DNA of 64,000 nucleotides, taken from the NCBI RefSeq assembly GCF_003403075.1, contig NZ_CP031557.1, forward strand, positions 2,728,001-2,792,000. Reading direction: 5' to 3'. Positions 1 to 64,000 of this stretch are shown one piece after another; within the stretch, counting starts at the first letter, position 1, and every line of letters starts with the position of its first letter. The DNA comes from Flavobacterium psychrotrophum (GTDB taxonomy: Bacteria > Bacteroidota > Bacteroidia > Flavobacteriales > Flavobacteriaceae). The notes under the pieces were generated by a model, which saw only the letters and a list, made by a program, of their open reading frames with translations, did no database searches and was not told the DNA's origin. Made by a program: the position numbers and the translations under genes.

Positions 1-21
1 AAATTGCTCGTTTCATGTTCA

Positions 22-1161
22 TTACAGTTTTAACCTTAATAGTTTATACGGTTTTTGAGTCGTATTTACATTGTTATTAAACCACGGCATGTGCTGTATT
101 TGCGAAATCGAAATGTACAGATAACCATCAGCAGAAATACTGTAACTATCAGGCCATATAAGTTTTTCAGGATCAGTTACCAGTGTATGCATTTTAAGGT
201 CGGGAGTAATTTTTACAATACTGCTTTTTTCAAGATCACCCAGGTAAAGGTTGCCGTCTTTGTCAAACTCCATCCCATCGGTAGTTATAAAATGCCCCAG
301 GTCTTCTACCTTATCATCAATAGTTTTTAAAGGCGTAGAGAAATCTCTTAGTAAAGCGGTACTTACACGGTATAGTTTATCGTCTGTAAGGGGTTTATAG
401 TATAGCCATGCTTTATCCTGTGTAAGTGCTATACCATCCGAATTTATTTTAGGAATGCTGCCATCTGCTTTGGCAAACTCTTTACCGTTAAATGCAAAAT
501 GATAAGCAGGGTCGGATGTTACCGATGGCGAATCATGTAATACAAATCTGGAATCGCCTGTTTTTGTGTTAAGCACTACGATACCGCCATTTGATGAACT
601 GGTCATGTAGGCAAAGCCATTTGTGTTATCTACCCTTATATCGTTAATATAACTCTCTTTACCCGCTACGTTTTCAGGAAATTTGTAAATACGCTCTATT
701 GTATTATCAGCAAGCTTTATTTTAATAACCTTGTTACTGTTTTTATAAACAGGCCCAAGGCCTATACCGGCTGCATCTACCACCCATAAATAACCTTTTT
801 CATCCGCTACTACCGCCTGTATACAAACAAACTTATCGCTGCCATTGTCTCCTTTTTTAAAACTGTTCCATTGTGCATTGGGATAGGGTACCGGTTTTCC
901 ATCTTTTACTTCTACAACCGAGTAGCTGTGCTTATCCAGCCAGTAAGGATAATTGGTAAATATCCTGCCCTCAGGCGAAACAGCGACGCCGGTAAGTTGA
1001 TAGGTGCTGTCTGCAAATACCTCTCCAAGCTGCACAGTGGTTGCTGTCTGAAGGGTATCAGCTGTTGTGGTTTGCACTACCTCGTTCGTTTTTTCTTTAT
1101 TGCCGCAGGCAGAGAGCAAAGCTGCTATTATGACCGAGGCTACTTTAATATAATTTTTCAT
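22..1161 (-). CDS. Major royal jelly / dopachrome-tautomerase-like lipoprotein
   Basis: The 379-aa product begins with a lipoprotein signal (hydrophobic run ending LLSAC, lipidated Cys about residue 19), so it should be anchored in an envelope membrane facing the periplasm or outside. The rest reads as a beta-propeller of the major royal jelly/Yellow family: a GVAVSPEGRIFTNYP start, then repeated LGDLEK/SADGYLYIS blades. Bacterial members are often annotated as L-dopachrome tautomerase-related; the real substrate is not known. I chose the ATG at 1161 because the signal peptide starts there and the more upstream in-frame start sits almost on the -7 box (1192-1199). The promoter carries the 21-bp-spaced operator shared with the downstream SDR/MFS genes, so it probably belongs to the same regulon. 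Family assignment is fairly secure, function is not. Confidence 0.8.
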   Translation of the reverse strand: MKNYIKVASVIIAALLSACGNKEKTNEVVQTTTADTLQTATTVQLGEVFADSTYQLTGVAVSPEGRIFTNYPYWLDKHSYSVVEVKDGKPVPYPNAQWNSFKKGDNGSDKFVCIQAVVADEKGYLWVVDAAGIGLGPVYKNSNKVIKIKLADNTIERIYKFPENVAGKESYINDIRVDNTNGFAYMTSSSNGGIVVLNTKTGDSRFVLHDSPSVTSDPAYHFAFNGKEFAKADGSIPKINSDGIALTQDKAWLYYKPLTDDKLYRVSTALLRDFSTPLKTIDDKVEDLGHFITTDGMEFDKDGNLYLGDLEKSSIVKITPDLKMHTLVTDPEKLIWPDSYSISADGYLYISISQIQHMPWFNNNVNTTQKPYKLLRLKL

Positions 1162-1191
1162 GATATTATAATTTATATTTTTTTGATGAAA

Positions 1192-1251
1192 CAAAGTTAC
1201 TTTTGCTTTACACCGATTGTATAGTACGTTTTTAGGATTTAATAGTACAAA
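1192..1251 (-). promoter_or_regulatory. Promoter with paired AraC-type half-sites (MRJP-like gene)
   Basis: Reading leftwards, TGTACTATT (1249-1241) is followed 21 bp later by CGTACTATA (1228-1220), then TAACTTTG (1199-1192), a perfect Bacteroidetes -7 box. There is no TTTG at the -33 position; the second half-site lies there instead. The arrangement matches four other promoters in this window, with one extra base of spacing before the -7 box. Inference: activator-dependent promoter bound by an AraC-family dimer. Confidence 0.65.
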
Positions 1252-1267
1252 ATCACGTTTTGATTTT

Positions 1268-1299
1268 AAAAAAAAGATACCGCCCGTTGCCGGACGGTA
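1268..1299 (-). terminator. Rho-independent terminator of PEBP gene
   Basis: On the minus strand a hairpin (TACCGTCCG / CGGGCGGTA, loop GCAA, one mismatch) is followed by an eight-T run, just after the stop of the PEBP gene at 1311. Confidence 0.7.
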
Positions 1300-1310
1300 A
1301 TCTAAACCTG

Positions 1311-1880
1311 TTAAGGCACATAAACATATGCTATTATTGATGCCTTTGCTATAACATTGGCACTAAGGTTAAAACCCACAAGTGCAGGGTTGGCGTCTTT
1401 ATCCAGGTTGAGTTTTGATTTAAGGGCATATATAGTAATTACATACGGGTGGTAGCCACTAGCGGGTATAGGAACCGGGCCTCCGTAGCCATATTTTTTA
1501 AAATCATTTAATGATGAAATGCTCCCTGCCGGTAAAAGTTCAGGATGGATACTTGCCGCGCCTGCTTTTAACGATTTTGTGTCTTTAGGGAGGTTAAATA
1601 AAACCCAATGCCACCAACCACTTCCGGTAGGTGCGGCGGCATCATACATGGTTACGGCAAATGCCTGCGTGCCCTCAGGTGCGTTTTCCCATTGCAGGTC
1701 AGGAGAAATGTTGCCTCCGTTTACTCCCCAGTCGTTATAATAAAATTCTTTTGTAAGTTGCCCACCAAGTGTGTTGCTTTTTAAAGTAAAAGTTTTAAGG
1801 CTATTTTGAGCCTGTGCTCCAGCGAATGAAAGTGCAAATACACCTACTGCAATTAGTTGTTTAATTGAAAAAGTTTTCAT
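1311..1880 (-). CDS. Secreted YbhB/YbcL-type PEBP family protein
   Basis: 189 aa with a clear signal peptide (cleavage after about residue 24, AGAQA-Q). The mature part carries phosphatidylethanolamine-binding protein signatures: GGNISPDLQW near the start, the ligand-pocket stretch DAAAPTGSGWWHWVLFNLP, and a GYGGPVPIPASGYHPY segment equivalent to the conserved GPxPP..GxHRY. Bacterial YbhB/YbcL proteins have no agreed enzymatic role. The usual DPDAP is DAAAP here, losing one of the acidic residues. It is transcribed alone (own terminator). Its promoter region has an imperfect GAACTTTG -7 box and lacks the TGnnCTATT operator, so membership in the neighbouring regulon is not supported. Confidence 0.85.
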   Translation of the reverse strand: MKTFSIKQLIAVGVFALSFAGAQAQNSLKTFTLKSNTLGGQLTKEFYYNDWGVNGGNISPDLQWENAPEGTQAFAVTMYDAAAPTGSGWWHWVLFNLPKDTKSLKAGAASIHPELLPAGSISSLNDFKKYGYGGPVPIPASGYHPYVITIYALKSKLNLDKDANPALVGFNLSANVIAKASIIAYVYVP

Positions 1881-2020
1881 GATACATTATGTTTAAAATT
1901 TTAAAAATTGTTATTGCCGGTATGGTAACCTGACAATGCAAAGTTCAGCAGCAGGTGCCCGTTTTGTGTGGTACGTTTTAAGGTTTGACAGGTAAAAAAA
2001 CAGGTAGTCCTGTAAAGCAC

Positions 2021-2052
2021 AAAACCTGCTTAATTAGTATTAAACAGGTTTT
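2021..2052 (-). terminator. Hairpin terminator of MBL-fold gene
   Basis: AAAACCTG and CAGGTTTT form an 8-bp stem extended by TTAAT/ATTAA with a TAGT loop, 20 bp past the stop of the MBL-fold gene. Confidence 0.55.
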
Positions 2053-2072
2053 GTAAAGGAAACGACACTCTA

Positions 2073-2927
2073 TTAAATCCATTGCTTTGGTATAAGCTGG
2101 TACCCTTCATTTTGCTTTTTGACATAACTTAGATTAGGAAACTCAAAATGAGGGCCGGCTATTAGCAACCTTTCGGTATATGCCTTTTCTAACAATGTTA
2201 TTCTTGTTTTTGCTGCCATTGCATAGTCTACGTCTGTAGCAAATCCTACTTCAGGCATAGCAGCCTGTACAGCGGGTATCGTAAATATATCGCCGCAGAA
2301 GAGTAGCTTTTCACCTTCCGACTCTAATAAAAAACCTGTATGTCCTGGTGTGTGCCCCGGAAGGGGAACGGCAGTTATAGCTTCAAGAATTTGTGTGCCA
2401 GACGTGTTAATCCTTTCATAAGATCGTAATGCTACCCTAACATCTTCGGCATTTTGTATATCATGAGGCTGTGTATGGCTGGTATTCAGCCAATAGTTTT
2501 CTTCCGTTTCAGACACCCATATTTTAGCATTTGGAAAGTTTTTTTCGCCATTTTGATTTATAAGCCCATAAAAATGGTCGCCATGCAGGTGCGTTAAAAG
2601 TACTGTGCCTATTTCATCCGGTTTTATTCCCATGAATTGTAACGCCGCCAGTAGATGCCCTTCAATATCCGGGGCAAGTTTGTTCCCCATACCGGTATCT
2701 ATAAGTATTGGCATATGCCCTGCGCCCTCTATAAGAAATACGCTTGTTGTAAGCGTAGGCACTTCAGGCCTGAATGTTTCGTGCAAAAAACCGCTAAGGT
2801 CTATATTAGGCAAATGGGTTAAATAAGGTTCACCCGCAATAAAATGGCTGTCGTTTATAACGGTTACTTTTTTATTACCAATTTTCCATTGGAGTATCCC
2901 CGGCAAAAGTTTAAGATCTTTATTCAT
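2073..2927 (-). CDS. Metallo-beta-lactamase-fold hydrolase
   Basis: 284 aa, no signal peptide, so cytoplasmic. The metal-binding motif THLHGDH (about residues 112-118) is intact, with the later His in LPGHTPGH (about 190), the Asp of FCGDIF (about 213) and a C-terminal GPHFEFPN histidine: a complete dinuclear-zinc site. Size and the VFLIEGAGHMPILIDTGMGN strand resemble the lactonase/AHL-hydrolase-like branch, but the substrate cannot be read from sequence. The AraC-type gene at 3021-3821 lies 93 bp upstream on the same strand with no terminator between, so the pair is probably co-transcribed or regulator-linked. Confidence 0.85.
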   Translation of the reverse strand: MNKDLKLLPGILQWKIGNKKVTVINDSHFIAGEPYLTHLPNIDLSGFLHETFRPEVPTLTTSVFLIEGAGHMPILIDTGMGNKLAPDIEGHLLAALQFMGIKPDEIGTVLLTHLHGDHFYGLINQNGEKNFPNAKIWVSETEENYWLNTSHTQPHDIQNAEDVRVALRSYERINTSGTQILEAITAVPLPGHTPGHTGFLLESEGEKLLFCGDIFTIPAVQAAMPEVGFATDVDYAMAAKTRITLLEKAYTERLLIAGPHFEFPNLSYVKKQNEGYQLIPKQWI

Positions 2928-3020
2928 TATTAATGTATTGAGTTTATAAAATAAGTTTCCTGTCCATAGAGTGACATCTATAGCTTTAGAGATTCATTGA
3001 ATTAAAAGTAACTGCTGTGT

Positions 3021-3821
3021 TTAGGTTTGTTTAGTAACCATAGAAGGTGCTATGCCATAGTGTTTTTTAAAGGCATATGAAAAATGGGACAAGTCCTGGA
3101 AGCCAAGATCCTGATAAATTTCGATTGAGGTCTTTCGTTCTTTTGTAAGTAATTCCCGTGCTGCCCCTAACCGTTTTTTAAGAATCCATCGCGCCGGAGA
3201 CTCATTGAAAACAATCTTGAAATCCCTCTTAAAAGAAGTAAGGCTACGCCCTGTTAAGTATGCGAAACGTTCCAGTGATACATTAAACTGAAAATTCTCC
3301 TCCATAAAATCTTTAAGGGCTATTTTTACGGGCTGCGAAAAATCGAATAGCACATTTTGCCACATTACGTCATTTTTTAATAATAGAAGTAGTGCTTCCC
3401 TTTGTTTTAATTGCGCAAGGCTTATATCGGTCTCTAAAAAATCTTCGTAATCCAGTAATGATTTCATAAAGATCTTTATTAGTGAATCGTTTTTAGGCAT
3501 TTTAAAATGGGTTACATCTCCCTTTGCATTATATTTAAATTCTTTTGCAAAATTTGTGAGGGTGTTTTCGTCAAAAAAAAGGGTTATGGTTTTAAAATCA
3601 CTTTCAGATCCATTTAGTTTTTTGAATTTAAGCAATTGGTTTCTTCTGCAAAAAAAGACATCGCCTGCTGATATTGTTTTCTTATAAGCACCAAAATCGA
3701 GTTCCATGTCTCCTGCAACTACAAGACCAAGGCTATGCTGCGCTACAAACTGCTCTCCATCTTTCCAGCGCGAGGCATGGCATGTAAAGCTTACGGGGAA
3801 AAACGTATCCTGCTTAATCAT
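3021..3821 (-). CDS. AraC-family transcriptional regulator
   Basis: 266 aa. An N-terminal cupin-like sensing half (GDMELDFGAYKKTISAGDVFF, about residues 35-60) is followed by a C-terminal two-helix-turn-helix AraC domain: FNVSLERFAYLTGRSLTSFKRDF and TSIEIYQDLGFQDLSHFSYAFKKHYGIAPS. The ExRAF-type Bacteroidetes AraC layout is complete. It is divergent from another AraC gene (4002) and upstream of the MBL-fold gene, which is its most likely target. A TATCTTTG -7 box lies at 3846-3853 on its strand. Confidence 0.85.
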   Translation of the reverse strand: MIKQDTFFPVSFTCHASRWKDGEQFVAQHSLGLVVAGDMELDFGAYKKTISAGDVFFCRRNQLLKFKKLNGSESDFKTITLFFDENTLTNFAKEFKYNAKGDVTHFKMPKNDSLIKIFMKSLLDYEDFLETDISLAQLKQREALLLLLKNDVMWQNVLFDFSQPVKIALKDFMEENFQFNVSLERFAYLTGRSLTSFKRDFKIVFNESPARWILKKRLGAARELLTKERKTSIEIYQDLGFQDLSHFSYAFKKHYGIAPSMVTKQT

Positions 3822-3856
3822 AGTTTTCAGTACTAATTCTTATACAAAGATAAATA

Positions 3857-3914
3857 CATTTCTACAGAGATTACTTTGTAAAAAAGGCCAAAGTTAGCTT
3901 TGCCAAAAAGGCCA
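3857..3914. repeat. Repeats in divergent AraC intergenic region
   Basis: AAAAAGGCCA occurs at 3881-3890 and again at 3905-3914, and ATTTCTACA occurs twice around them, between two divergent AraC-family genes. These may be operator half-sites for one of the flanking regulators; spacing here is 24 bp, unlike the 21 bp of the operators further right. Confidence 0.35.
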
Positions 3915-4001
3915 TTTCTACAAGTAGTATAATTTTAAATTTTTCTTCTAGCGAGTTGAAAAGGACTTAAATTTGCTTTTGAGTAAAACAAACAAATTTA
4001 T

Positions 4002-4859
4002 ATGGGGCAGCTAATATCAGGATCCGGAACTAAATTAATAAGCCTGCAAAATACAGTGGAAAACATTTTGGTTCAGCCCATACGGTTTAGTGAATACAGC
4101 ATAATTTTTGTTGACGGCGGAGAAGGTACTTTTTATTCAGATTTTGGAGCATTTACCTTTAACGGCCCTATGCTTTTTTTTGCCACCCCAATGCAGCTAA
4201 TTTACATTGAAGCGGCAATTGCCATACAATATACTGTGCTTCAATTTCACGGCGACTTTTATTGTATGGAATACCATAGAGAAGAAGTAGCTTGTAATGG
4301 TTTACTGTTTAATAACATATATATAGAGCCATCATTGCAACTTAATCTTGCAGACCATAAGAGCTTTAGCCAGCTTATCAACCAGATAACCGAAGAGTTT
4401 TCTATGCCCACACCGTCGGATATTGTATTGAAATCATTATTGCAACTGTTTCTTGCAAAGTCGAGCCAGGTTAAAAACAGGGAACTGGACAGTGCTGTAA
4501 ACACAATACAGCGCGATGATGAAATGGAGCGTTTTAAGCAACTGCTGGAAACTCATTTCCTTACCCTTCGCAAGCCCTCTGATTATGCCGATCTGCTCAT
4601 TATGGCTCCTAACACGCTTACCAAAAGGTGTAGCAAATACTTTAAAAAAACACCATCGCAGCTCATCACAGAGCGTCTTATAGTAGAAGCTAAAAAGCAA
4701 TTGCACCAAACACGAAAAACGATTAAGGAGATAGCGTATGCCCTTAACTTTCAGGATGAATTTTACTTTAGCCGTGTTTTCAAGAAATATACTAACGAAT
4801 CTCCCCAAACCTTTAGAGACAAAACAGGCATATCTATAGTGGCAGATTTGTACAGGTAA
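4002..4859 (+). CDS. AraC-family transcriptional regulator
   Basis: 285 aa. The N-terminal half is a ligand-binding domain without a strong signature (FVDGGEGTFYSDFGAFTFNGPMLFF resembles a cupin strand pair). The C-terminal half has the AraC HTH pair: SDYADLLIMAPNTLTKRCSKYF and KTIKEIAYALNFQDEFYFSRVFKKYTNESPQTFR. A TAAATTTG -7 box lies at 3968-3975. It sits directly upstream of the DUF417 gene (70 bp, with a new TAACTTTG box at 4899-4906), an arrangement reminiscent of an AraC regulator (RclR) next to a DUF417 protein (RclC) in the enterobacterial reactive-chlorine response; that parallel is inference. Confidence 0.85.
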   Translation: MGQLISGSGTKLISLQNTVENILVQPIRFSEYSIIFVDGGEGTFYSDFGAFTFNGPMLFFATPMQLIYIEAAIAIQYTVLQFHGDFYCMEYHREEVACNGLLFNNIYIEPSLQLNLADHKSFSQLINQITEEFSMPTPSDIVLKSLLQLFLAKSSQVKNRELDSAVNTIQRDDEMERFKQLLETHFLTLRKPSDYADLLIMAPNTLTKRCSKYFKKTPSQLITERLIVEAKKQLHQTRKTIKEIAYALNFQDEFYFSRVFKKYTNESPQTFRDKTGISIVADLYR

Positions 4860-4898
4860 TATCCTTTTTTGTCCATGTTTCAGGGTGTATGCCCAATG

Positions 4899-4906
4899 TA
4901 ACTTTG
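4899..4906 (+). promoter_or_regulatory. -7 box of DUF417 gene
   Basis: TAACTTTG, 24 bp before the ATG at 4930. Upstream, TGTCCATG (4870) and TGCCCAATG (4890) are 20 bp apart and could be half-sites for the adjacent AraC protein, but the similarity is weak. Confidence 0.5.
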
Positions 4907-4929
4907 TATCAACAAAAACAAATTACATC

Positions 4930-5493
4930 ATGAAACAGATTATAATACAACAAATAGCCAATTTAGAAAATGTGGCTAAAAACGCAACCCGATTTGGTAT
5001 AGTGGTTGTGTTTATCTGGATAGGAAGCCTTAAATTCTTTACCTATGAGGCCGATGGTATAGTACCCTTTGTGGCCAATAGCCCTTTTATGAGTTTCTTT
5101 TACAACACCCCTGAAACTTATAAAACACATCAAAATAAAGAAGGCGAATTTATAGCCGTAAACCACGAGTGGCACGAGCAAAATAATACCTATGGTTTTT
5201 CAGAAGGCCTCGGTATTTTTTTAATCGCTACCGGCCTATTAGTAGCCCTCTACAAGGTAATTCCGTTTTGGAGTATGATAGGCAGCCTGCTGGTATTTAT
5301 AATGACTTTGGGTACACTCTCATTCCTTGCAACCACACCCGAAAGCTGGGTACCTAACCTTGGCGATACTGATTACGGGTTTCCATTCCTCTCCGGACGT
5401 GGCAGGCTGGTCATAAAAGATATAGTAATCCTTGGTGGTGCCCTTATTACCATGAGCCAGTCGGCACAGCTATATCTTTCACGAAACAAATAA
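4930..5493 (+). CDS. DUF417 (YkgB/RclC-like) membrane protein
   Basis: 187 aa, four predicted membrane segments: ATRFGIVVVFIWIGSLKFF, an extracytoplasmic loop, GLGIFLIATGLLVALY, SMIGSLLVFIMTLGTLSFL and a C-terminal DIVILGGALIT stretch. The features GSLKFFTYEADGIVPFVANSPFMSF and GFPFLSGRGRLVIKD are characteristic of the DUF417 family. E. coli RclC is an inner-membrane member of the reactive-chlorine resistance system; mechanism unknown. I start at the ATG after the -7 box at 4899-4906, since the longer reading would begin upstream of the transcription start. Confidence 0.85.
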   Translation: MKQIIIQQIANLENVAKNATRFGIVVVFIWIGSLKFFTYEADGIVPFVANSPFMSFFYNTPETYKTHQNKEGEFIAVNHEWHEQNNTYGFSEGLGIFLIATGLLVALYKVIPFWSMIGSLLVFIMTLGTLSFLATTPESWVPNLGDTDYGFPFLSGRGRLVIKDIVILGGALITMSQSAQLYLSRNK

Positions 5494-5515
5494 GAGTTTT
5501 AAACCGTAACGTGAT

Positions 5516-5574
5516 TCTGTGCTATTCTTCCTGAAAAATGAAACATCCTGCGGCAAACAGGCAACCTAACTTTG
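5516..5574 (+). promoter_or_regulatory. Promoter with shared AraC-type operator (AhpD-like operon)
   Basis: TCTGTGCTATT (5516-5526), then TGAAACATC in phase 21 bp later (5539-5547), then TAACTTTG (5567-5574). Distance from the first block to the -7 box is 51 bp, as in three other promoters of this window. No -33 TTTG is present. Confidence 0.65.
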
Positions 5575-5619
5575 CTATATCAAATTGAAATAATCAATAA
5601 CATTAAAAAATTAATAATC

Positions 5620-6159
5620 ATGAAAACAATTAATGTACCAACTAAAGAACAGGTAAGTGAACAATCACAACAATTATTTGAAGCCATTTCTAAAAAAATG
5701 GGTAAAGTGCCAAACCTTTATGCTACTATTGGATATTCTGCAAATGCGCTCAAGGGCATACTGGAGTTTGAAGAAGCTTTTAGCCACAGTGCATTTAGCG
5801 CAAAAGAGCGTGAGGGCATTAATCTTGTAGTATCTCAGGTTAACGACTGTAATTACTGTCTTGCAGCACACACCATGCTTGCCGGGCTTAAAGGCTTTAA
5901 AGCCGATGAAATTATAGCCATGCGTAAAGGTTTTTCTGCCGATGCAAAATTTGAAACTGCACTGCAACTTGCAAAAGCAATAGCTGAAAATAAAGGTGCT
6001 GCTGATGCAGAGCTAAAAGAAGCCTTTTTTAATGTGGGTTATACCGAAGCAGCACTTATTGACCTGATTGGTATTATCACCGTTCGCACTTTTACAAACT
6101 ACGTGTATGCGCAAACAGAAATCCCTGTTGATTTTCCTGCTGCACCGGCACTTAACTAA
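5620..6159 (+). CDS. AhpD-like / carboxymuconolactone decarboxylase family protein
   Basis: 179 aa, cytoplasmic. It carries the redox motif NDCNYCLAAHTML (CxxC followed by His, about residues 68-80), the signature of AhpD-type alkylhydroperoxidase-like members rather than true decarboxylases, so a peroxidase/disulfide role is more likely than ring decarboxylation. Start chosen at MKTINVPT because a longer reading would begin at TTG 5572 inside the -7 box. The alpha/beta hydrolase gene follows after 29 bp, forming an operon. Expression is presumably controlled by the AraC-type operator at 5516. Confidence 0.85.
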   Translation: MKTINVPTKEQVSEQSQQLFEAISKKMGKVPNLYATIGYSANALKGILEFEEAFSHSAFSAKEREGINLVVSQVNDCNYCLAAHTMLAGLKGFKADEIIAMRKGFSADAKFETALQLAKAIAENKGAADAELKEAFFNVGYTEAALIDLIGIITVRTFTNYVYAQTEIPVDFPAAPALN

Positions 6160-6188
6160 TTTAAAACAACACAATAAATTTTTTAACC

Positions 6189-7238
6189 ATGAAAGCTTTA
6201 AATTTAAAACACGCGGTAATAGCACTTGTATTACTAACCGCAAACGTACTAATGGCACAGGAAAGGCCTTATAAAGGAGAAAATGACCCGGAGGTATTTA
6301 CAAAAGTCCAGTCATTTTTAAAAGCGTTAAATTCAGGAGAAGGTAAACCGATGGAACAATTAGGCCCGGCAGATGCCCGCCAGGTATTAGTAGGTGCACA
6401 AAAATCGGTTACCGTTGATTATTCTGGTATTGAAGAATCTGAACGCGTTATTTCTCAAAATGGATATAATGTAAAAATACACATTACAAAGCCTAAGGGG
6501 GCTAAAGCTAATGCTCCCGTATTTATTTTTATTCATGGTGGCGGATGGGTTTTAGGAGACTATCCTACACACCGCAGGTTAGTGCGCGACCTGGTTGTAG
6601 AAAGCGGAGCTGTAGCAGTATTCCCTGATTACAGCCCTTCTCCTGAGGCTAAATATCCTACAGCGATTAATGAAATTTATGCAGCTACTGAGTGGGTATC
6701 AAAAAATGGCAGCGAAATAGGAGTTAATGGTAAAAACCTTGCCGTTGTGGGCAACAGTGTAGGTGGTAACATGGCGGCTGTAGTAGCCCTTATGGCAAAA
6801 GATAAAAAAGGCCCTGAGATTAAATTGCAGGTGTTGCTATGGCCGGTAACCGATGCCAATTTTGAAACACCTTCTTACAATGCGTATGCAGACGGCAGGT
6901 TCCTGACTAAAAATATGATGAAATGGTTTTGGGACAGCTACCTTCCGGACGCTGAAAAAAGAAAAGAAATTTATGCCTCTCCTTTGCAGGCCAGTGTAGC
7001 GCAACTTAAAGGTTTACCACCAGCCCTTGTACAAACTGCCGAAAATGACGTATTGCGAGATGAAGGCGAGGCTTATGCCAGAAAACTTGACCAGGCAGGA
7101 GTACCTGTAACATTAACACGATACGGAGGGCTGATACATGACTATGGACTACTAAATCCAATAGCAGATGTACCTGCAATAAAAACAGCCATATTACAAG
7201 CGGCAACCGTGATAAAAAGTAGTTTGGCTACGAAATAA
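6189..7238 (+). CDS. Secreted alpha/beta hydrolase (HSL-type esterase)
   Basis: 349 aa with an N-terminal signal peptide (LVLLTANVLMA-Q). The oxyanion motif HGGGWVLGD and the nucleophile elbow GNSVGGN mark a hormone-sensitive-lipase-type carboxylesterase; ENDVLRDEGEAY supplies the acid and the IHDYG stretch the histidine, so the triad looks complete. It acts outside the cytoplasm on an unknown ester. It is second in the AhpD-like operon and ends at a strong bidirectional terminator (7254-7293). Confidence 0.85.
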   Translation: MKALNLKHAVIALVLLTANVLMAQERPYKGENDPEVFTKVQSFLKALNSGEGKPMEQLGPADARQVLVGAQKSVTVDYSGIEESERVISQNGYNVKIHITKPKGAKANAPVFIFIHGGGWVLGDYPTHRRLVRDLVVESGAVAVFPDYSPSPEAKYPTAINEIYAATEWVSKNGSEIGVNGKNLAVVGNSVGGNMAAVVALMAKDKKGPEIKLQVLLWPVTDANFETPSYNAYADGRFLTKNMMKWFWDSYLPDAEKRKEIYASPLQASVAQLKGLPPALVQTAENDVLRDEGEAYARKLDQAGVPVTLTRYGGLIHDYGLLNPIADVPAIKTAILQAATVIKSSLATK

Positions 7239-7253
7239 AATCAAATTATATAT

Positions 7254-7293
7254 AACAAAAAAAGATAAGCCGGGATGCTTATCTTTTTTTGTT
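7254..7293. terminator. Bidirectional terminator
   Basis: A perfect 17-bp stem, ending GATAAGC on one side and starting GCTTATC on the other, with loop CGGGAT and A/T runs at both ends, between converging genes (hydrolase ending 7238, AraC ending 7305). Confidence 0.9.
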
Positions 7294-7304
7294 ATGTGCA
7301 ATAT

Positions 7305-8219
7305 TTATGCTTGTGCTTTATACTGTTGTTTGTATTGTACTGGGGTGTGACCAACTACTTTTTTAAATAACCTTGTAAAATAGGATGGCGTTTCAAAGCC
7401 AAGGTCGTAGGCTATTTGCGCCACATTATTATCGCTGCTTAATAACAGGTTTTTTGCTTCTTTTATAAGGTAGATGTGGATATGGTCTAAGGCTGTTTTG
7501 CCGGTTTCCTGTTTTAAAACATCACTTAGATAACGTGGCGATATGTTGAGTTTATCGGCAAGGTAATTAACTGTTGGAAGCCCCTGGTTTTGGTGAAGCA
7601 GTTTTTCAAAATATCCTCCTAAAAGATCCTGAAATTTTTTTAAAGTGGTTCCTGATACGTTGGTGCTGCGATTAATGAACTGTCTTTTGTAAAATCTGTC
7701 CGAATACTTTAAAACAGCGTCTATATGCGACAGGATAATATCACGGCTAAGTTCATCCTGGCTGGCTTCATGTTCGGCGCGCATCTTATAGTATAAATCC
7801 CAAATTACGGTTTCTTCCTGTGGCGAAAGGTGCAATGCCTCGTTAATTTCGTATTCAAAGTAGCCATACTTTTTTATCTGTTCATGCAGGTGGTGCCCTG
7901 ACAGATAGTCTTCATGAAAGAACATTATAAAACCTTTTTCGGCAAACTGTACATTACTTACTTCAATAATTTGCCTCGGTTTAACAAAAACCATAGAGCC
8001 ATTGTCATTATCATACTTGGTCTTACCATACAACATATAGCCTTCTTTGATTTTTTTGAGTGCTATCATATAGAAGTCTCCGGTAAAACGGTCTTCACCT
8101 ACAGAATATGTCATTAATTCTTTACAGGTCATCATCGTCACAAGCGGATGCAGAGGTGGTTCAAAACCGCTTTTATCATGTAACTCAGTGATCGATTTGT
8201 AGTGTGTAATTTTTTCCAT
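7305..8219 (-). CDS. AraC-family regulator (paralogue A)
   Basis: 304 aa. N-terminal sensing domain (about 1-180) with FYMIALKKIKEGYMLYGKTKYD and MVFVKPRQIIEV; C-terminal AraC domain with LADKLNISPRYLSDVLKQET (first HTH) and VAQIAYDLGFETPSYFTRLF (second HTH). It is closely related along its whole length to the product of 12264-13160, and the first recognition helix (SPRYLSD) is identical. It diverges from the MFS gene at 8425, whose promoter holds the shared operator. A TAATTTTG -7 box for this gene lies at 8267-8274 (minus). Likely a regulator of the local regulon; ligand unknown. Confidence 0.88.
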   Translation of the reverse strand: MEKITHYKSITELHDKSGFEPPLHPLVTMMTCKELMTYSVGEDRFTGDFYMIALKKIKEGYMLYGKTKYDNDNGSMVFVKPRQIIEVSNVQFAEKGFIMFFHEDYLSGHHLHEQIKKYGYFEYEINEALHLSPQEETVIWDLYYKMRAEHEASQDELSRDIILSHIDAVLKYSDRFYKRQFINRSTNVSGTTLKKFQDLLGGYFEKLLHQNQGLPTVNYLADKLNISPRYLSDVLKQETGKTALDHIHIYLIKEAKNLLLSSDNNVAQIAYDLGFETPSYFTRLFKKVVGHTPVQYKQQYKAQA

Positions 8220-8266
8220 AGTGAGGTATGTTGTCGTTGGTTTTTATTCTATAAGCGAAAAGTAAT

Positions 8267-8274
8267 CAAAATTA
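8267..8274 (-). promoter_or_regulatory. -7 box of AraC paralogue A
   Basis: TAATTTTG on the minus strand, 48 bp upstream of the ATG at 8219. Confidence 0.5.
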
Positions 8275-8334
8275 TCCAAGACTACAAAAAAGAATAAATC
8301 TTACATAATGGAGAGTATGGTAAACTTACGTATA

Positions 8335-8393
8335 TCTGTGCTATTTCTCACTACTTATGAACCATTTTGCTAATTGCGCTACTGGTAATTTTG
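8335..8393 (+). promoter_or_regulatory. Promoter with shared AraC-type operator (MFS gene)
   Basis: TCTGTGCTATT (8335-8345) and TGAACCATT (8358-8366) are half-sites 21 bp apart; TAATTTTG follows at 8386-8393, exactly 51 bp from the start of the first block. The intervening bases (CTC..TAC..ATGAAC) are also conserved with the other copies. Confidence 0.7.
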
Positions 8394-8424
8394 ATATATC
8401 AAATAAGCATAATTATTAAATATC

Positions 8425-9630
8425 ATGAAAAATCAAAAACTCGAATTTTTGCATATAAGCAGCTTGTTAGCCTTTGTACTTATACCCCTGGGTGGCCTTA
8501 CCACAGATATTTATATCCCATCATTACCTTCTATGGCACATCAACTTAATGTATCGGTTGAAGCGGTGCAGTTATCATTGCTTATTTTTATGATAAGCTC
8601 CGGTATAAGCCAGTTGTTTATAGGTAGTGTACTGGATAGTTTTGGCCGTTACAAAATTAATATCGCAGCACTTGTATTATTTGCAATGGCAAGTTTTACT
8701 ATCGCTTTAGTTCCTGATATTTACCTGATTTATATAATGCGGGCTGTACAGGGCATAACAGTATCCCTGATAATAGTGGGCAAGCGGGCATTTTTTGTAG
8801 ATATGTACACCGGCCAGGCATTAAAGAACTATACCAGCCTTTTCTCTATTGTATGGGCCACAGCGCCAATAATCGCACCTTTTATTGGTGGCTACCTGCA
8901 ACAGGTATTTGGCTGGCAGTCTAACTTTTACCTGCTCGGAATTTTGACAGCCCTTGTACTTGTGCTCGAACTTAAATTTACAGGAGAATCTTTAAAAACA
9001 TTTCAGCCATTTAATTGGGAAAGGATATCTAAGGTTTATAACACCATGCTGGGCACACCCGATTTTACCCTGGGCTTGCTGATTATAGGGTTCACGTATT
9101 CATTACTTGTTATATATGGCATGGTAAGCCCTTTTATAATTGAGAAAGTATTTGGCTATACCCCTGTCACAACAGGCTATAGCTCCCTGCTCTCTGGCGT
9201 AGCACTAATGAGTGGCGGCCTTATTAGTAAATTGTTATTAAACAAACCGTTGTTTGCAAAACTTAATGTGGCAATTGCACTTCAGGTTATAGCAGTCTTA
9301 GCTATGTGGATCACTACGCTGTACACTAATAATATTATTATACTGATAGGCTTTACTATGCCCATCCACCTTATGTCGGGCTTTATATTCAATAACGTTT
9401 ATGCCTACAGCCTGCAGCGTTTTACACAAAATGCAGGCACTGCCAGCGGCCTTACCGGAGGAGGTATTTATGTAATAAGCTCCATTGTGGGTTACGGGAT
9501 GATTAATGCCTTTAGCGTAAAAACTGTTCATGCCTTATCAACTGTAAACCTTGGTATAGTGATCGTATTACTATTAACTATTCTTGTATTTAAACACTAT
9601 TCAAAAGCAAGAATAGCTATTACAGACTAA
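8425..9630 (+). CDS. MFS transporter, Bcr/CflA-like drug efflux
   Basis: 401 aa with twelve hydrophobic segments. The first segment ends GGLTTDIYIPSLPSMAHQLN, typical of the Bcr/CflA drug:proton antiporters (a charged residue in TM1 followed by YLPSLP), and motif A appears as GSVLDSFGRYK between TM2 and TM3. It probably exports a small toxic compound across the inner membrane. The neighbouring SDRs, hydrolases and AraC genes and the shared operator suggest co-induction by the same compound. Substrate not predictable. Confidence 0.88.
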   Translation: MKNQKLEFLHISSLLAFVLIPLGGLTTDIYIPSLPSMAHQLNVSVEAVQLSLLIFMISSGISQLFIGSVLDSFGRYKINIAALVLFAMASFTIALVPDIYLIYIMRAVQGITVSLIIVGKRAFFVDMYTGQALKNYTSLFSIVWATAPIIAPFIGGYLQQVFGWQSNFYLLGILTALVLVLELKFTGESLKTFQPFNWERISKVYNTMLGTPDFTLGLLIIGFTYSLLVIYGMVSPFIIEKVFGYTPVTTGYSSLLSGVALMSGGLISKLLLNKPLFAKLNVAIALQVIAVLAMWITTLYTNNIIILIGFTMPIHLMSGFIFNNVYAYSLQRFTQNAGTASGLTGGGIYVISSIVGYGMINAFSVKTVHALSTVNLGIVIVLLLTILVFKHYSKARIAITD

Positions 9631-9637
9631 ACGTTGT

Positions 9638-9696
9638 TTTGTGCTATTACTGCCTACAAATGAACTATTCCGCACAGTGCTGCACATCTAACTTTG
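9638..9696 (+). promoter_or_regulatory. Promoter with shared AraC-type operator (SDR1 operon)
   Basis: TTTGTGCTATT (9638-9648) and TGAACTATT (9661-9669), 21 bp apart; TAACTTTG at 9689-9696, again 51 bp from the first block. The box and the following CTATATCAAATT are identical to those before the AhpD-like operon. Confidence 0.7.
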
Positions 9697-9732
9697 CTAT
9701 ATCAAATTACAACACTTAAAAACATATACATC

Positions 9733-10557
9733 ATGTCTAAAACAATTTTAATTACAGGAGCATCAAGGGGTTTTGGTAAACTATGGGCAGAAGCCTTTTT
9801 AAAACGTGGCGATAAAGTAGCCGCTACAGCCCGTAACCTTTCTGACCTTGATGATCTAGTTTCAACTTATGGAAGTAACATCCTTCCGGTTAAGCTTGAC
9901 GTTACAAAGCGAGAAGCTGTTAACGAGGCTATAACCACTATAACTAATTACTTTGGCAGTATAGATGTGTTAATAAACAATGCGGGATACGGCTTGTTTG
10001 GTACTGTAGAAGAAACTACAGAAGAACAGGCAAGGGCGCAAATGGAAACCAACTTTTTTGGGTTGCTGTGGGTAACACAGGCCGTACTACCGGTTATGAG
10101 GGCACAAAAAAGCGGTCATATAATACAGGTTTCAAGTTTCCTGGGCTTAACCACATTGCCAATGCTTGGCTTATATAACGCTTCTAAATTTGCTGTTGAA
10201 GGTTTAAGCGAAACTATAGCTACCGAAGTTGCACACCTGGGCATTAAAGTTACCCTTATAGAACCTAATGGCTATGCTACCGACTGGGCAGGCGCATCGG
10301 CTACGCAAACACATGACGGTATTGAAGATTACACTATCATACGTGAGGCTTTTGCCACATCGGGAGAGAATCCTGATACGTGGGGCAAACCCGAAGCTAC
10401 GGTTGATATAATGGTTAGCCTAACCGATAATCCTAACCCTCCGCAAAGGCTTTTATTTGGAAAAATAGCCTATCAGTCCGTAAAACAGGCATATACCGAA
10501 AAACTTACAGCTATTGAAGCATGGAAAGAAGTGAGCATTGCTGCCCACGGACATTAA
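9733..10557 (+). CDS. Short-chain dehydrogenase/reductase (SDR1)
   Basis: 274 aa classical SDR. NAD(P)-binding TGASRGFG at the N-terminus, NNAGYG, catalytic Ser in VSSFLG and YNASKFAVEG (Tyr-x-x-x-Lys) are all present; the basic residue in the glycine loop (ASRG) points to NADP(H). Substrate unknown. Start set at the ATG at 9733, since a longer reading begins within the -7 box. First gene of an operon with 10599, 11375 and the AraC gene 12264 (gaps of 41-46 bp). Very similar to SDR2 at 13347, so the pair is a local duplication. Confidence 0.9.
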   Translation: MSKTILITGASRGFGKLWAEAFLKRGDKVAATARNLSDLDDLVSTYGSNILPVKLDVTKREAVNEAITTITNYFGSIDVLINNAGYGLFGTVEETTEEQARAQMETNFFGLLWVTQAVLPVMRAQKSGHIIQVSSFLGLTTLPMLGLYNASKFAVEGLSETIATEVAHLGIKVTLIEPNGYATDWAGASATQTHDGIEDYTIIREAFATSGENPDTWGKPEATVDIMVSLTDNPNPPQRLLFGKIAYQSVKQAYTEKLTAIEAWKEVSIAAHGH

Positions 10558-10598
10558 TTTTAACCACCTTATAAAAATCAACATTAAAATATTCAATC

Positions 10599-11330
10599 AT
10601 GAAAACTTCAACCCAACAATTAGTAAACAAAGTTATTGCTGCCAACGGTGGCGCAAATGCAACGGAATATAAAACAGTAAGACTACACACCAATATAGGC
10701 GGCGTGGTATGGGATATAAAAGGGCATACAGGTGCACTCGCAGATGTAGAATTTACAGGATCGCTCACTGAACAAAAAGCTTCCTGGAAAAACATTTTTA
10801 AACGTGGATATATTTCAACATTCGAGCCCGGTAAAGTAGAACTCCTTGATGAAAATGGTGGCCTTAAAGGTGAGTTAATTAATCCAAAGGATTCTTTTAA
10901 AGGGTATACTGTAGAAACGCCATGGTCTGCTGAACAGGTAATTTATTTTTCCAGCTATGCAACCTGGAATTACGCTACTACACCTTTCAATTTCCTTGTT
11001 CCGGGGGTAGAAGTTAATCAGCTGGAAGACTGGGATGAAAAGGGGGAGATCCTTCAAAGGCTTGAAGTTATTTACCCTGACGGTTTTACAACCCACAGCA
11101 AAAGACAGGTATTTTACTTTGATGCCAATGGACTTTTAAAACGCCATGATTACTGGCCTGTGGTGCTGGGTGGCTCTTCTGCAACGCAAATTATTGAAGA
11201 TTATAAAGATTTTCAGGGTATTAAAACGGGCACTAAACGAAGGATTTATATTCTTAACGATACTGACAACAGCTATCAGACTGACCCCATCTTAGTATCT
11301 ATCGACATCCTTGATGTAAGTTTCGAATAA
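10599..11330 (+). CDS. Hypothetical protein in SDR1 operon
   Basis: 243 aa, no signal peptide or membrane segment. The sequence opens VNKVIAANGG and continues with alternating strands (GVVWDIKGHTGALADVEFTGSL, GYISTFEPGKVELLDENGG), ending with a beta-rich TGTKRRIYILN region. This looks like a LolA/outer-membrane-lipoprotein-carrier-like curved sheet of cytoplasmic type, but the resemblance is structural impression only. I do not recognise the family. Position between an SDR and an alpha/beta hydrolase in one operon suggests it handles the same compound, perhaps as a binding protein. Confidence 0.8.
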   Translation: MKTSTQQLVNKVIAANGGANATEYKTVRLHTNIGGVVWDIKGHTGALADVEFTGSLTEQKASWKNIFKRGYISTFEPGKVELLDENGGLKGELINPKDSFKGYTVETPWSAEQVIYFSSYATWNYATTPFNFLVPGVEVNQLEDWDEKGEILQRLEVIYPDGFTTHSKRQVFYFDANGLLKRHDYWPVVLGGSSATQIIEDYKDFQGIKTGTKRRIYILNDTDNSYQTDPILVSIDILDVSFE

Positions 11331-11374
11331 AACCTCATTTAAAATTAACAGACTTCTTTTAAAAACATATAATT

Positions 11375-12217
11375 ATGAATACTCAAGATTATACAGCCGC
11401 TACCGCACCTACGCAATATATAAATGTAAACGGTATAAATTACGCTTATCGCAGGTTTGGCAAAACAGGAGGAATCCCGGTTGTAGGGTTTCAGCACTTT
11501 ACCGGTACGCTTGATAACTGGGACCCTATTATTCTTGAAGGCCTGGCAAAGGAACGCGAGGTACTTATTTTTGATAATACCGGGGTAGGCAATACATCTG
11601 GTGAAACGCCGGACAATGTATTGGAAATGACACATGACGCGGTAGACTTTATTAAAGCTTTAGGCCTTACTAAAATTGATGTACTTGGATTTTCCCTTGG
11701 AGGGTTTATTGCACAATATCTGGGTGTACTTTACCCTGAACTTGTAAGGAAACTGATTATAGTTGGGGCGGCGCCACAAGGTTCAAAAGTTTTAGAAGGT
11801 TTCCCGCAGTTGATTTACAAAGCCATGCAGAAAGAGCCTGCTGAACGGTTTTTGTACATTTTCTTTACAGCGTCTGATGAAAGCCGGGCTAAAGGCAAAG
11901 AAACATTGCAACGCTTATTTGAAAGAACAATTGACCGTGATAACGAAAGTAAAGAACAGGCTGTCATGGCACAGCTAACAGCAATAACCAATTGGGGATC
12001 TGACCCTGTCACCATAGACCTCAAAAAAATACAGCATCCCGCATTAATTGTGCAGGGCAGTAACGATAAAATGATGGATTCTGACAATTCATACCTGTTG
12101 TTTAAACAATTGCCTAATGCTGTATTAACCTATTACCCCGATGCTGCACACGGCTCTTTTTATCAATACCCTGAACGGTTTGTAAACCAGGCAAACGATT
12201 TTTTAAATGCCTTTTAA
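11375..12217 (+). CDS. Alpha/beta hydrolase
   Basis: 280 aa, cytoplasmic. Typical fold markers: nucleophile elbow GFSLGGF (about residue 109-115), acid in QGSNDKMMDSDN and the C-terminal DAAHGSFY histidine. Closest in style to the haloperoxidase/esterase-like hydrolases often annotated 'alpha/beta fold hydrolase'. Third gene of the SDR1 operon, 44 bp after 10599-11330 and 46 bp before the AraC gene. Substrate unknown. Confidence 0.88.
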   Translation: MNTQDYTAATAPTQYINVNGINYAYRRFGKTGGIPVVGFQHFTGTLDNWDPIILEGLAKEREVLIFDNTGVGNTSGETPDNVLEMTHDAVDFIKALGLTKIDVLGFSLGGFIAQYLGVLYPELVRKLIIVGAAPQGSKVLEGFPQLIYKAMQKEPAERFLYIFFTASDESRAKGKETLQRLFERTIDRDNESKEQAVMAQLTAITNWGSDPVTIDLKKIQHPALIVQGSNDKMMDSDNSYLLFKQLPNAVLTYYPDAAHGSFYQYPERFVNQANDFLNAF

Positions 12218-12263
12218 TTAATTGGTTGTGTTTACCAGCACAAGGGTTTAAAAACTCTAAAAA

Positions 12264-13160
12264 ATGAAACATTATAAAACACTTAGTGAAATGCACCGTG
12301 ATAATGGATGGCCACCACCGGAACATCCGTTGTTAAGTATTGTAAGTTGCCAGAAAGATTGCCCGCTTGGAGACCGTGAATTTACAAGCAATTGTTATAT
12401 GATTGGTTTTAAAAAATTAAAATCGGGCGTAATACTCTATGGCCGCACAAGCTATGACCATAGCAGTGGTGTTATGATGTTTGTAAAGCCCCGTCAGATT
12501 ATCGAAATGAAAAACCTTGAATTTGAAGAAGATGGTTTTATGCTACTCATTCATGAAGATTATTTTAACGGCCACGAAATGCATAACAGCATAGAAAAAT
12601 ACGGCTTCTTTGAATATGAAATTAACGAGGCATTACATTTATCGCCAGCCGAAGAGGAAATTATACTTAGCCTGCACCAAAAGATTGTAAGGGAATATTA
12701 CAATACTACAGATGAATACAGCCGGGAAATTATATTGAGCCATATCGATTCTATACTAACGTATGCCCAACGTTTTTTTAAAAGGCAGTTTATAAACCGT
12801 ACAGACTTTTCAGGCAAAACAGTTACAAAATTTAATGAGGCTTTTAAAGCGTATATGAACAGTGATTTACCCAAGGAAAATGGGCTTCCTTCTGTAAACT
12901 ATCTGGCAGAAGGTTTAAATCTTTCACCACGCTATCTAAGCGACCTCCTTAAGCAGGAAACGGGTAAAACGGCTATAGACCTCATACACATACATCTTGT
13001 AACGATGGCTAAAAACATGCTGGTAACCGGCAATAATAATATTAGCGAGATAGCCTACCTGCTTGGCTTTGAGAACAGTTCTTATTTTACCCGCCTGTTT
13101 AAAAAACAGGTTGGGCTAAGGCCAATGGAATTCAAAAGAATAAAAATGGGACAGGCATAA
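12264..13160 (+). CDS. AraC-family regulator (paralogue B)
   Basis: 298 aa, last gene of the SDR1 operon and just upstream of SDR2. Sensing half with CYMIGFKKLKSGVILYGRTSYD and MMFVKPRQIIEM; DNA-binding half with LAEGLNLSPRYLSDLLKQET and ISEIAYLLGFENSSYFTRLF. It is a clear paralogue of 7305-8219, with the same SPRYLSD recognition helix, which fits the two proteins sharing the TGnnCTATT operator. Being encoded in a target operon implies autoregulation (positive feedback if an activator). Confidence 0.88.
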   Translation: MKHYKTLSEMHRDNGWPPPEHPLLSIVSCQKDCPLGDREFTSNCYMIGFKKLKSGVILYGRTSYDHSSGVMMFVKPRQIIEMKNLEFEEDGFMLLIHEDYFNGHEMHNSIEKYGFFEYEINEALHLSPAEEEIILSLHQKIVREYYNTTDEYSREIILSHIDSILTYAQRFFKRQFINRTDFSGKTVTKFNEAFKAYMNSDLPKENGLPSVNYLAEGLNLSPRYLSDLLKQETGKTAIDLIHIHLVTMAKNMLVTGNNNISEIAYLLGFENSSYFTRLFKKQVGLRPMEFKRIKMGQA

Positions 13161-13253
13161 TTCGTCAACTCCCCAAAGCACATTTTATAATAATACTATA
13201 AAGACTCGCAGAGCTTTATCTATTATCATCATTTATAAAACAGCATACGTAAA

Positions 13254-13312
13254 TCTGTGCTATTTCTCCCCACATATGGACTATTCTCCCGCCTATAGTC
13301 GGAATAAATTTG
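13254..13312 (+). promoter_or_regulatory. Promoter with shared AraC-type operator (SDR2)
   Basis: TCTGTGCTATT (13254-13264), TGGACTATT (13277-13285) 21 bp later and TAAATTTG (13305-13312), 51 bp from the first block. Fourth copy with identical geometry. Confidence 0.7.
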
Positions 13313-13346
13313 TCCTATATAAATAACATTAAAAAATAAATATATC

Positions 13347-14165
13347 ATGAAAACAATTTTTATTACAGGAGCATCTAGAGGTTTTGGAAAACTTTGGTTA
13401 GAGGCATTTTTAAAACGCGGTGATAATGTAGCTGCTACATCAAGAACAATAGAGGCTTATAAAGACCTGGTATCGCAATACAGTAAACAGTTTTTACCGC
13501 TTCAGCTGGATATAACCGATAAAAAAGCGGTTACCGAAGCAGTTAATAAAGCACATAAACATTTTGGAAGCCTTGATGTAGTTATTAATAACGCTGGTTA
13601 CGGCTTATTTGGCGCTATTGAAGAAGCTGGAGAACAGGAAACTAAAGATATTTTTGAAGCTAACGTTTTTGGTACACTGTGGGTTACACAGGCAGCCCTT
13701 CCAATTTTCCGTGAGCAGAAAAGCGGACACATCATTCAGCTTTCAAGCGTACTGGGGGTATGGACGCTGCCTACACTTGGTATATACAACGCTACTAAAT
13801 TTGCTGTTGAGGGCTTAAGCGAAGCATTAGCCAGCGAAGTAGCTGAATTTGGCATCAAAGTAACAATTATTGAACCAAATGGCTACACAACAGATTTTGG
13901 TGGCGCATCTGCTGTGCAAAGCGAAGCGATACCAGCTTATAACAATGTAAAATCTGCCCTGGGCGATACTGAAGGATTGTTACCCGAAGATTATGGTAAA
14001 CCGGAAGCTACAGTACCCGCAATCCTTAAACTAATAGACAGCCCGGAACCACCATTACGTCTTTTCTTAGGTAAGTTAGGATACACCAAAACTAAACGTG
14101 TATATGCAGAGAAACTTGCTACATGGGAATCTTGGGAGGATGTAGCTGTTGCGGCACACGGTTAA
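13347..14165 (+). CDS. Short-chain dehydrogenase/reductase (SDR2)
   Basis: 272 aa classical SDR with TGASRGFG, NNAGYG, LSSVLG (catalytic Ser) and YNATKFAVEG (Tyr/Lys). Collinear with SDR1 over the full length, including IEPNGYTTDFGGASA and the C-terminal VAVAAHG, so the two arose by duplication together with their promoter element. Monocistronic: own promoter and a terminator at 14191-14236. Substrate unknown; the duplication may give different substrate range or dose. Confidence 0.9.
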   Translation: MKTIFITGASRGFGKLWLEAFLKRGDNVAATSRTIEAYKDLVSQYSKQFLPLQLDITDKKAVTEAVNKAHKHFGSLDVVINNAGYGLFGAIEEAGEQETKDIFEANVFGTLWVTQAALPIFREQKSGHIIQLSSVLGVWTLPTLGIYNATKFAVEGLSEALASEVAEFGIKVTIIEPNGYTTDFGGASAVQSEAIPAYNNVKSALGDTEGLLPEDYGKPEATVPAILKLIDSPEPPLRLFLGKLGYTKTKRVYAEKLATWESWEDVAVAAHG

Positions 14166-14190
14166 TTGAAAACCTAAAAAAAATACAACT

Positions 14191-14236
14191 CAACTCCCTT
14201 GTAAATACGTTTTCAGGGGAGTTGTATTTTTTAGGT
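14191..14236 (+). terminator. Rho-independent terminator of SDR2
   Basis: CAACTCCC pairs with GGGAGTTG (8-9 bp stem, loop of about 16 nt), followed by TATTTTTT. Confidence 0.75.
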
Positions 14237-14247
14237 TACTATTCAGA

Positions 14248-14308
14248 GATATGTATAAGTCATGCCGTGATATGTATAAATTATTAATTATGAATAGTCG
14301 GAACTTTG
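14248..14308 (+). promoter_or_regulatory. SDR3 promoter with a distinct 21-bp direct repeat
   Basis: GATATGTATAA at 14248-14258 is repeated exactly at 14269-14279 (21 bp apart). The downstream -7 box is GAACTTTG (14301-14308), one base off TAnnTTTG. The second repeat ends where a -33 box would lie. Same geometry as the other five operators but a different half-site, which suggests a different AraC protein, most simply the product of 15289-16197. Confidence 0.65.
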
Positions 14309-14351
14309 TTGTGTTAATAGAAACAAAGAAAAAACTTAAAAATTATTTGTA

Positions 14352-15167
14352 ATGAAAAAAACAGTTTTAGTTACTGGTGCATCATCAGGCTTTGGTAAAG
14401 AAACCGTAAAGTTGTTTCAGCAAAGAGGCTGGAATGTAATTGCAACGATGCGTACCCCGGAAAATGAGCACGAATTAAATCACCTGGATAATGTACTTGT
14501 TACAAAGCTTGACGTACAGGAGGAATTTTCTATAAAAGCATCCGTGGAAGCCGGAATAGAAAAATTTGGAAGTATTGATGTCTTGGTTAATAACGCCGGT
14601 TATGGATTAATGGGGGTTTTTGAATCTGCTACAAAAGATCAAATACAAAAGCAATTTGAAGTTAATGTGTTTGGGATGATGCAGGTAACGCAGACCGTTT
14701 TGCCTTATTTACGTAAAAATGGCAAAGGAACAATTATTAATATCTCTTCTTTTGGGGGATTGGTTGCACTGCCGTTCACGAGTCTTTACGCTGCATCTAA
14801 ATTCGCTGTTGAAGGATTTTCCGAATCCTTATCCCACGAACTGGTTAAGCTTAATATCAAGGTGAAAATTATTGAGCCGGGAGGTGTGCATACTAATTTC
14901 CGTAATGGATTAGATGTAATCAAAAATGAAATCCCAGAGTATGACCCACTGATGGGCAGTTTTTTCGGGCGCTATGCTCTTCCCACAGAAAACATTGATA
15001 AAGCAACACCTCAGGATGTAGCTGCAACTATTTTAGAAGCCGCTACAGATGAAACGAACAGATTAAGATATATAGTAGGCAATGATGCTCAGTTTTACGC
15101 TGACCTGAAGTTTAAAAATGATGAAGTGCAATTTATTAATTCGGTGAGAGATTTTTTTATCAATTAA
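14352..15167 (+). CDS. Short-chain dehydrogenase/reductase (SDR3)
   Basis: 271 aa classical SDR: TGASSGFGKET, NNAGYGLMG, ISSFGG and YAASKFAVEG. It is more distant from SDR1/SDR2 than they are from each other (different C-terminal half, GGVHTNFRNGLD region, ending in a helical FKNDEVQFINSV tail). Typical of SDR oxidoreductases found beside AraC regulators in Bacteroidetes; substrate unknown. Followed after 121 bp by its presumed regulator. Confidence 0.9.
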   Translation: MKKTVLVTGASSGFGKETVKLFQQRGWNVIATMRTPENEHELNHLDNVLVTKLDVQEEFSIKASVEAGIEKFGSIDVLVNNAGYGLMGVFESATKDQIQKQFEVNVFGMMQVTQTVLPYLRKNGKGTIINISSFGGLVALPFTSLYAASKFAVEGFSESLSHELVKLNIKVKIIEPGGVHTNFRNGLDVIKNEIPEYDPLMGSFFGRYALPTENIDKATPQDVAATILEAATDETNRLRYIVGNDAQFYADLKFKNDEVQFINSVRDFFIN

Positions 15168-15176
15168 AGTGAGGCG

Positions 15177-15235
15177 ACTCCCTCAATTGTAAATATTGAT
15201 ATATAATTGTTTCAGATTATTGAGGGAGTACTTTT
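15177..15235 (+). terminator. Long-loop hairpin after SDR3
   Basis: ACTCCCTCAAT (15177-15187) pairs perfectly with ATTGAGGGAGT (15219-15229), loop 31 nt, then a short T-rich tail. Probably a weak terminator separating SDR3 from the AraC gene. Confidence 0.55.
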
Positions 15236-15288
15236 ATTACCGGTCCATATTCACCTGATAACCTTGTGAAAATTAATTAAATTTATGA

Positions 15289-16197
15289 ATGGCTATGAAA
15301 CCAACATATATTGATATAAAATCCATTTCTGAGGTACATAAATTCTACAATTGTGGTAAACCCAAGCACCCATTAATCACCGTTATTGATTTAGCACAGG
15401 TTAATCCGGACAGGCCAGCAGAAAATGTATTTTACAGGACTGATTTCTATTCTATTGTTTGCAAACGTTTTGAGGGGGCTATAAAATATGGCAAATCATA
15501 TTACGATTTTGATGAAGGTTCACTAATGTTTACATTACCAGGGCAGGTAATTTTGTCGGAACCTGGTATAAATATTATTGAGGGATGGGGCATTTTCTTT
15601 CATCAAGACCTGCTTGTAGGTACTGAACTCGGAAGGAAAATTAGTGATTATTCTTTTTTCCAATATAGTACAAGTGAAGCCTTACATATTTCTGAGGCTG
15701 AAAAGCTAATATTGCAGGATACAATTAACAAGATAAAAACAGAATATTCTCAAAATACGGATAAGCACACCAAGAGCCTTATTGTAGATAATCTACAATT
15801 AATACTCAACTATTGCAACAGATTTTATGACAGGCAATTTTATACCCGCGAAAAAGTAAGCAATGATATTGTTAAAAAATTTGAGGGATTGCTTATTGAC
15901 TATTTTAAAGAAGATAATCTTACAAATGATGGTATTCCTACTACAAAATATTTCGCTTCCCGTTTAAATCTATCTTCTAATTATCTGTCTGATGTGCTAA
16001 CTAGATTTACGGGTAAAACCACTCAGGAACATATTCACCTAAAGATAATCGATATGGCAAAAATCACTCTCTACGATAGCACAAAGTCAATCAGTGAAAT
16101 CGCATATAGTTTAGGTTTTGAGCATCCATCACATTTTACCAAGTTATTTAAGAATAAGACTGGGATTTCCCCCAGGGAATATAGAAATTTGAATTAA
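15289..16197 (+). CDS. AraC-family regulator (paralogue C)
   Basis: 302 aa. Same overall design as the paralogues at 7305 and 12264 (HPLITVIDL, FYSIVCKRF, KYGKSYYDFDEGSLMFTLPGQ) but clearly diverged. The first HTH reads FASRLNLSSNYLSDVLTRF, so the recognition helix differs from the SPRYLSD of the other two; the second reads ISEIAYSLGFEHPSHFTKLFK. This difference parallels the different operator before SDR3. A second in-frame ATG lies two codons in (15295). Likely regulator of SDR3; ligand unknown. Confidence 0.87.
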   Translation: MAMKPTYIDIKSISEVHKFYNCGKPKHPLITVIDLAQVNPDRPAENVFYRTDFYSIVCKRFEGAIKYGKSYYDFDEGSLMFTLPGQVILSEPGINIIEGWGIFFHQDLLVGTELGRKISDYSFFQYSTSEALHISEAEKLILQDTINKIKTEYSQNTDKHTKSLIVDNLQLILNYCNRFYDRQFYTREKVSNDIVKKFEGLLIDYFKEDNLTNDGIPTTKYFASRLNLSSNYLSDVLTRFTGKTTQEHIHLKIIDMAKITLYDSTKSISEIAYSLGFEHPSHFTKLFKNKTGISPREYRNLN

Positions 16198-16290
16198 ACA
16201 AATTCTTATGCTGGTTTTGTAATAAAGGTACTTACATCGGAAAAACTGATAGGCTCAGGTCATACACGTTATGATTTCAAAGGCAAAGGT

Positions 16291-16455
16291 TCAGGAAATC
16301 GGATAATTTTTATCCTCATATTTCTCAACCAGCATAGAAAGGATTTCCATTTCATCGGATTCCTCACTATCAGGCTGCAAATCGAGTTGCATCAGTTCGT
16401 GTATACGCGCAAGGGCATCTTCATGTTGCTCTTCGGTTCTGATTAATCGTAACAT
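16291..16455 (-). pseudogene. Truncated HigA-like antitoxin (N-terminal part only)
   Basis: A 54-aa frame starting MLRLIRTEEQHEDALARIHE and continuing EMEILSMLVEKYEDKNYPI resembles the N-terminal dimerisation part of HigA-type antitoxin/transcriptional regulators, which normally continues after YPI into an HTH domain of about 50 residues. Here a TGA follows two codons later and no HTH sequence or HigB toxin is visible. It lies 61 bp beyond the end of the DUF1016 gene, on the same strand but after a terminator. Either a broken antitoxin or a small stand-alone protein; I favour the former. Confidence 0.6.
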
Positions 16456-16479
16456 CTTGTCTGATTTAAAAAAAAAAGA

Positions 16480-16509
16480 TAAAAAAACGTCACCAAAATG
16501 GTAACGTTT
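16480..16509 (-). terminator. Terminator of integrase-DUF1016 operon
   Basis: Minus strand: AAACGTTACC and GGTGACGTTT form a 10-bp stem with one G-U pair, loop ATTTT, then a run of Ts, right after the DUF1016 stop at 16516. Confidence 0.8.
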
Positions 16510-16515
16510 TTAATT

Positions 16516-17601
16516 TTAATCTTGATTGCTATCCGGCTTCTCTTCTTCAAAAATATCGTTGAACTTTTGCTGCAACAGTTCCTTTTCTGGAAGTTGTGTC
16601 CGGTATTTTGCAACCATAGTTGGGGAAAGACTACGGCTCAATGAATATTCAACTACCTGATTATTCTTGTCTTTACAAAGCAGGATACCAATACTTGGGT
16701 TCTCATGTTCCTTCTTGACATCCCTGTCCAGTGCTTCAAGGTAAAAATTAAGCTGCCCGATATGCTCCGGTTTGAATTTACCCGCTTTCAGCTCAAAGGC
16801 AACCAGGCATTGTAAACCACGATGATAAAACAATAAATCAATGTAAAAATCACTATCGCCGACCATTAACTTATACTCGTTACCGATAAAAATGAAATCA
16901 CGTCCAAGTTCTAAGATGAAGTCTTTCATCCGGTTTAGTAATCCGTTTTGTAAATCACCTTCACTATGCTTCTCGGGCAGATTTAGAAAATCAAAAACAT
17001 AAGAATCCTTGAAAACCTGCTCTATGTCAGTTTTTGAATTTGACTGAATAACGGATTTTGAATTTTCACTCGTCATTGCCCGTTCAAATAGACTGGAAGA
17101 AATCTGACGGTCAAGTTCACGAACGCTATAGCTTTCCCGGATTGATAATTTAATGTAAAACTCTCTTTCTTCCATTAGCTTACATCGCGAGAAAATAGTC
17201 ATGTGGTGTGTCCAGCTAATTCTTACAATAATACTCTCTTTAATATCTATTGCTTTAAATTGTGTCATCAGTGATGACACAATTGCAGATTCTTGATTTT
17301 CAGAAGATAAGGAATTACTTGAACTCATTATTAATTTATGATTTTCAGGATACGATTCGTAAAATTGTATCATCCTATACAGGCCTCTGCTGTTGAAACC
17401 TTTGAGTTCCGGATTATTGCGCTGAATGTAAGCCGACAATTCAGTAACAGTTTTATCTCCCCAGTCGGCATGGTTTAATTTATTACTTATATACCTACCT
17501 ACATTCCAGTATAGATTTATCAATTCAGCATTTACAGCTTTAATCGCGTTTGTACGTGATTGTTTTATAATTTGAACTATTTCTATAAAATTATTTTCCA
17601 T
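16516..17601 (-). CDS. DUF1016 (YhcG-type) PD-(D/E)XK nuclease
   Basis: 361 aa. N-terminal DUF1016 winged-helix-like region with LINLYWNVGRYI and GFNSRGLYRMIQFYESYP; C-terminal nuclease region with DFYIDLLFYHRGLQCLVAFELKAG, containing the Asp and Glu-x-Lys of a PD-(D/E)XK active site, then GQLNFYLEALD. Such proteins travel with mobile elements and restriction loci; cellular function is not established. Three bases separate it from the integrase gene, so they form one transcript. The middle (about 95-110, SSSNSLSSENQESAIVSS) is a low-complexity linker found as an insertion. Confidence 0.88.
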   Translation of the reverse strand: MENNFIEIVQIIKQSRTNAIKAVNAELINLYWNVGRYISNKLNHADWGDKTVTELSAYIQRNNPELKGFNSRGLYRMIQFYESYPENHKLIMSSSNSLSSENQESAIVSSLMTQFKAIDIKESIIVRISWTHHMTIFSRCKLMEEREFYIKLSIRESYSVRELDRQISSSLFERAMTSENSKSVIQSNSKTDIEQVFKDSYVFDFLNLPEKHSEGDLQNGLLNRMKDFILELGRDFIFIGNEYKLMVGDSDFYIDLLFYHRGLQCLVAFELKAGKFKPEHIGQLNFYLEALDRDVKKEHENPSIGILLCKDKNNQVVEYSLSRSLSPTMVAKYRTQLPEKELLQQKFNDIFEEEKPDSNQD

Positions 17602-17604
17602 GAT

Positions 17605-18939
17605 TTAAACTTTTTTAAGATGAGGATTCCCGTGAGACAGCGCCAGCAGTTCTTTCAATTCATGTATTTCCTGCTGCATTTTAGATATGATGTCCGGTGA
17701 CGGTGGCTCAGGTGTAGTTTCCTTACTGCTCAGCCTCAACTGTAACTGTTTCATTTCCCTTCCTACCGATTGCTGCTCGGTAATGGCATACTCTTCGGTC
17801 TGTTTTACCGATTGGTGTCCCAACAGTTCCTTCACCACATGAATAGGTACATCATTATTGAGCGTTACGGTGCTCCCGAAGGTGCGCCTGGCCTTATGGG
17901 TGTTTAATGTGCTTTCGATGCCGCACAGCGTAGCTACTTCTTTAAGGTACTCATTCATTTTCTGATTGGAGGTTACCGGCAATACCGATTCCCTTTGCAG
18001 GCAGATAGGATGGTCTTTGTAGCGTTCCATGACTGCTTTGGCTTTCGGTAACAAAGGCACATTAATAGTCCCACCGGTTTTCTGCCTTTCACTGATAATC
18101 CACATTTCCCCATCAATACCTAACTTAATATCGGATTTCTTCAGGTTGAAGGCATCAATGTAGGCCAGCCCGGTATAGCATTGAAATACGAAGATGTCAC
18201 GTACTGTGGTAAGCCGTTGAGTGGAGAAGGTATGGTTTTCCAATAGCACAAGTTCATGGGCGCTCAATGGCTTTTTATGGATCTTGACTTTCTTCGCTTT
18301 GAAACGCTTGAATGGGTCAGTTGCTATAATCTCTTTATCAATTGCGAGTAACACAATCTTCTTGAAATTGGTAATGTACTTCACCGCTGTGTTGTGGCTG
18401 ATGTTTTTAACTGTCTTCAAATAAAACTCATAATCCTTTACAAACTCAAAGTTGAGCTCGCGAAAATCCATATCCTCCACATTGTACTTAAAGCGGAGGT
18501 ATTCTTTAAGGTGCTTCTTGGCTACCTCAAAACGTACGTGTGTACCGATTGCATATTCGCCTCTCTCGACCAAGGCTAGTAATTCATCATTGTGCTTTTG
18601 GAACTCCTGCACAATCTTGCTCTGCGATGCTGCTTTGCCCATCACATAATCCATAAGCTTTTCGCTGGTCACAGGTTTACCGGCATACATCAAATCGGTG
18701 CGGTACTGCTGGATTTTCATCTCAAGGGTTTCCAGGAAGAAATTCACGGTACGTGCATCTTCTTTGTTGCCCGTTGCACGCTCTTTGGACTGATCCCATC
18801 GGGTGGCATCCCACCGGCGGCGGGTAGAGGTTTCTTTTGGTACTCCGTCAACAGTAATCCTCAAGTAGATTAACCTGTCATTTGTCTCTTTTCGCGGGGT
18901 CTTCAGGAAGAAGGTTAACCCAAAACTTGTTGCTAACAT
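17605..18939 (-). CDS. Tyrosine-type site-specific integrase
   Basis: 444 aa Bacteroidetes integrase: arm-binding N-terminus (FFLKTPRKETNDRLIYLRITVDG), SAM-like core-binding region (about 110-215) and catalytic domain with HKARRTFGS (His-x-x-Arg box II), LLGHQSVKQTEEYA (second His and nucleophile Tyr). As in CTnDOT-type integrases, the usual box I Arg (TGLR) is replaced (TGLAY). A short C-terminal coiled-coil-like tail follows. It is transcribed away from tRNA-Val and leads an operon with the DUF1016 gene; it marks a small integrated element. The 46-nt repeat cluster upstream (19039) may be its binding site. Confidence 0.9.
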   Translation of the reverse strand: MLATSFGLTFFLKTPRKETNDRLIYLRITVDGVPKETSTRRRWDATRWDQSKERATGNKEDARTVNFFLETLEMKIQQYRTDLMYAGKPVTSEKLMDYVMGKAASQSKIVQEFQKHNDELLALVERGEYAIGTHVRFEVAKKHLKEYLRFKYNVEDMDFRELNFEFVKDYEFYLKTVKNISHNTAVKYITNFKKIVLLAIDKEIIATDPFKRFKAKKVKIHKKPLSAHELVLLENHTFSTQRLTTVRDIFVFQCYTGLAYIDAFNLKKSDIKLGIDGEMWIISERQKTGGTINVPLLPKAKAVMERYKDHPICLQRESVLPVTSNQKMNEYLKEVATLCGIESTLNTHKARRTFGSTVTLNNDVPIHVVKELLGHQSVKQTEEYAITEQQSVGREMKQLQLRLSSKETTPEPPSPDIISKMQQEIHELKELLALSHGNPHLKKV

Positions 18940-19038
18940 AATTCAACATTTTAAAAATTAATAAAATTAGAATTATAGCGTCTGTAAATCAAGTCGTTAA
19001 GCAGGTTTACCAGTTGAAAATCAAAGTGTTACATCATA

Positions 19039-19087
19039 TTTTGTGGCACATTTTTAAAAATTTCTTTGGTGCCACAAAAAGTGCCAC
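19039..19087. repeat. GTGCCAC repeat cluster upstream of integrase
   Basis: TTTTGTGGCAC pairs with GTGCCACAAAA as a perfect 11-bp inverted repeat, and a third GTGCCACAAA follows in direct tandem. Three copies in about 50 bp, 100-150 bp before the integrase start and next to tRNA-Val: a candidate integrase arm-site or attachment region. No second copy was found at the left end of the element. Confidence 0.5.
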
Positions 19088-19133
19088 AAATTTTGGGCAT
19101 TTTTGTAAATTTTGATAGTGCAGGAGGGTAAAA

Positions 19134-19166
19134 TAAAAAAACCTGCAACTTCGTAAAGTGCAGGTT
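19134..19166 (-). terminator. Terminator of tRNA-Val
   Basis: Minus strand AACCTGCA and TGCAGGTT form an 8-bp stem followed by a T run, 47 bp past the tRNA 3' end. Confidence 0.75.
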
Positions 19167-19212
19167 TTCTGTGATTTAACTAACTTTATCTGGAAATAAA
19201 GCCTTGTACTAG

Positions 19213-19287
19213 TGGGCGATGAGGGGTTCGAACCCCCGACCCCCTCGGTGTAAACGAGGTGCTCTGAACCAGCTGAGCTAATCGCCC
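19213..19287 (-). tRNA. tRNA-Val (anticodon TAC)
   Basis: A full cloverleaf: acceptor GGGCGAT/ATCGCCC, D-arm GCTC...GAGC, anticodon stem CCTCG/CGAGG with loop TTTACAC (anticodon TAC, reading GTA/GTG Val codons), T-arm with GTTCGAAC, discriminator A. 75 nt, CCA not encoded. The integrase operon lies on its 3' side. Confidence 0.95.
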
Positions 19288-19380
19288 TTTCGGGTTGCTT
19301 TACGTTGTTGTTATTAGTTCCGTATTGCGAGTGCAAAGATAGCACAGTTTTTAATATTTGCAAGCTATTTCAAAAAAAAC

Positions 19381-19758
19381 TTACTGTTTTTTTACCGCTA
19401 TCAGTAAAGCCCTATCTTCGCTATTTGCTACTTCTACAGTAATAGGCTCTCCTTTAGCATTTTTGCCTTCCACTACATAAAGTTTCCCGCCTTTACCGGA
19501 TGGCTTATTACTTTTAGAAAAATCAACATCTCCATATTCTAAAGTATTCTTTACATCTTCCTGGGTAACCCATCCCTCTTTAAGCGTATGGTTTGCCTCC
19601 TTACTAATAGTAAGCCCTTTTGAACGGATATTCTTTAAAACCCTGCAGTTTGGCATATAACAAAAATCCTGGCCACGCTTATTAAATATAAAAACAACTA
19701 CAAATGCGCCCATCATCAAGCCAAAAAGGTAATAGGCAAGCCTATGCTGAATCTTCAT
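19381..19758 (-). CDS. DUF4258 domain protein with N-terminal membrane anchor
   Basis: 125 aa. Residues about 8-26 are hydrophobic (LAYYLFGLMMGAFVVVFIF), anchoring it in the inner membrane. The C-terminal part (about 45-124) matches the DUF4258 pattern: HTLKEGWVTQEDVKNTLEYGDVDF, then GKLYVVEGKNAKGEPITVEVANSEDRALLIAV. DUF4258 proteins are small, of unknown function, and distantly toxin-like. It stands alone; first gene beyond tRNA-Val on the conserved chromosomal side. Confidence 0.8.
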   Translation of the reverse strand: MKIQHRLAYYLFGLMMGAFVVVFIFNKRGQDFCYMPNCRVLKNIRSKGLTISKEANHTLKEGWVTQEDVKNTLEYGDVDFSKSNKPSGKGGKLYVVEGKNAKGEPITVEVANSEDRALLIAVKKQ

Positions 19759-19833
19759 CTTCTAAAAAATTTAGGCAAAAGTAAGCATTGGGCAAGACAC
19801 AAAATAATAAATGCAGGGTAATTTTAAATCTAT

Positions 19834-20454
19834 TTACGGTGCTGTGTCAAGGGTCAGCACCTTTTTATCAAAAAGATCTGTTACATCTTCCGTATCTTTT
19901 TGTAGGTTCCATACCTTAAATCCCAGTTCTTGCGCAGCATCGGTATTAAACTTTTTATCATCTACTACCAGCGTACGCTTTGGCTGAATGTCGTGGTTAC
20001 CCACAACATAGCTAAACGCTTCTGCATCGGGCTTCCTCACTCCTATTTCGTGGCTAAAATATACCTTTTCAAAACACTGGTAAAAATCGCTATAGAAGGA
20101 TTCCCCTACTTCATTTTCGAATTTCTCTATATGTATAGGATCTGTGTTGCTCAACAAAAATAACCTATAGTTAGGAGCCAGCTTTTGCAGAAACTCAAGC
20201 CTGTATAGCGGAAAGTCGGCAATACCGGCATTCCATGCATTTTTTATTTGGTCTAGTGTTGCATCGTTTGTAAAAGGTTGTATGCCTTTCAGGTAGTCAT
20301 CAGAACTTATTTTTCCGGTCTCAAATTTCTTTTCAAGCTTTTCCAGATCGGCATTCCAATTGGTTATACCAATAGCAGCAAGTGCCGCATCCTTACCTTT
20401 TTTATCTTTATTTAAAAACACATCCCCCAGGTCAAATATTATCGCGTTTATCAT
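19834..20454 (-). CDS. HAD-superfamily hydrolase
   Basis: 206 aa. HAD motifs are visible in order: IIFDLGDVF (motif I, with the nucleophile Asp), LLSNTD (motif II), the Lys of GVRKPDAEAF (motif III) and VVDDKKFNTDAA (motif IV). Similar to the YihX/haloacid-dehalogenase-like phosphatases that act on small sugar or nucleotide phosphates. It overlaps the 3' end of ribD by 23 bp and is co-transcribed with it; it could supply the riboflavin-pathway dephosphorylation step, which is inference from position only. Confidence 0.88.
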   Translation of the reverse strand: MINAIIFDLGDVFLNKDKKGKDAALAAIGITNWNADLEKLEKKFETGKISSDDYLKGIQPFTNDATLDQIKNAWNAGIADFPLYRLEFLQKLAPNYRLFLLSNTDPIHIEKFENEVGESFYSDFYQCFEKVYFSHEIGVRKPDAEAFSYVVGNHDIQPKRTLVVDDKKFNTDAAQELGFKVWNLQKDTEDVTDLFDKKVLTLDTAP

Positions 20455-21511
20455 AGTTCCTGAAAATTAGCAGTTCATCATCAAGTATATTTTCCCTGCT
20501 TACAAGATTTCCGGTCAAAACCGGTGCTAATGTACCTTTGCCAAAAACTGACAATCCTTTAAACACACGGGCTTCATCCCAAAGATTGGCATCAATAAAC
20601 GACTGTAGCGTTTGCCTGCCCCCTTCCACAATTACCGACAGCAATCCGTGCCGGTGCAGTATAGTACCTATAGTATATGGTAAATCATCGTTAAAAGGTA
20701 CGGTTTCATAAAGCAGGATATCTAAGATAGCAAAATTGCTTTTCTCCGTCAATATTATTGACTTTATTTTTTGATTTTTAACAGCATAACTATCAGGTAT
20801 GCGAGCAGTTCTGTCTAAAACAACACGCACAGGATCTGGCCCTGTCCAGCTACGAACGTCAAGAGATGGGTTATCATCCAGCACGGTAGTAGTACCCACT
20901 AATATCGCCGCCTCTTCACTGCGCCATTTATGAACCAGCTGGCGCGAATATTTATTGGTTATCCAGACAGGCTTTTTATCTTCTATTTTATCCGATAATT
21001 TAGTGTGCGGACTCAAAAAACCATCAGCACTTTCAGCCCATTTAAGTATGATATAAGGTCGTTTTTTTTCGTGAAACGTAAAAAAACGGCGGTTACTTTC
21101 ACGGCATTCTTTTTCCAATACACCAATAGTGACTTCCCTGTCTGCTTCACGCAACTTTTTAATGCCGTTTCCAGCCACCTTTTCATGCGGGTCTGTGGTG
21201 CCTACCACTATCTTTTTTATTTGTTGGGCAATAATAAGATCACAGCAAGGCGGGGTTTTTCCGTAATGACTACACGGCTCCAGGCTTACATAAAGTGTAG
21301 CATCAGGTATCAGGTGCGTGTCCTGCGGCAGTACCGAATTGATACAGTTAACCTCACCATGCGGGCCACCATAAGGAGAGGTATGGCCTTCGCCAATAAT
21401 ACGTCCATTATGTACAAGCACGGCACCTACACTGGGGTTAGGCATGGCAGCACGCATACCATTTTCTGCCAGGTCAAGGCAGCGTTGCATATATATTTCG
21501 TGGTTTTCCAT
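20432..21511 (-). CDS. ribD: Riboflavin deaminase/reductase RibD
   Basis: 359 aa bifunctional enzyme catalysing the second and third steps of riboflavin synthesis: deamination of diaminohydroxyphosphoribosylaminopyrimidine, then NADPH reduction. Deaminase half (1-145): HGEVN and EPCSHYGKTPPC give the zinc ligands (His, two Cys; the usual HAE is HGE here). Reductase half (about 150-355): LKWAESADGFLS, WRSEEAAILVGTTTVLDDNPSLDVR and VEGGRQTLQSF. TAACTTTG lies at 21554-21561 on its strand, divergent from the GNAT-PrmC gene. Confidence 0.95.
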   Translation of the reverse strand: MENHEIYMQRCLDLAENGMRAAMPNPSVGAVLVHNGRIIGEGHTSPYGGPHGEVNCINSVLPQDTHLIPDATLYVSLEPCSHYGKTPPCCDLIIAQQIKKIVVGTTDPHEKVAGNGIKKLREADREVTIGVLEKECRESNRRFFTFHEKKRPYIILKWAESADGFLSPHTKLSDKIEDKKPVWITNKYSRQLVHKWRSEEAAILVGTTTVLDDNPSLDVRSWTGPDPVRVVLDRTARIPDSYAVKNQKIKSIILTEKSNFAILDILLYETVPFNDDLPYTIGTILHRHGLLSVIVEGGRQTLQSFIDANLWDEARVFKGLSVFGKGTLAPVLTGNLVSRENILDDELLIFRNYDKRDNI

Positions 21512-21553
21512 TTTGTAGTATACGCAGTTACTGCGCCTGTTTATTTATCATTC

Positions 21554-21620
21554 CAAAGTTACAAATTACCGCATTACCCCTATGACCAAATTACCAAATG
21601 AACAAATAACCCTAACTTTG
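21554..21620. promoter_or_regulatory. Divergent promoters for ribD and GNAT-PrmC
   Basis: Two perfect TAACTTTG -7 boxes back to back: 21554-21561 (minus, ribD) and 21613-21620 (plus). The plus box ends four bases before the ATG at 21625, so the GNAT-PrmC transcript is expected to be leaderless or nearly so. Confidence 0.65.
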
Positions 21621-21624
21621 CACT

Positions 21625-23007
21625 ATGAATATTATTACCATACGCCCTATACAGCCCGCAGACAACCATAAAATAGCCGCTATAATTCGCGGTGTGTTTG
21701 ATGAACTCGATGCACCTAAAACCGGCACTGCTTATGCAGATCCTATATTAGACACATTAGGCGAGGTATATACTGCTGAAAAATCGGTTTATTTTATTGC
21801 TGAAGTTAACGGGGTTGTTGTAGGCGGCGCCGGTATTGCAGCTCTTGAAAATGGCCCCACAGGTATTTGTGAACTACAAAAAATGTATATGAGTAAGGCA
21901 GCTCGTGGTAAAGGCATTGGCGCAAGCCTGATGGAGCATTGTATTAAAGCCGCAGTAGATTTTGGCTATAGCCAATGCTACCTTGAAACGTTACCCTACA
22001 TGGAAGACGCCCAAAAACTCTACAAAAAACATGGTTTTAAATACCTTGACGCGCCTTTGGGTAATACAGGCCATTCATCCTGCCCGGTCTGGATGCTGAA
22101 GGAATTAGCTCCTCAGCCTTCAAAAAATGAGCAACTTATCAAAATAAAAGATTATCAGTCAATATTTATCAATACCCTCTCTCCTATTCATGGTTCAGAT
22201 GAGGCCGAATCTTTTTTCTATATCACACTCGAAGAAATAAACGGGCTTAAGCGTACCGGATTGATTGTGAATCCTGATGTACAACTTTCTGAATCTGAAC
22301 TAAAGCAATGGGATGATGTTCTGGCTCAACTAAAAACCCAAAAGCCCATTCAGTATATTTTTGGTAAGACCTGGTTTTACGGACTCGAATTTAAGGTAAA
22401 TGAAAATACATTAATTCCCCGTCCGGAAACAGAGGAACTTGTAGAATGGATCATCAACGAAAATAAAAACAGGTCAGGCATAAAAATACTCGATATTGGT
22501 ACCGGCAGCGGATGTATTGCTATCTCACTGGCAAAAAACCTGCCTGACGCAACATTGTATGCCATTGATGTTTCTGAAGAAGCTTTAGCAGTAGCCAAAG
22601 AAAATGCTACTATAAATAATGTTGCCGTAAAATTCATCCAAACTGATATTTTAAAAGCCGATAATTTGCCGGAAGTATTTGATATTATCGTATCGAACCC
22701 TCCCTACGTACGCAACCTCGAAAAAGTGGAGATAAAGCCAAACGTACTCAAATTTGAACCGCATCTGGCATTGTTTGTTGACGATAACGACCCGCTTATT
22801 TTTTACAGGAAAATAGCTCAACTGGCAAAAAACAATTTAAAAAATGACGGCAAACTGTATTATGAGATCAACCAATATCTTGGCACAGAAACAGTCGCTC
22901 TTTTAGAACATACAGGCTTTACTAATATAATTTTACGAAAAGATTTTGTAGGCAACGACAGGATGACGAGCGCCAGTAACCAGTGTTCAGTAGTTAGCAG
23001 TTTTTGA
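21625..23007 (+). CDS. prmC: GNAT acetyltransferase fused to PrmC release-factor methyltransferase
   Basis: 460 aa, two domains. Residues 1-165 are a GNAT N-acetyltransferase (MYMSKAARGKGIGASLMEHCIK acetyl-CoA loop, YKKHGFKYLD). Residues about 172-445 are PrmC/HemK, which methylates the Gln of the GGQ motif in release factors: IQYIFGKTWFYGLEF and RPETEELVEW in the N-terminal part, SAM-binding DIGTGSGCIAISLA, and catalytic SNPPYVR. Normally these are separate neighbouring genes in relatives; here no stop or in-frame ATG occurs at the junction (about 22125-22140), while an out-of-frame ATG (22129) is present. The last dozen residues (ASNQCSVVSSF) look like read-through into intergenic sequence. 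Confidence 0.88.
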   Translation: MNIITIRPIQPADNHKIAAIIRGVFDELDAPKTGTAYADPILDTLGEVYTAEKSVYFIAEVNGVVVGGAGIAALENGPTGICELQKMYMSKAARGKGIGASLMEHCIKAAVDFGYSQCYLETLPYMEDAQKLYKKHGFKYLDAPLGNTGHSSCPVWMLKELAPQPSKNEQLIKIKDYQSIFINTLSPIHGSDEAESFFYITLEEINGLKRTGLIVNPDVQLSESELKQWDDVLAQLKTQKPIQYIFGKTWFYGLEFKVNENTLIPRPETEELVEWIINENKNRSGIKILDIGTGSGCIAISLAKNLPDATLYAIDVSEEALAVAKENATINNVAVKFIQTDILKADNLPEVFDIIVSNPPYVRNLEKVEIKPNVLKFEPHLALFVDDNDPLIFYRKIAQLAKNNLKNDGKLYYEINQYLGTETVALLEHTGFTNIILRKDFVGNDRMTSASNQCSVVSSF

Positions 23008-23013
23008 GTAGTT

Positions 23014-23062
23014 ATGTCATTCTGAGCGCAGCGCAGCGGAGTTGAAGAATCTCTCTGCTTAT
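23014..23062. repeat. Intergenic repeat of the GTCATTCTGAGCG type
   Basis: ATGTCATTCTGAGCGCAGCG followed by GGAGTTGAAGAATCTCTC is the widely scattered intergenic sequence seen in many Bacteroidetes and other genomes. It lies between two converging genes. The GCGCAGC unit is doubled here. Confidence 0.6.
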
Positions 23063-23098
23063 TCCAAAATTCATCCATCAAAATCCAAAATAGCAAGC

Positions 23099-24343
23099 CT
23101 ACTCATACCTTAACGCCTCCACAGGGTCTAACGCCGCAGCTTTAATAGCAGGATATAATCCGGATACTATAGTAACAAATATTATAGTTCCCAGAGCAGC
23201 AATGGTTGCCATCCACGGCATAGGGAACGCCATACTACCAAAGACAGATATTGCAAAACCTGTAAGCAAGCCCAGCAGCGTACCCACAAAGCCTCCCATA
23301 AGGCATACCACCAGCGTTTCGGTAAAAAACTGCATGGCAATTGTACCTTTTTTAGCACCCAGCGATTTGCGTACACCTATCTCCCGGGTGCGCTCTGTTA
23401 CAGATACCAGCATGATATTCATCAGCGCTACTGACGAACCAAATACGGTTATTACACCAATAACCCATGCAGCAGTGCTTAGTGTATCAGTCTGCGATTT
23501 TAAAGATTCTAATAGTTCATCACTCCGTTCTATCCCAAAATTATCGTTAGCCGAAGGGCTAAGCTTTCGCAGGCGGCGCAATGTGAGTATCGCCTCGCCT
23601 ACAGCACCATCCAGCAAATCCTGGTTGGTAATACTCACCTTTATAGTATAGTCAATACTTGGCGCGCTAAATAATGATCGTGCCAACTGTATGGGAATAA
23701 TAACATTAAGGTCCTGCCTGTTGCCAAAGGTAGAGCCACGGCCTTTTAGCACGCCTATAACTTTAAATCGTGCCCCGCGTATAGAGAGTTCTTTACCTAT
23801 GGGATTAACATCTTTAAAGAGTCCTTTTTCAAAGTCGGCGCCCACAATACACACAAAGCTGTTATTCGAAATATCAAAATTATTAAAATTACGGCCTGAG
23901 GTTGTTTCCAGTCCTGAGTTGGGCAGGAAGTTTTCATCGGCACCTACAATGGTAATTTCAGGGTCGGTTTTTTTGCCCTCATATTTTACTTCTACGCTAC
24001 TGGCAGCAGTAAATGAAAGCGACGTTTGCGCTCCTATAAAATTATATTTGTCCTGAAATTGTTTTGCCTGCGGATAGGTAATAACGGGATTTACACGTGC
24101 ATCACTATTGTTTTGCCTGCCCACCTGCTCGCTATAATCATAACGGGTAATGGTAAAGGTATTAGACCCCATAACGGCCAGATTGCCGGTAATGCTGTTT
24201 TCGAGTACAGCCACGGCAGCAAGTATGCCCACCAAAGCCCACACACCCAGGCCAATGATAAACACGGTTAATATAGTACGTAGCTTTTGCCCGCGTATAG
24301 ATGCAAGGGCTATCCTGGTATTCTCCCTGAAGAGGTTAAACAT
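23099..24343 (-). CDS. MacB-type ABC transporter permease
   Basis: 414 aa. One N-terminal membrane segment (LRTILTVFIIGLGVWALVGILAAVAVLE), a large periplasmic MacB core domain (about 50-270) and three C-terminal FtsX-type membrane segments (VIGVITVFGSSVALMNIMLVS, ETLVVCLMGGFVGTLLGLLTG, IAALGTIIFVTIVSGLYPA). The TERTREIGVRKSLGA coupling helix is the hallmark of the family. No ATPase gene is adjacent, so its partner is elsewhere. Divergent from hisS. Confidence 0.9.
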   Translation of the reverse strand: MFNLFRENTRIALASIRGQKLRTILTVFIIGLGVWALVGILAAVAVLENSITGNLAVMGSNTFTITRYDYSEQVGRQNNSDARVNPVITYPQAKQFQDKYNFIGAQTSLSFTAASSVEVKYEGKKTDPEITIVGADENFLPNSGLETTSGRNFNNFDISNNSFVCIVGADFEKGLFKDVNPIGKELSIRGARFKVIGVLKGRGSTFGNRQDLNVIIPIQLARSLFSAPSIDYTIKVSITNQDLLDGAVGEAILTLRRLRKLSPSANDNFGIERSDELLESLKSQTDTLSTAAWVIGVITVFGSSVALMNIMLVSVTERTREIGVRKSLGAKKGTIAMQFFTETLVVCLMGGFVGTLLGLLTGFAISVFGSMAFPMPWMATIAALGTIIFVTIVSGLYPAIKAAALDPVEALRYE

Positions 24344-24377
24344 TATTGATCGATTTTTACGCTAAAGTAAACAATTT

Positions 24378-24424
24378 GTTTCAGGTTTCAAGTTTAACGT
24401 TGTGGGAAACTTGAAACCTGAAAC
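24378..24424. repeat. 18-bp perfect inverted repeat in divergent intergenic region
   Basis: GTTTCAGGTTTCAAGTTT (24378-24395) and its exact reverse complement (24407-24424) are separated by 11 nt, and ACCTGAAAC follows once more. It lies between divergent genes, so it is not a terminator; the composition resembles dispersed Flavobacterium intergenic repeats. Confidence 0.7.
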
Positions 24425-24437
24425 CTGAAACAATTAC

Positions 24438-24445
24438 TATATTTG
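24438..24445 (+). promoter_or_regulatory. -7 box of hisS
   Basis: TATATTTG, 17 bp before the hisS ATG. The inverted repeat arm occupies the -33 region. Confidence 0.5.
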
Positions 24446-24462
24446 CAGAAAAATAAAACAAA

Positions 24463-25839
24463 ATGGCAAAACCGGGAATTCCAAAAGGCACAAGAGATTT
24501 TTCACCTGTAGAGGTGGCTAAGCGTCAATACATCATGTCGGCGATAAAGCATCATTTTGAGCTGTTTGGCTTCCAGCCTATTGAAACGCCTTCGTTTGAA
24601 AACAGCGATACTCTTATGGGTAAATATGGCGAAGAGGGCGACAGGCTTATTTTTAAGATACTTAACAGTGGCGATTACCTTAAAAAGGCTACAGAAGATT
24701 TTTTGACAAACCGCGATAGCGGCAAACTTACTTCCCAAATATCTGAAAAAGCGCTGCGTTACGACCTTACCGTGCCATTTGCACGTTATGTGGTACAGCA
24801 CCAAAATGATATAACCTTCCCTTTTAAGCGTTACCAGATACAGCCGGTATGGCGTGCAGATAACCCGCAAAAAGGGCGTTTCCGCGAATTTTACCAGTGC
24901 GATGCAGATGTGGTGGGCAGTACTTCACTATGGCAGGAAGTAGAATTGGTACAACTATATGATAATGTATTTTCTACATTAGGACTTAACGGCGCAACAA
25001 TAAAAATAAACAACCGCAAAATATTAAGCGGCATTGCCGAAGTTATAGGCGCATCAGACAAGCTGATCGACTTTACCGTAGCTCTTGATAAGCTTGATAA
25101 AATAGGCGAAGACGGCGTAAAAGCGGAAATGCTTGCAAAGGGACTAACCGAAGAAGCTATAGAAAAAGTACAGCCGCTGTTTAACTTTACGGGTACCATT
25201 AACGAAAAACTGGATAAGCTTGCAGAACTTTTAGCCGCTTCTGAAGATGGCACGAAAGGCGTGGCAGAACTGCGTTTTATATGCGATAATGTTGCAGCTG
25301 CCGGCCTTGGTAAATCGATACTCGACCTTGACGTAACCCTGGCACGCGGGCTTAACTATTATACCGGTGCTATATTTGAAGTTTCGGCTCCTAAAGAAGT
25401 AGCCCTGGGCTCTATAGGCGGCGGTGGCCGCTATGATGATCTTACCGGCATCTTTGGGCTCAAGAATATGAGTGGTGTAGGCATCTCTTTTGGGCTTGAC
25501 CGCATTTACCTTGTATTGGAAGAGCTTGGACTGTTCCCCGAAACAGTTACAGAAGGCACTAAAGTATTATTTACCAACTTTGGCGAAAAAGAAGCCCTGT
25601 ATGCGCTTAAAGCAATTAACAAATTGCGTAAAGAAGGTATTAAGGCAGAACTATATCCTGATGCTGCCAAGATAGGCAAACAGTTTCAGTATGCCGATAA
25701 GCGCGCCATACCGTTTGCCGTACTTACCGGAGAAACAGAACTGGCTGACAACACGTATACCCTTAAAAATCTTGCCTCAGGCGAGCAGGAAGTGGTAACG
25801 TTTGAGGTACTTGCCGAGCGCATTAGCTGGACATTGTAA
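24463..25839 (+). CDS. hisS: Histidyl-tRNA synthetase
   Basis: 458 aa class II synthetase charging tRNA-His. Motif 1 region KGTRDFSP, motif 2 as [23 protein letters not shown], the histidine-specific block [18 protein letters not shown] and motif 3 GGGGRYDDL followed by [10 protein letters not shown] are intact; the C-terminal anticodon domain starts at about 365 ([20 protein letters not shown]). Monocistronic, with a bidirectional terminator after it. Confidence 0.97.
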
Positions 25840-25861
25840 AGATTACATACAGCCATAAAAT

Positions 25862-25900
25862 AAAAATTCCCGCGCTGCAATCCAGGCGGGAATTTTTTTT
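25862..25900. terminator. Bidirectional terminator after hisS
   Basis: AAAAATTCCCGC pairs with GCGGGAATTTTT (12 bp, loop GCTGCAATCCAG), T run on the plus side. It separates hisS from the converging 76-aa gene. Confidence 0.9.
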
Positions 25901-25922
25901 GTATTGTTTTACGCAAGGTTGT

Positions 25923-26153
25923 TTAGGCAATGTCTAACAGGTTTACACTGTTTTTAGTAACATTACCGGTACCATCCTGAACGATCTCTATACCCAGGAT
26001 CTCAAAAGGGCGCTGAAGCAGCAATCCGTTTGCATCAAGATAATCCATTACCAGGTCATCAAAACTGTCTGGGTGAAGAGAAATAGCTACACTGTCTGTA
26101 AGCTCGTTGTCGATAATAAAATTACGCATAGCGTCATAAGTAATTTTCTCCAT
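25923..26153 (-). CDS. Small acidic protein of unknown family (copy 1)
   Basis: 76 aa, acidic, soluble, no signal. Pattern: FIIDNELTDSVAISLHPDSFDDL, a variable middle, then GIEIVQDGTGNVTKNSV. The same layout (FIxxNxLTxxV, LHPxxFxxL, GIxIxxDxxGxV) occurs in the 74-aa product at 54829-55053, so this is a genuine two-member family in the window. I do not recognise it. The size and single-domain alpha/beta look suggest a small binding or regulatory protein. It is transcribed alone from a 276-bp upstream intergenic region. Confidence 0.8.
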   Translation of the reverse strand: MEKITYDAMRNFIIDNELTDSVAISLHPDSFDDLVMDYLDANGLLLQRPFEILGIEIVQDGTGNVTKNSVNLLDIA

Positions 26154-26429
26154 ATACTTTATAGATTTTAGGTAAAGTAAATTTACTTGTTTATCTGAAT
26201 AAAGTATTGTTAAAAGTGTTAAACTTTACTAAATCAATATTAAATATCGATTTAGCACAAATATAATACTTAAAATCCTGTTAAAATTTAAAGATATTTC
26301 AATTCAACTATCCTTAAAAAGTTGCATTAAATGCAATCTGTTAGCTTAAAATTGCCCTTTTGATGTTATTTATTTAATAATTAGGCTATTTTAAATACAA
26401 TATTTTTTATAATTATGCGTTGTCCCTTT

Positions 26430-27047
26430 TTAATACCTGAAATCGATGATGCCATCACCTGTATTTCCTGATTTTGGTGTCTGATTTTCAGTTTTTTGCC
26501 AACCTAGAGTAGGATATTTCTTTCGAAGCTCTTCTAAATCGCGCGAAAAATAGTCTGCAACAAAAATTCTTGGCGATCCTTTCACTGCCTTGTCAACATA
26601 ATTTAGCTCTCCTAAATAAGTTATACCGCCTTTTTTTATTTCAAACGGAATCGCAAATTCTTTGCTGCTGTCTACACTTCCTGTAGGCCCCAGGTGGTCA
26701 AGGTAACTGTATTGCGTAAACGCGTAAGTACCCGGTTCGCGCTCTATTATAAACAAGTAGCTTTTTTTATTATTGAAATCGCCATTAAAACTGCTTACAT
26801 TATTGTTACGTCCTTTTATCATTATCTTACCTGCATTAGCCTTTTTAAAAGCTTTATCGCCGGAAGTAGCATTATAAAAAAAGCGGTAAATATCGTTAAC
26901 AGGCACATCGCCTTCAAAGGTAATGGTACCTACTGCAAGGCCTTTATCCGGTGATGGAGAGAGTGTTTGTGGCGATGCATCGGCACTCTTTGTTGCACAG
27001 CCCGCAATAAGGGCAAGGCACAACAGGGCATATATTTTTTTCATCAT
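26430..27047 (-). CDS. Putative lipoprotein, unknown function
   Basis: 205 aa with a lipoprotein signal (LLCLALIAGCATK, Cys about 17). The region after it is low-complexity (SADASPQTLSPSPDKG), then a beta-rich domain: GLAVGTITFEGDVPVNDIYRFFY, KSYLFIIEREPGTYAFTQYSY, KGGITYLGELNYV, which resembles DUF2846-like lipoproteins. The C-terminus is hydrophilic (NQTPKSGNTGDGIIDF). Probably envelope-anchored; function unknown. A 66-bp gap separates it from the divergent gene at 27113. Confidence 0.75.
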   Translation of the reverse strand: MMKKIYALLCLALIAGCATKSADASPQTLSPSPDKGLAVGTITFEGDVPVNDIYRFFYNATSGDKAFKKANAGKIMIKGRNNNVSSFNGDFNNKKSYLFIIEREPGTYAFTQYSYLDHLGPTGSVDSSKEFAIPFEIKKGGITYLGELNYVDKAVKGSPRIFVADYFSRDLEELRKKYPTLGWQKTENQTPKSGNTGDGIIDFRY

Positions 27048-27112
27048 TGTGTATTTTTACAAAGGTAGCTATTTACCACACTATTATTATATTTGTAATT
27101 ATACACTTTAGC

Positions 27113-27529
27113 ATGAAAAAAGTTATCAGCATAGCCATAGCGCTCATTATATTAATCTCATTAGTATCACTTGGTAAACAAGAGTTTACTATTATAGGAA
27201 AATGGAAAGGGCAGGAAAAAGGTAGCACTGTAACATATATGGAGTTTGACGAAGAAGGCTATGTAAGCATGCGCCGTAACGACGAGGTTATGGGCGGCAA
27301 GGATTTTAAGATTAAAGGAGAAGCCTTCTCAATGTTTTACACTACTGATTTTGAAAAAAATCCACCTCAATTAGATGTTACCGTTACAAGAAAATCTACC
27401 GGTGCACAGCGCAAAATGTTTGGTGTCATAAAAATTGTAAACAACAACAATATCATCATTAGCCTTACTGAAAGGATACGCCCTGAAAACTTCGACGGTC
27501 CTGAAGCCATTAGCTTTAAGAGGCAGTAG
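27113..27529 (+). CDS. Secreted lipocalin-like small protein
   Basis: 138 aa starting at MKKVISIAIALIILISLVSLG, a signal peptide or anchor. The mature part IIGKWKGQEKGSTVTYMEFDEEGYVSM and the final LTERIRP..ISFKR block look like a lipocalin-like/DUF4488 small beta barrel, where GKW is the first-strand signature. I start at the ATG at 27113 because the hydrophobic signal begins there. Function unknown. Confidence 0.7.
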   Translation: MKKVISIAIALIILISLVSLGKQEFTIIGKWKGQEKGSTVTYMEFDEEGYVSMRRNDEVMGGKDFKIKGEAFSMFYTTDFEKNPPQLDVTVTRKSTGAQRKMFGVIKIVNNNNIIISLTERIRPENFDGPEAISFKRQ

Positions 27530-27582
27530 GTAGCTTGATGTAATTTATTATATTTGACATTAAACCAGTAAACCACCACTTT

Positions 27583-28416
27583 ATGCTTACCCGCCTATTT
27601 ATAATTCTATTTTGCTTATCATCGGCTTTTGCTAAATCTCAGGAAAAAGAAAAACAGCAAATATTAGCAGAAGCCTGGCTACTGTACAACTCTGAACGAG
27701 CGTCATGGCATGGCACAGATATATTTACAGAACGCTATCCGGCACTAAGAAAAAAAATGTCAGGATATTTCAGTTATACTGAAGGCGATGAACATAAATG
27801 TGTATTCTATGACCAGGCCAACCCTCCAAAAACACTGGCAATTATTACCTTTAACAACAATTTTGTTTTAGAAACGGCAAAAGTAGATACAACCGCACGT
27901 ATACTTACTAAGTATGAGACTGACCTTTGTAGCATACGCGAAAAAGTTACGCAGGAAGTATACAAGGACACTACGCTTTTTAAACACTATAAAAACACCA
28001 GTTACAATCTTGTTCCTCTGATAGTAAACAACAAAAAGAAAGTATACATTTTTACCGGCCCGGGTAATACAGGTCAGGTAATTTTTGGCAATGACTATCT
28101 TATAGAATTTGACAAGAAAAATGTTATAAAATCTAAAAAAGCACTCCATAAAAGCATAATACCTATAAATTATGCGAAAGAAGGACAGGAAGTAACTACT
28201 ATGCATACCCATCTTCCTTCAAGCGGCGACCTTATAACTGCTACCGATATTTGCACACTCCTACTCTATGCTCCTTATGCAAACTGGTCGCAGCACTATG
28301 TAATATCGCAAGAATATGTATCAATTTGGGAGTGCGAAAAAGAGAACCTGTTCATTATGACACGCAAGGCGTGGGATAAAATTTCAGAAGCCGACAGTAA
28401 AGGAAATAAGAAATAA
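27583..28416 (+). CDS. Secreted protein with JAMM-like HTHLPSSGD motif
   Basis: 277 aa with a signal peptide (LFCLSSAFAKS). A long N-terminal domain of no recognised family is followed (about residues 205-225) by HTHLPSSGDLITATDI, similar to the JAB/MPN metalloprotease motif HxHP..GD....S..D as in RadC (HNHPSGDPTPS); it has one inserted residue and Thr in place of Ser. I would treat a JAMM-like fold as a hypothesis. The gene abuts the 71-aa gene (1 bp gap), so both are co-transcribed. Confidence 0.7.
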   Translation: MLTRLFIILFCLSSAFAKSQEKEKQQILAEAWLLYNSERASWHGTDIFTERYPALRKKMSGYFSYTEGDEHKCVFYDQANPPKTLAIITFNNNFVLETAKVDTTARILTKYETDLCSIREKVTQEVYKDTTLFKHYKNTSYNLVPLIVNNKKKVYIFTGPGNTGQVIFGNDYLIEFDKKNVIKSKKALHKSIIPINYAKEGQEVTTMHTHLPSSGDLITATDICTLLLYAPYANWSQHYVISQEYVSIWECEKENLFIMTRKAWDKISEADSKGNKK

Positions 28417-28417
28417 T

Positions 28418-28633
28418 ATGCTTAAAAAATACTTATTAGCTGCCGGGTTTGTACTGTTGCTATCATCATACACCACTACCGACGATGTTTACATTTGCGA
28501 TAGCAAGGGCGGTAAACGTTACCATCTTAGCAAAGATTGCCGTGGGCTTTCAAATTGTAAAGCCGAAATAAAAAAGGTAACACTGACTGCTGCCAAAGAA
28601 AGCGGAAAAACGCTGTGCGGTTATGAAGACTAG
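28418..28633 (+). CDS. Small secreted cysteine-containing protein
   Basis: 71 aa: signal peptide (LLAAGFVLLLSSYTT), then a 46-residue mature domain with four Cys/His-rich positions: VYICDSKGGKRYHLSKDC, GLSNC and the final TLCGYED. The spacing (C..H..C..C..C) suggests a small metal-binding or disulfide knob; similar short proteins occur in Bacteroidetes next to unrelated genes. Co-transcribed with the JAMM-like protein. Confidence 0.75.
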   Translation: MLKKYLLAAGFVLLLSSYTTTDDVYICDSKGGKRYHLSKDCRGLSNCKAEIKKVTLTAAKESGKTLCGYED

Positions 28634-28696
28634 CACTTTATAAAAAACAGAAACGCGGCTTCTAAGCCGCGTTTCATTACCCAAAAGCTAAAAGCT

Positions 28697-28876
28697 TTAT
28701 CGGGCTAAATATAGTCCACTACATACAATAGCAACAGCAGTAATTGCCACACCTGCCTGTATATAGGTCATAATTGTATCTTTTCGGTTAAAAGACCTAT
28801 AGTGTTCATACCTTTTTTTGCTGTCATGAGCATTGTAAGGAGTATCAAAGCCTGTAAGGATCATCAGTTTTTTCAT
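28697..28876 (-). CDS. Small membrane protein (59 aa)
   Basis: A 59-aa frame starting MKKLMILTGFDTPYNAHDSKKR with a charged middle (KKRYEHYRSFNRKDT) and one C-terminal membrane segment (IQAGVAITAVAIVCSGLYLA). The clean start, the single terminal transmembrane helix and the absence of any overlapping gene argue for a real gene. Function unknown; possibly a tail-anchored membrane peptide. Confidence 0.6.
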   Translation of the reverse strand: MKKLMILTGFDTPYNAHDSKKRYEHYRSFNRKDTIMTYIQAGVAITAVAIVCSGLYLAR

Positions 28877-29038
28877 AGCGCATCGTCATTTAATTCATTA
28901 TTCTTCCATAAAAGTAAACATTAATCGCACCAAAACAATTTATTTTAAGATTTTATTTTGTGTTAAAAATAATTTTTAACAGTTTTTACTAAAAATCAGT
29001 AACACAGTACTGATTAAACTGATAAATGCGTGTGCGTT

Positions 29039-29068
29039 TTTGTAATCTATAATCTTTAACTACTTTTG
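29039..29068 (+). promoter_or_regulatory. Full promoter of AAA ATPase/recQ/fmt operon
   Basis: TTTG at 29039-29042, 18 bp spacing, TACTTTTG at 29061-29068. The box overlaps a TTG that could otherwise be taken as a start, so translation must begin downstream (GTG 29090). Confidence 0.65.
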
Positions 29069-29089
29069 CCCCTTTATAATTTTAATATT

Positions 29090-29626
29090 GTGGGCAAAGA
29101 AATTGTTGTGCTTATTGGCGGTCCGGGTAGTGGTAAAACCACGCTTATAGAAAAGCTTACCGAAAAAGGCCATACGTGTTATCCTGAGATATCGCGCGAG
29201 GTAACATTAGAGGCACGCCGCCAGGGTATAGAACAATTGTTTTTAGAAAAGCCCCTGCTTTTTAGCGAACTACTTTTAGAAGGCCGTAAAAAACAGTATA
29301 ATAACGCCCTTGCCGAAGAAAAAGAAATTGTTTTTATAGACCGCGGCATACCTGATGTATTGGCGTACATGCACTATATAGGAGATGCCTACCCTGCTTT
29401 TTTTGACCAGGCCTGCCGTGACCATGTATATACTAAAATCTTTTTCCTGCCACCGTGGGAAGAAATTTACACTGCGGATGAAGCCCGTTATGAAAACTAT
29501 GAGCAGGCAGGACTAATTTCGCAGCACCTGCAGGAAACCTATAAAAGCTACGGCTACAATCTTATTGAAGTACCAAAAGACACCCCTGATAACAGAATTC
29601 TTTTTATCTTGGGGCATCTTTCATAA
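29090..29626 (+). CDS. AAA_28-type P-loop ATPase
   Basis: 178 aa from the GTG at 29090 (VGKEIVVLIGGPGSGKTT). Walker A GGPGSGKT is at the very N-terminus, Walker B-like VFIDRGIPDV in the middle, plus FFLPPWEEIY and the Arg-containing lid ADEARYENYEQ, all typical of the AAA_28/NadR-C-like nucleotide-binding family. Substrate unknown; could be a small-molecule kinase. A start at TTG 29066 is ruled out by the promoter. Six bp before recQ: probable operon with recQ and fmt. Confidence 0.85.
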   Translation: MGKEIVVLIGGPGSGKTTLIEKLTEKGHTCYPEISREVTLEARRQGIEQLFLEKPLLFSELLLEGRKKQYNNALAEEKEIVFIDRGIPDVLAYMHYIGDAYPAFFDQACRDHVYTKIFFLPPWEEIYTADEARYENYEQAGLISQHLQETYKSYGYNLIEVPKDTPDNRILFILGHLS

Positions 29627-29632
29627 ACTGAT

Positions 29633-31525
29633 ATGCAGCAACCGCTAGATATCCTTAAAAAATACTGGAACCACGACAAATTTCGCTCCCCTCAGGATGA
29701 GATCATAAAATCTGTACTGGAGGGTAAAGATACCTTTGCACTTATGCCTACGGGCGGGGGTAAATCGGTGTGCTTTCAGGTACCGGCATTAATACAGCCC
29801 GGCATTTGCCTGGTGGTATCGCCGCTTATTGCCCTAATGAAAGACCAGGTGCAGAACCTGCAAAAGAAAGACATTAAGGCTATGGCGCTAACCGGCAGCC
29901 TTAGTGTAGACGAAATAAGCAACCTACTGGATAATTGCCGTTTTGGTAATTACAAGTTTCTATACCTCTCGCCCGAAAGGCTTGAAGCCGACTGGATAGT
30001 AGAACGTATAAAAGAACTCGATATAAACTTAGTGGCCATTGACGAAGCACACTGTGTATCGCAATGGGGGCACGATTTCAGGCCGGCATATCTCAAGATA
30101 TCCAAACTAAAAAAGGAACTGTCAAACGTGCCTTTTATAGCACTAACAGCATCGGCCACTAAAAGGGTGCAAGAAGATATCGTTAAACAGCTCGCACTAA
30201 AAGAGCCACAGGTCTTCAAAAAATCATTTGCCCGCGAAAACATCGCTTATATGGTTTTTGAATGTGAAGACAAACTGCACCGCCTGCAACAAATGTTTAC
30301 CAAAAACCCCGGTCCTGCTATTATATATGTACGCAACAGGCGTGCCTGCCACGAGGTTTCGCGCCAGTTGCAGTCGCTTGGGTTTACAGCAACCTATTAT
30401 CACGGTGGCCTTAAGGGAAAGGAGAAAGAGGCAAATATGCAGGGCTGGTTAAAAGGTAATATACAGGTTATGGTTGCCACCAATGCCTTTGGTATGGGCA
30501 TAGACAAGCCCGATGTAAAGACCGTAACCCACATACAACTGCCGGAAAATATAGAAAGTTACTACCAGGAGGCAGGCCGTGCAGGCCGTAACGGACAAAA
30601 GAGTTTTGCTGTAGTGCTGGTTAGCCCCGGAGATGTACCGGCAGCAAAAAGCCAGTTTTTAGATGCGCTGCCTGATAAGGTGTTCTTGAAACAGGTTTAC
30701 CTTAAACTGAATGCTTTTTTACAAATAGCCTATGGCGAGGGTATGGAAGAAGTATTCTCGTTTAACTTTAACGACTTTTGCCACAAATATAATTTCCCGG
30801 CCGTTAAGGCATATAATGCATTACAGTTCTTAGACCGCCAGGGCGTGCTTACGCTTTCGCGTGAATTTAGCGAGAAGGTAGTAATGCAGTTCCTTATACC
30901 CAGTCGTGAAGTGGTGCGCTATACCAGCCTTAACCCTGCCGATGAAGAGGCTATACTGGCTATACTGCGCAACTATACCGGAATCTTTGATGCTGAAACC
31001 ACTATTAATATCCGCTTAATAACCACCAAAGCTAAAATTAGCGAAGCTGACCTCATGCAACTGTTAAAGCGTATGGAAGGCCAGGGCATTATTGGACTTC
31101 GGGCTTCGGGCAATGATGGTGCTATTGTTTTTAATGAAGTACGGGAAGATGAACACACCATAAACCGTATCTCAAAATTCCTGGAGCAGCAAAACACCTT
31201 AAAAGTTTCGCAGCTGGAGAGTGTACTACATTATATTGCAGATACTACACATTGTAAAAGCCGCTTTATACTGGAATACTTTGATGAAGAAACCACAACA
31301 GATTGCGGTATCTGCTCGTATTGCATCTCAAAAAATAAAGTGCAACTAAGTCCGCTCGAAACGGCAACAGCCATACTGGAGCTGCTAAAAGAAAAGGCCT
31401 TATCTTCGCGTAGCATAGAGCAACAGCTGGGGCTTACATCAAAAGACACTGTTTTTGCCCTGCAATTATTGCTCGACAGCAAAAGGATTATACTTAACGA
31501 CCATAACGAATATATACTGAAATAA
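29633..31525 (+). CDS. recQ: RecQ-type ATP-dependent DNA helicase
   Basis: 630 aa. Helicase motif I MPTGGGKS, motif II DEAHCVSQWGHDFRP (DEAH plus the RecQ aromatic loop), motif VI QEAGRAGRNG are intact. The zinc-binding region (CKSRFILEYF...CGICSYC) follows the winged-helix domain, and a short C-terminal winged-helix-like segment (SSRSIEQQLGLTSK) replaces the HRDC domain, which is absent. Unwinds 3'-5' in repair and recombination. Its stop overlaps the fmt ATG (TAATG). Confidence 0.93.
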   Translation: MQQPLDILKKYWNHDKFRSPQDEIIKSVLEGKDTFALMPTGGGKSVCFQVPALIQPGICLVVSPLIALMKDQVQNLQKKDIKAMALTGSLSVDEISNLLDNCRFGNYKFLYLSPERLEADWIVERIKELDINLVAIDEAHCVSQWGHDFRPAYLKISKLKKELSNVPFIALTASATKRVQEDIVKQLALKEPQVFKKSFARENIAYMVFECEDKLHRLQQMFTKNPGPAIIYVRNRRACHEVSRQLQSLGFTATYYHGGLKGKEKEANMQGWLKGNIQVMVATNAFGMGIDKPDVKTVTHIQLPENIESYYQEAGRAGRNGQKSFAVVLVSPGDVPAAKSQFLDALPDKVFLKQVYLKLNAFLQIAYGEGMEEVFSFNFNDFCHKYNFPAVKAYNALQFLDRQGVLTLSREFSEKVVMQFLIPSREVVRYTSLNPADEEAILAILRNYTGIFDAETTINIRLITTKAKISEADLMQLLKRMEGQGIIGLRASGNDGAIVFNEVREDEHTINRISKFLEQQNTLKVSQLESVLHYIADTTHCKSRFILEYFDEETTTDCGICSYCISKNKVQLSPLETATAILELLKEKALSSRSIEQQLGLTSKDTVFALQLLLDSKRIILNDHNEYILK

Positions 31526-32472
31526 TGAACACCCTGAAAATCGTTTTTATGGGTACCCCGGATTTTGCCGTAGGGATACTGGATGCCATTTACCAACGTG
31601 ATTATAATATTGTGGGGGTAATTACCGCCGCCGACAAACCAGCCGGACGCGGCCAAAAAATAAAATACAGCGCCGTTAAAGAATATGCCTTAGATAAAGG
31701 ACTGAATCTTTTACAGCCGACTAATCTTAAAGATGAAACTTTTTTGGCAGAATTAAAAAGCCTTGGTGCTAACCTGCAAGTGGTGGTAGCCTTTAGGATG
31801 CTGCCGGAAGCGGTTTGGAAAATGCCGGAGCTGGGTACGTTTAACCTGCATGCCTCCCTGCTGCCTCAGTACAGGGGAGCAGCGCCTATTAACTGGGCTG
31901 TTATAAATGGTGAACAACGCACTGGGGTAACTACATTTTTTATTGATGAAAAAATTGATACCGGCGCCATGATACTTAAAGCCGAAACAGAAATAGGTAC
32001 AGACGAAACCGCCGGCGAACTGCACGACCGCCTTATGAACCTGGGTAAAGATACCGTTGTAAAAACACTGGCGCTTGTTGAAGCCGGTAATGTTGAAACC
32101 ACGATACAACCACAGGAAGGTGATATAAAAACGGCTTATAAGCTTAATAAAGACAATTGTAAAATAGACTGGAACAGGCCCGGAATCGAAATTTACAACC
32201 AGATAAGAGGCCTGAGCCCCTACCCTGCCGCATGGACATTTATTAAAGACGGTGACCAGGAATGGAATGTAAAAGTATACGAAGCAGCATTTACACATGG
32301 CAGCCATAACAGGGTTGCAGGTAATATGATTGTAGAAAACAAGGAGATAAAAGTGTTTACTACAGATGGATTTCTGGTGTTGAAAAGCCTTCAGTTTCCT
32401 GGAAAACGCAGGATGACGGCGGTCGAATTATTAAACGGTATGAATTTTACTACAGAAGCAATTGCTAATTAA
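31525..32472 (+). CDS. fmt: Methionyl-tRNA formyltransferase
   Basis: 315 aa, formylates initiator Met-tRNA using 10-formyl-THF. N-terminal formyltransferase domain with FMGTPDFAVGIL and the active-site block NLHASLLPQYRGAAPINWAVI (Asn, His of the N-H-D triad), FIDEKIDTGAMI (Asp); C-terminal tRNA-binding domain (about 205-315). Translationally coupled to recQ through a one-base overlap. The following 190 bp contain the HU promoter. Confidence 0.96.
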   Translation: MNTLKIVFMGTPDFAVGILDAIYQRDYNIVGVITAADKPAGRGQKIKYSAVKEYALDKGLNLLQPTNLKDETFLAELKSLGANLQVVVAFRMLPEAVWKMPELGTFNLHASLLPQYRGAAPINWAVINGEQRTGVTTFFIDEKIDTGAMILKAETEIGTDETAGELHDRLMNLGKDTVVKTLALVEAGNVETTIQPQEGDIKTAYKLNKDNCKIDWNRPGIEIYNQIRGLSPYPAAWTFIKDGDQEWNVKVYEAAFTHGSHNRVAGNMIVENKEIKVFTTDGFLVLKSLQFPGKRRMTAVELLNGMNFTTEAIAN

Positions 32473-32576
32473 TCAGCTGAAATCTTGATATTTTAAAGAA
32501 TTCTAATTAAACAAGGCTAACAGTTAACATTTCGGGAAAAGTTATCAACAATTAAAATGAAAATGTTACAAAAGTC

Positions 32577-32606
32577 TTGTGTGGTATGGAAATCCTGCTA
32601 AATTTG
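32577..32606 (+). promoter_or_regulatory. Promoter of HU gene
   Basis: TTG (32577-32579), 19-bp spacing, TAAATTTG (32599-32606): close to the Bacteroidetes sigma-ABfr consensus, with a 56-bp leader before the ATG. Expected to be strong. Confidence 0.65.
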
Positions 32607-32662
32607 TAGGACAGGAATTGGAAAAACAATAATTTTAACCAAACAATTAATTACGAATTATT

Positions 32663-32938
32663 ATGAACAAATCAGAATTAATCGACGCGATTGCAGCAGA
32701 CGCAGGAATATCTAAAGGTGCAGCTAAAAAAGCTCTTGAATCATTTGTATCTAACGTGAGCGAATCACTTAAAGGTGGCGGAAGAGTATCATTAGTAGGC
32801 TTTGGCTCATTCTCAGTTTCTGAAAGAGCTGCAAGAGAGGGAAGAAATCCACAAACCGGAAAATCTATCAGCATTGCTGCTAAGAACGTGGTTAAATTTA
32901 AGCCGGGAGCTGAGCTTGACGGACATGTAAATAGCTAA
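32663..32938 (+). CDS. HU-family nucleoid protein
   Basis: 91 aa, the usual size for HU. The DNA-binding signature [21 protein letters not shown] is present, with [15 protein letters not shown] at the N-terminus and the arm ending [14 protein letters not shown]. Binds and bends DNA without sequence specificity as a dimer; it could also be one of several HU paralogues. Strong promoter and terminator flank it. Confidence 0.95.
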
Positions 32939-32965
32939 GAACTAGCTTAGTTAAATTAATAAACA

Positions 32966-33000
32966 AAAGGCTCTTCAATATTTTGAAGGGCTTTTTTTTT
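32966..33000 (+). terminator. Terminator of HU gene
   Basis: Hairpin AAAGGCTCTTCAA / TTGAAGGGCTTT (one bulge, one G-U), loop TATT, then nine Ts. Confidence 0.8.
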
Positions 33001-33065
33001 AAAACTGTGTGAATTTTTTTTCAGACTTATTTTTTTTTGTTAAATTTAGTTCAAATTGTATAAGG

Positions 33066-33626
33066 ATGATTTCATTAAAACCCCAGAAAGGCTTTCTGCT
33101 GGTGGCAGAACCTTCAACAATTGGAGATCTATCTTTTAACAGGTCCGTTGTGTTGCTTGCAGACCATAATCCCGAGGGCTCAATAGGCTTTATACTTAAT
33201 AAGCCATTGGGCTATACCATTAGCGATCTGGTACCGGAGGTAAGCGCAAGCTTTAAAATATACAATGGTGGGCCGGTTGAGCAGGATAATCTCTATTTTA
33301 TTCATAACGTTCCTGAACTGATACCGGATAGTATTGAAATATCTAACGGTATTTACTGGGGAGGCGATTTTGAGTATGCTAAACAGCTTATAAACCGCGG
33401 GCTTATAAAGAAAACCAATATACGTTTCTTTTTAGGCTACAGCGGTTGGAACGCTAATCAACTGGAAGAAGAACTGGAAGACAGCTCGTGGATTGTATCG
33501 CAAAATAGCTATGATAATAAAATCATAGGAAAATCCAGCACTTCCTTCTGGAAAGAAAAGATAATGGAACTTGGTGGCGACTACCTGATATGGAGTAATG
33601 CCCCTGAGAATCCTTCTTTAAATTAA
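33066..33626 (+). CDS. YqgE/AlgH family protein
   Basis: 186 aa from the ATG at 33066 (MISLKPQKGFLLVAEPSTIGD). The N-terminal GFLLVAEP...FNRSVVLLADHNPEGSIGFILNKP and the NGGPVEQDNLYFIH block identify UPF0301/YqgE. Soluble, cytoplasmic, function unknown though conserved across Bacteroidetes and Proteobacteria. The upstream T-rich leader cannot be coding from an ATG. Confidence 0.9.
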   Translation: MISLKPQKGFLLVAEPSTIGDLSFNRSVVLLADHNPEGSIGFILNKPLGYTISDLVPEVSASFKIYNGGPVEQDNLYFIHNVPELIPDSIEISNGIYWGGDFEYAKQLINRGLIKKTNIRFFLGYSGWNANQLEEELEDSSWIVSQNSYDNKIIGKSSTSFWKEKIMELGGDYLIWSNAPENPSLN

Positions 33627-33675
33627 ACCAACTTTTACCAACCGGAAATTTGCCCCAAAAAACCAATTTTCCTTA

Positions 33676-34515
33676 TTACCCCAGCCTTACTTTGGCGTTA
33701 AGCCTCTTTACCAGTTCTTGAGACAATGAGGTGGTAAACTCTTTTTTACGGTATTTTGTAATGGGCTGTATACCGGTAATTACATTGGTAAGAAAAAGTT
33801 CGTCTGCTTTTTGCAGGTCAAACGGAGATATAGAAGCTTCAGAAACCTCAATGCCTTCAACTTTTTTTGTCAGTTCAAGAACCTGTTTACGCATTACACC
33901 GTTAAGGCATCCGTCTGCAATGGGAGGTGTTGTAAGCTTACCGCCACTCAGCATAAAAATATTAGATTGCAGGCCTTCTATTACATTTTTATCATCGTTT
34001 ACAAGCAAGCAGTTGTCATAACTATTTTCATGCGCAAAAATGCTCGCAGTAACGTTTATAAGGCGGTTGGTACTCTTAATGGTAGATAGTAATTGCTTGC
34101 TTACATAAAAGTCTTTATAAAGTTCTACCTCATAAGGGGCATCACTTACTTTATATAAGGCATCAGCAAGTGGCTCTGCTGTAATTACAAAATCGGTATT
34201 TTTCGCCGTGGGCAAATAACGTCCGCCCGGCTGCCTGAAAAACGTAATACGTGCCCTGTAAGACAATGCCTGCGGCAGCGTAGCTACAAGTTCAAGCACC
34301 TGGCTTTCCATATACTCCAGCGTAAAATGCATAGGGATATCCATACGTACTATACGAAGCGAAGCCATAAGCCTGAAGTAGTGGTCTTCAATAAAAAGCA
34401 CCTTACCGCCCAGTACCCTTACGGTATCAAAAATGCCGTCGCCATATAAGAAAGCCCTGTTCTCTTCAATAGCCAGTGCCGATTGCTGCACCAGGCTGCC
34501 ATTGTAATTAATCAT
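33676..34515 (-). CDS. Class IV PLP-dependent aminotransferase
   Basis: 279 aa, fold type IV like branched-chain/D-amino-acid aminotransferase or PabC. PLP-Lys lies in TIKSTNRLINVTAS, and the phosphate-binding stretch is IEGLQSNIFML...TPPIADGCLNGVMR. Whether it is PabC (aminodeoxychorismate lyase) or an aminotransferase cannot be told from sequence alone. A hairpin and T run lie directly before its ATG (34516-34542). Confidence 0.85.
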   Translation of the reverse strand: MINYNGSLVQQSALAIEENRAFLYGDGIFDTVRVLGGKVLFIEDHYFRLMASLRIVRMDIPMHFTLEYMESQVLELVATLPQALSYRARITFFRQPGGRYLPTAKNTDFVITAEPLADALYKVSDAPYEVELYKDFYVSKQLLSTIKSTNRLINVTASIFAHENSYDNCLLVNDDKNVIEGLQSNIFMLSGGKLTTPPIADGCLNGVMRKQVLELTKKVEGIEVSEASISPFDLQKADELFLTNVITGIQPITKYRKKEFTTSLSQELVKRLNAKVRLG

Positions 34516-34549
34516 AAAAAAAGCCCTGAAAAAATTCAGGGCAAATATA
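34516..34549 (-). promoter_or_regulatory. Overlapping promoter and hairpin before the class IV gene
   Basis: On the minus strand TATATTTG (34549-34542) runs directly into GCCCTGAA-TTTT-TTCAGGGC and a seven-T run ending at the ATG of 34515. The hairpin is probably the terminator of the START-like gene, overlapped by the promoter of the next gene. Confidence 0.6.
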
Positions 34550-34569
34550 CTTCTTATATTTTTAAAAGC

Positions 34570-34962
34570 CTATACAGAGCCTAAAACGTGCTTAAGGTCT
34601 GATATCTGGTTTTCCCAAAGCTGCTTAGACTCCTGAACATCTTCCTGTTCTGCAAAGTCAACAACCAGTAACGACACATCTTTAGTAATCTCATCTACAA
34701 GTATGCGTAACTCAAAATAGTAATCACCATCCTTGTTTTCATCATCAATCCACCTGAATTTTACTTTCTCTCCGGTTTTTTTAGACGAAAGACGCGCCTT
34801 TTCCTCTGTATCATCCCATATAAAAGTAAAGTATTCTCCACGTGAGTTAACGTTATCAGCAAACCACTCAGACAGCCCTGACGGCGTAGATATGTACTGA
34901 TACAAAAGCTGCGGAGATGACGTTATAGGAAATTCCAGCTCGTATTTTATTTTTTCGTCCAT
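34570..34962 (-). CDS. START-like domain protein
   Basis: 130 aa from the ATG at 34962. The sequence ELEFPITSSPQLLYQYISTPSGLSEWFADNVNSR matches the Bacteroidetes START-like/AHSA1-related proteins: short beta-alpha-beta(6)-alpha ligand-binding fold. Cytoplasmic, unknown ligand. An upstream frame (MNVKNYIFRKIF) is not supported, since the A/T-rich region has no start context. Confidence 0.8.
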   Translation of the reverse strand: MDEKIKYELEFPITSSPQLLYQYISTPSGLSEWFADNVNSRGEYFTFIWDDTEEKARLSSKKTGEKVKFRWIDDENKDGDYYFELRILVDEITKDVSLLVVDFAEQEDVQESKQLWENQISDLKHVLGSV

Positions 34963-35111
34963 TACTATGAAAATTTTTCGAAATATATAATTTTTAACAT
35001 TCATAAAAAAACATTTACAAAAATAATTTTTTCATTAAAAAAACATTTGGAGAAGTAGAATATTGTGCTATCTTTGCACCCGCATTCAAGGATGTACAAA
35101 CCGAATAAAAT

Positions 35112-35185
35112 GGCGAGGTAGCTCAGTCGGTTAGAGCGCAGGATTCATAACCCTGAGGTCACGGGTTCAACTCCCGTCTTCGCTA
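35112..35185 (+). tRNA. tRNA-Met (anticodon CAT)
   Basis: 74 nt: acceptor GGCGAGG/CTTCGCT, D-arm GCTC..GAGC, anticodon loop TTCATAA (CAT) with closing A-C pair in the stem, T-arm ACGGG/CCCGT with TTCAACT loop. Acceptor is G-T at position 1-72, unlike initiator tRNA. Elongator Met is most likely; a lysidine-type tRNA-Ile cannot be excluded. Confidence 0.92.
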
Positions 35186-35197
35186 CAGAGACAAATG

Positions 35198-35230
35198 GCA
35201 CTATTAGGAGACTAATAGTGCTTTTTTTTT
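35198..35230 (+). terminator. Terminator of tRNA-Met
   Basis: GCACTATTAG GAGA CTAATAGTGC, 10-bp perfect stem, followed by nine Ts. Confidence 0.9.
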
Positions 35231-35472
35231 GTCATTAGCAATCTGTAAAATCAAGATGTATTTTCTAAGCTGTATGCTTATTGAATCCAATGGAGTTGTT
35301 TGTATTTAATTTAGAAACTACTTTAAAATAGAGCAATTTTGACTTTTTTTTGAAACTTTAAAGTAGATGTGACAAAGCTTTCTGTTGCATCTGTCTGATA
35401 AAAAACGGAAATTTGAATCTTGCTCTTAACTAACTCATTTCGTGTTGCCGCTGTTGCCGGCATTTTATTTAA

Positions 35473-36579
35473 TCACGGCTTTAATAATTCTTTGATAGCC
35501 ATGTCTAATACAGGGTCATTCATATTTAGTAAATCATTTTGAGTATTTAGAACATGAATGTCAACAGGCGCACCAATTCCTTCATAACAAGTCATTTTGT
35601 TATCGTAGTATCGCTCATTAGAGAGTGAAATAAGCCACCCATTAGGAAGTGTAAAGCCGTACATATTTGAGTAAATGCCGCGTGTGTTTGAACCAACAAT
35701 TTTTACATTTGGTAGTTCTCTCATTATAGAGGCATATAAATCTCCTGCACTTACTGTTTTGTCATTTGTTAATACTACTACAGGTTTTGTAAATTGAAAA
35801 ACACCTTTAGGCTCAGTGTACCATGTTTCAAGTTGCCCAAAATCTTCATATCCTCCTTTTCTTATTCTTGTTTTTTTATGCATCCCAATTACTTTACTAG
35901 CTGTAAATCTGCCAGCAACTTCATAAGCAAATTCATCATTGCCTCCAATATTATCTCTTACATCTACGATAATTGATTTCACATCTTTAAAGCTTGCAAA
36001 CAGCGTATCCAATAGTTTACCTGCAACTACTGCATCAGGCACATTATCGGAATCTTGATCAACGAAGCATCTGTTGAAACGCAGGTATCCAATACCATTT
36101 GAAGTCGAATAAGCAAACAGAGGTACATGATTAAATTCAGGACCTGAGTATTGCAGCGCTGTAAAATGTTTTTGCAATAATGAAGAATTTACCATTTGCC
36201 AAAACTTATTGCGTAAACTATCAGTTGGAAACTCTTTTACGAACTGTGAAGGTTTTACAGATTTAAATTGCTTTATTCCCGGAACGATAACATTGATATG
36301 ATTGTCATTAAAAGGGGCCAGCATCTGAGAAAAAAACGTATATAAAGAATCATCAGAAGTATTTGCGTTTATCAGTGGTCTATATTTTTTATAGGTGGCA
36401 TGCCAGTCAATATTCCTTAACTTAAAGAAGGCATAGTTGTCTTCGAAAGTATGCCATAACACTTCAAAATTTAATTCTGGTTTTGAAATAGCAGTGTCCT
36501 TTGGATAGGATACCGGATTTTGAGCAATAACAGAACTTATAGAAAATGATAGCAATGCAAGGAAAATATATTTTTTCAT
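35473..36579 (-). CDS. S41-family peptidase (tail-specific protease-like)
   Basis: 368 aa with a signal peptide (LALLSFSISSVIA-Q), hence periplasmic/secreted. The S41 C-terminal catalytic block is recognised: the substrate strand KSIIVDVRDNIGGNDE, nucleophile Ser in TVSAGDLYASI, and the helix GSNTRGIYSN. No PDZ domain is apparent; the N-terminal domain (about 35-150) is family-specific. The gene sits alone between tRNA-Met and a decayed AraC gene. Confidence 0.88.
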   Translation of the reverse strand: MKKYIFLALLSFSISSVIAQNPVSYPKDTAISKPELNFEVLWHTFEDNYAFFKLRNIDWHATYKKYRPLINANTSDDSLYTFFSQMLAPFNDNHINVIVPGIKQFKSVKPSQFVKEFPTDSLRNKFWQMVNSSLLQKHFTALQYSGPEFNHVPLFAYSTSNGIGYLRFNRCFVDQDSDNVPDAVVAGKLLDTLFASFKDVKSIIVDVRDNIGGNDEFAYEVAGRFTASKVIGMHKKTRIRKGGYEDFGQLETWYTEPKGVFQFTKPVVVLTNDKTVSAGDLYASIMRELPNVKIVGSNTRGIYSNMYGFTLPNGWLISLSNERYYDNKMTCYEGIGAPVDIHVLNTQNDLLNMNDPVLDMAIKELLKP

Positions 36580-36596
36580 TTTAAAATTTTTACCGT

Positions 36597-36971
36597 TCGT
36601 GTTAGTTCATATTTCTAAAGGGCATAAGGCATCAAATAAATCACCCATCCTTTCAAAGATATGCTTAAATGTTGCGACAAAGTGGTTTTTTTATGGAAAA
36701 ACGACTTTGTCGCAATGTGAGTTAGTGTCAGTTTAGATGATTTAATTAGTGTAAGCAACTATTCTGTTTTTATGCGACGTTTATATTCTCCTATGGTGCA
36801 ATGAAAATATTTTGAGAAGTTTTTTGAAAGTGTGACAGGATGCAGATTTGTTATTAGTGGGCTCTTTCGCATCTGTCTGCTAAAAGTAAGTTTAAAATAT
36901 ACCACCTGAAGAATTATAGATTTGGGATAACAATAACCTTTGGTATTCATAAAGCAAGAATTATAAGTCAC
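36597..36971 (-). pseudogene. Decayed AraC-family regulator gene (C-terminal half)
   Basis: The minus-strand frame reads NLHPVTLSKNFSKYFHCTIGEYKRRIKTE then a TAG. HPVxLSxxFxKYFxCTxGEYxRRIK is the first HTH-to-linker part of Bacteroidetes AraC regulators. Past the TAG, in the same frame, LLTLIKSSKLTLTHIA continues into the start of the second HTH (typical: LLxxSxLSLTEIA), and then becomes unlike AraC (FFHKKTTLSQHLS). So a nonsense change plus further decay, with the N-terminal sensing domain missing. Confidence 0.7.
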
Positions 36972-37091
36972 TATAGGTAAATCTTATTTGTAAATCCGAC
37001 AGAACCGTTATTCACTTGGAAATGTCCGATAAACTAGCCAAATCTTCCTCAAAATAGTTCGACATCTGTTCGGGCAACGCTACAAAAAATC

Positions 37092-37126
37092 AAAAACCTG
37101 TAAGATAATCACTTACAGGTTTTTTT
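37092..37126. terminator. Orphan terminator-like hairpin
   Basis: AAAAACCTGTAAG and CTTACAGGTTTTT make a 13-bp stem (loop ATAATCA) with a T run on the plus side. No gene ends just upstream on either strand, so the transcript it ended was probably lost. Confidence 0.7.
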
Positions 37127-37231
37127 ATGTTTACTCATTTTCTGATTATTTTAATTAGCTCAAAAATACTCCTTAATGGGTACTGAAATTGATGCAGAGT
37201 TGGCTATATTTACCTATAACCAATATATACT

Positions 37232-37933
37232 ATGAAGACATTCTCATCTTTAGATGCACAGGTAGAAAACTATAACGCCGGATTACCCTTAAACCCAATA
37301 GCCCTCAATCAGCTAAAACTCCCTGTTGATTTTACGAGCAGGGCATTTTTAACCAATAACGTGGGCAACAAATCATTAGAAGGCATAGCAAAGCTTGTAG
37401 GCAGCGTAGTAAAAAAATCGATTATAAACCGTGTAGAAACTTATGAAGAAACCGGAAACAATTACAAAAAAGACGGTGTAATTGTTGTACCTACAGAACC
37501 GGCTAACGGGGTTTTGGTAAAAAACACGTACAACAGGAAAATTGGCAGTGTCATAAAATTTTTGATTGCAGGTGCTTCTTTTGATAATGATATAGCCTAT
37601 GAGATATTGGTTAATGATATAGCCGAGGCAAGCATAGAAGGCTCTGAACTGGATAAAGATGCACTTTATAACGCCTACGGTACCGAAGCAGACAAAGATG
37701 CTTATTATATAATATTAGCCGCTGTGAGCACCAGCCTTACCTACTCTACTTATAATAAAACAAGCAGCAAGGCAGACTTCAGTATCTCGGCAGTATCTGT
37801 TAACGGATCGTATTACAAAGATGGAAGCTCCCTTTTCAGAGAATGGAAAATAGGATTTAAACCTATTAAAATATCAGAATTTTTAAAAGGATATACGCCA
37901 GCGAAACCTTCTGTTACCCAAACTCCGTCATAA
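37232..37933 (+). CDS. Hypothetical protein
   Basis: 233 aa, no signal peptide, no membrane segment. Starts MKTFSSLDAQVENYNAGLPLNP and ends in a low-complexity tail KPSVTQTPS. Beta-rich with hydrophobic cores (AYYIILAAVSTSLTYSTYN, DFSISAVSVNGSYYKDGS). Not recognised. It is transcribed alone with a weak TATATTTA -7-like sequence upstream and convergent to 37969. Confidence 0.7.
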   Translation: MKTFSSLDAQVENYNAGLPLNPIALNQLKLPVDFTSRAFLTNNVGNKSLEGIAKLVGSVVKKSIINRVETYEETGNNYKKDGVIVVPTEPANGVLVKNTYNRKIGSVIKFLIAGASFDNDIAYEILVNDIAEASIEGSELDKDALYNAYGTEADKDAYYIILAAVSTSLTYSTYNKTSSKADFSISAVSVNGSYYKDGSSLFREWKIGFKPIKISEFLKGYTPAKPSVTQTPS

Positions 37934-37968
37934 ACTTATAGCGCACCTTATCTCCCGATAAGGTGTTT

Positions 37969-38352
37969 TTATTTTTCGCCTGGCCTGTAGCTACTGCGAT
38001 TTCTGTTTTTAAAATGCTGTTCGGGGTCTTCATCTACTACATCATATACCTGCCCGCCAAGTGCAGCACGATTAACATAATCTTCCTGCTGCCTTAACTG
38101 TATCATATTGCCCAGTACGAGCGAAAATTCATAATGCATCTGTGCAAGGCGTGCGTGCATATAGCCATATGCAAACGCTTTGTTAAACAACACGTTATTA
38201 CCCTGACTCATTGTTGCAATAACTGCCCCGTTTGTTATACGCCATTTAATAGTTACATTAAGGTTAGCCGCATTTTTTGTATTATTGTCTATCAGATCAT
38301 TAACTTCTCTTAGTGTGCTATACCCTAAATATATTTTATCCCGCTCTTTCAT
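37969..38352 (-). CDS. Hypothetical protein
   Basis: 127 aa, soluble. N-terminus LGYSTLREVNDLIDNNTKNAANL, two helical-looking segments and a hydrophilic C-terminal tail (HFKNRNRSSYRPGEK) rich in Asn, Arg and Ser. No motif recognised. Separate transcript. Confidence 0.65.
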   Translation of the reverse strand: MKERDKIYLGYSTLREVNDLIDNNTKNAANLNVTIKWRITNGAVIATMSQGNNVLFNKAFAYGYMHARLAQMHYEFSLVLGNMIQLRQQEDYVNRAALGGQVYDVVDEDPEQHFKNRNRSSYRPGEK

Positions 38353-38441
38353 AACTAAGATTTATTTCAATTACAAATTTAAAAGAAAATAATCTTATAT
38401 TTAAATTTTAAAAATCAGTACTTATCAACACTCCATAAAAA

Positions 38442-38461
38442 AACCACGCCTAAGCGTGGTT
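38442..38461 (-). terminator. Terminator of DUF4252 operon
   Basis: AACCACGC TTAG GCGTGGTT with a T run in the minus direction, 62 bp past the stop of the last gene of the sigma/DUF4252 operon (38523). Confidence 0.8.
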
Positions 38462-38522
38462 CTGCTAAATTCAATCCTGAATTTATAAGGACAATTCTTT
38501 ACCTAAACCTTATCCTAATTTA

Positions 38523-39068
38523 TTATTTTCTGTTTTTAAAAAGTTCCTGTAACGGCTTTAGCTGTTTGCTGTCTATAGGTGCCTTTTGTAGCAGCTGTGC
38601 AATAGTAAGCACATTAGTTGGGGTCATATCGTCTCCGGTAACCCTAATAAGCCCAAAACCATTTGATGGCTCGTGCATATACACTACAAACTCTTCTATA
38701 TGCTCACCGTCTCCTTTAGTATTTATAGAAGCACCCATACCATCATGATTAAACTTTACAAGCTCATCATAAGTATCATCTTTCAACAGCTTTTTCACTT
38801 CAGCATCTTCCTTTTCATAGGTCTTGCCATTAGAGTCATTAGCTTTAAAAACCAGCACATTTATATGCTCAAGCGATTTCAAGGCCTTTTTTTGATCATC
38901 AGAAAGGTCAAGGCTATCTGTTTTTATAAAAGTGGGTGCAACATCTAAGGCTATAAAATCTTTAGCCTCACTTTTTTCTATAAAATACTTCTGTACAGAG
39001 GGCTTACTTTCGCATGAAGTAAGTAATAGTATAGCAGAAGCGGCGATTATGTATAGCAAACGTATCAT
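38523..39068 (-). CDS. DUF4252 lipoprotein (third copy)
   Basis: 181 aa, lipoprotein signal (ILLLTSCES). The domain EHINVLVFKANDSNGKTYEKEDAEVKKLLKDDTYDELV and EFVVYMHEPSNGFGLIRVTGD matches the DUF4252 layout of the two upstream genes, with a longer acidic middle. The last gene of the ECF-sigma operon. DUF4252 proteins are envelope-associated with unknown role. Confidence 0.8.
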   Translation of the reverse strand: MIRLLYIIAASAILLLTSCESKPSVQKYFIEKSEAKDFIALDVAPTFIKTDSLDLSDDQKKALKSLEHINVLVFKANDSNGKTYEKEDAEVKKLLKDDTYDELVKFNHDGMGASINTKGDGEHIEEFVVYMHEPSNGFGLIRVTGDDMTPTNVLTIAQLLQKAPIDSKQLKPLQELFKNRK

Positions 39069-39070
39069 AG

Positions 39071-39592
39071 TTATTTCTTTTTAGAAGCTTTTTTAAGCTC
39101 ATTACCGCCCGGAAGGCTCATTTTATCAGTAAGCATTGATATATCGCTAAGGTCGAAATTTCCGGTAAGAGACATCAGTACAGTTTCATCCTTACCACCG
39201 TCTATAAACATCAGCAGTTCTTTAACCTGAGAGCTTGTAGCACCCTGTTTAACATATATCTTTATGTTCCTGCCACTGTCGTTTATGCGCATAAGTTCAT
39301 CCAGCGGGTTAGACTTAAGGTAACCGTCTACAGTGCTGCGCATCTCTCCGGTATACTTACTATTATCTGTAGTAAATACCCTGAGGCTTTCCAGTTTTGA
39401 CACCAGGTTTTTATACTGCGCGGCATCTTTATCCTTAGGATCTGTCTTTATCTGGCTCATAAGCTCAAACATCTTTTTATTTACAATAACAGATGTAATG
39501 CCCGTCCTGTCTTCAAACTTTGTAAAAGGCGACTGCGCAAAAAGCATGGCAGGTAAAAAGACAAACAGAAAGGCTATAAATACTTTTTTCAT
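39071..39592 (-). CDS. DUF4252 secreted protein (second copy)
   Basis: 173 aa with a signal peptide (LFVFLPAMLFA-Q). DUF4252 hallmarks: FEDRTGITSVIVNKKMFELM, then LESLRVFTTDN, NPLDELMRINDSGRNIKIYVKQGATSS, ELLMFIDGG, VLMSLTGNFDLSDI. Nearly collinear with the gene at 39635. Two bp before the next gene; same transcript. Confidence 0.85.
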   Translation of the reverse strand: MKKVFIAFLFVFLPAMLFAQSPFTKFEDRTGITSVIVNKKMFELMSQIKTDPKDKDAAQYKNLVSKLESLRVFTTDNSKYTGEMRSTVDGYLKSNPLDELMRINDSGRNIKIYVKQGATSSQVKELLMFIDGGKDETVLMSLTGNFDLSDISMLTDKMSLPGGNELKKASKKK

Positions 39593-39634
39593 TTTGATGT
39601 TATTAAATTATTTTTGGGGTAATCAAGGCTTAAA

Positions 39635-40105
39635 TTACTTCAGCTTCTTAAGGTCGTTAAGGTTAATATTACCGGTAAAACTAAGCAATACTACCTGTTT
39701 ATCCTTATCGTCTTCTACAAAAACAAGCGCTTCTCTTACTTCAGATTTGCTTGCACCCTCTTTTACATAAATCTTTACTTTAGAACCTTTGTCGCTAATG
39801 CTCATCAGCTCATCAAGGGTATTACTTTTAAGGTACGAAGATACTGCGTTCCTTATGTTTTTCATGTGCTTTTTTTCTGAAGTCGTAAACACTTTAAGGC
39901 CGTCAAGATTTTTAACCATGCTTAGGCACTTATCTGTCTTTTCGTTACCGGAAACCTCTATGTTGCCGGCCATTTCAAACAACTCTTTGTTAAGCGTTAC
40001 CGATGTAATGCCGTCTACGTCTTTAAACTTGTCAAAAGCGGTAGTTTGCGCAAATCCTATAAATGGTGCAACGGCTAAAATTGATGTGATGATAAACTTT
40101 TTCAT
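39635..40105 (-). CDS. DUF4252 secreted protein (first copy)
   Basis: 156 aa, signal peptide (ILAVAPFIGFA-Q). Same domain as the two following genes: FKDVDGITSVTLNKELFEMA, NLDGLKVFTTSEKK, NTLDELMSISDKGSKVKIYVKEG, ALVFVEDDKDKQVVLLSFTGNINL. I start at the ATG at 40105, at the signal peptide, which places it 4 bp after the end of the upstream gene. Part of the sigma-factor operon and likely a sigma-regulated envelope stress component (inference). Confidence 0.85.
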   Translation of the reverse strand: MKKFIITSILAVAPFIGFAQTTAFDKFKDVDGITSVTLNKELFEMAGNIEVSGNEKTDKCLSMVKNLDGLKVFTTSEKKHMKNIRNAVSSYLKSNTLDELMSISDKGSKVKIYVKEGASKSEVREALVFVEDDKDKQVVLLSFTGNINLNDLKKLK

Positions 40106-40109
40106 GATG

Positions 40110-40556
40110 TTATTCTTTAAATACTGTTTTTCTTGTTTTTTCATATTCTCCTATGTAATTCATGCTGCTCACGCCAACGTTTACGTTTTTAGAGAGCATA
40201 TTAAGGGCCTTCTGTGTTTGTATAAAGGCTTCTTCGGGGGTATCATAAGTACCCAGGTCTTGTTTTTGCGGCGGTTCATTAAAGTTAAACCAGGTAACCA
40301 TACCCGCCAGCAATACCACACTAGCCGCTACCGATATCCATTTACGGTAATTTACCTTAATGGTAAGAGGCAACTCTTTTTTAAATTCGCCTGCATCGGC
40401 CTGCGCTTTAAAATACCCAAACATTGGCCTGTACTGCTCCAGGTGTGGCGCCACACCCGGCGAAGAAAAGTAAGCTTTTAGCTGCTGCTCCTCTGCAATA
40501 CTGGTTACCGCGTCAAAATATTTGTCCAGTAGGGCTTCAACTGTTTTTAATTCCAT
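40110..40556 (-). CDS. Anti-sigma-like single-pass membrane protein
   Basis: 148 aa: N-terminal cytoplasmic region (MELKTVEALLDKYFDAVTSIAEEQQLKAYFSS) with several acidic/leucine positions as in zinc-less anti-sigma domains, one membrane segment (WISVAASVVLLAGMVTWF, about 74-91) and a short extracytoplasmic tail. It overlaps the ECF sigma gene by 20 bp. Position and topology suggest the cognate anti-sigma, unproven. Confidence 0.7.
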   Translation of the reverse strand: MELKTVEALLDKYFDAVTSIAEEQQLKAYFSSPGVAPHLEQYRPMFGYFKAQADAGEFKKELPLTIKVNYRKWISVAASVVLLAGMVTWFNFNEPPQKQDLGTYDTPEEAFIQTQKALNMLSKNVNVGVSSMNYIGEYEKTRKTVFKE

Positions 40557-41052
40557 AGCTGTGTTTTTTTGTCAATTCTTCCCTCAGTGTCTTACGTGCT
40601 CTTGATAAGGCCACCCGCACTGCGGTTTCATTCATATCCATAATCTTTGCAATCTCCTCAAACTCGTATTGCTCTATATCGCGAAGCTGTACAATAAGGC
40701 GTTGCTGCTCTGGCAGGCCTGCCATAATCTTTTCTGCCCATTCCCAACTGTCGCGGTCTTCTGCCTGTTGCTGTAAGCCCGCCTGGCGATCAGTATAATT
40801 GGAGTGCACAATCCGCATTTCTGATGCCTGCTTGCTCTTAAGCCGGTCCAGGCAATAGTTCTTAGCCATCGTCATGGCCAGAGCCTCTACGCTGGAGTAG
40901 CCACTAAGCTTCTCCCGGTTATTCCATAACTTTACCAGCACCTCCTGGGTGGCATCTTCCGCTTCTTCGGTGCTTACCAGCAAGCGCCTGGCCAGCCGGA
41001 AAACTTTATCCTTAAACGGGGAGATGGTTTTTATAAACTCCGCCTGGTTCAT
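40537..41052 (-). CDS. ECF-type RNA polymerase sigma factor
   Basis: 171 aa sigma-70 family member: region 2 with RLARRLLVSTEEAEDATQEVLVKLWNN, region 4 with LPEQQRLIVQLRDIEQYEFEEIAKIMDMNETAVRVALSRARKTLREEL. Lacks regions 1 and 3, thus group 4 (ECF). First gene of a five-gene minus-strand operon (sigma, anti-sigma-like, three DUF4252). Confidence 0.92.
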   Translation of the reverse strand: MNQAEFIKTISPFKDKVFRLARRLLVSTEEAEDATQEVLVKLWNNREKLSGYSSVEALAMTMAKNYCLDRLKSKQASEMRIVHSNYTDRQAGLQQQAEDRDSWEWAEKIMAGLPEQQRLIVQLRDIEQYEFEEIAKIMDMNETAVRVALSRARKTLREELTKKHSYGIKNS

Positions 41053-41161
41053 TTAATGGTTGTTTATTATCGGTTTATAATAGCTAGACGAGTAGCTATA
41101 TTTTTTGTTACACGAATATTAAAAATATTTAAATTTACGTTTTAAATATAAAAAGCGCTCA

Positions 41162-42622
41162 ATGAAAAAGATCTGTATAATACTGTTCTCGCTGGTTGCC
41201 GGAGCTGTAGCCCTGCAATCGTGTGAAGACATGGATGATAATGCCGTACCTGTAAATGATTTTATATGGAAAGGCCTGAACCTGTATTACCTGTGGCAGG
41301 AAGACATACCTAACCTTGCAGATGACCGCTTTTCAAACCAGGGACAACTAAATAACTTTTTACAGGCTTATGACAGCCCTGAAACACTTTTTGAAAGCCT
41401 GCTGTACCGCGAAGATGCAGGCGGACGTAAGGTAGACCGCTGGAGCGTTTTGTTTTCTGATTTCCGTACACTGGAAAACCTGTTGCAGGGAACAAGCAAA
41501 AGCAATGGTATGGAATATGGGTTATCTTATACCGATGCGTCTCAAATTGGTGTTTTTGGATATGTACGCTATATACTGCCGGATACTGATGCTGCTGGTA
41601 AAGACATACACCGTGGCGACATTTTTTATGCCATAAATGGTACAACACTAAACAGGAGCAATTATCAGGAATTACTAAGCCAGGGTACATATACACTAAA
41701 CCTTGCAGATGACATTAACGGCACAATTACACCAAATGGCAGGACTGTATCGCTTACCAAAAGTGAATATTCTGAAAATCCGGTATATATACACAACACT
41801 TATACAAGTGGCAGCCATAAAATAGGTTACCTTATGTATAATGGTTTTTACAGTAACTATGATGCTGAGCTTAATAATGCATTTGGACAATTTGCTTCAG
41901 AAGGGGTGACTGACCTGGTTTTGGACCTGCGCTATAACGGAGGCGGATCTGTACGCACGGCAACATATTTAGCCAGCATGATAACAGGCCAGTTTAATGG
42001 ACAGCTATTTGCTCGCGAGCAATGGAATGCTAAATTACAGGCTTATCTCGAAAGCAATAATGCAAACTCGCTAGATAACCTGTTTACAGATAAACTAACT
42101 AATAACACTACAATAAACAGCCTTAACCTTAATAAAGTTTACATACTTACGTCTGGTACTACAGCATCTGCCAGCGAATTGGTTATTAACTGCCTGCAAC
42201 CTTACATTGATGTAGTGGTTATAGGCGATACTACAACAGGTAAAAACGTGGGATCTGTAACATTGTATGACTCGCCTACTTTTTCTTCTAAAGACCGAAA
42301 CGGCAGCCACAGATATGCAATGCAGCCTATAGTACTAAAAACGGTAAATAAAAGCGGGTTTGGTGAATATAGCGATGGCATAGCCCCTCAGGTTATATTA
42401 AAAGAAAAACTTACAACTCTTGGGATACTAGGCAATCCTGCTGAGCCGCTTTATGCAGCTGCAATAGCAAAGATTACACAACTAGGAAAGCCATTTTTAC
42501 AAGATAATGAAACAGGACTAAAAACTTTTAAAGACAGTAAAAGTATAAGGCCATTTGGTAATGAAATGTACAAAGAAGAAATGCCAAACGGAAGCCTATA
42601 CTTACTTAAAAACTTACAATAG
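41162..42622 (+). CDS. S41-family peptidase lipoprotein
   Basis: 486 aa. Lipoprotein signal (VALQSCED). An N-terminal region DFIWKGLNLYYLWQEDIPNLADDRF typical of Bacteroidetes S41 lipoproteins, a PDZ-like segment (GVFGYVRYILPDTDAAGKDIHRGDIFYAING), and the C-terminal S41 catalytic domain (DLVLDLRYNGGGSV, TSGTTASASELVINCL with the nucleophile Ser). Probably an outer-membrane-anchored protease. Monocistronic; divergent from the sigma operon. Confidence 0.9.
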   Translation: MKKICIILFSLVAGAVALQSCEDMDDNAVPVNDFIWKGLNLYYLWQEDIPNLADDRFSNQGQLNNFLQAYDSPETLFESLLYREDAGGRKVDRWSVLFSDFRTLENLLQGTSKSNGMEYGLSYTDASQIGVFGYVRYILPDTDAAGKDIHRGDIFYAINGTTLNRSNYQELLSQGTYTLNLADDINGTITPNGRTVSLTKSEYSENPVYIHNTYTSGSHKIGYLMYNGFYSNYDAELNNAFGQFASEGVTDLVLDLRYNGGGSVRTATYLASMITGQFNGQLFAREQWNAKLQAYLESNNANSLDNLFTDKLTNNTTINSLNLNKVYILTSGTTASASELVINCLQPYIDVVVIGDTTTGKNVGSVTLYDSPTFSSKDRNGSHRYAMQPIVLKTVNKSGFGEYSDGIAPQVILKEKLTTLGILGNPAEPLYAAAIAKITQLGKPFLQDNETGLKTFKDSKSIRPFGNEMYKEEMPNGSLYLLKNLQ

Positions 42623-42650
42623 TCAGGACTTTTTACTTTTTATAAATATT

Positions 42651-42680
42651 ACAAACGGCTGCCAATAAGCAGCCGTTTGT
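42651..42680 (+). terminator. Terminator-like hairpin of S41 lipoprotein
   Basis: ACAAACGGCTGC CAATAA GCAGCCGTTTGT: 12-bp perfect stem, no strong T run. Between here and 43106 the sequence is A/T-rich with no gene I can support. Confidence 0.65.
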
Positions 42681-43105
42681 AATTATAATATGTAAGTACA
42701 GTATTCGATCAAAGCTAAAGCATGCTTTTTCAATTTTAAAATGTAGCTTGTAATTTTTACGTTACAATAAAATTCAGTCAACTCTTAATAATTAAATACA
42801 CTTATTTCTTATACACAACATTAGTGTTAGAAGTTAAAATTTAAGCACCGAGATCTCCAAGATATAAATTCGAGCTATAACTGCCAGACCTAGTAATACC
42901 AATCATTAATCAACTAAAGGCAAGTAAAAGGGCGGCTTATCTATAAGTCATATAATATACATCAAAATTAAGACCAATGTATATTCATAATGGTTTAAAA
43001 TAATTGAACATCTTTGGGGCATAAGTCTTAAATAAGGCAAACGACAACCACCAACTACGCCTACATCATATCAAAAACTACTGTAAATTCAATAAGATTA
43101 GGGTA
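42681..43105. other. Apparently gene-free A/T-rich intergenic stretch
   Basis: About 425 bp without a convincing frame or promoter box. A 21-codon frame on the minus strand (42841-42906) is listed among the rejected items. Confidence 0.6.
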
Positions 43106-43106
43106 T

Positions 43107-43135
43107 AAAAAAATGCCCCCGCATTGCGGGAGCAT
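43107..43135 (-). terminator. Terminator of OmpA-family gene
   Basis: Minus strand: ATGCTCCCGC AAT GCGGGGGCAT (10 bp, one G-U), then seven Ts, 30 bp after the stop codon. Confidence 0.85.
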
Positions 43136-43164
43136 CTTATATATTGAATAAAATTCAATTAAAA

Positions 43165-44412
43165 TTATTTGATAATAAATGTTACCCTACGTACAGTTTG
43201 ACGGGCATATTTAGAATCTTTGCTAACAGAAGCATCTTCACCGTTACCAACTATGTTAAGCCTTGAAGCGTTGATACCTGCATCAACAAGGATTTTCTTA
43301 ACATTTTCAGCTCTTCTTGCAGATAGTGCTTTGTTGTATTCAGTATTACCAATTTCATCAGCATAACCTATTACATCAGCAGATTTAGATGGGTTTTCTT
43401 TCAGATATTTGATCAGGAAGTTAACACCATTAACAGACTGTGGATTTGGTTGATCTGCATTAAAGTCGAAGTATACGTTAACGTAACCACCGTTGATAAG
43501 ATCTGTAAGGTCTGCAGTAGCAGAAGATTTAAGTTCACCTTCTTTTTTCTCTAGGTAAGACTCAAGTTCATCAGGTACACCGTTACCATTACGGTCAATG
43601 TTACGACCTTTGCTATCTACAGCTACACCAGCAATAGTATTTGGTTCAGCATCAAGATAATCAGGCACACCATCTTTATCAGAGTCATTCATCATTGTTT
43701 CAAGATCGCCTACACGCTTATCAAGCTCATTAAGCTGATCTGTTACACTATATACATACCAGTCAGCATGTTTCTCTTTACTACCAAGGTAGAAAGTAAG
43801 ACCTACTGTACCAGTCATTAACACACCGTCAACAACGTTTGTGCTAACTGTAGAGTTACCATCAAAGTTAAAGTTTTGTACACCATTTACAGATGTTGTA
43901 AAGTCTCCTGTAAGCACAACACTATTAGAAAGCCTAAGCTGACCTGTAAGACCGCCTATTAAGTTAAGACCATGATCCTTAGCATCACTATAAAGTGCAT
44001 TATCATCAAAAGTCATTCTAAATACACCGGCACCACCATGTAGTAACAAACCGAACCTATTTGTCCAGTCTTCAAAATTAAGGATTCTACCTACGTTAAT
44101 TACACCTTGTAGGTCTAATCTCATAAATGTAGTTTTGAAATCCAGACTGTTGTCGGCATTCTTAAATTGGTTGTAAGCTGCATCAAGCTTCAAACCAAAT
44201 TTGTTGTTAAACATATAACGCACACCAAGTTCACCAGTAATAGGTGCAAGACGCGAAGTCCTGTAACCTTCTGTAAATGTACGTCCGGGCTTGTTAATAC
44301 CGGCACCAACTTCTATTGACCATTTGTCATATTCTTGTGTTGGTTTAGCTTCCTGCGCATTTATACCCTGCGACAGGCAAAGCAGTAATAGGGGGAGTAC
44401 AGCTTTCTTCAT
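43165..44412 (-). CDS. OmpA-family outer-membrane protein with TSP3 repeats
   Basis: 415 aa: signal peptide (LLLCLSQGINA-Q), an eight-strand-type N-terminal barrel (about 25-225), calcium-binding thrombospondin-3-like repeats (DSDKDGVPDYLDAEPNT, DRNGNGVPDELESY), then the OmpA C-terminal peptidoglycan-binding domain (VYFDFNADQPNPQSVN, GYADEIGNTEYNKALSARRAENV). Abundant structural outer-membrane protein, likely strongly expressed. Stand-alone gene with its own terminator. Confidence 0.92.
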   Translation of the reverse strand: MKKAVLPLLLLCLSQGINAQEAKPTQEYDKWSIEVGAGINKPGRTFTEGYRTSRLAPITGELGVRYMFNNKFGLKLDAAYNQFKNADNSLDFKTTFMRLDLQGVINVGRILNFEDWTNRFGLLLHGGAGVFRMTFDDNALYSDAKDHGLNLIGGLTGQLRLSNSVVLTGDFTTSVNGVQNFNFDGNSTVSTNVVDGVLMTGTVGLTFYLGSKEKHADWYVYSVTDQLNELDKRVGDLETMMNDSDKDGVPDYLDAEPNTIAGVAVDSKGRNIDRNGNGVPDELESYLEKKEGELKSSATADLTDLINGGYVNVYFDFNADQPNPQSVNGVNFLIKYLKENPSKSADVIGYADEIGNTEYNKALSARRAENVKKILVDAGINASRLNIVGNGEDASVSKDSKYARQTVRRVTFIIK

Positions 44413-44520
44413 AAATAATTGTTTTGTTTATCAGTACGTTTAAATTTTTCTGTAAAAATAGTAAAATAAAAATAAGAAAATATGTATTATATTTATAAAA
44501 ATTTTAAGCGAATTTAAAAA

Positions 44521-45873
44521 ATGTTCTCTACAATCAATCCTCATACAGCTATTTCGATAGCTGATCATCAATACATTGCAGATTCCGAAGCAGGCATTAT
44601 AGCCGAAAAATCGTTGGTTGCTTTTCAGTCCTGGAGGTCTGAAAACATTGGTGAAAGACTAAACTTTATCAAAAGTTTAATACTTACTTTAACAAAAAAC
44701 AAACGTTTACTCGCGCATCAGGCTGTTTTAGAAATGGGTAAACCATTAAAACAAGCTTTAGCTGAGGTGGACAAATGTAAGCTTTTATGCGAATTTTACC
44801 TACAAAATTCAGATTTTTTTTTATCAGGCAAAAATATAGATACTGATGGTACAGAAAGTTACACTATTTATGAACCTTTAGGGCCTGTTTTAGCCATCAT
44901 GCCATGGAACTTTCCGTACTGGCAGGTTTTTCGTTTTGCTATACCTACCATCATTGCAGGAAACACTGTTTTAGTTAAACATGCGAGCAATGTAGCCGGG
45001 TGTGCTCAACTTATTGAAAACTTATTTTCTGAAGCAGGATTTCCTCAAAACATCTATACAAACGTGCTCATTTCGGGCAGTCAGGTAAAAAACCTTATAG
45101 ACAACCCATCTGTTAAAGCCATTTCTTTAACCGGTAGCGAAAAGGCAGGAGCCTCAGCCGCATCGGCAGCTGCGGCACAAATAAAAAAATCTGTATTAGA
45201 ACTCGGCGGCAGTAATGCCCTGATTATTTTAGCTGATGCTGATCTTGAAAAGACAATACCTGAAGCCGTAACAGCACGTTTTCAAAATGCCGGACAAAGT
45301 TGCATTGCTGCTAAACGCTTTTTAGTACATTCATCTATATATGACAAATTTATTAAAGAATTTACAAAACAGGTAGCTGCTTTAAAAATGGGAGATCCAA
45401 TGGATGAAGCCACATACATAGGCCCGCTTGCACGTGTAGACCTGGCTGAAGAAGTAGAAAAGCAGGTAAATGACTCTGTAGCGATGGGAGCTAAAATAGT
45501 TACCGGTGGCAAACGCAATAATGCGTTTTACACCCCCACGGTACTAACAAACATTACCATAGACATGCCTGTTTTTAAAGAAGAAGTCTTTGGTCCGGCT
45601 GTTCCTGTGCTTGCTTTTGACACTTTTGAAGAAGCTGTTGAACTAAGTAATGCAACCGGTTTTGGATTAGGCGTATCTATTTTTACAACAGACATAGAAA
45701 ACATCAAACAAAAAATACATCTTTTTGAAGAAGGAGCCGTATTTATAAATGCAATGGTAAAATCTGACCCTGCCCTACCCTTTGGTGGTATAAAACGCTC
45801 TGGTTTTGGCCGGGAACTTGCCGAAAACGGTATTAAAGAATTTGTAAATGTAAAAACGGTTTATATCAGGTAA
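44521..45873 (+). CDS. Aldehyde dehydrogenase (succinate-semialdehyde type)
   Basis: 450 aa ALDH superfamily. Catalytic Cys in QNAGQSCIAAKRF, the general-base Glu in LELGGSNALIIL, NAD-binding PWNFPYWQVFR, LTGSEKAG and EEVFGPAVPV. Size and FINAMVKSDPALPFGGIKRSGFGREL ending resemble the succinate-semialdehyde dehydrogenase branch (GabD/Sad), not decisive. Starts at ATG 44521; the next gene follows 1 bp after the stop, likely co-transcribed. Confidence 0.9.
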   Translation: MFSTINPHTAISIADHQYIADSEAGIIAEKSLVAFQSWRSENIGERLNFIKSLILTLTKNKRLLAHQAVLEMGKPLKQALAEVDKCKLLCEFYLQNSDFFLSGKNIDTDGTESYTIYEPLGPVLAIMPWNFPYWQVFRFAIPTIIAGNTVLVKHASNVAGCAQLIENLFSEAGFPQNIYTNVLISGSQVKNLIDNPSVKAISLTGSEKAGASAASAAAAQIKKSVLELGGSNALIILADADLEKTIPEAVTARFQNAGQSCIAAKRFLVHSSIYDKFIKEFTKQVAALKMGDPMDEATYIGPLARVDLAEEVEKQVNDSVAMGAKIVTGGKRNNAFYTPTVLTNITIDMPVFKEEVFGPAVPVLAFDTFEEAVELSNATGFGLGVSIFTTDIENIKQKIHLFEEGAVFINAMVKSDPALPFGGIKRSGFGRELAENGIKEFVNVKTVYIR

Positions 45874-45874
45874 T

Positions 45875-46624
45875 ATGAATCTTTTAGAACCTCTTAACCA
45901 GCATCTAAACAAATACCCATACATATACCGAATTGAGCTTTTAGACCGGTTTTTCCAGATACTGGATAACAAGGAAATTGTTTTTGTAAAACCATCCTGT
46001 TGGACAGATCCTATGGAGAACATCATATTCAACGCCCGCATCTTAAAAGGCGATACAGAATATGTGCATCCGGCAAAAGATAAAATATATGCACAGTGCT
46101 GGAGCTATGACGATGATTCGTATGCGCTCTGGCAAATTTACACAACCAAGCCTGATGATTTTGGCATAACAAAGAGACATCCCGGAATACGCATAACAAC
46201 ACACCTGAACAGGCTCGCTCATCTTGCAGAAATGAATACGGGGGTTTTTAATTATGGACTTGTAAACTATTTACCCAAGAAAGACCTTATCAAACTACCC
46301 AACACTCCTGAATTTATAGCCTGCCTGGCATCAGAAGCGTTATGCGATGACCACTTTCGCTCGCTGCTCATAAAACGAAAGTCGTATAAATATGAAAAGG
46401 AAGTACGCCTTATGTACCATTCTGATGAAAATAATGCAGATAGAATATATCGCCTCAAAATTGAGCCACACGAGCTCATAACATCACTTCGGTTAGACCC
46501 ATCGCTTACAAAAAAAGAAGCTGCCCTTTTAAAGGAGCAACTCATCTATCAATATAATTTTAAGCCAAGCCAGATTACTCAATCTACCTTAAACGCCGAC
46601 AACAAGCTTATATTCAGGATTTAA
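45875..46624 (+). CDS. DUF2971 domain protein
   Basis: 249 aa, cytoplasmic. IYRIELLDRFFQILDNKEIVFVKPSCWTDPMEN, then YAQCWSYDDDSYALWQIY and KYEKEVRLMYHSDEN fit the DUF2971 pattern (KxxSxFNDPxE, C-x-S..ALW..Y, KEVRLV). Function unknown; DUF2971 genes are often in defence or mobile contexts, but here it is a chromosomal neighbour of an aldehyde dehydrogenase. One bp after it. Confidence 0.75.
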   Translation: MNLLEPLNQHLNKYPYIYRIELLDRFFQILDNKEIVFVKPSCWTDPMENIIFNARILKGDTEYVHPAKDKIYAQCWSYDDDSYALWQIYTTKPDDFGITKRHPGIRITTHLNRLAHLAEMNTGVFNYGLVNYLPKKDLIKLPNTPEFIACLASEALCDDHFRSLLIKRKSYKYEKEVRLMYHSDENNADRIYRLKIEPHELITSLRLDPSLTKKEAALLKEQLIYQYNFKPSQITQSTLNADNKLIFRI

Positions 46625-46655
46625 CTTCACAATTTTACTTAATATTTAATAACCA

Positions 46656-46691
46656 AAAAAGCCACGCATAATATAATACGTGGCTTTTTGT
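46656..46691. terminator. Bidirectional terminator before murA end
   Basis: AAAAAGCCACG and CGTGGCTTTTT, 11-bp stem, 12-nt loop, between the converging DUF2971 gene and murA. Confidence 0.85.
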
Positions 46692-46707
46692 GTATATAAA
46701 AAGATTA

Positions 46708-48018
46708 TTAATCTATCCTTGTAATCTTTGCACCAATAGCTTTAAGCCTTTCATCTATACGCTCATAGCCGCGGTCTATCTGGTCGCTGTTTTGTATTGT
46801 ACTGGTTCCTTTTGCAGAAAGCGCAGCAATAAGCAGCGATATACCTGCCCTTATATCTGGAGAAGACATTAATATGCCCCTTAATTTAGATTTAAAGCCA
46901 AGACCAATTACGTTAGCCCTGTGCGGGTCGCAAAGTATAATCTGCGCTCCCATATCTATAAGGCGGTCTACAAAGAACAGGCGGCTTTCAAACATTTTTT
47001 GGTGTATAAGCACACTACCCCTTGCCTGCGTTGCAACTACCAGTACAATGCTCAAAAGGTCTGGCGTAAAGCCCGGCCACGGCGCATCTGAAATAGTTAG
47101 TATTGAGCCATCTATATAGCTTTGTATCTCATAACCTTCTGTGTGTGCAGGAATGTAAATATCTTCACCCCTACGCTCCAGGGTTATACCCAGTTTTCTA
47201 AATACACTTGGTATTACACCCAGGTTATCCCAGCTAACATCTTTAATAGTTATTTCGCTTTGTGTCATAGCGGCAAGACCTATCCAGCTGCCTATTTCTA
47301 TCATATCCGGTAAAATACGGTGCTCACATCCGCCCAGTGTGTCTACACCTTCTATAGTAAGCAGGTTAGATCCTATACCGTTGATTTTTGCCCCCATGCT
47401 GTTTAGCATTTTACAAAGCTGTTGCAGGTAGGGTTCACAAGCTGCATTATATATGGTAGTTGTACCTTCGGCAAGTACAGCAGCCATAACAATATTAGCC
47501 GTACCGGTTACCGAAGCCTCATCAAGAAGCATATAAGTACCTTTTAGCTTTTCAGCCTCAACACCGTAAAAAGAATCTTCTTCGTTGTAACGAAATTTAG
47601 CACCCAGACTTATAAATCCTTCAAAATGGGTATCAAGTCTACGGCGGCCTATCTTATCTCCACCCGGCTTAGGAATATAACCTTTGCCAAAGCGGGCCAA
47701 TAACGGACCTACAATCATAATAGAACCACGAAGCCCTGCACCCTCTTTCTTAAAATCATCGCTCTCCAGGTAGGTAAGGTTTACCTCGTCTGCCTGAAAA
47801 GTATAAGAACCATGAGCAAGTTTTTGAATTTTTACACCCAGATTGCCTAACAACGCTATTAGCTTGTTAACATCTATAATGTCAGGAATATTAGTAATGG
47901 TTACTTTTTCGGAGGTAAGCAATACAGTATTTAGTACCTGTAGCGCCTCATTCTTGGCACCCTGAGGTGTAATTTCGCCTTTAAGCGGCGCACCGCCTTC
48001 AATTTTAAATGTTCCCAT
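46708..48018 (-). CDS. murA: UDP-N-acetylglucosamine 1-carboxyvinyltransferase
   Basis: 436 aa. Catalyses the first committed step of peptidoglycan synthesis (enolpyruvyl transfer to UDP-GlcNAc). Contains the inverted alpha-beta barrel repeats, GAKNEALQVLNTVLLT, and RGSIMIVGPLLARFGKGYIPKPGGDKIG; the usual PGGCAIG cysteine (fosfomycin target) is replaced by PGGDKIG (Asp), as known for resistant MurA variants. Followed (upstream on minus) by DUF4290 and DUF493 genes. Confidence 0.95.
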   Translation of the reverse strand: MGTFKIEGGAPLKGEITPQGAKNEALQVLNTVLLTSEKVTITNIPDIIDVNKLIALLGNLGVKIQKLAHGSYTFQADEVNLTYLESDDFKKEGAGLRGSIMIVGPLLARFGKGYIPKPGGDKIGRRRLDTHFEGFISLGAKFRYNEEDSFYGVEAEKLKGTYMLLDEASVTGTANIVMAAVLAEGTTTIYNAACEPYLQQLCKMLNSMGAKINGIGSNLLTIEGVDTLGGCEHRILPDMIEIGSWIGLAAMTQSEITIKDVSWDNLGVIPSVFRKLGITLERRGEDIYIPAHTEGYEIQSYIDGSILTISDAPWPGFTPDLLSIVLVVATQARGSVLIHQKMFESRLFFVDRLIDMGAQIILCDPHRANVIGLGFKSKLRGILMSSPDIRAGISLLIAALSAKGTSTIQNSDQIDRGYERIDERLKAIGAKITRID

Positions 48019-48026
48019 GCAGCGAT

Positions 48027-48755
48027 CTAAAAGTTTTGTTTAGGATTACGGTTGTTATTCTGGCTATTATTTCTGTTTGTGGTACCCCTCTGCATTTTTT
48101 GGCGGGGGTTATTATTATTACTGCTAATAGCAGCATTGCTATGCGTTTTATTGCTCAGCTTTTTGTTAACCTTCATAAGGTCGTTCGAGGCAGAAAGCTC
48201 CTCATCTGTAGAAAGCAGGTTTATTTTGCCGCCACTAAGTTCTAACAGGTGCTGAAATATTACATCATCCTTTACGGTATCTTTATTCCAGCTCAGGAAC
48301 GACTTCTTCATATGGTTAGCAATCACAATGATAAGTGCATCTTTAAGCGGGCCATCTTCCCACTTATTAGCTACATCTATCATGTATTTTATATTATTGC
48401 CATAAAACCTGTACTTCGGAAAGTTTTGAGGATATGCAAGCCTGTCCGGCTTTTGGGCAAGAATTTCACGGTTAGGCAATGGGTATGGAGAATCTACATC
48501 AATTGTAAAATCAGACATTATAAAAAGCTGATCCCAAAGCTTGTGCTGAAAATCCGGCACATCACGCAGGTGCGGATTAAGGTTGCCCATAACCGATATA
48601 ATGTATTTAGCTGCCTTATTACGCTCAGCACGGTCTTCTAAAGCTACAGCCTGAGAAATAAGCTTTTGCAGGTGCCTGCCGTATTCCGGTATTATAAGGT
48701 GCGACCTTTCAGCATTATACTCTAAGTGATTAACTGCTTCTACGGAATTATACAT
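48027..48755 (-). CDS. DUF4290 domain protein
   Basis: 242 aa. NSVEAVNHLEYNAERSHLIIPEYGRHLQKLISQAV and LPNREILAQKPDRLAYPQNFPKYRFYG match the Bacteroidetes-restricted DUF4290. The C-terminal tail after about residue 195 is low-complexity, Asn/Gln-rich and basic (SSNNNNPRQKM, NNSQNNNRNPKQNF). Cytoplasmic, function unknown, and often next to murA. Eight bp upstream of murA in the same transcript. Confidence 0.88.
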   Translation of the reverse strand: MYNSVEAVNHLEYNAERSHLIIPEYGRHLQKLISQAVALEDRAERNKAAKYIISVMGNLNPHLRDVPDFQHKLWDQLFIMSDFTIDVDSPYPLPNREILAQKPDRLAYPQNFPKYRFYGNNIKYMIDVANKWEDGPLKDALIIVIANHMKKSFLSWNKDTVKDDVIFQHLLELSGGKINLLSTDEELSASNDLMKVNKKLSNKTHSNAAISSNNNNPRQKMQRGTTNRNNSQNNNRNPKQNF

Positions 48756-48765
48756 ATATTTTAAT

Positions 48766-49050
48766 TTATAAGGAAATTATGCCTTCTACACTAGAAAGCT
48801 GCTTGTATTTTTCCACTATTTCAACAGGCCCTTCCATGCGCACGTTTATAGAAATACTGGTATATTTACCCGTTTTAGACTGGGTGGTTTGTATCACTGC
48901 CCCCATGTCATTAAACGCATCTTCTACAGTGGTTATCTTTTGCGCGTCTGAGGGTACAATAAATTTAAAAAGATATTCGGCCGGCCAATCAGCAGATCCT
49001 GCCAGTTCTTCGGTAAGCCTTATATAAAATTCTTCGCTTTTGTTATCCAT
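48766..49050 (-). CDS. DUF493 (YbeD-like) protein
   Basis: 94 aa. The DUF493/YbeD ferredoxin-like fold is indicated by LAGSADWPAEYLFKFIVPSD and SKTGKYTSISINVRMEGPVEIVEKYKQL. A conserved small cytoplasmic protein of unclear role, possibly allosteric ACT-like. Ten bp before DUF4290; first gene of DUF493-DUF4290-murA. Confidence 0.88.
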   Translation of the reverse strand: MDNKSEEFYIRLTEELAGSADWPAEYLFKFIVPSDAQKITTVEDAFNDMGAVIQTTQSKTGKYTSISINVRMEGPVEIVEKYKQLSSVEGIISL

Positions 49051-49193
49051 TGTTCAGGTAAAAATAAACGCAAATATACATTATTCCCACCTATATGTTA
49101 CTGCTGCCACAATATATTATCAATACACACGCAACCCTGCTGCAAAAATGGCATCTAACAATCAGATTTAGGTTACATAATGGTTATTTTTTA

Positions 49194-49226
49194 AAGAGCC
49201 TCCTGCATATTTTGCAGGAGGCTCTT
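49194..49226. terminator. Strong hairpin terminator
   Basis: AAGAGCCTCCTGCA pairs with TGCAGGAGGCTCTT (14-bp perfect stem). Likely ends the 99-aa membrane protein gene (49232-49531) on the minus strand. Confidence 0.8.
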
Positions 49227-49231
49227 GTATT

Positions 49232-49531
49232 TTAGTTTAGTGCAAACATTACCGTAACTATAGACACCACTGCCAGTATGCAATAACTGTAGGATATAAT
49301 TTTACCCAGCCTTTCACTTAAGCCAAAAAGCCTTAGTACCGAAAAAAGCGAAGTACCAATAACAAGGTTCAGGAAAATCCATAATAACAATATCTTATCC
49401 ATCCCTCCATTTTGCGCAGACATCTTACTGTTTATCTGAAGACCTATCAGAATACAAAAAAGCGGCAGCCAGATAAAATAAAGACTTACCAAAACATGGT
49501 ATGCAAGATGCTTTAAATCAAATTCTCTCAT
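49232..49531 (-). CDS. Small three-helix membrane protein
   Basis: 99 aa from the ATG at 49531 (MREFDLKHLAYHVLV). Three membrane segments: LVSLYFIWLPLFCILIGLQI, ILLLWIFLNLVIGTSLFSVL, IISYSYCILAVVSIVTVMFAL. No family recognised. Alone on its strand. Confidence 0.65.
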   Translation of the reverse strand: MREFDLKHLAYHVLVSLYFIWLPLFCILIGLQINSKMSAQNGGMDKILLLWIFLNLVIGTSLFSVLRLFGLSERLGKIISYSYCILAVVSIVTVMFALN

Positions 49532-49863
49532 AATCTGATATTTGTATTTACATCTTAACGCAATTTTAAGAATAAATATTGGCATAAATTTAACTTTTAT
49601 ACACTAAACAGAATACTGCCGAAAATTTTAAAAAATCCTCAATAATTATTATTCAACTAATTTGACGATTAAAAATTCATAAAATAACGAGAATATATTT
49701 AATAGATAATATCTTACAATTACATTGTGATTAATGTTAAAATACAGGTGCTTTAACATTAAATCAATATTTTTTTTATGTATCTTTACGTCATAATTTT
49801 TTGCCCCCCAAAGGATTATACCGAAACCCAGAAAAGGAATATTAATTTTACCGAATGCTATTT

Positions 49864-50163
49864 ATGAAGTTGAAAGAACTAAAAAGCTGGCTCGACCAGC
49901 TGAGCGACCAGGAACTTGAAAAAGAACTGCTTTACAATTCTATGGATTACGGAATTTCTGGCAATGTAGCCGAAATTAACCGCAGCGATGACAACTTATA
50001 CTATGTGGGCGATGAGCCTGTACTACTACACACCAGGCACGACCTTGAAAAACGTGGCTTTACCGATAAGCAAATTAATGAGCTTGACGTGGAGATACCA
50101 AAGGGATGCTACTATATTGAACTTAGTAACGAATACAGCATATTACAGCGTTTTGTAAGCTAA
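49864..50163 (+). CDS. Small conserved hypothetical
   Basis: 99 aa starting MKLKELKSWLDQLSDQELEKELLYN, with EPVLLHTRHDLEKRGFTDKQINELDVEIPKGCYYIELSNE. No known motif; soluble, acidic. An in-frame ATG three codons upstream (49855) is an alternative start. Separate from the PfkB gene downstream. Confidence 0.65.
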   Translation: MKLKELKSWLDQLSDQELEKELLYNSMDYGISGNVAEINRSDDNLYYVGDEPVLLHTRHDLEKRGFTDKQINELDVEIPKGCYYIELSNEYSILQRFVS

Positions 50164-50247
50164 TAAAACGCATACGTATTAACAATTTGTTTTGCCATCT
50201 GTAGGTTTTTATTTGATAACTTAGTATAGTTAACAATAAACTTACCG

Positions 50248-51180
50248 ATGGCAAAATCTGTTTTAACCATTACCCTAAATCCTACTGTAGACAAAAGCAC
50301 TACAGTAGAAAACCTGAAGCCCGAGAAAAAACTACGTTGTACTGCACCTAAATATGAACCGGGCGGCGGCGGCATTAATGTGTCGCGCGGTTTGGTAAGA
50401 CTGGGTATAGATTCTGTTGCACTTTTTACTTCGGGTGGGCGAACCGGAGCGTTATTACAGGAACTTTTAGAAGAAGAAAAGGTATCCGTAAAGACGGTTA
50501 GCACTAAAGCCGAAACCCGTGAGAATTTTATTGTTGTAGATACATCACACAACGAGCAGTACCGCTTTGGTATGCCGGGCGAAGATATTACTGTTGACGA
50601 AGCTGATGAGATATTTAAAACCATTATTACCATATCCCCATTCCCTGAAATTACCGTTATAAGCGGCAGCCTGCCCCCGGGTATTGAAGCCGCATATATA
50701 GGTAAACTGGTAAGAGCTCTTAAAGAAAAAGGTTCGCTGGTTATTGCAGATACATCTGGCGATGCGCTGGAGGAAGTGCTTAAAGAAGGTGTATACCTGC
50801 TTAAACCTAACATTGGCGAATTGGCAACACTCACAGGACAAAAGGAACTGGATAACGACAGCGCAGACGAAGCCGCAAAACAACTTGTAGACGAAGGTAA
50901 AGCTGAGATCGTAGTAGTATCGTTAGGGCCACAGGGCGCTTACCTGGTTAGCAAAGACGAAACTATACATGTACCTGCACCATCAGTAAAAAAGCTTAGT
51001 ACCGTAGGTGCCGGAGACAGCATGGTAGCCGGTATGGTCAGCATACTGGCAAAGGGCGGCACACTTACCCAAATGGCACGCATGGGCGTAGCCTGCGGAT
51101 CTGCCGCTACAATGAGCAGTGGTACCGGGCTGTTTAGTAAAGAAAATGCCGAGAAGCTGTATAAGTGGTTATCTAAATAA
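50248..51180 (+). CDS. PfkB-type hexose/phosphofructokinase
   Basis: 310 aa of the ribokinase-like PfkB family. N-terminal GGGGINVSRGLVRLG, GSLPPGIEAAYIGKLV, and the C-terminal signature LSTVGAGDSMVAGMVS (catalytic Asp, anion hole) are present. Matches the 1-phosphofructokinase/tagatose-6-phosphate kinase/LacC branch; the exact sugar is not determined. No PTS genes nearby. Confidence 0.9.
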   Translation: MAKSVLTITLNPTVDKSTTVENLKPEKKLRCTAPKYEPGGGGINVSRGLVRLGIDSVALFTSGGRTGALLQELLEEEKVSVKTVSTKAETRENFIVVDTSHNEQYRFGMPGEDITVDEADEIFKTIITISPFPEITVISGSLPPGIEAAYIGKLVRALKEKGSLVIADTSGDALEEVLKEGVYLLKPNIGELATLTGQKELDNDSADEAAKQLVDEGKAEIVVVSLGPQGAYLVSKDETIHVPAPSVKKLSTVGAGDSMVAGMVSILAKGGTLTQMARMGVACGSAATMSSGTGLFSKENAEKLYKWLSK

Positions 51181-51195
51181 GTTCTTAAGAATTTT

Positions 51196-51290
51196 AAAAG
51201 GCAAGAGGCGGAAGGCAAATGAAATAATTGTCCCTGACATTTTAATTTCTTTCTCTCATGTCTTCTGCCTTATGCCTTATGCCTCTTCAC
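51196..51290. repeat. Imperfect GGCA/TGCC intergenic repeat
   Basis: AAAAGGCAAGAGGCGGAAGGCAA faces CTTCTGCCTTATGCCTTATGCCTCTT about 60 bp later, forming a long imperfect inverted repeat between two genes. It resembles dispersed intergenic repeats of Flavobacterium rather than a terminator. Confidence 0.45.
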
Positions 51291-51307
51291 TTAAATTCCA
51301 AAAATCT

Positions 51308-51589
51308 ATGACATACGATTACGCTAAAGACATTTTCGACGAACTGAAAAACTATGAAGGAAAAGCTACTTTTGAAGGTAGCGAAACGGGTATTGATTAT
51401 TTTGTGCTATTACCAAAAGAAGAACTGGACGATTTTAGCCTGGCCGGATTTCTAGAACAATATACTGCAAATACCAGCTTTGAAGTAGAGGGCAACCACA
51501 GCCTCGCTTACACGATTATCGGCATTAATGCTACGCTGCCCGACTATACCGATGATGCCGATTACCTTGCAAAACTCACGGTTTGGTAG
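51308..51589 (+). CDS. Small conserved hypothetical
   Basis: 93 aa starting at MTYDYAKDIFDELKNYEGKATF. Acidic and strand-rich (GIDYFVLLPKEELDDFSLAGFLEQY), ending DYTDDADYLAKLTVW. No recognised motif. It lies downstream of a repeat tract, in the same direction as the PfkB gene but 127 bp apart. Confidence 0.7.
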   Translation: MTYDYAKDIFDELKNYEGKATFEGSETGIDYFVLLPKEELDDFSLAGFLEQYTANTSFEVEGNHSLAYTIIGINATLPDYTDDADYLAKLTVW

Positions 51590-51732
51590 GATATGTAGCT
51601 TACACAATTAACTTTGTGGACTTCGTGAAAGCTTTGTGCAAATAGTGGTAAAACAAAATGCAAAACCCCACCAAAAAAGGCAGGGCTTGCTACATAAACA
51701 AAAAACAAACATTTAATAAAACAACCTTAGTC

Positions 51733-54609
51733 TTATAAGTTAGCCAGCTCAAATGTGAGCGCAACATAGTACAGCCCGCCTATGGTAGGCCCTGCCGCAT
51801 ACTGGTAATATTTATTATTCAGGATATTTGTGCCGCCTACTTTAGCAACTGCAAATATCGATGGTATCTTTACATTAACCTGGGCATCGGCAGTAAAGTA
51901 AGCCGATACATCGCCATTAGCTAACGTACTCTCCCAGTAAAAAGCATCCTGCCAGCGCCCGGTAACGGTAAAACCTACATTTTTAATGATTTGCCTATTG
52001 CCTATGGTAAGGTTTGTAACCCACTTTGGCGTATTAAAAGCAGTAATAAAAATATCTTTACCTCCATCTGACAGCAGGTCGTTATAACTTACATTAAAAC
52101 CTGCGGTGTAATCTTCATAAAAATTATATTTAACACCCAGCGATGAGCCAAAGCTTTTATAGGTATTAGAACTATTGGTAAACACACGGTAATGATCGCG
52201 GGCACTGCGGGTAAGCATGGCAAACACAGCGGCATCGCTGCCCACGGTGGCATCTTTAGGAACCGCAACCTCAACCTGGCCTAAGAAGCCATCGTAAATG
52301 TTATAATACGCATCCCAGTCTATCGAAACGGTATTGTTAGCAACCACACTCTTATAGCCTACTTCAAACGAGTTAATCTGCTCGGGCTTCATTTGCGGAA
52401 GGTTAGCCACTACCAGCAGGTTACGGTTATCCAGCGCAGCCTGGTTGCGGGGTGTACCGGCATCTGCAGCATCATTAACTGCGGCATTAAACTGGTCTAT
52501 AGAGGTTAATGTGTATGAATTTTCCAGGAAGCCAATACCATCATTCACTCTTGCTAATCCACCTACACGGCGCACATTGCCATTATTCACAAAAGACAGC
52601 GCCTCAAATAGGGAAGGAAAACGGAAACCATTCTGGAACGATGCCCTGAAATTGTGGTTTTGCTTTGGTGAATACACCACTGCAACACGAGGATTAAATT
52701 TGGTTTCAAACTCAGGATTACGGTCAGCACGAATAGAAGCGTTAAGCTTTAGCCTGTCGTTAAAAAACCGCTTGGTAAGCTGTACAAAGGCACCATATTT
52801 TTCATACTTCTGCTTATCGCCAAAACTACCGTTTGTCAGTGGTACATTACGTTCGGCTAACGGGCGCGAAAAATCTACAAAGTTATTACCATCCGGCGTT
52901 ACAAGGTATTGACGGTAATCAACACCGGCCTGTAAATCGAATATCTTAACATATTTAGAAAGGTCGTACTGCCCCTCTACATGGTACAGTGCCGATTTTT
53001 GCTTTAGCCATGCACCGCCGGTTTCGGGCGCACCGACAATGCCAGAATTAGCATGATCCCAGTTGTTGGTACGTATAATCGTATTCTTCAGCGCTTCAAA
53101 TTCAGGCGTACCCGGCTCTACCCTGCCCTGGTCTGCAACGGCACGTGCATTAGCAAAGGCCTGCGTTAGCGGTGTACCACCATTTATAGATGATTGTAAA
53201 GCAGTTTGAAACGCATTGCGCCAGTTGGTATTACTGGCATGGGTCAAGTCAAGGTTATCCGCCAGTGGCTTTAGGTTATAGGAGTCTCCGGTATCTTCGA
53301 TAGAGGTATATGCCCGCACATAAAATTCCTCACCTTTTAGTTCTACCTTATGGTTTTGAACGGTAGCATTATCTAGCCTAATTTTGTTGCCCCGCTGAAA
53401 CGTACCATCCATAAGGCCATAGCGATACACATAAGATACCTCAAGATTTTCTTTAATTTTGTAATAAGCACCCGCATCAAACTTGGCATTAGTTACCGTT
53501 GGGTCTACCAGGTCTTTTTCAAGATACCCCGTGCGCGATACATTAAAAGTATGCTGCTGACCATCAATATTGGTGGTAACCGCCACACGGTTATTACGCT
53601 CATCGCCATAGTTGTTCCAAAGGTCGGCCGCCGGATTATTAGTGCCCGAAAGTTCAGCAAAATCGGGGTTTCCTGTTACAAGATTGTATGGGTTCTGGTC
53701 TTTAAGCGTGTTAGATATCCAGTCAGTCCCTTTAAAATAAGAGCCATTAACTTTTATAGCAAATTTATCATTAAAAACGTGGGCATAGCGCAGCGCAGCT
53801 TCAGTAAATAGTGAAGCATCCTTATCGTTATCATTAACATGATTTACACCATTGCGCAGGTACAGGCTAAGCCCCTGGTGCGTAAATGGGCTGCGTGTTT
53901 GCAGGCTGGCAAGGCCATTAATGGCATTCATACCGTATAATGCAGATGCCGCACCGGGCGTTATCTCCATGCTCTGGATGTCTAATTCTGTAGGACCTAT
54001 GGCATTGCCAAGTGGCACACCAAGCGTGGCTGCCTGAACATCTACCCCGTCAACCAACTGCATAAACCGGAAGTTATTAGGCACGTTAAAACCACGTGAG
54101 TTTGGCACTTTAAGCGTAAGGCTTGATGTGAGCAGTTGCACGCCCTTTACATTATCCAGCGCATCATAAAATGTAGGCGCAGGATTATCTTTAATGGCTT
54201 TAATGTCAATTTTTTCGATGGAAATAGGCGACTGTAAAATACGTTCTTCCACACGCGATGCAGAAACCACTACCTCATTTAGCAATGTGTTTTCTGTATT
54301 GAGCTCTACAGCTATTTTGCTTTGTGCAGAAAGTATCTGTATTTCCCGGGACTGGAAGCCTACGCCCGAAAATACCAGTACAAACGGATAGCTTACCTGT
54401 GCACGCAATGTAAATTCACCTGACTCGTTACTCGCCGTTACTGCCGCAGGATTCCCTTTAACTGTAACGGTTATTCCCGGTAGCGGTTCTTTTAGCTGAC
54501 GGTCAGTTACCAGCCCACTGACTTCTACCACGCTGTTTTGAGCAAATGATATTGCAGAAAATAGTAAGAAAATAAGAATGGAAAATATATGGAAGTAAAA
54601 TTTCTTCAT
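51733..54609 (-). CDS. TonB-dependent receptor
   Basis: 958 aa from the ATG at 54609 with a signal peptide (FLLFSAISFA-Q). The CarboxypepD-reg-like domain (about 24-110: GLVTDRQLKEPLPGITVTVKG) is followed by the plug (VEERILQSPISIEKI, MEITPGAASALYGMNAINGLA) and a long 22-strand barrel ending in an aromatic C-terminal segment (YYVALTFELANL). Substrate unknown; no SusD-like partner is next to it, so siderophore, vitamin or small-molecule uptake is more likely than polysaccharide. Confidence 0.92.
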   Translation of the reverse strand: MKKFYFHIFSILIFLLFSAISFAQNSVVEVSGLVTDRQLKEPLPGITVTVKGNPAAVTASNESGEFTLRAQVSYPFVLVFSGVGFQSREIQILSAQSKIAVELNTENTLLNEVVVSASRVEERILQSPISIEKIDIKAIKDNPAPTFYDALDNVKGVQLLTSSLTLKVPNSRGFNVPNNFRFMQLVDGVDVQAATLGVPLGNAIGPTELDIQSMEITPGAASALYGMNAINGLASLQTRSPFTHQGLSLYLRNGVNHVNDNDKDASLFTEAALRYAHVFNDKFAIKVNGSYFKGTDWISNTLKDQNPYNLVTGNPDFAELSGTNNPAADLWNNYGDERNNRVAVTTNIDGQQHTFNVSRTGYLEKDLVDPTVTNAKFDAGAYYKIKENLEVSYVYRYGLMDGTFQRGNKIRLDNATVQNHKVELKGEEFYVRAYTSIEDTGDSYNLKPLADNLDLTHASNTNWRNAFQTALQSSINGGTPLTQAFANARAVADQGRVEPGTPEFEALKNTIIRTNNWDHANSGIVGAPETGGAWLKQKSALYHVEGQYDLSKYVKIFDLQAGVDYRQYLVTPDGNNFVDFSRPLAERNVPLTNGSFGDKQKYEKYGAFVQLTKRFFNDRLKLNASIRADRNPEFETKFNPRVAVVYSPKQNHNFRASFQNGFRFPSLFEALSFVNNGNVRRVGGLARVNDGIGFLENSYTLTSIDQFNAAVNDAADAGTPRNQAALDNRNLLVVANLPQMKPEQINSFEVGYKSVVANNTVSIDWDAYYNIYDGFLGQVEVAVPKDATVGSDAAVFAMLTRSARDHYRVFTNSSNTYKSFGSSLGVKYNFYEDYTAGFNVSYNDLLSDGGKDIFITAFNTPKWVTNLTIGNRQIIKNVGFTVTGRWQDAFYWESTLANGDVSAYFTADAQVNVKIPSIFAVAKVGGTNILNNKYYQYAAGPTIGGLYYVALTFELANL

Positions 54610-54828
54610 ATGCCCGATCTGGTTTTGATGCGGCAAATATATAAATTATCAAATACTCTATAGAATTAATAGACTAATAAAATTTACATCTCACACAAAA
54701 TTCAAGTACCCTCAAAAAACACGGCCTTTCTGAGAAATTTTAATATTTAATTGGCAATTCCTTACCAAAACATTTAAGGTTTATGAGGCATCTTTGTAAA
54801 ATCAAAACCACTTAAAAACCTTATTGCC

Positions 54829-55053
54829 ATGAAAAAAAATATCGACTTAGCAACAATCAAAAGTTTTATAGCTACCAATGCCCTTACAGAAAATGTTATG
54901 CTTATGCTGCACCCATCTAACTTTAGCAAGCTTATGACAGCGGGTAAAAGCAAAGTGAAATCGCTATGTGTTTCGGGCATCAATATTATTGAAGATAACA
55001 ATGGTGAGGTTAACGAAGGTGAAATTGATGTACTGGAAGTAAAATTCAATTAA
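54829..55053 (+). CDS. Small acidic protein of unknown family (copy 2)
   Basis: 74 aa starting MKKNIDLATIKSFIATNALTENVMLMLHPSNFSKL, then GINIIEDNNGEVNEGEIDVLEV. Same pattern as the protein at 25923-26153 (FIxxNxLTxxV, LHPxxFxxL, GIxIxxDxxGxV). Own terminator downstream. Unknown function. Confidence 0.8.
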   Translation: MKKNIDLATIKSFIATNALTENVMLMLHPSNFSKLMTAGKSKVKSLCVSGINIIEDNNGEVNEGEIDVLEVKFN

Positions 55054-55087
55054 TGAAGTAAAACTTTACACTCCCAAAAAAAACAAA

Positions 55088-55130
55088 AGCATAAAAGCAC
55101 GGAATTTACTTCCTGCCTTTATGCTTTTTT
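55088..55130. terminator. Bidirectional terminator
   Basis: AAGCATAAAAGCACGGAA and TTCCTGCCTTTATGCTT form a long, slightly mismatched stem with A/T runs on both sides, between the converging 74-aa gene and the ABC-F gene. Confidence 0.8.
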
Positions 55131-55154
55131 AATATTATAAAACTAAGGTTTTAA

Positions 55155-56792
55155 CTACTTCTTTTCTATCTCCCTTAGGTTTTCTATTTTTTTGTGTTCA
55201 AGAAACCCTTTAATATCTTCAAAGTGTTCTTTTACGCGTTTGTTACCAAACTCAAATACCTTGGTAGCCAGTCCGTCAAGGAAATCCCTGTCGTGAGATA
55301 CCAGTATCAGTGTACCGTCAAAGGCCTTAAGGGCATCTTTAATAATATCCTTGGTTTTCATATCAAGGTGGTTGGTAGGCTCATCCAGTATCAGTACGTT
55401 AACCGGTTCTAAAAGTAGCTTTATCATGGCCAGGCGGGTCTTTTCCCCTCCCGACAGTACTTTAACTTTCTTGGTGGTATCATCACCACTAAACATAAAA
55501 GCCCCCAATATAGTTTTTATCTGTGTACGGATGTCGCCTTCTGCAATGCGGTCTATGGTGTCAAATATTGTAAGATCGCCATCGAGCATTGCTGCCTGGT
55601 TTTGCGCGAAGTAGCCTATTTTTACATTATGGCCCATTTCCAGCTTACCGCCATCGTGCGTTATTTCACTCATTATGGCCTTAACCATGGTCGACTTACC
55701 TTCACCATTCTTCCCTAGAAACGCAACCTTTTGCCCGCGCTCTATTACCATATTAGCATCCTTAAACACTACGTGGTCGCCGTAAGATTTGTTTAACCCT
55801 TCAACAATTACAGGATATTGCCCTGAGCGTGGCGACGGCGGAAACTTTAAACGCAACGCAGATGTATCTACCTCATCAACCTCTATAGGAACCAGTTTTT
55901 CCAGCATTCGCACGCGAGACTGCACTTGCTCAGTTTTAGAGAAAGTTCCCCTAAAACGTTCAATAAACGCCTGATTTTCAGAAATGAATTTTTGCTGCTC
56001 TTCATAAGCCTTTTGCTGATGTACACGGCGGTCTTTGCGCAGCTCAAGGTAATGAGAGTATTTAGCCTTGTAATCGTAAATGCGGCCCATAGTAACCTCT
56101 ATGGTACGGGTAGTAATATTGTCTACAAAGGCGCGGTCGTGGCTTATAACCATAACGGCCTTTGCGCTGTTTATCAAAAAGTCTTCAAGCCACTGTATAC
56201 TATCAATATCCATGTGGTTTGTAGGCTCATCCAGCAGTATAAGGTCGGGCTTTTGTAATAGTATTTTAGCAAGCTCAATGCGCATACGCCATCCACCGCT
56301 AAACTCAGATGTTGGCCTGGTAAAATCTTCGCGTAAAAAACCCATACCCGTAAGTACTTTTTCTACTTCGGCCTCATAGTTTATCTCTTCTATCGAATAA
56401 AATTTCTCACTAAGCTCAGACACCTTTTCGATAATCTTATAATACTCGTCAGATTCATAATCTGTACGCACGGTAAGTTCATCGTTAAGCGCATCGATCT
56501 CTGCCTTCATTTTAAAGATCCCGGCAAATGCCTTAGATGTTTCTTCAAATACTGTGGCATCATCATGCGTAAGCAAATGCTGCGGCAGGTAAGCAATAAC
56601 AGTACCTTTAGGCGAAGATATATTGCCTGTAGAAGGTTTGCTCTCCCCGGCTATAATTTTAAGCAGGGTACTTTTACCCGCACCATTTTTCCCCATAAGG
56701 GCTATTTTGTCGGTCTCGTTTATAGAGAAGGACACATCGCTAAAAAGGGTGGTACCGCCAAATTGTACCGAAACAGCATCTACAGTAATCAT
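55155..56792 (-). CDS. ABC-F family ATPase (EttA/YbiT-like)
   Basis: 545 aa with two nucleotide-binding domains and no membrane segments. Walker A GKNGAGKST and GKNGEGKST, signature motifs SGGWRMR and SGGEKTR, Walker B LILLDEPTNH and LILDEPTNH; the linker with the ABC-F arm (about 240-320) is present. Such proteins act on the ribosome; some confer antibiotic resistance, but housekeeping EttA/YbiT-like members are common and better supported here. Confidence 0.9.
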   Translation of the reverse strand: MITVDAVSVQFGGTTLFSDVSFSINETDKIALMGKNGAGKSTLLKIIAGESKPSTGNISSPKGTVIAYLPQHLLTHDDATVFEETSKAFAGIFKMKAEIDALNDELTVRTDYESDEYYKIIEKVSELSEKFYSIEEINYEAEVEKVLTGMGFLREDFTRPTSEFSGGWRMRIELAKILLQKPDLILLDEPTNHMDIDSIQWLEDFLINSAKAVMVISHDRAFVDNITTRTIEVTMGRIYDYKAKYSHYLELRKDRRVHQQKAYEEQQKFISENQAFIERFRGTFSKTEQVQSRVRMLEKLVPIEVDEVDTSALRLKFPPSPRSGQYPVIVEGLNKSYGDHVVFKDANMVIERGQKVAFLGKNGEGKSTMVKAIMSEITHDGGKLEMGHNVKIGYFAQNQAAMLDGDLTIFDTIDRIAEGDIRTQIKTILGAFMFSGDDTTKKVKVLSGGEKTRLAMIKLLLEPVNVLILDEPTNHLDMKTKDIIKDALKAFDGTLILVSHDRDFLDGLATKVFEFGNKRVKEHFEDIKGFLEHKKIENLREIEKK

Positions 56793-56855
56793 TACAGGTA
56801 TTTTTTAGAGCCGCAAAGATAACCATTAGCCCCTATTATACTATAATGTGCTGAA

Positions 56856-56884
56856 AATAAAAATGCCCCCGCAAAGCAGAGGCA
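56856..56884 (-). terminator. Terminator after iaaA-like operon
   Basis: Minus strand TGCCTCTGC TTT GCGGGGGCA (9 bp with G-U pairs), then Ts; ends the transcript of 57215-58057 and 56931-57215. Confidence 0.65.
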
Positions 56885-56930
56885 AATAAGTTTATAAACC
56901 ATAAAATTTAAATGACAAAATTGGCAGAGG

Positions 56931-57215
56931 CTATCCCGCTACATTTGAGCTTATAACTATAATGACCAATATAAATATTACAATACTTAACCAAAATGAA
57001 ACCAGCAACAACTTGCGATACCCTTTAAGGTCTTTATGTAATGCAACATCATTTACATTGTGGCGTATTGCGGCATCTACCGCTTTAAAAGACGGTCGCC
57101 CGCCTTTATCTACAACATCTTCGCTATAATAACGCTGGTATCTGGAGCTAAGGCGTAAGTTTAGCATAACTTTAATGGCTATAAGTCCTACCACTATATA
57201 ACTAAGGATATCCAT
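56931..57215 (-). CDS. Small two-helix membrane protein
   Basis: 94 aa: N-terminal membrane segment (ILSYIVVGLIAIKVMLNL), basic middle (LSSRYQRYYSEDVVDKGGRPSFK) and C-terminal membrane segment (LLLVSFWLSIVIFILVIIVIS). Shares one base with the stop of the isoaspartyl peptidase gene, so co-transcribed. Unknown function. Confidence 0.7.
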   Translation of the reverse strand: MDILSYIVVGLIAIKVMLNLRLSSRYQRYYSEDVVDKGGRPSFKAVDAAIRHNVNDVALHKDLKGYRKLLLVSFWLSIVIFILVIIVISSNVAG

Positions 57216-58057
57216 TACTGAAATACTACTATATTTTCTCCGTCAAAACTCGCAAATACCATACTAGGGTGCGAATCCTGATGAAAGATATTACCATTTG
57301 CATCAATAGCAATGGCACCGGCAAAGCCATCATAAGGTTTTAATTCGGCAAAGGTTTTTTCAAAAGCATCAGCAATGGGCAGACCATCGGTAATACGGGT
57401 TACAATTTTAGCAGCTGTGGCATTACTTACAATGTCTTCACCAACGCCGGTACAGCTAACACCACAATGGGCATTTACATAGTTACCCGCTACGGTAGCA
57501 CTGTCTGATATACGGCCTACCATTTCAAAACCTTTACCTCCGGTAGAAGTTGCAACAGCAAGTTTACCATCAGCATCTAATGCTACACAGCCTACGGTTC
57601 CTGTACCTGTAGCGGCGAGTTTATTTTCAAACTCAGCGCGTCTTTCAGGTGTTTCAGTGCTAAACTCAGCAAAGCCATTTTTATGGGCAAAATTTGTTGC
57701 GCCTTCACCCCCCAGTACGCGATCGTCATAAGGCATCAGTTGTTCAGCGACCTTAATGGGGTTCTGAACATTCTGTATGTTTATAACACCGCTAAGTTTT
57801 TGCGTAGTACCATCCATAAGAGCTGCGCTCATGCGTATCTGTCCGTCGCTTTGTATCTGCGAACCTATACCGGCATTAAACAGCGGGCTGTCCTCCAACA
57901 GTGTAACGGCATATACCACAGTTTCGGTAGCAGTATGGTTTTTAAGATATTCATAAGAAGCCTTTACGATAGAAACAAGCGCTTCTTGCTTGGCTGTTTT
58001 TGTTTTTATATCAGTAGATGATTCACTAAAAAAACCACCGTGTATTATTACTTTCAT
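57215..58057 (-). CDS. Isoaspartyl peptidase / L-asparaginase (Ntn-hydrolase)
   Basis: 280 aa, type 2 asparaginase/isoaspartyl aminopeptidase (EC 3.4.19.5). The autocatalytic cleavage site is G-TVGCVALDADG (nucleophile Thr after cleavage), with STGGKGFEMVGRISDSATVAG and GVSCTGVGEDIV forming the active site. In organisms with cyanophycin it hydrolyses the beta-Asp-Arg dipeptides released by cyanophycinase. A TAACTTTG box for it is at 58110-58117. Confidence 0.92.
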   Translation of the reverse strand: MKVIIHGGFFSESSTDIKTKTAKQEALVSIVKASYEYLKNHTATETVVYAVTLLEDSPLFNAGIGSQIQSDGQIRMSAALMDGTTQKLSGVINIQNVQNPIKVAEQLMPYDDRVLGGEGATNFAHKNGFAEFSTETPERRAEFENKLAATGTGTVGCVALDADGKLAVATSTGGKGFEMVGRISDSATVAGNYVNAHCGVSCTGVGEDIVSNATAAKIVTRITDGLPIADAFEKTFAELKPYDGFAGAIAIDANGNIFHQDSHPSMVFASFDGENIVVFQ

Positions 58058-58109
58058 TTGTTGTTTGGTTTTATTTCACCGAGTCTCACAGACAATTTTT
58101 TTTGTATCG

Positions 58110-58117
58110 CAAAGTTA
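58110..58117 (-). promoter_or_regulatory. -7 box of isoaspartyl peptidase gene
   Basis: TAACTTTG on the minus strand, 53 bp before the ATG at 58057; suggests a transcript separate from cphB. Confidence 0.5.
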
Positions 58118-58211
58118 CACAAAGAAGGCACAAAGTTTCGCAAAGGTTTTTATTCCCTGCAAAGCTTTGCGCCTCATTTATAATTTAAAATTCAAAATTT
58201 AAAATAATATA

Positions 58212-59150
58212 CTACTCCTTGTCATCTGCACTCACACTTGGGTCGCTGTCTGCTTCCAGGGGAGTGTATAGCGGAATAGAGTATTGTGAGTTATGTATCT
58301 CCATTTCTTTAGTATTGAGGTCGTAAGTATCGTACATACTCATTACATGTACTACCATATTGTTTATAGATATTGGCCTGCCAAGGTCTACCTGTGTTAA
58401 GTTAGTATCCTTAATCTGGCGTCCGTCTACTAAAATAACAAGCCCAGAGCCTATGGCTTCCATTTTGCCATCACCGGTAATCAGCAGCCCGGTATCTTCG
58501 CCCAGGCCTATGCCCAGCGTACGCGGATTACCTACAACCGCCTGAAATAGGCGTCCCATACGGCCACGCTGCACAAAGTGGGTATCTATAATTACATCCT
58601 GTATAAGGCTAAGGCCGCTGGTAATTTTTACCTCACCTTTTAAAAGCGCCTCACTACTGCTGCCCTGATAGATCATGTTATTGCTTGCAGCCGCAGCACC
58701 GGCACTGGTACCGGCATATATAAACTCTTCGTTCTTAAACTTTTCAAGAATGATGTCGTGCAATTTTGTACCGCCTAATATAGAGGTAAGGCGCAACTGG
58801 TCGCCGCCGGTAAACATTACCACATCGGCAGCCTGTATGCGTGCCAGTATTTCGGGGTCGTTTGTCTGTTCGCGTTTCTCGATATACATCACGCCCACGT
58901 TCTCAGCCTTTAAGTACGCAAATGCCTTTATATATTCTGGCCCTACCTGGCGCGGTATTACTGATGCCGTTGTTATTACCTCGATACGGCTTTCTTCACC
59001 GTGCTTAGATTCACGGATGATGCGCCTTAAAATACCGGTTTCAAAAAAGTTTAGGTTATTAGCTACATTCTGGTCAAAAGACGCTTCTGTAAAGCTGCCT
59101 TTATCTACAGCCCCTCCTATAATTATTAGTTTTCCCTGTACATTACTCAT
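58212..59150 (-). CDS. cphB: Cyanophycinase (S51 family)
   Basis: 312 aa Ser-hydrolase of the S51 peptidase class I glutamine-amidotransferase-like fold. Catalytic Ser in YAGTSAGAAAASN, MFTGGDQLRLTSIL, and the later DTHFVQRGRMGRLFQAV block common to cyanophycinases (GLGLIQDVIIDTHF). Degrades cyanophycin to beta-Asp-Arg. Divergent from cphA; the -7 box (59155-59162) ends five bases before the ATG, so its mRNA is likely leaderless. Confidence 0.92.
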   Translation of the reverse strand: MSNVQGKLIIIGGAVDKGSFTEASFDQNVANNLNFFETGILRRIIRESKHGEESRIEVITTASVIPRQVGPEYIKAFAYLKAENVGVMYIEKREQTNDPEILARIQAADVVMFTGGDQLRLTSILGGTKLHDIILEKFKNEEFIYAGTSAGAAAASNNMIYQGSSSEALLKGEVKITSGLSLIQDVIIDTHFVQRGRMGRLFQAVVGNPRTLGIGLGEDTGLLITGDGKMEAIGSGLVILVDGRQIKDTNLTQVDLGRPISINNMVVHVMSMYDTYDLNTKEMEIHNSQYSIPLYTPLEADSDPSVSADDKE

Positions 59151-59154
59151 GCTG

Positions 59155-59162
59155 CAAAGTTA
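59155..59162 (-). promoter_or_regulatory. -7 box of cphB
   Basis: TAACTTTG on the minus strand, so close to the ATG (59150) that transcription would begin at or next to the start codon. Confidence 0.55.
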
Positions 59163-59394
59163 GTTTAAAAAGATAAAAACGCCATTCTCAGTTAATTATT
59201 TCTTACTTGAATGTTACCAAAAGAAGCGCTTTGCAAAATATTTGGTTCAAATATACTTTTTAATTATTTTTTTAAGTAAATTTCTAACGACGAAACACAA
59301 TTTAAAGCACTTGTGTTAAATTTCAGTAAAAAACTAAATATCAGCACACAATTTACCAGAGATAGACTAACCTTATTCCCCTTTTTGCCAATTT

Positions 59395-62022
59395 ATGAAA
59401 ATTGAGAAGATCCAGGCCCTTCGCGGGCCGAACATTTGGAGCGTGAAGCGCAAAAAACTAATACAAATGCGCCTTAACCTGGAAGAGCTGGAGCAGTTTC
59501 CTACTAACAAAATAGATGGTTTCAGGGAACGCATCGAGGCGCTAATACCATCGCTTTATACCCACCGCTGCAGCGAGGGTGTACCCGGCGGATTTTTTGC
59601 CCGTATAGAAAGGGGTACCTGGATGGGCCACGTTATAGAGCACATAGCACTGGAGATACAAACCCTTGCGGGAATGGAAACCGGTTTTGGCCGCACACGC
59701 GAAACAAAAACTCCCGGAACTTATAATGTAGTATTTAGCTATGTTGAAGAAAACGCGGGTATTTATGCCGCAGAAGCTTCGGTAAGGATTGCAGAAGCGC
59801 TTATTGCAGGCACAGAATATGACCTTGACGAAGACATACAGCAAATGCGCAAGATACGCGAGCGCGACCGCCTGGGCCCAAGTACCGGCAGTATTGTAGA
59901 AGAAGCCGTAGCGCGCGATATACCATGGATAAGGCTGGGCACCAACTCGCTTGTGCAACTGGGCTATGGTATTAACCAAATGCGTTTTCAGGCAACGATT
60001 ACTAATAAAACAAGCCATATAGCAGTAGATATTGCATGTAACAAAGAGCAGACTAAGCGTATGCTGGAGGCGGCATCTATACCCGTGGCAAGCGGCGGCA
60101 TTTGCACTACCGAAGAAGGTTTACAGGAAATTATAAACAAAATAGGCTACCCGATTGTACTAAAACCACTTGACGGTAACCATGGTAAAGGCGCATCTAT
60201 CAATGTAAAAACGTTTGAAGATGCTGTAGCCGGCCTGGAATTTGCCCAAAAATATGGCAGCCGTGTTATTGTAGAAAAATTTATAACAGGATACGATTTC
60301 CGCGTGCTTGTTATTGACAATAAAGTCGTTGCAGCTGCCCAAAGAGTACCTGCGCACATTAAAGGCAATGGCACACACAATATTGGCCAGCTTATAGACA
60401 TTGAAAACCTGGACCCACGCCGTGGTTACGGACACGAAAATGTACTTACCGAAATTACAGTAGACCGCGACACTACCGATCTGCTTGATAAAAAAGGCTA
60501 TACTCTTGATACCATACCGGCAGAAGGAGAAATTGTATATCTTAAATCTACCGCCAACCTGAGTACCGGTGGCACATCTGTAGATGTGACTGACCTGATG
60601 CACCCTGAAAACATTTTCCTTTCTGAGCGTATTAGCCGTGTTATAGGACTCGACGTTTGTGGTATAGATATTATGGCAGAGAACCTTACGCAGCCGCTTA
60701 AAGAAAATGGTGGTGTGATACTGGAGGTTAATGCTGCACCCGGTTTCAGGATGCACCTTGCGCCAAGCGAAGGCCTGCCCCGCAACGTGGCGGCACCTGT
60801 TATCGATATGCTTTACCCTCCCGGTAAACCAAGCCGCATTCCTATTTTTGCGGTAACAGGTACAAATGGAAAAACTACCACTACCCGCCTATTGGCACAT
60901 ATTGTAAAAAATAATGGCTATAAAGTTGGTTTTACCACATCTGACGGTATTTATGTGCAAAACCACATGCTGGAAAAAGGCGATACCACAGGCCCATTTA
61001 GTGCTGAATATATTTTAAAAGACCCTACGGTAGAGTTTGCCGTATTAGAAACCGCACGCGGTGGTATATTACGGTCTGGCCTTGGTTTTAGCCGTTGCGA
61101 TATTGGCGTTATAACGAACATACAGGAAGACCACCTTGGCCTTAACGACATCAATACTATAGACGACCTTGCACGGGTAAAACGCGTTATTCCGCGCAGC
61201 GTGAAAAAAGACGGCTGGGCTGTATTGAATGGCGACGACCCCGAATGTATTAAAATAGGTAAAGAGCTTGAATGTAATGTAGCATACTTTAGTTTAGACG
61301 AAGACAGTGCATTTATTAAGGAAGAAGCTAAAGCAGGCCGCGTAACTGCGGTATATGAAAACGGCTTTATTACCATTAAAAAAGGTGGTTGGAAGATTCG
61401 TATCGAAAAGGCTTCTCACGTGCCACTTACACTGGGCGGTAAAGCAAAGTTTATGATTGCTAACGTACTTGCTGCTACCCTTACATCGTACCTTTGGGGC
61501 TTTAAGACCGAAGATATTAGCCTGTCGCTGCAAACCTTTATACCCGGTGCCGCACAAACGCCCGGGCGTATGAATATTTTTGAGTTTAAAAACTTTAAGG
61601 TGCTTATTGATTTTGCCCATAACCCTGCCGGATACCAGGCTGTAGAAGATTATCTGAGCAATATAGAAGCTACACAAAAAATAGGCATTATTGCAGGTGT
61701 GGGCGACCGCCGCGACGAAGACATTCGCGAATGCGCCACCATAGCCGCACGAATGTTTGACCACATTATAATTCGCAATGAAAAGCACCTGCGCGGACGT
61801 ACCGAAGAAAACATAAACGGGCTGCTGCTTGAAGGTTTTGCCGCAAGTGGAAGGCAGGTTACCCACGAGGTAATTCCTAAAGAAACCGAAGCCATAAGGC
61901 ACGCTATAGATAATGTGCAGGAAGGCAGCTTTATTGTAGCACTGAGTGATGTGGTTACTAATGCCATTGATGTAGTACAAGGCTACCTTGATATTGAAAA
62001 TGAGGAAGCCATACAGTCATAA
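59395..62022 (+). CDS. cphA: Cyanophycin synthetase CphA
   Basis: 875 aa, full size for CphA1. N-terminal domain (LRGPNIWSVKRKKLIQMRLNLEELEQFPT), ATP-grasp domain (about 215-470: PIVLKPLDGNHGKGASINV), then Mur ligase-like domain with ATP-binding GTNGKTTTTRLLAH (about 490) and DFAHNPAGYQAVEDY. Polymerises Asp and Arg into cyanophycin (multi-L-arginyl-poly-L-aspartate), an N and C reserve. No plus-strand TAnnTTTG box was seen right before it. Confidence 0.95.
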   Translation: MKIEKIQALRGPNIWSVKRKKLIQMRLNLEELEQFPTNKIDGFRERIEALIPSLYTHRCSEGVPGGFFARIERGTWMGHVIEHIALEIQTLAGMETGFGRTRETKTPGTYNVVFSYVEENAGIYAAEASVRIAEALIAGTEYDLDEDIQQMRKIRERDRLGPSTGSIVEEAVARDIPWIRLGTNSLVQLGYGINQMRFQATITNKTSHIAVDIACNKEQTKRMLEAASIPVASGGICTTEEGLQEIINKIGYPIVLKPLDGNHGKGASINVKTFEDAVAGLEFAQKYGSRVIVEKFITGYDFRVLVIDNKVVAAAQRVPAHIKGNGTHNIGQLIDIENLDPRRGYGHENVLTEITVDRDTTDLLDKKGYTLDTIPAEGEIVYLKSTANLSTGGTSVDVTDLMHPENIFLSERISRVIGLDVCGIDIMAENLTQPLKENGGVILEVNAAPGFRMHLAPSEGLPRNVAAPVIDMLYPPGKPSRIPIFAVTGTNGKTTTTRLLAHIVKNNGYKVGFTTSDGIYVQNHMLEKGDTTGPFSAEYILKDPTVEFAVLETARGGILRSGLGFSRCDIGVITNIQEDHLGLNDINTIDDLARVKRVIPRSVKKDGWAVLNGDDPECIKIGKELECNVAYFSLDEDSAFIKEEAKAGRVTAVYENGFITIKKGGWKIRIEKASHVPLTLGGKAKFMIANVLAATLTSYLWGFKTEDISLSLQTFIPGAAQTPGRMNIFEFKNFKVLIDFAHNPAGYQAVEDYLSNIEATQKIGIIAGVGDRRDEDIRECATIAARMFDHIIIRNEKHLRGRTEENINGLLLEGFAASGRQVTHEVIPKETEAIRHAIDNVQEGSFIVALSDVVTNAIDVVQGYLDIENEEAIQS

Positions 62023-62044
62023 TCTCAACCTTTGAGAGCAATAA

Positions 62045-62080
62045 AAAGAGGCGTACCATTGGGTACGCCTCTTTGCTTTT
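62045..62080. terminator. Bidirectional terminator after cphA
   Basis: AAAGAGGCGTACC and GGTACGCCTCTTT (13-bp perfect stem, loop ATTG), T run on the plus side; separates cphA from the converging response regulator gene. Confidence 0.9.
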
Positions 62081-62111
62081 ATAGTTTTTTTCTGAGAAAC
62101 AGTATGAGCTA

Positions 62112-62516
62112 TTACACGGGGTCTGGTATAAATATTTTTTCCAGATCTTCTTTGCATATTGGTTTAAGAAAATACTCCTTAACTATAGTACTGAATTTTT
62201 TGGCCTTATTAAGATCCTGTTCATCATTAGACGAACTTATCATATAAATGGTAGAAATTTTTGCAAGGCTGCCTGCAAGCTTAGAGTACTCTTCTAAAAA
62301 TTGCCACCCATCCATAATAGGCATATTAACATCCAGCAAAATAAGATCTGGCAGGTTACCGGTATCTTTATTTTGCTTAATGCTTTCTATAGCGTCTTGC
62401 CCGTTACTAAAAAACAAAGGGTTAACATCTATATTATTTTGCTTAAAAAGGTTTTTAAGTAAAAAATGGTAAATTTTATCATCATCAATTACATACATAT
62501 TATTCACCCTCTTCAT
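62112..62516 (-). CDS. Response regulator receiver protein
   Basis: 134 aa, a lone CheY-like REC domain: DDDK (acidic pocket), phosphoacceptor Asp in LILLDVNMPIMDGW, Thr/Ser in MISSSNDEQD, Lys in YFLKPI. No output domain. Overlaps the histidine kinase gene by 17 bp, so the pair forms a two-component system. Confidence 0.92.
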   Translation of the reverse strand: MKRVNNMYVIDDDKIYHFLLKNLFKQNNIDVNPLFFSNGQDAIESIKQNKDTGNLPDLILLDVNMPIMDGWQFLEEYSKLAGSLAKISTIYMISSSNDEQDLNKAKKFSTIVKEYFLKPICKEDLEKIFIPDPV

Positions 62517-64000
62517 TAAAATATAATTTAAATACAGTACCTTTATTTACTTCACTCGAAACTTCAACCCTGCCTCCCATGGCTTCTATCTGGTTTTTGG
62601 TAATAAACAATCCTATTCCCCTTGAATTTTGATGCTTATGGAATGTTTTATACATGCCAAATAATGCATTCTTATGTTTCTTAAGGTCGATACCCAGGCC
62701 GTTATCACTAATATACAACACTTTCTTACCTTTCTCTATGGCATAGTCATAAGAAATTACCGGCTTTCGTTCTGAACTTGAGTACTTAATGGCATTAGTT
62801 GTAAAATTAAGCAACACACTTTCAAGATATGCCGGGTTGTAGCTAACAGTAACATCCAGCGGAATATTAATTTCTATAGTAACACCATGCTTACTAATTT
62901 CATTATGCAATATAGTAAGTATATTCTTAAGGTAATACCTTAAGTTCAAATCTTCTTTTACGTTTTTTACTTCGGTCTGAATTTCAACCAGCTCTTTTAA
63001 ATGGCTGATTGTTATTGTTAACCCATCTGATATACCTTCAAGATGATCAAGCATCTCCTCACGCTCACCTTCAGTACCGGCTGTTTTTAATAAATCCAGC
63101 AACATTTTAAGGTTACCCGCATGCGATCGTAAATTGTGCGATACTATATGGGCAAAGTTGCTAAGCCTGTTATTTTGTTCTCCAATAATAGTAATAATGC
63201 GGGCAAGCTCAATTTCTTTTTCTTTAAGCTCAGTAATATCTTTAAGCGTGCCAATAGCCCTTGTAGGCGCTTCGTGCGCATCACGGTTTACAATACGCCC
63301 CCTGCTCATTACCCAGCGATGGCCAGACTGCTCGTGTTTTATACGGTATATATATTCAAAACGCTGGGTTTTACCCGCTATATAATCTTCAGAGGCTTTC
63401 ATATGCCCTTTAAGATCGTCTTTAAATATAAGCTTGCGCCATTTTTCAAAAGACATAACGGTATCTTTCTCTTCCCTTCCTATGATTTTCATGGATTGGG
63501 AGGAAAAAAACACCTGATTATCAACCATATCAAAATCCCAGATACCCTCAGAGGCAGCCTCAAGGGCATATTTTATACGCTCACCTGAATATTTCAGCTG
63601 CAGCTCCTGTTGCTTTTGAGTAGTTATGTCGCTCATGCGCCCGTAAAAAATTACACTTCCGTCCTGTTGCAACTCAGGGTTAGCATGTACCTTTATCCAT
63701 CGCAGCCCTTTTAACGGCAACTCCACTTCATATTCAAAATCCCACGGCACACCCCTTATACGCGCCCTGTGCAGGGCTACATAAAACCCTCTGTTATATT
63801 TGGGCAGTAACCTGTCATTAAGGCAACCCACAAAATCTGCCATAAAATCTTTTGCAGATATTTCATAAATATTGCTTACAGATTCACTGCAAAAAACCAG
63901 TGTATATACATTATTTCTTTCCCATGCCAACTTAAAAATAACATCCGGAACCTGATCAAGAAGCCTTTTATAAAAGGCATTTAAAGGTTCTGCTCCATCT
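62500..64000 (-). CDS. PAS-domain sensor histidine kinase (partial)
   Basis: The frame runs off the right edge: upstream of the apparent TTG at 63928, codons read LDQVPDVIFKLAWERNN without a stop, so the true start is outside the window. Visible part: two PAS/PAC domains (about the first 260 residues, KDFMADFVGCLNDR; FDMVDNQVFFSSQSMKIIG), HisKA-like FAHIVSHNLRSHAGNLKM (His box) and HATPase with NFTTNAIKYSS, LYISDNGLGID (N, G1) and GIGLFITKNQIEAMGG (G2). Cytoplasmic or soluble in the visible part; lacks transmembrane segments here. Confidence 0.9.
   Translation of the reverse strand, partial: DGAEPLNAFYKRLLDQVPDVIFKLAWERNNVYTLVFCSESVSNIYEISAKDFMADFVGCLNDRLLPKYNRGFYVALHRARIRGVPWDFEYEVELPLKGLRWIKVHANPELQQDGSVIFYGRMSDITTQKQQELQLKYSGERIKYALEAASEGIWDFDMVDNQVFFSSQSMKIIGREEKDTVMSFEKWRKLIFKDDLKGHMKASEDYIAGKTQRFEYIYRIKHEQSGHRWVMSRGRIVNRDAHEAPTRAIGTLKDITELKEKEIELARIITIIGEQNNRLSNFAHIVSHNLRSHAGNLKMLLDLLKTAGTEGEREEMLDHLEGISDGLTITISHLKELVEIQTEVKNVKEDLNLRYYLKNILTILHNEISKHGVTIEINIPLDVTVSYNPAYLESVLLNFTTNAIKYSSSERKPVISYDYAIEKGKKVLYISDNGLGIDLKKHKNALFGMYKTFHKHQNSRGIGLFITKNQIEAMGGRVEVSSEVNKGTVFKLYFNEEGE

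Follow-up and report, generated by a model that had tools for sequence, protein, structure and literature searches.

The cluster described here lies in the window, the whole 64,000-nucleotide stretch of Flavobacterium psychrotrophum DNA that was analysed, and contains the following genes.

5620..6159, + strand, AhpD-like protein (CMD family, AhpD core domain)
6189..7238, + strand, alpha/beta hydrolase (Abhydrolase_3), in the same gene run as the AhpD-like gene
7305..8219, - strand, AraC-type regulator A7305, 55% identical to A12264
8425..9630, + strand, MFS transporter, Bcr/CflA-like (167.7 bits, under the model cut-off of 200.9)
9733..10557, + strand, SDR1, short-chain dehydrogenase (PRK08263 subfamily)
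10599..11330, + strand, 243-aa protein, unmatched in Pfam and NCBIfam at E 0.001
11375..12217, + strand, alpha/beta hydrolase (Abhydrolase_1)
12264..13160, + strand, AraC-type regulator A12264, final gene of the SDR1 run, putatively autoregulated
13347..14165, + strand, SDR2, 59% identical to SDR1

Four promoters in this cluster carry the block T(C/T)TGTGCTATT, which starts at 5516 (CMD), 8335 (MFS), 9638 (SDR1), and 13254 (SDR2), and a -7 box of the form TAnnTTTG, which starts at 5567, 8386, 9689, and 13305. Rereading of the positions upholds the 51 bp from block start to -7 box start given for all four in the first-pass annotation. A related half-site, TGnnCTATT, had been placed 21 bp past the first TG; this spacing is constant in the four promoters, but the exact letters fit only two of the second blocks, which read TGAAACATC (CMD, a poor half-site), TGAACCATT (MFS), TGAACTATT (SDR1), and TGGACTATT (SDR2). 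A further fixed part had been overlooked: the trinucleotide CGT is found 8 nt upstream of the first TG in all four promoters (5510, 8329, 9632, and 13248), again in constant register. The spacer between the downstream HTH2 box and the -7 box is 19 bp in each case.

5510..5547, + strand, predicted tandem AraC operator of the CMD (AhpD-like)-ABH3 operon; CGT at 5510, putative HTH2 boxes 5518-5526 and 5539-5547, in the same register as the other three
5567..5574, + strand, -7 box of the CMD promoter, TAACTTTG
8329..8366, + strand, predicted tandem AraC operator of the MFS gene; CGT at 8329, putative HTH2 boxes 8337-8345 and 8358-8366
8386..8393, + strand, -7 box of the MFS promoter, TAATTTTG
9632..9669, + strand, predicted tandem AraC operator of the SDR1 operon; CGT at 9632, putative HTH2 boxes 9640-9648 and 9661-9669; counterpart at 69 of 73 SDR-AraC pairs
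9689..9696, + strand, -7 box of the SDR1 promoter, TAACTTTG
13248..13285, + strand, predicted tandem AraC operator of SDR2; CGT at 13248, putative HTH2 boxes 13256-13264 and 13277-13285
13305..13312, + strand, -7 box of the SDR2 promoter, TAAATTTG

In AraC and XylS, the upstream box is read by HTH1 and the downstream box by HTH2. By analogy, the visible TGTGCTATT block would represent just the portion of a 17-bp half-site that HTH2 reads, with CGT as the upstream box read by HTH1 and the two boxes about one helical turn apart. The middle of the element, earlier described as partly conserved, would then be, for the most part, what HTH1 reads in the downstream half-site.

Specificity of the composite element

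A search of the 4.84-Mb genome with the composite pattern, allowing up to three mismatches, returned four matches, which are exactly the four promoters (0, 0, 0, and 2 mismatches), and the reversed pattern returned three. At this mismatch limit, the composite element is confined to the cluster. Flavobacterium akiainvivens (L063) has the composite element at the same four promoters (CMD, MFS, SDR1, and SDR2), and together these results support the proposal of one local regulon. The block alone occurs near chance frequency, with 21 exact matches in the genome versus 15 for a reversed control and 57 observed versus 60 expected in the window at up to two mismatches, and for this reason it was dropped as evidence. 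One such window match, at 51401, was set aside as chance; it falls within an open reading frame (51119-51589) and does not match the composite.

Across the phylum, the strict pattern was found in 4 of 296 genomes, all of one genus, and three of the four are by their letters the site of another system. The genus-wide search gave 107 matches in 89 of 299 genomes versus 5 for the reversed control (both counted by eye); these were not retained as support for the regulon, because a good part of them belong to two other systems or to a recurrent unrelated TAGGCTATTCTTTT-type sequence.

The 21-bp repeat was also sought in the window with letters other than TG left free. Among 93 TAnnTTTG boxes, TG..TG repeats in the same register with at least six of nine letters equal occur four times at lag 21 (boxes 4899, 8386, 9689, and 13305), and lags 12 to 20 and 22 to 32 give none except for one at lag 26; the CMD repeat, with four of nine letters equal, falls under the cut. 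A test of promoter candidates near 30 of the genome's 62 HTH_18 matches gave a repeat at lag 21 with at least eight of ten letters equal in 5 of 51 candidates and at other lags in at most two, an excess that is suggestive only. The SDR2 promoter of the cluster appears in that genome list as one weaker repeat.

Counterparts before SDR-AraC gene pairs

Of the 80 top-ranked loci that encode relatives of A12264/A7305, several of which are close kin (L092 and L121 are on one contig), 73 have an SDR gene upstream of the AraC gene. The other seven have no SDR within 4.5 kb upstream, in some cases because the contig starts at that point. At a score of at least 21, on a consensus derived from those same 73 promoters, 69 of the 73 SDR-AraC pairs are preceded by an operator of this kind in the same -7 register; this score is reached by 24 of 1,038 other upstream regions. 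Ten of those 24 score at least 23, all before genes of this kind of cluster, and two of the ten are AraC genes not preceded by an SDR, a hint of autoregulation. Four SDR promoters score below 21: at L074 the element precedes a misread SDR start, at L105 it precedes the first of two SDR genes, and at L125 and L140 the promoter scan did not find it. Thirty loci fetched from 27 genomes, including our own, yielded the operator at a score of at least 21 in 24 cases. Operator counterparts precede oxidoreductase-regulator gene pairs in other Bacteroidota as well.

The distance from operator to -7 box is 19 bp in 55 and 20 bp in 14 of the 69 operators, in a scan that allowed 18 to 21. When the gaps were varied over the 80 loci at up to two mismatches, the pair 12/19 gave 17 matches and 12/20 gave 3, and other pairs averaged 0.024, with a largest value of 2. 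The half-sites and the -7 box are highly conserved, and spacer positions 31 to 48 reach at most 0.4 bit (0.8 at one spacer position in a second profile).

Regulators and covariation with operator letters

A12264 and A7305 (298 and 304 aa) match HTH_18 and HTH_AraC above cut-off and so have the two-HTH domain of AraC type, the only domain that Pfam finds; their N-terminal part has no Pfam match. The predicted structure places the two recognition helices at 222-233 and 272-283. The predicted fold of the N-terminal sensor and dimer part matches the regulatory domains of RhaR and AraC (5u93 and 2arc), in a model with a pTM of only 0.57, and the sensor part probably binds a small molecule.

Of 194 variable columns, the three that covary most strongly with operator letters are 273, 276, and 282, all in HTH2 (hypergeometric, 1e-4). 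Recognition-helix columns differ from other columns (p 0.001), whereas the control with spacer letters gives p 0.18, and the rest of the DNA-binding domain covaries no differently from the sensor part (p 0.49); relatedness is only partly removed in these hypergeometric and rank tests. HTH1 column 223 covaries with operator positions -6, -5, 17, and 18, the pair -6, -5 lying 23 rather than 21 from the pair 17, 18, and the HTH2 columns covary with positions -2, -1, 4 to 6, 19 to 21, 24, and 27; positions 28 to 48 covary with neither. A G at -6, the G of CGT, occurs in 64 of 72 rows with R223 versus 1 of 18 without it, and CGT is exact in 44 of the 72. R223, S273, and T276 are present in both A7305 and A12264; the operators given to A7305 (that of the MFS promoter) and to L174 were assigned by adjacency. 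The third paralogue of the genome (L200), outside the set in which the 273/276 pattern first appeared, has P273/S276 and the other operator lettering, as expected from the pattern.

The conserved boxes and the covariation are consistent with a bipartite half-site with the HTH1 box upstream of the HTH2 box. In tree-aware pairs, nearly all changes run in one direction, and the tests do not reach significance because there are too few events (at most three to four informative pairs). The reverse order, with HTH2 at the upstream and HTH1 at the downstream end of one half-site, was dropped after the profile was widened upstream, because HTH1 column 223 went with CGT. The earlier proposal that the A12264/A7305 paralogues control the regulon is supported at the level of their subfamily, both by the element before 69 of 73 of its SDR-AraC pairs and by letters that covary with recognition helices.

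Promoter geometry, mode of action, and related operators

Taken together, these comparisons make it likely that the AraC subfamily of A12264 and A7305 uses the element as a tandem operator, with activation of class II-like type predicted. The proposed class II-like geometry stands: two tandem half-sites lie 21 bp apart, and the downstream one keeps a fixed distance to the promoter, adjoining or covering its upstream element, and ends 19 to 20 bp before the -7 box. In a bound dimer, two DNA-binding domains would lie head to tail on half-sites two helical turns apart on one DNA face. The downstream HTH2 box would then end where the housekeeping sigma factor reads -33, so a bound activator could replace that sigma contact. 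The reported absence of a -33 TTTG holds strictly for three promoters but not for MFS, where a TTTG ends 16 nt ahead of the -7 box. At gaps of 17 to 22, TTTG is present in 5.8% of 223 background promoters versus 0 of 74 operator promoters, and TTG in 11.7% versus 2 of 74; because only 5.8% of background promoters have TTTG, its absence is weak evidence and was not used as proof.

The regulator probably senses a small molecule through its AraC/RhaR-like part, and induction would increase the supply of A12264, since its gene closes the SDR1 run. The operator may have spread in this lineage from one SDR-AraC pair to three more promoters, a case of a gene-pair operator expanding into a four-promoter regulon. 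The resulting regulon would comprise oxidoreductases, hydrolases, an AhpD-like protein, and an efflux-type transporter, and probably handles a foreign or reactive compound.

The same regulator could instead act through repression or looping, with inducer-free binding that blocks polymerase and a geometry that merely resembles class II. AraC proteins are able to repress, and a location at -33 would equally suit a polymerase block. We regard this as unlikely, however, since the 19- to 20-bp register to the -7 box, present in 69 of 69 operators, and the half-sites' tandem orientation both characterize activation at the AraC/XylS promoters that are known.

It is quite improbable that another AraC-type protein of the genome, which has 62 HTH_18 matches (61 above cut-off), reads the four sites. 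A model for such a reader would be a relative of the regulator of the ExaC-like aldehyde dehydrogenase/DUF779/AraC_N cluster of other Flavobacterium, where a TGTGCTATT-like box occurs twice, 21 bp apart and 19 bp before TAnnTTTG, and a 306- to 307-aa AraC-like protein is encoded nearby in 14 of the 15 stretches fetched (of AraC_N type by Pfam at L045, the single locus examined with Pfam/NCBIfam). However, that cluster has a different AraC subfamily, a different HTH1 box (TGNAA), and mostly one site per genome. Furthermore, its site would fit the composite pattern and was not found in our genome by the composite search, and the G of CGT tracks R223 of the A12264 family. Duplication of promoter pieces along with their genes, in place of a common regulator, is very improbable: the two SDRs and the two regulators are paralogous, with the identities given above, and TAACTTTGCTATATCAAATT, counted from the -7 box onward, is common to the CMD and SDR1 promoters, but the CMD and MFS genes are unrelated, the four 19-bp spacers are mutually dissimilar, and the same kind of element with dissimilar spacers precedes 69 of 73 pairs.

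The predicted operator for the A12264/A7305 subfamily is of a kind already known, from AraC/XylS class II activators and from the repeats of Bacteroides HTCS. XylS at Pm reads TGCA-N6-GGNTA-N6-TGCA-N6-GGNTA, a 21-bp period; the AraC half-site TAGC-N7-TCCATA spans 17 bp; and MelR and RhaS bind more strongly at the upstream half-site, according to PMC4514859. As in araI1-I2 and XylS, the half-sites here are in tandem in the same orientation, and the better-conserved upstream block would match the MelR/RhaS preference. Unlike in those systems, the half-site letters are different, the promoter is of Bacteroidota type (TAnnTTTG) rather than -35/-10, and the regulator shares a gene run with the SDR. 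For the AraC-type HTCS of Bacteroides, passages of PMC3878776 give predicted direct repeats spaced 21 bp on average, interpreted as dimers with two helix turns between them, and one motif assigned to paralogue pairs; both features recur here, and a -7 box register is not stated in those passages. In contrast to HTCS, which are membrane sensor kinases at polysaccharide genes, A12264 and A7305 are one-component proteins beside SDR genes, and neither combines a membrane histidine kinase with its AraC-type domain. Among the titles and abstract openings returned by our literature search, with most subscription papers beyond its reach, none was a study of this SDR-AraC operator or pairing.

To our knowledge, which is an impression rather than a survey, few operators of Bacteroidota AraC-type proteins are known outside polysaccharide loci. 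The operator, regulator pairing, promoter register, and candidate contact residues are readable together here, so each step is directly testable. Tentatively, there may be a common rule for Bacteroidota AraC-type activators, namely, two 17-bp tandem half-sites at 21 bp with the last HTH2 box 19 to 20 bp before TAnnTTTG and a readable code (HTH1 Arg223 for the G of CGT, HTH2 273 for letter 4, and 276 for letter 3), which would hold in subfamilies whose half-site letters differ. If so, sequence alone could reveal the targets of very many AraC proteins of the phylum that are still unstudied. Operators of the same build with three different letterings (the CTATT type, and those before SDR3 and DUF417) occur within 10 kb in the window.

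4849..4878, + strand, related tandem repeat before DUF417, TGTACAGGT/TGTCCATGT, 21 bp apart, probable A4002 site
14252..14281, + strand, related tandem repeat before SDR3, TGTATAAGT/TGTATAAAT, 21 bp apart, probable A15289 site

The SDR3 promoter has a spacer of 19 bp to a -7-like GAACTTTG at 14301, which is not TAnnTTTG, and its register is seen also in L043 and L044 (read by hand). The DUF417 promoter has its -7 box at 4899 with a spacer of 20 bp, and the upstream copy of its repeat overlaps the end of the A4002 gene (4859). Repeats of the DUF417 type are also present in L063 and L069 (read by hand).

Proposed operator element in the window and its genome

The four blocks that the first-pass annotation reported before the CMD (AhpD-like), MFS, SDR1, and SDR2 genes, together with their distances from the −7 box TAnnTTTG, were confirmed when the sequence was re-read. 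The genome was searched over all 4,843,008 bases with the composite pattern TGTGCTATT-N12-TGNNCNATT-N19-TANNTTTG (up to 3 mismatches), and its four matches are exactly the four promoters (0, 0, 0, and 2 mismatches), versus three matches for the reversed pattern. The 11-letter block alone had 21 exact matches in the genome compared to 15 for its control, and thus only the composite is informative. Across the window's 93 TAnnTTTG boxes, a register scan in which only TG was prescribed placed a 21-bp repeat (at least 6 of 9 letters equal) at the operator register in four cases (DUF417, MFS, SDR1, and SDR2), against a single case, at lag 26, for all other lags of 12 to 20 and 22 to 32. The genes behind the four promoters are as follows.

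First promoter: CMD/AhpD-like protein and an alpha/beta hydrolase
MFS promoter: MFS transporter of the Bcr/CflA type, scoring under the cut-off of that model
SDR1 promoter: short-chain dehydrogenase (SDR) SDR1, a 243-aa unnamed protein, a second hydrolase, and the AraC-type regulator A12264, in a single run with gaps of 41 to 46 bp
Fourth promoter: SDR2

The 243-aa protein (10599-11330) had no match in Pfam or NCBIfam and is 75 to 82% identical in three relatives; at one locus (L111), an operator-like element with 3 mismatches lies immediately 5' of its gene. A12264 shares 55% identity with A7305 (60% over the last 100 residues), and the regulator A15289 is 37% and 40% identical to A12264 and A7305, respectively. 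Gene content and geometry suggest that A12264, A7305, or both may act as activators at the four promoters in response to an inducer, that A12264 may be autoregulated, and that the cluster may have a detoxification-like role.

Three of the four promoters also have letters in common 3' of the −7 box and outside the operator (TATATCAAAT; 5567-5586, 8386-8405, and 9689-9708). Just downstream of the AraC-rich region, genes for a YhcG-type PDDEXK nuclease and a phage-type integrase (16516-18939) perhaps mark the edge of a mobile island.

The proposed operator before SDR-AraC pairs in relatives

A profile of A12264, A7305, and four relatives was scanned against one genome per species (84,980 species). 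It located 184 loci with a relative, and the best 80 were retained, which are titled Flavobacterium, Chryseobacterium, Pedobacter, Mucilaginibacter, Desertivirga, Dyadobacter, Runella, Spirosoma, Chitinophaga, Niastella, and others. In 73 of these best 80 loci, the 4.5 kb upstream of the AraC gene hold, on its own strand and mostly adjacent to it, a gene like SDR1/SDR2. The window pattern (up to 2 mismatches) matched in the 80 loci 17 times, in 12 loci, at gaps of 12/19 and three times at 12/20, while other gap pairs had a mean of 0.024 matches. This fixed-pattern result is cleaner evidence than the consensus scores, for which a second lettering, spotted by eye, was allowed. Scores of at least 21 were reached by 69 of the 73 SDR promoters (spacer of 19 bp in 55 and 20 bp in 14) versus 24 of 1,038 further upstream regions taken from these loci. 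The ten of those 24 that scored at least 23 lie in clusters of this type. The contrast is descriptive because the consensus was derived from those same promoters. The first lettering is TGTGCTATT ... TGRRCTATT or CGGGTTATT and the second is TGTATCANT ... TGTATAAAT, and mixtures of the two occur.

The element is found at the same four promoters in F. akiainvivens, whose proteins, mostly 79 to 92% identical to those of the window, indicate a near relative. Within the genus, 27 of 299 genomes (the window's own included) had a relative of A7305 at E 1e-80. At 24 of the 30 loci fetched the element scored at least 21; at the other six it did not. A third SDR-AraC pair in the window's own genome (AraC gene at 3,713,249-3,714,139; G000:C1:3713249-3714139) has the second lettering, TGTATCAGC/TGTATAAGT, with a spacer of 20. 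A strict pattern matched in only 4 of 296 genomes spread across the phylum, all in the same genus, and phylum-wide breadth was judged from the best 80 loci.

Layout of the proposed operator and covariation with the regulator

Positions are counted from the first TG, its T being 1 and the preceding base 0. Information is at least 0.7 bit at positions −7 to −5, −2, −1, 1 to 7, 9, 11, 12, 14, 15, 17, 19, 20, 22 to 28, and 30 and at most 0.4 at positions 31 to 48. CGT occupies −7 to −5 in all four window promoters. In the proposed assignment of boxes to the two helix-turn-helix units, an HTH1 box is followed ten bases later by an HTH2 box and the pair recurs after 21, an order shared with XylS and AraC. 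An AlphaFold2 model of A12264 (pLDDT 81, pTM 0.57, 36 sequences) has recognition helices at 222-233 and 272-283. In Foldseek, its sensor part matched the regulatory domains of RhaR and AraC, and the remainder matched AraC-type DNA-binding domains; whole-length matches (ToxT and Rns) superposed poorly (TM about 0.3).

Covariation was examined in 90 regulator-operator pairs (74 once 90%-identical ones were dropped). Among 194 variable protein columns, 273, 276, and 282 covary most with operator letters. Exact CGT is present in 44 of the 72 pairs with R223, and G at −6 is found in 64 of those 72 versus 1 of the 18 without R223, a count inflated by relatedness. Relatedness likewise inflates the pairing, over all 90, of residue 273 with letter 4 (S+G, 34; P+A, 46; T+T, 5; other, 5) and of residue 276 with letter 24 (S276+T, 71; T276+G/A, 17; other, 2). 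When independent pairs were taken from a tree built on only the sensor part, nearly all changes went in the same direction, but there were not enough pairs for a statistical test.

Further putative operators with this geometry

Upstream of SDR3 (14352; repeat region 14248-14308), which A15289 adjoins, TGTATAAGT/TGTATAAAT forms a 21-bp tandem in the same register to GAACTTTG (14301). This register is also seen at two other loci, L043 and L044, the latter having a weaker second copy (TACATACAG). The A15289-like gene of L043 (8421-9128) encodes only 235 aa, a predicted protein without the HTH part; the L044 copy has 301 aa. The DUF417 gene (4930; region 4849-4906), from the family to which RclC belongs, adjoins the regulator gene A4002 and has a 21-bp tandem, TGTACAGGT/TGTCCATGT, with a spacer of 20, its upstream copy overlapping the end of A4002. 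The repeat is the same in F. akiainvivens and reads TGTCCATGG/CGTCCATGT, spacer 20, at L069. With the SDR3 and DUF417 repeats, the geometry extends beyond a single regulator, which is ground for a more speculative reading, in which it may be a common rule of AraC-type activators of Bacteroidota.

Literature searches found no account of this operator, its regulon, the SDR-AraC pairing, or the TAnnTTTG register. The kind of operator is already known: the predicted motifs of Bacteroides HTCS are direct repeats at an average distance of 21 bp, with one motif assigned to paralogue pairs (PMC3878776), and XylS and AraC half-sites have been described (PMC4514859).

Other Flavobacterium loci (L045 to L059 and further loci) have a TGTGCTATT repeat, 21 bp apart and 19 bp before TAnnTTTG, which is perfect in 6 of these 15 and has 1 or 2 mismatches in the remainder. 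In L045, the one locus tested by family, the genes behind it encode an ExaC-like aldehyde dehydrogenase, a DUF779 protein, and an AraC_N-type regulator. The HTH2 box is that of the window cluster, whereas the HTH1 box is TGNAA, not CGT. At three further loci (L060 to L062), GGGCTATT-like repeats 21 bp apart are flanked on one side by the gene for an HTH_18 protein (about 353 aa) and on the other by that for a large CHU_C protein, after which a PorP/SprF protein is encoded (family assignments from L060); these repeats are perhaps a third AraC-type operator with this geometry.
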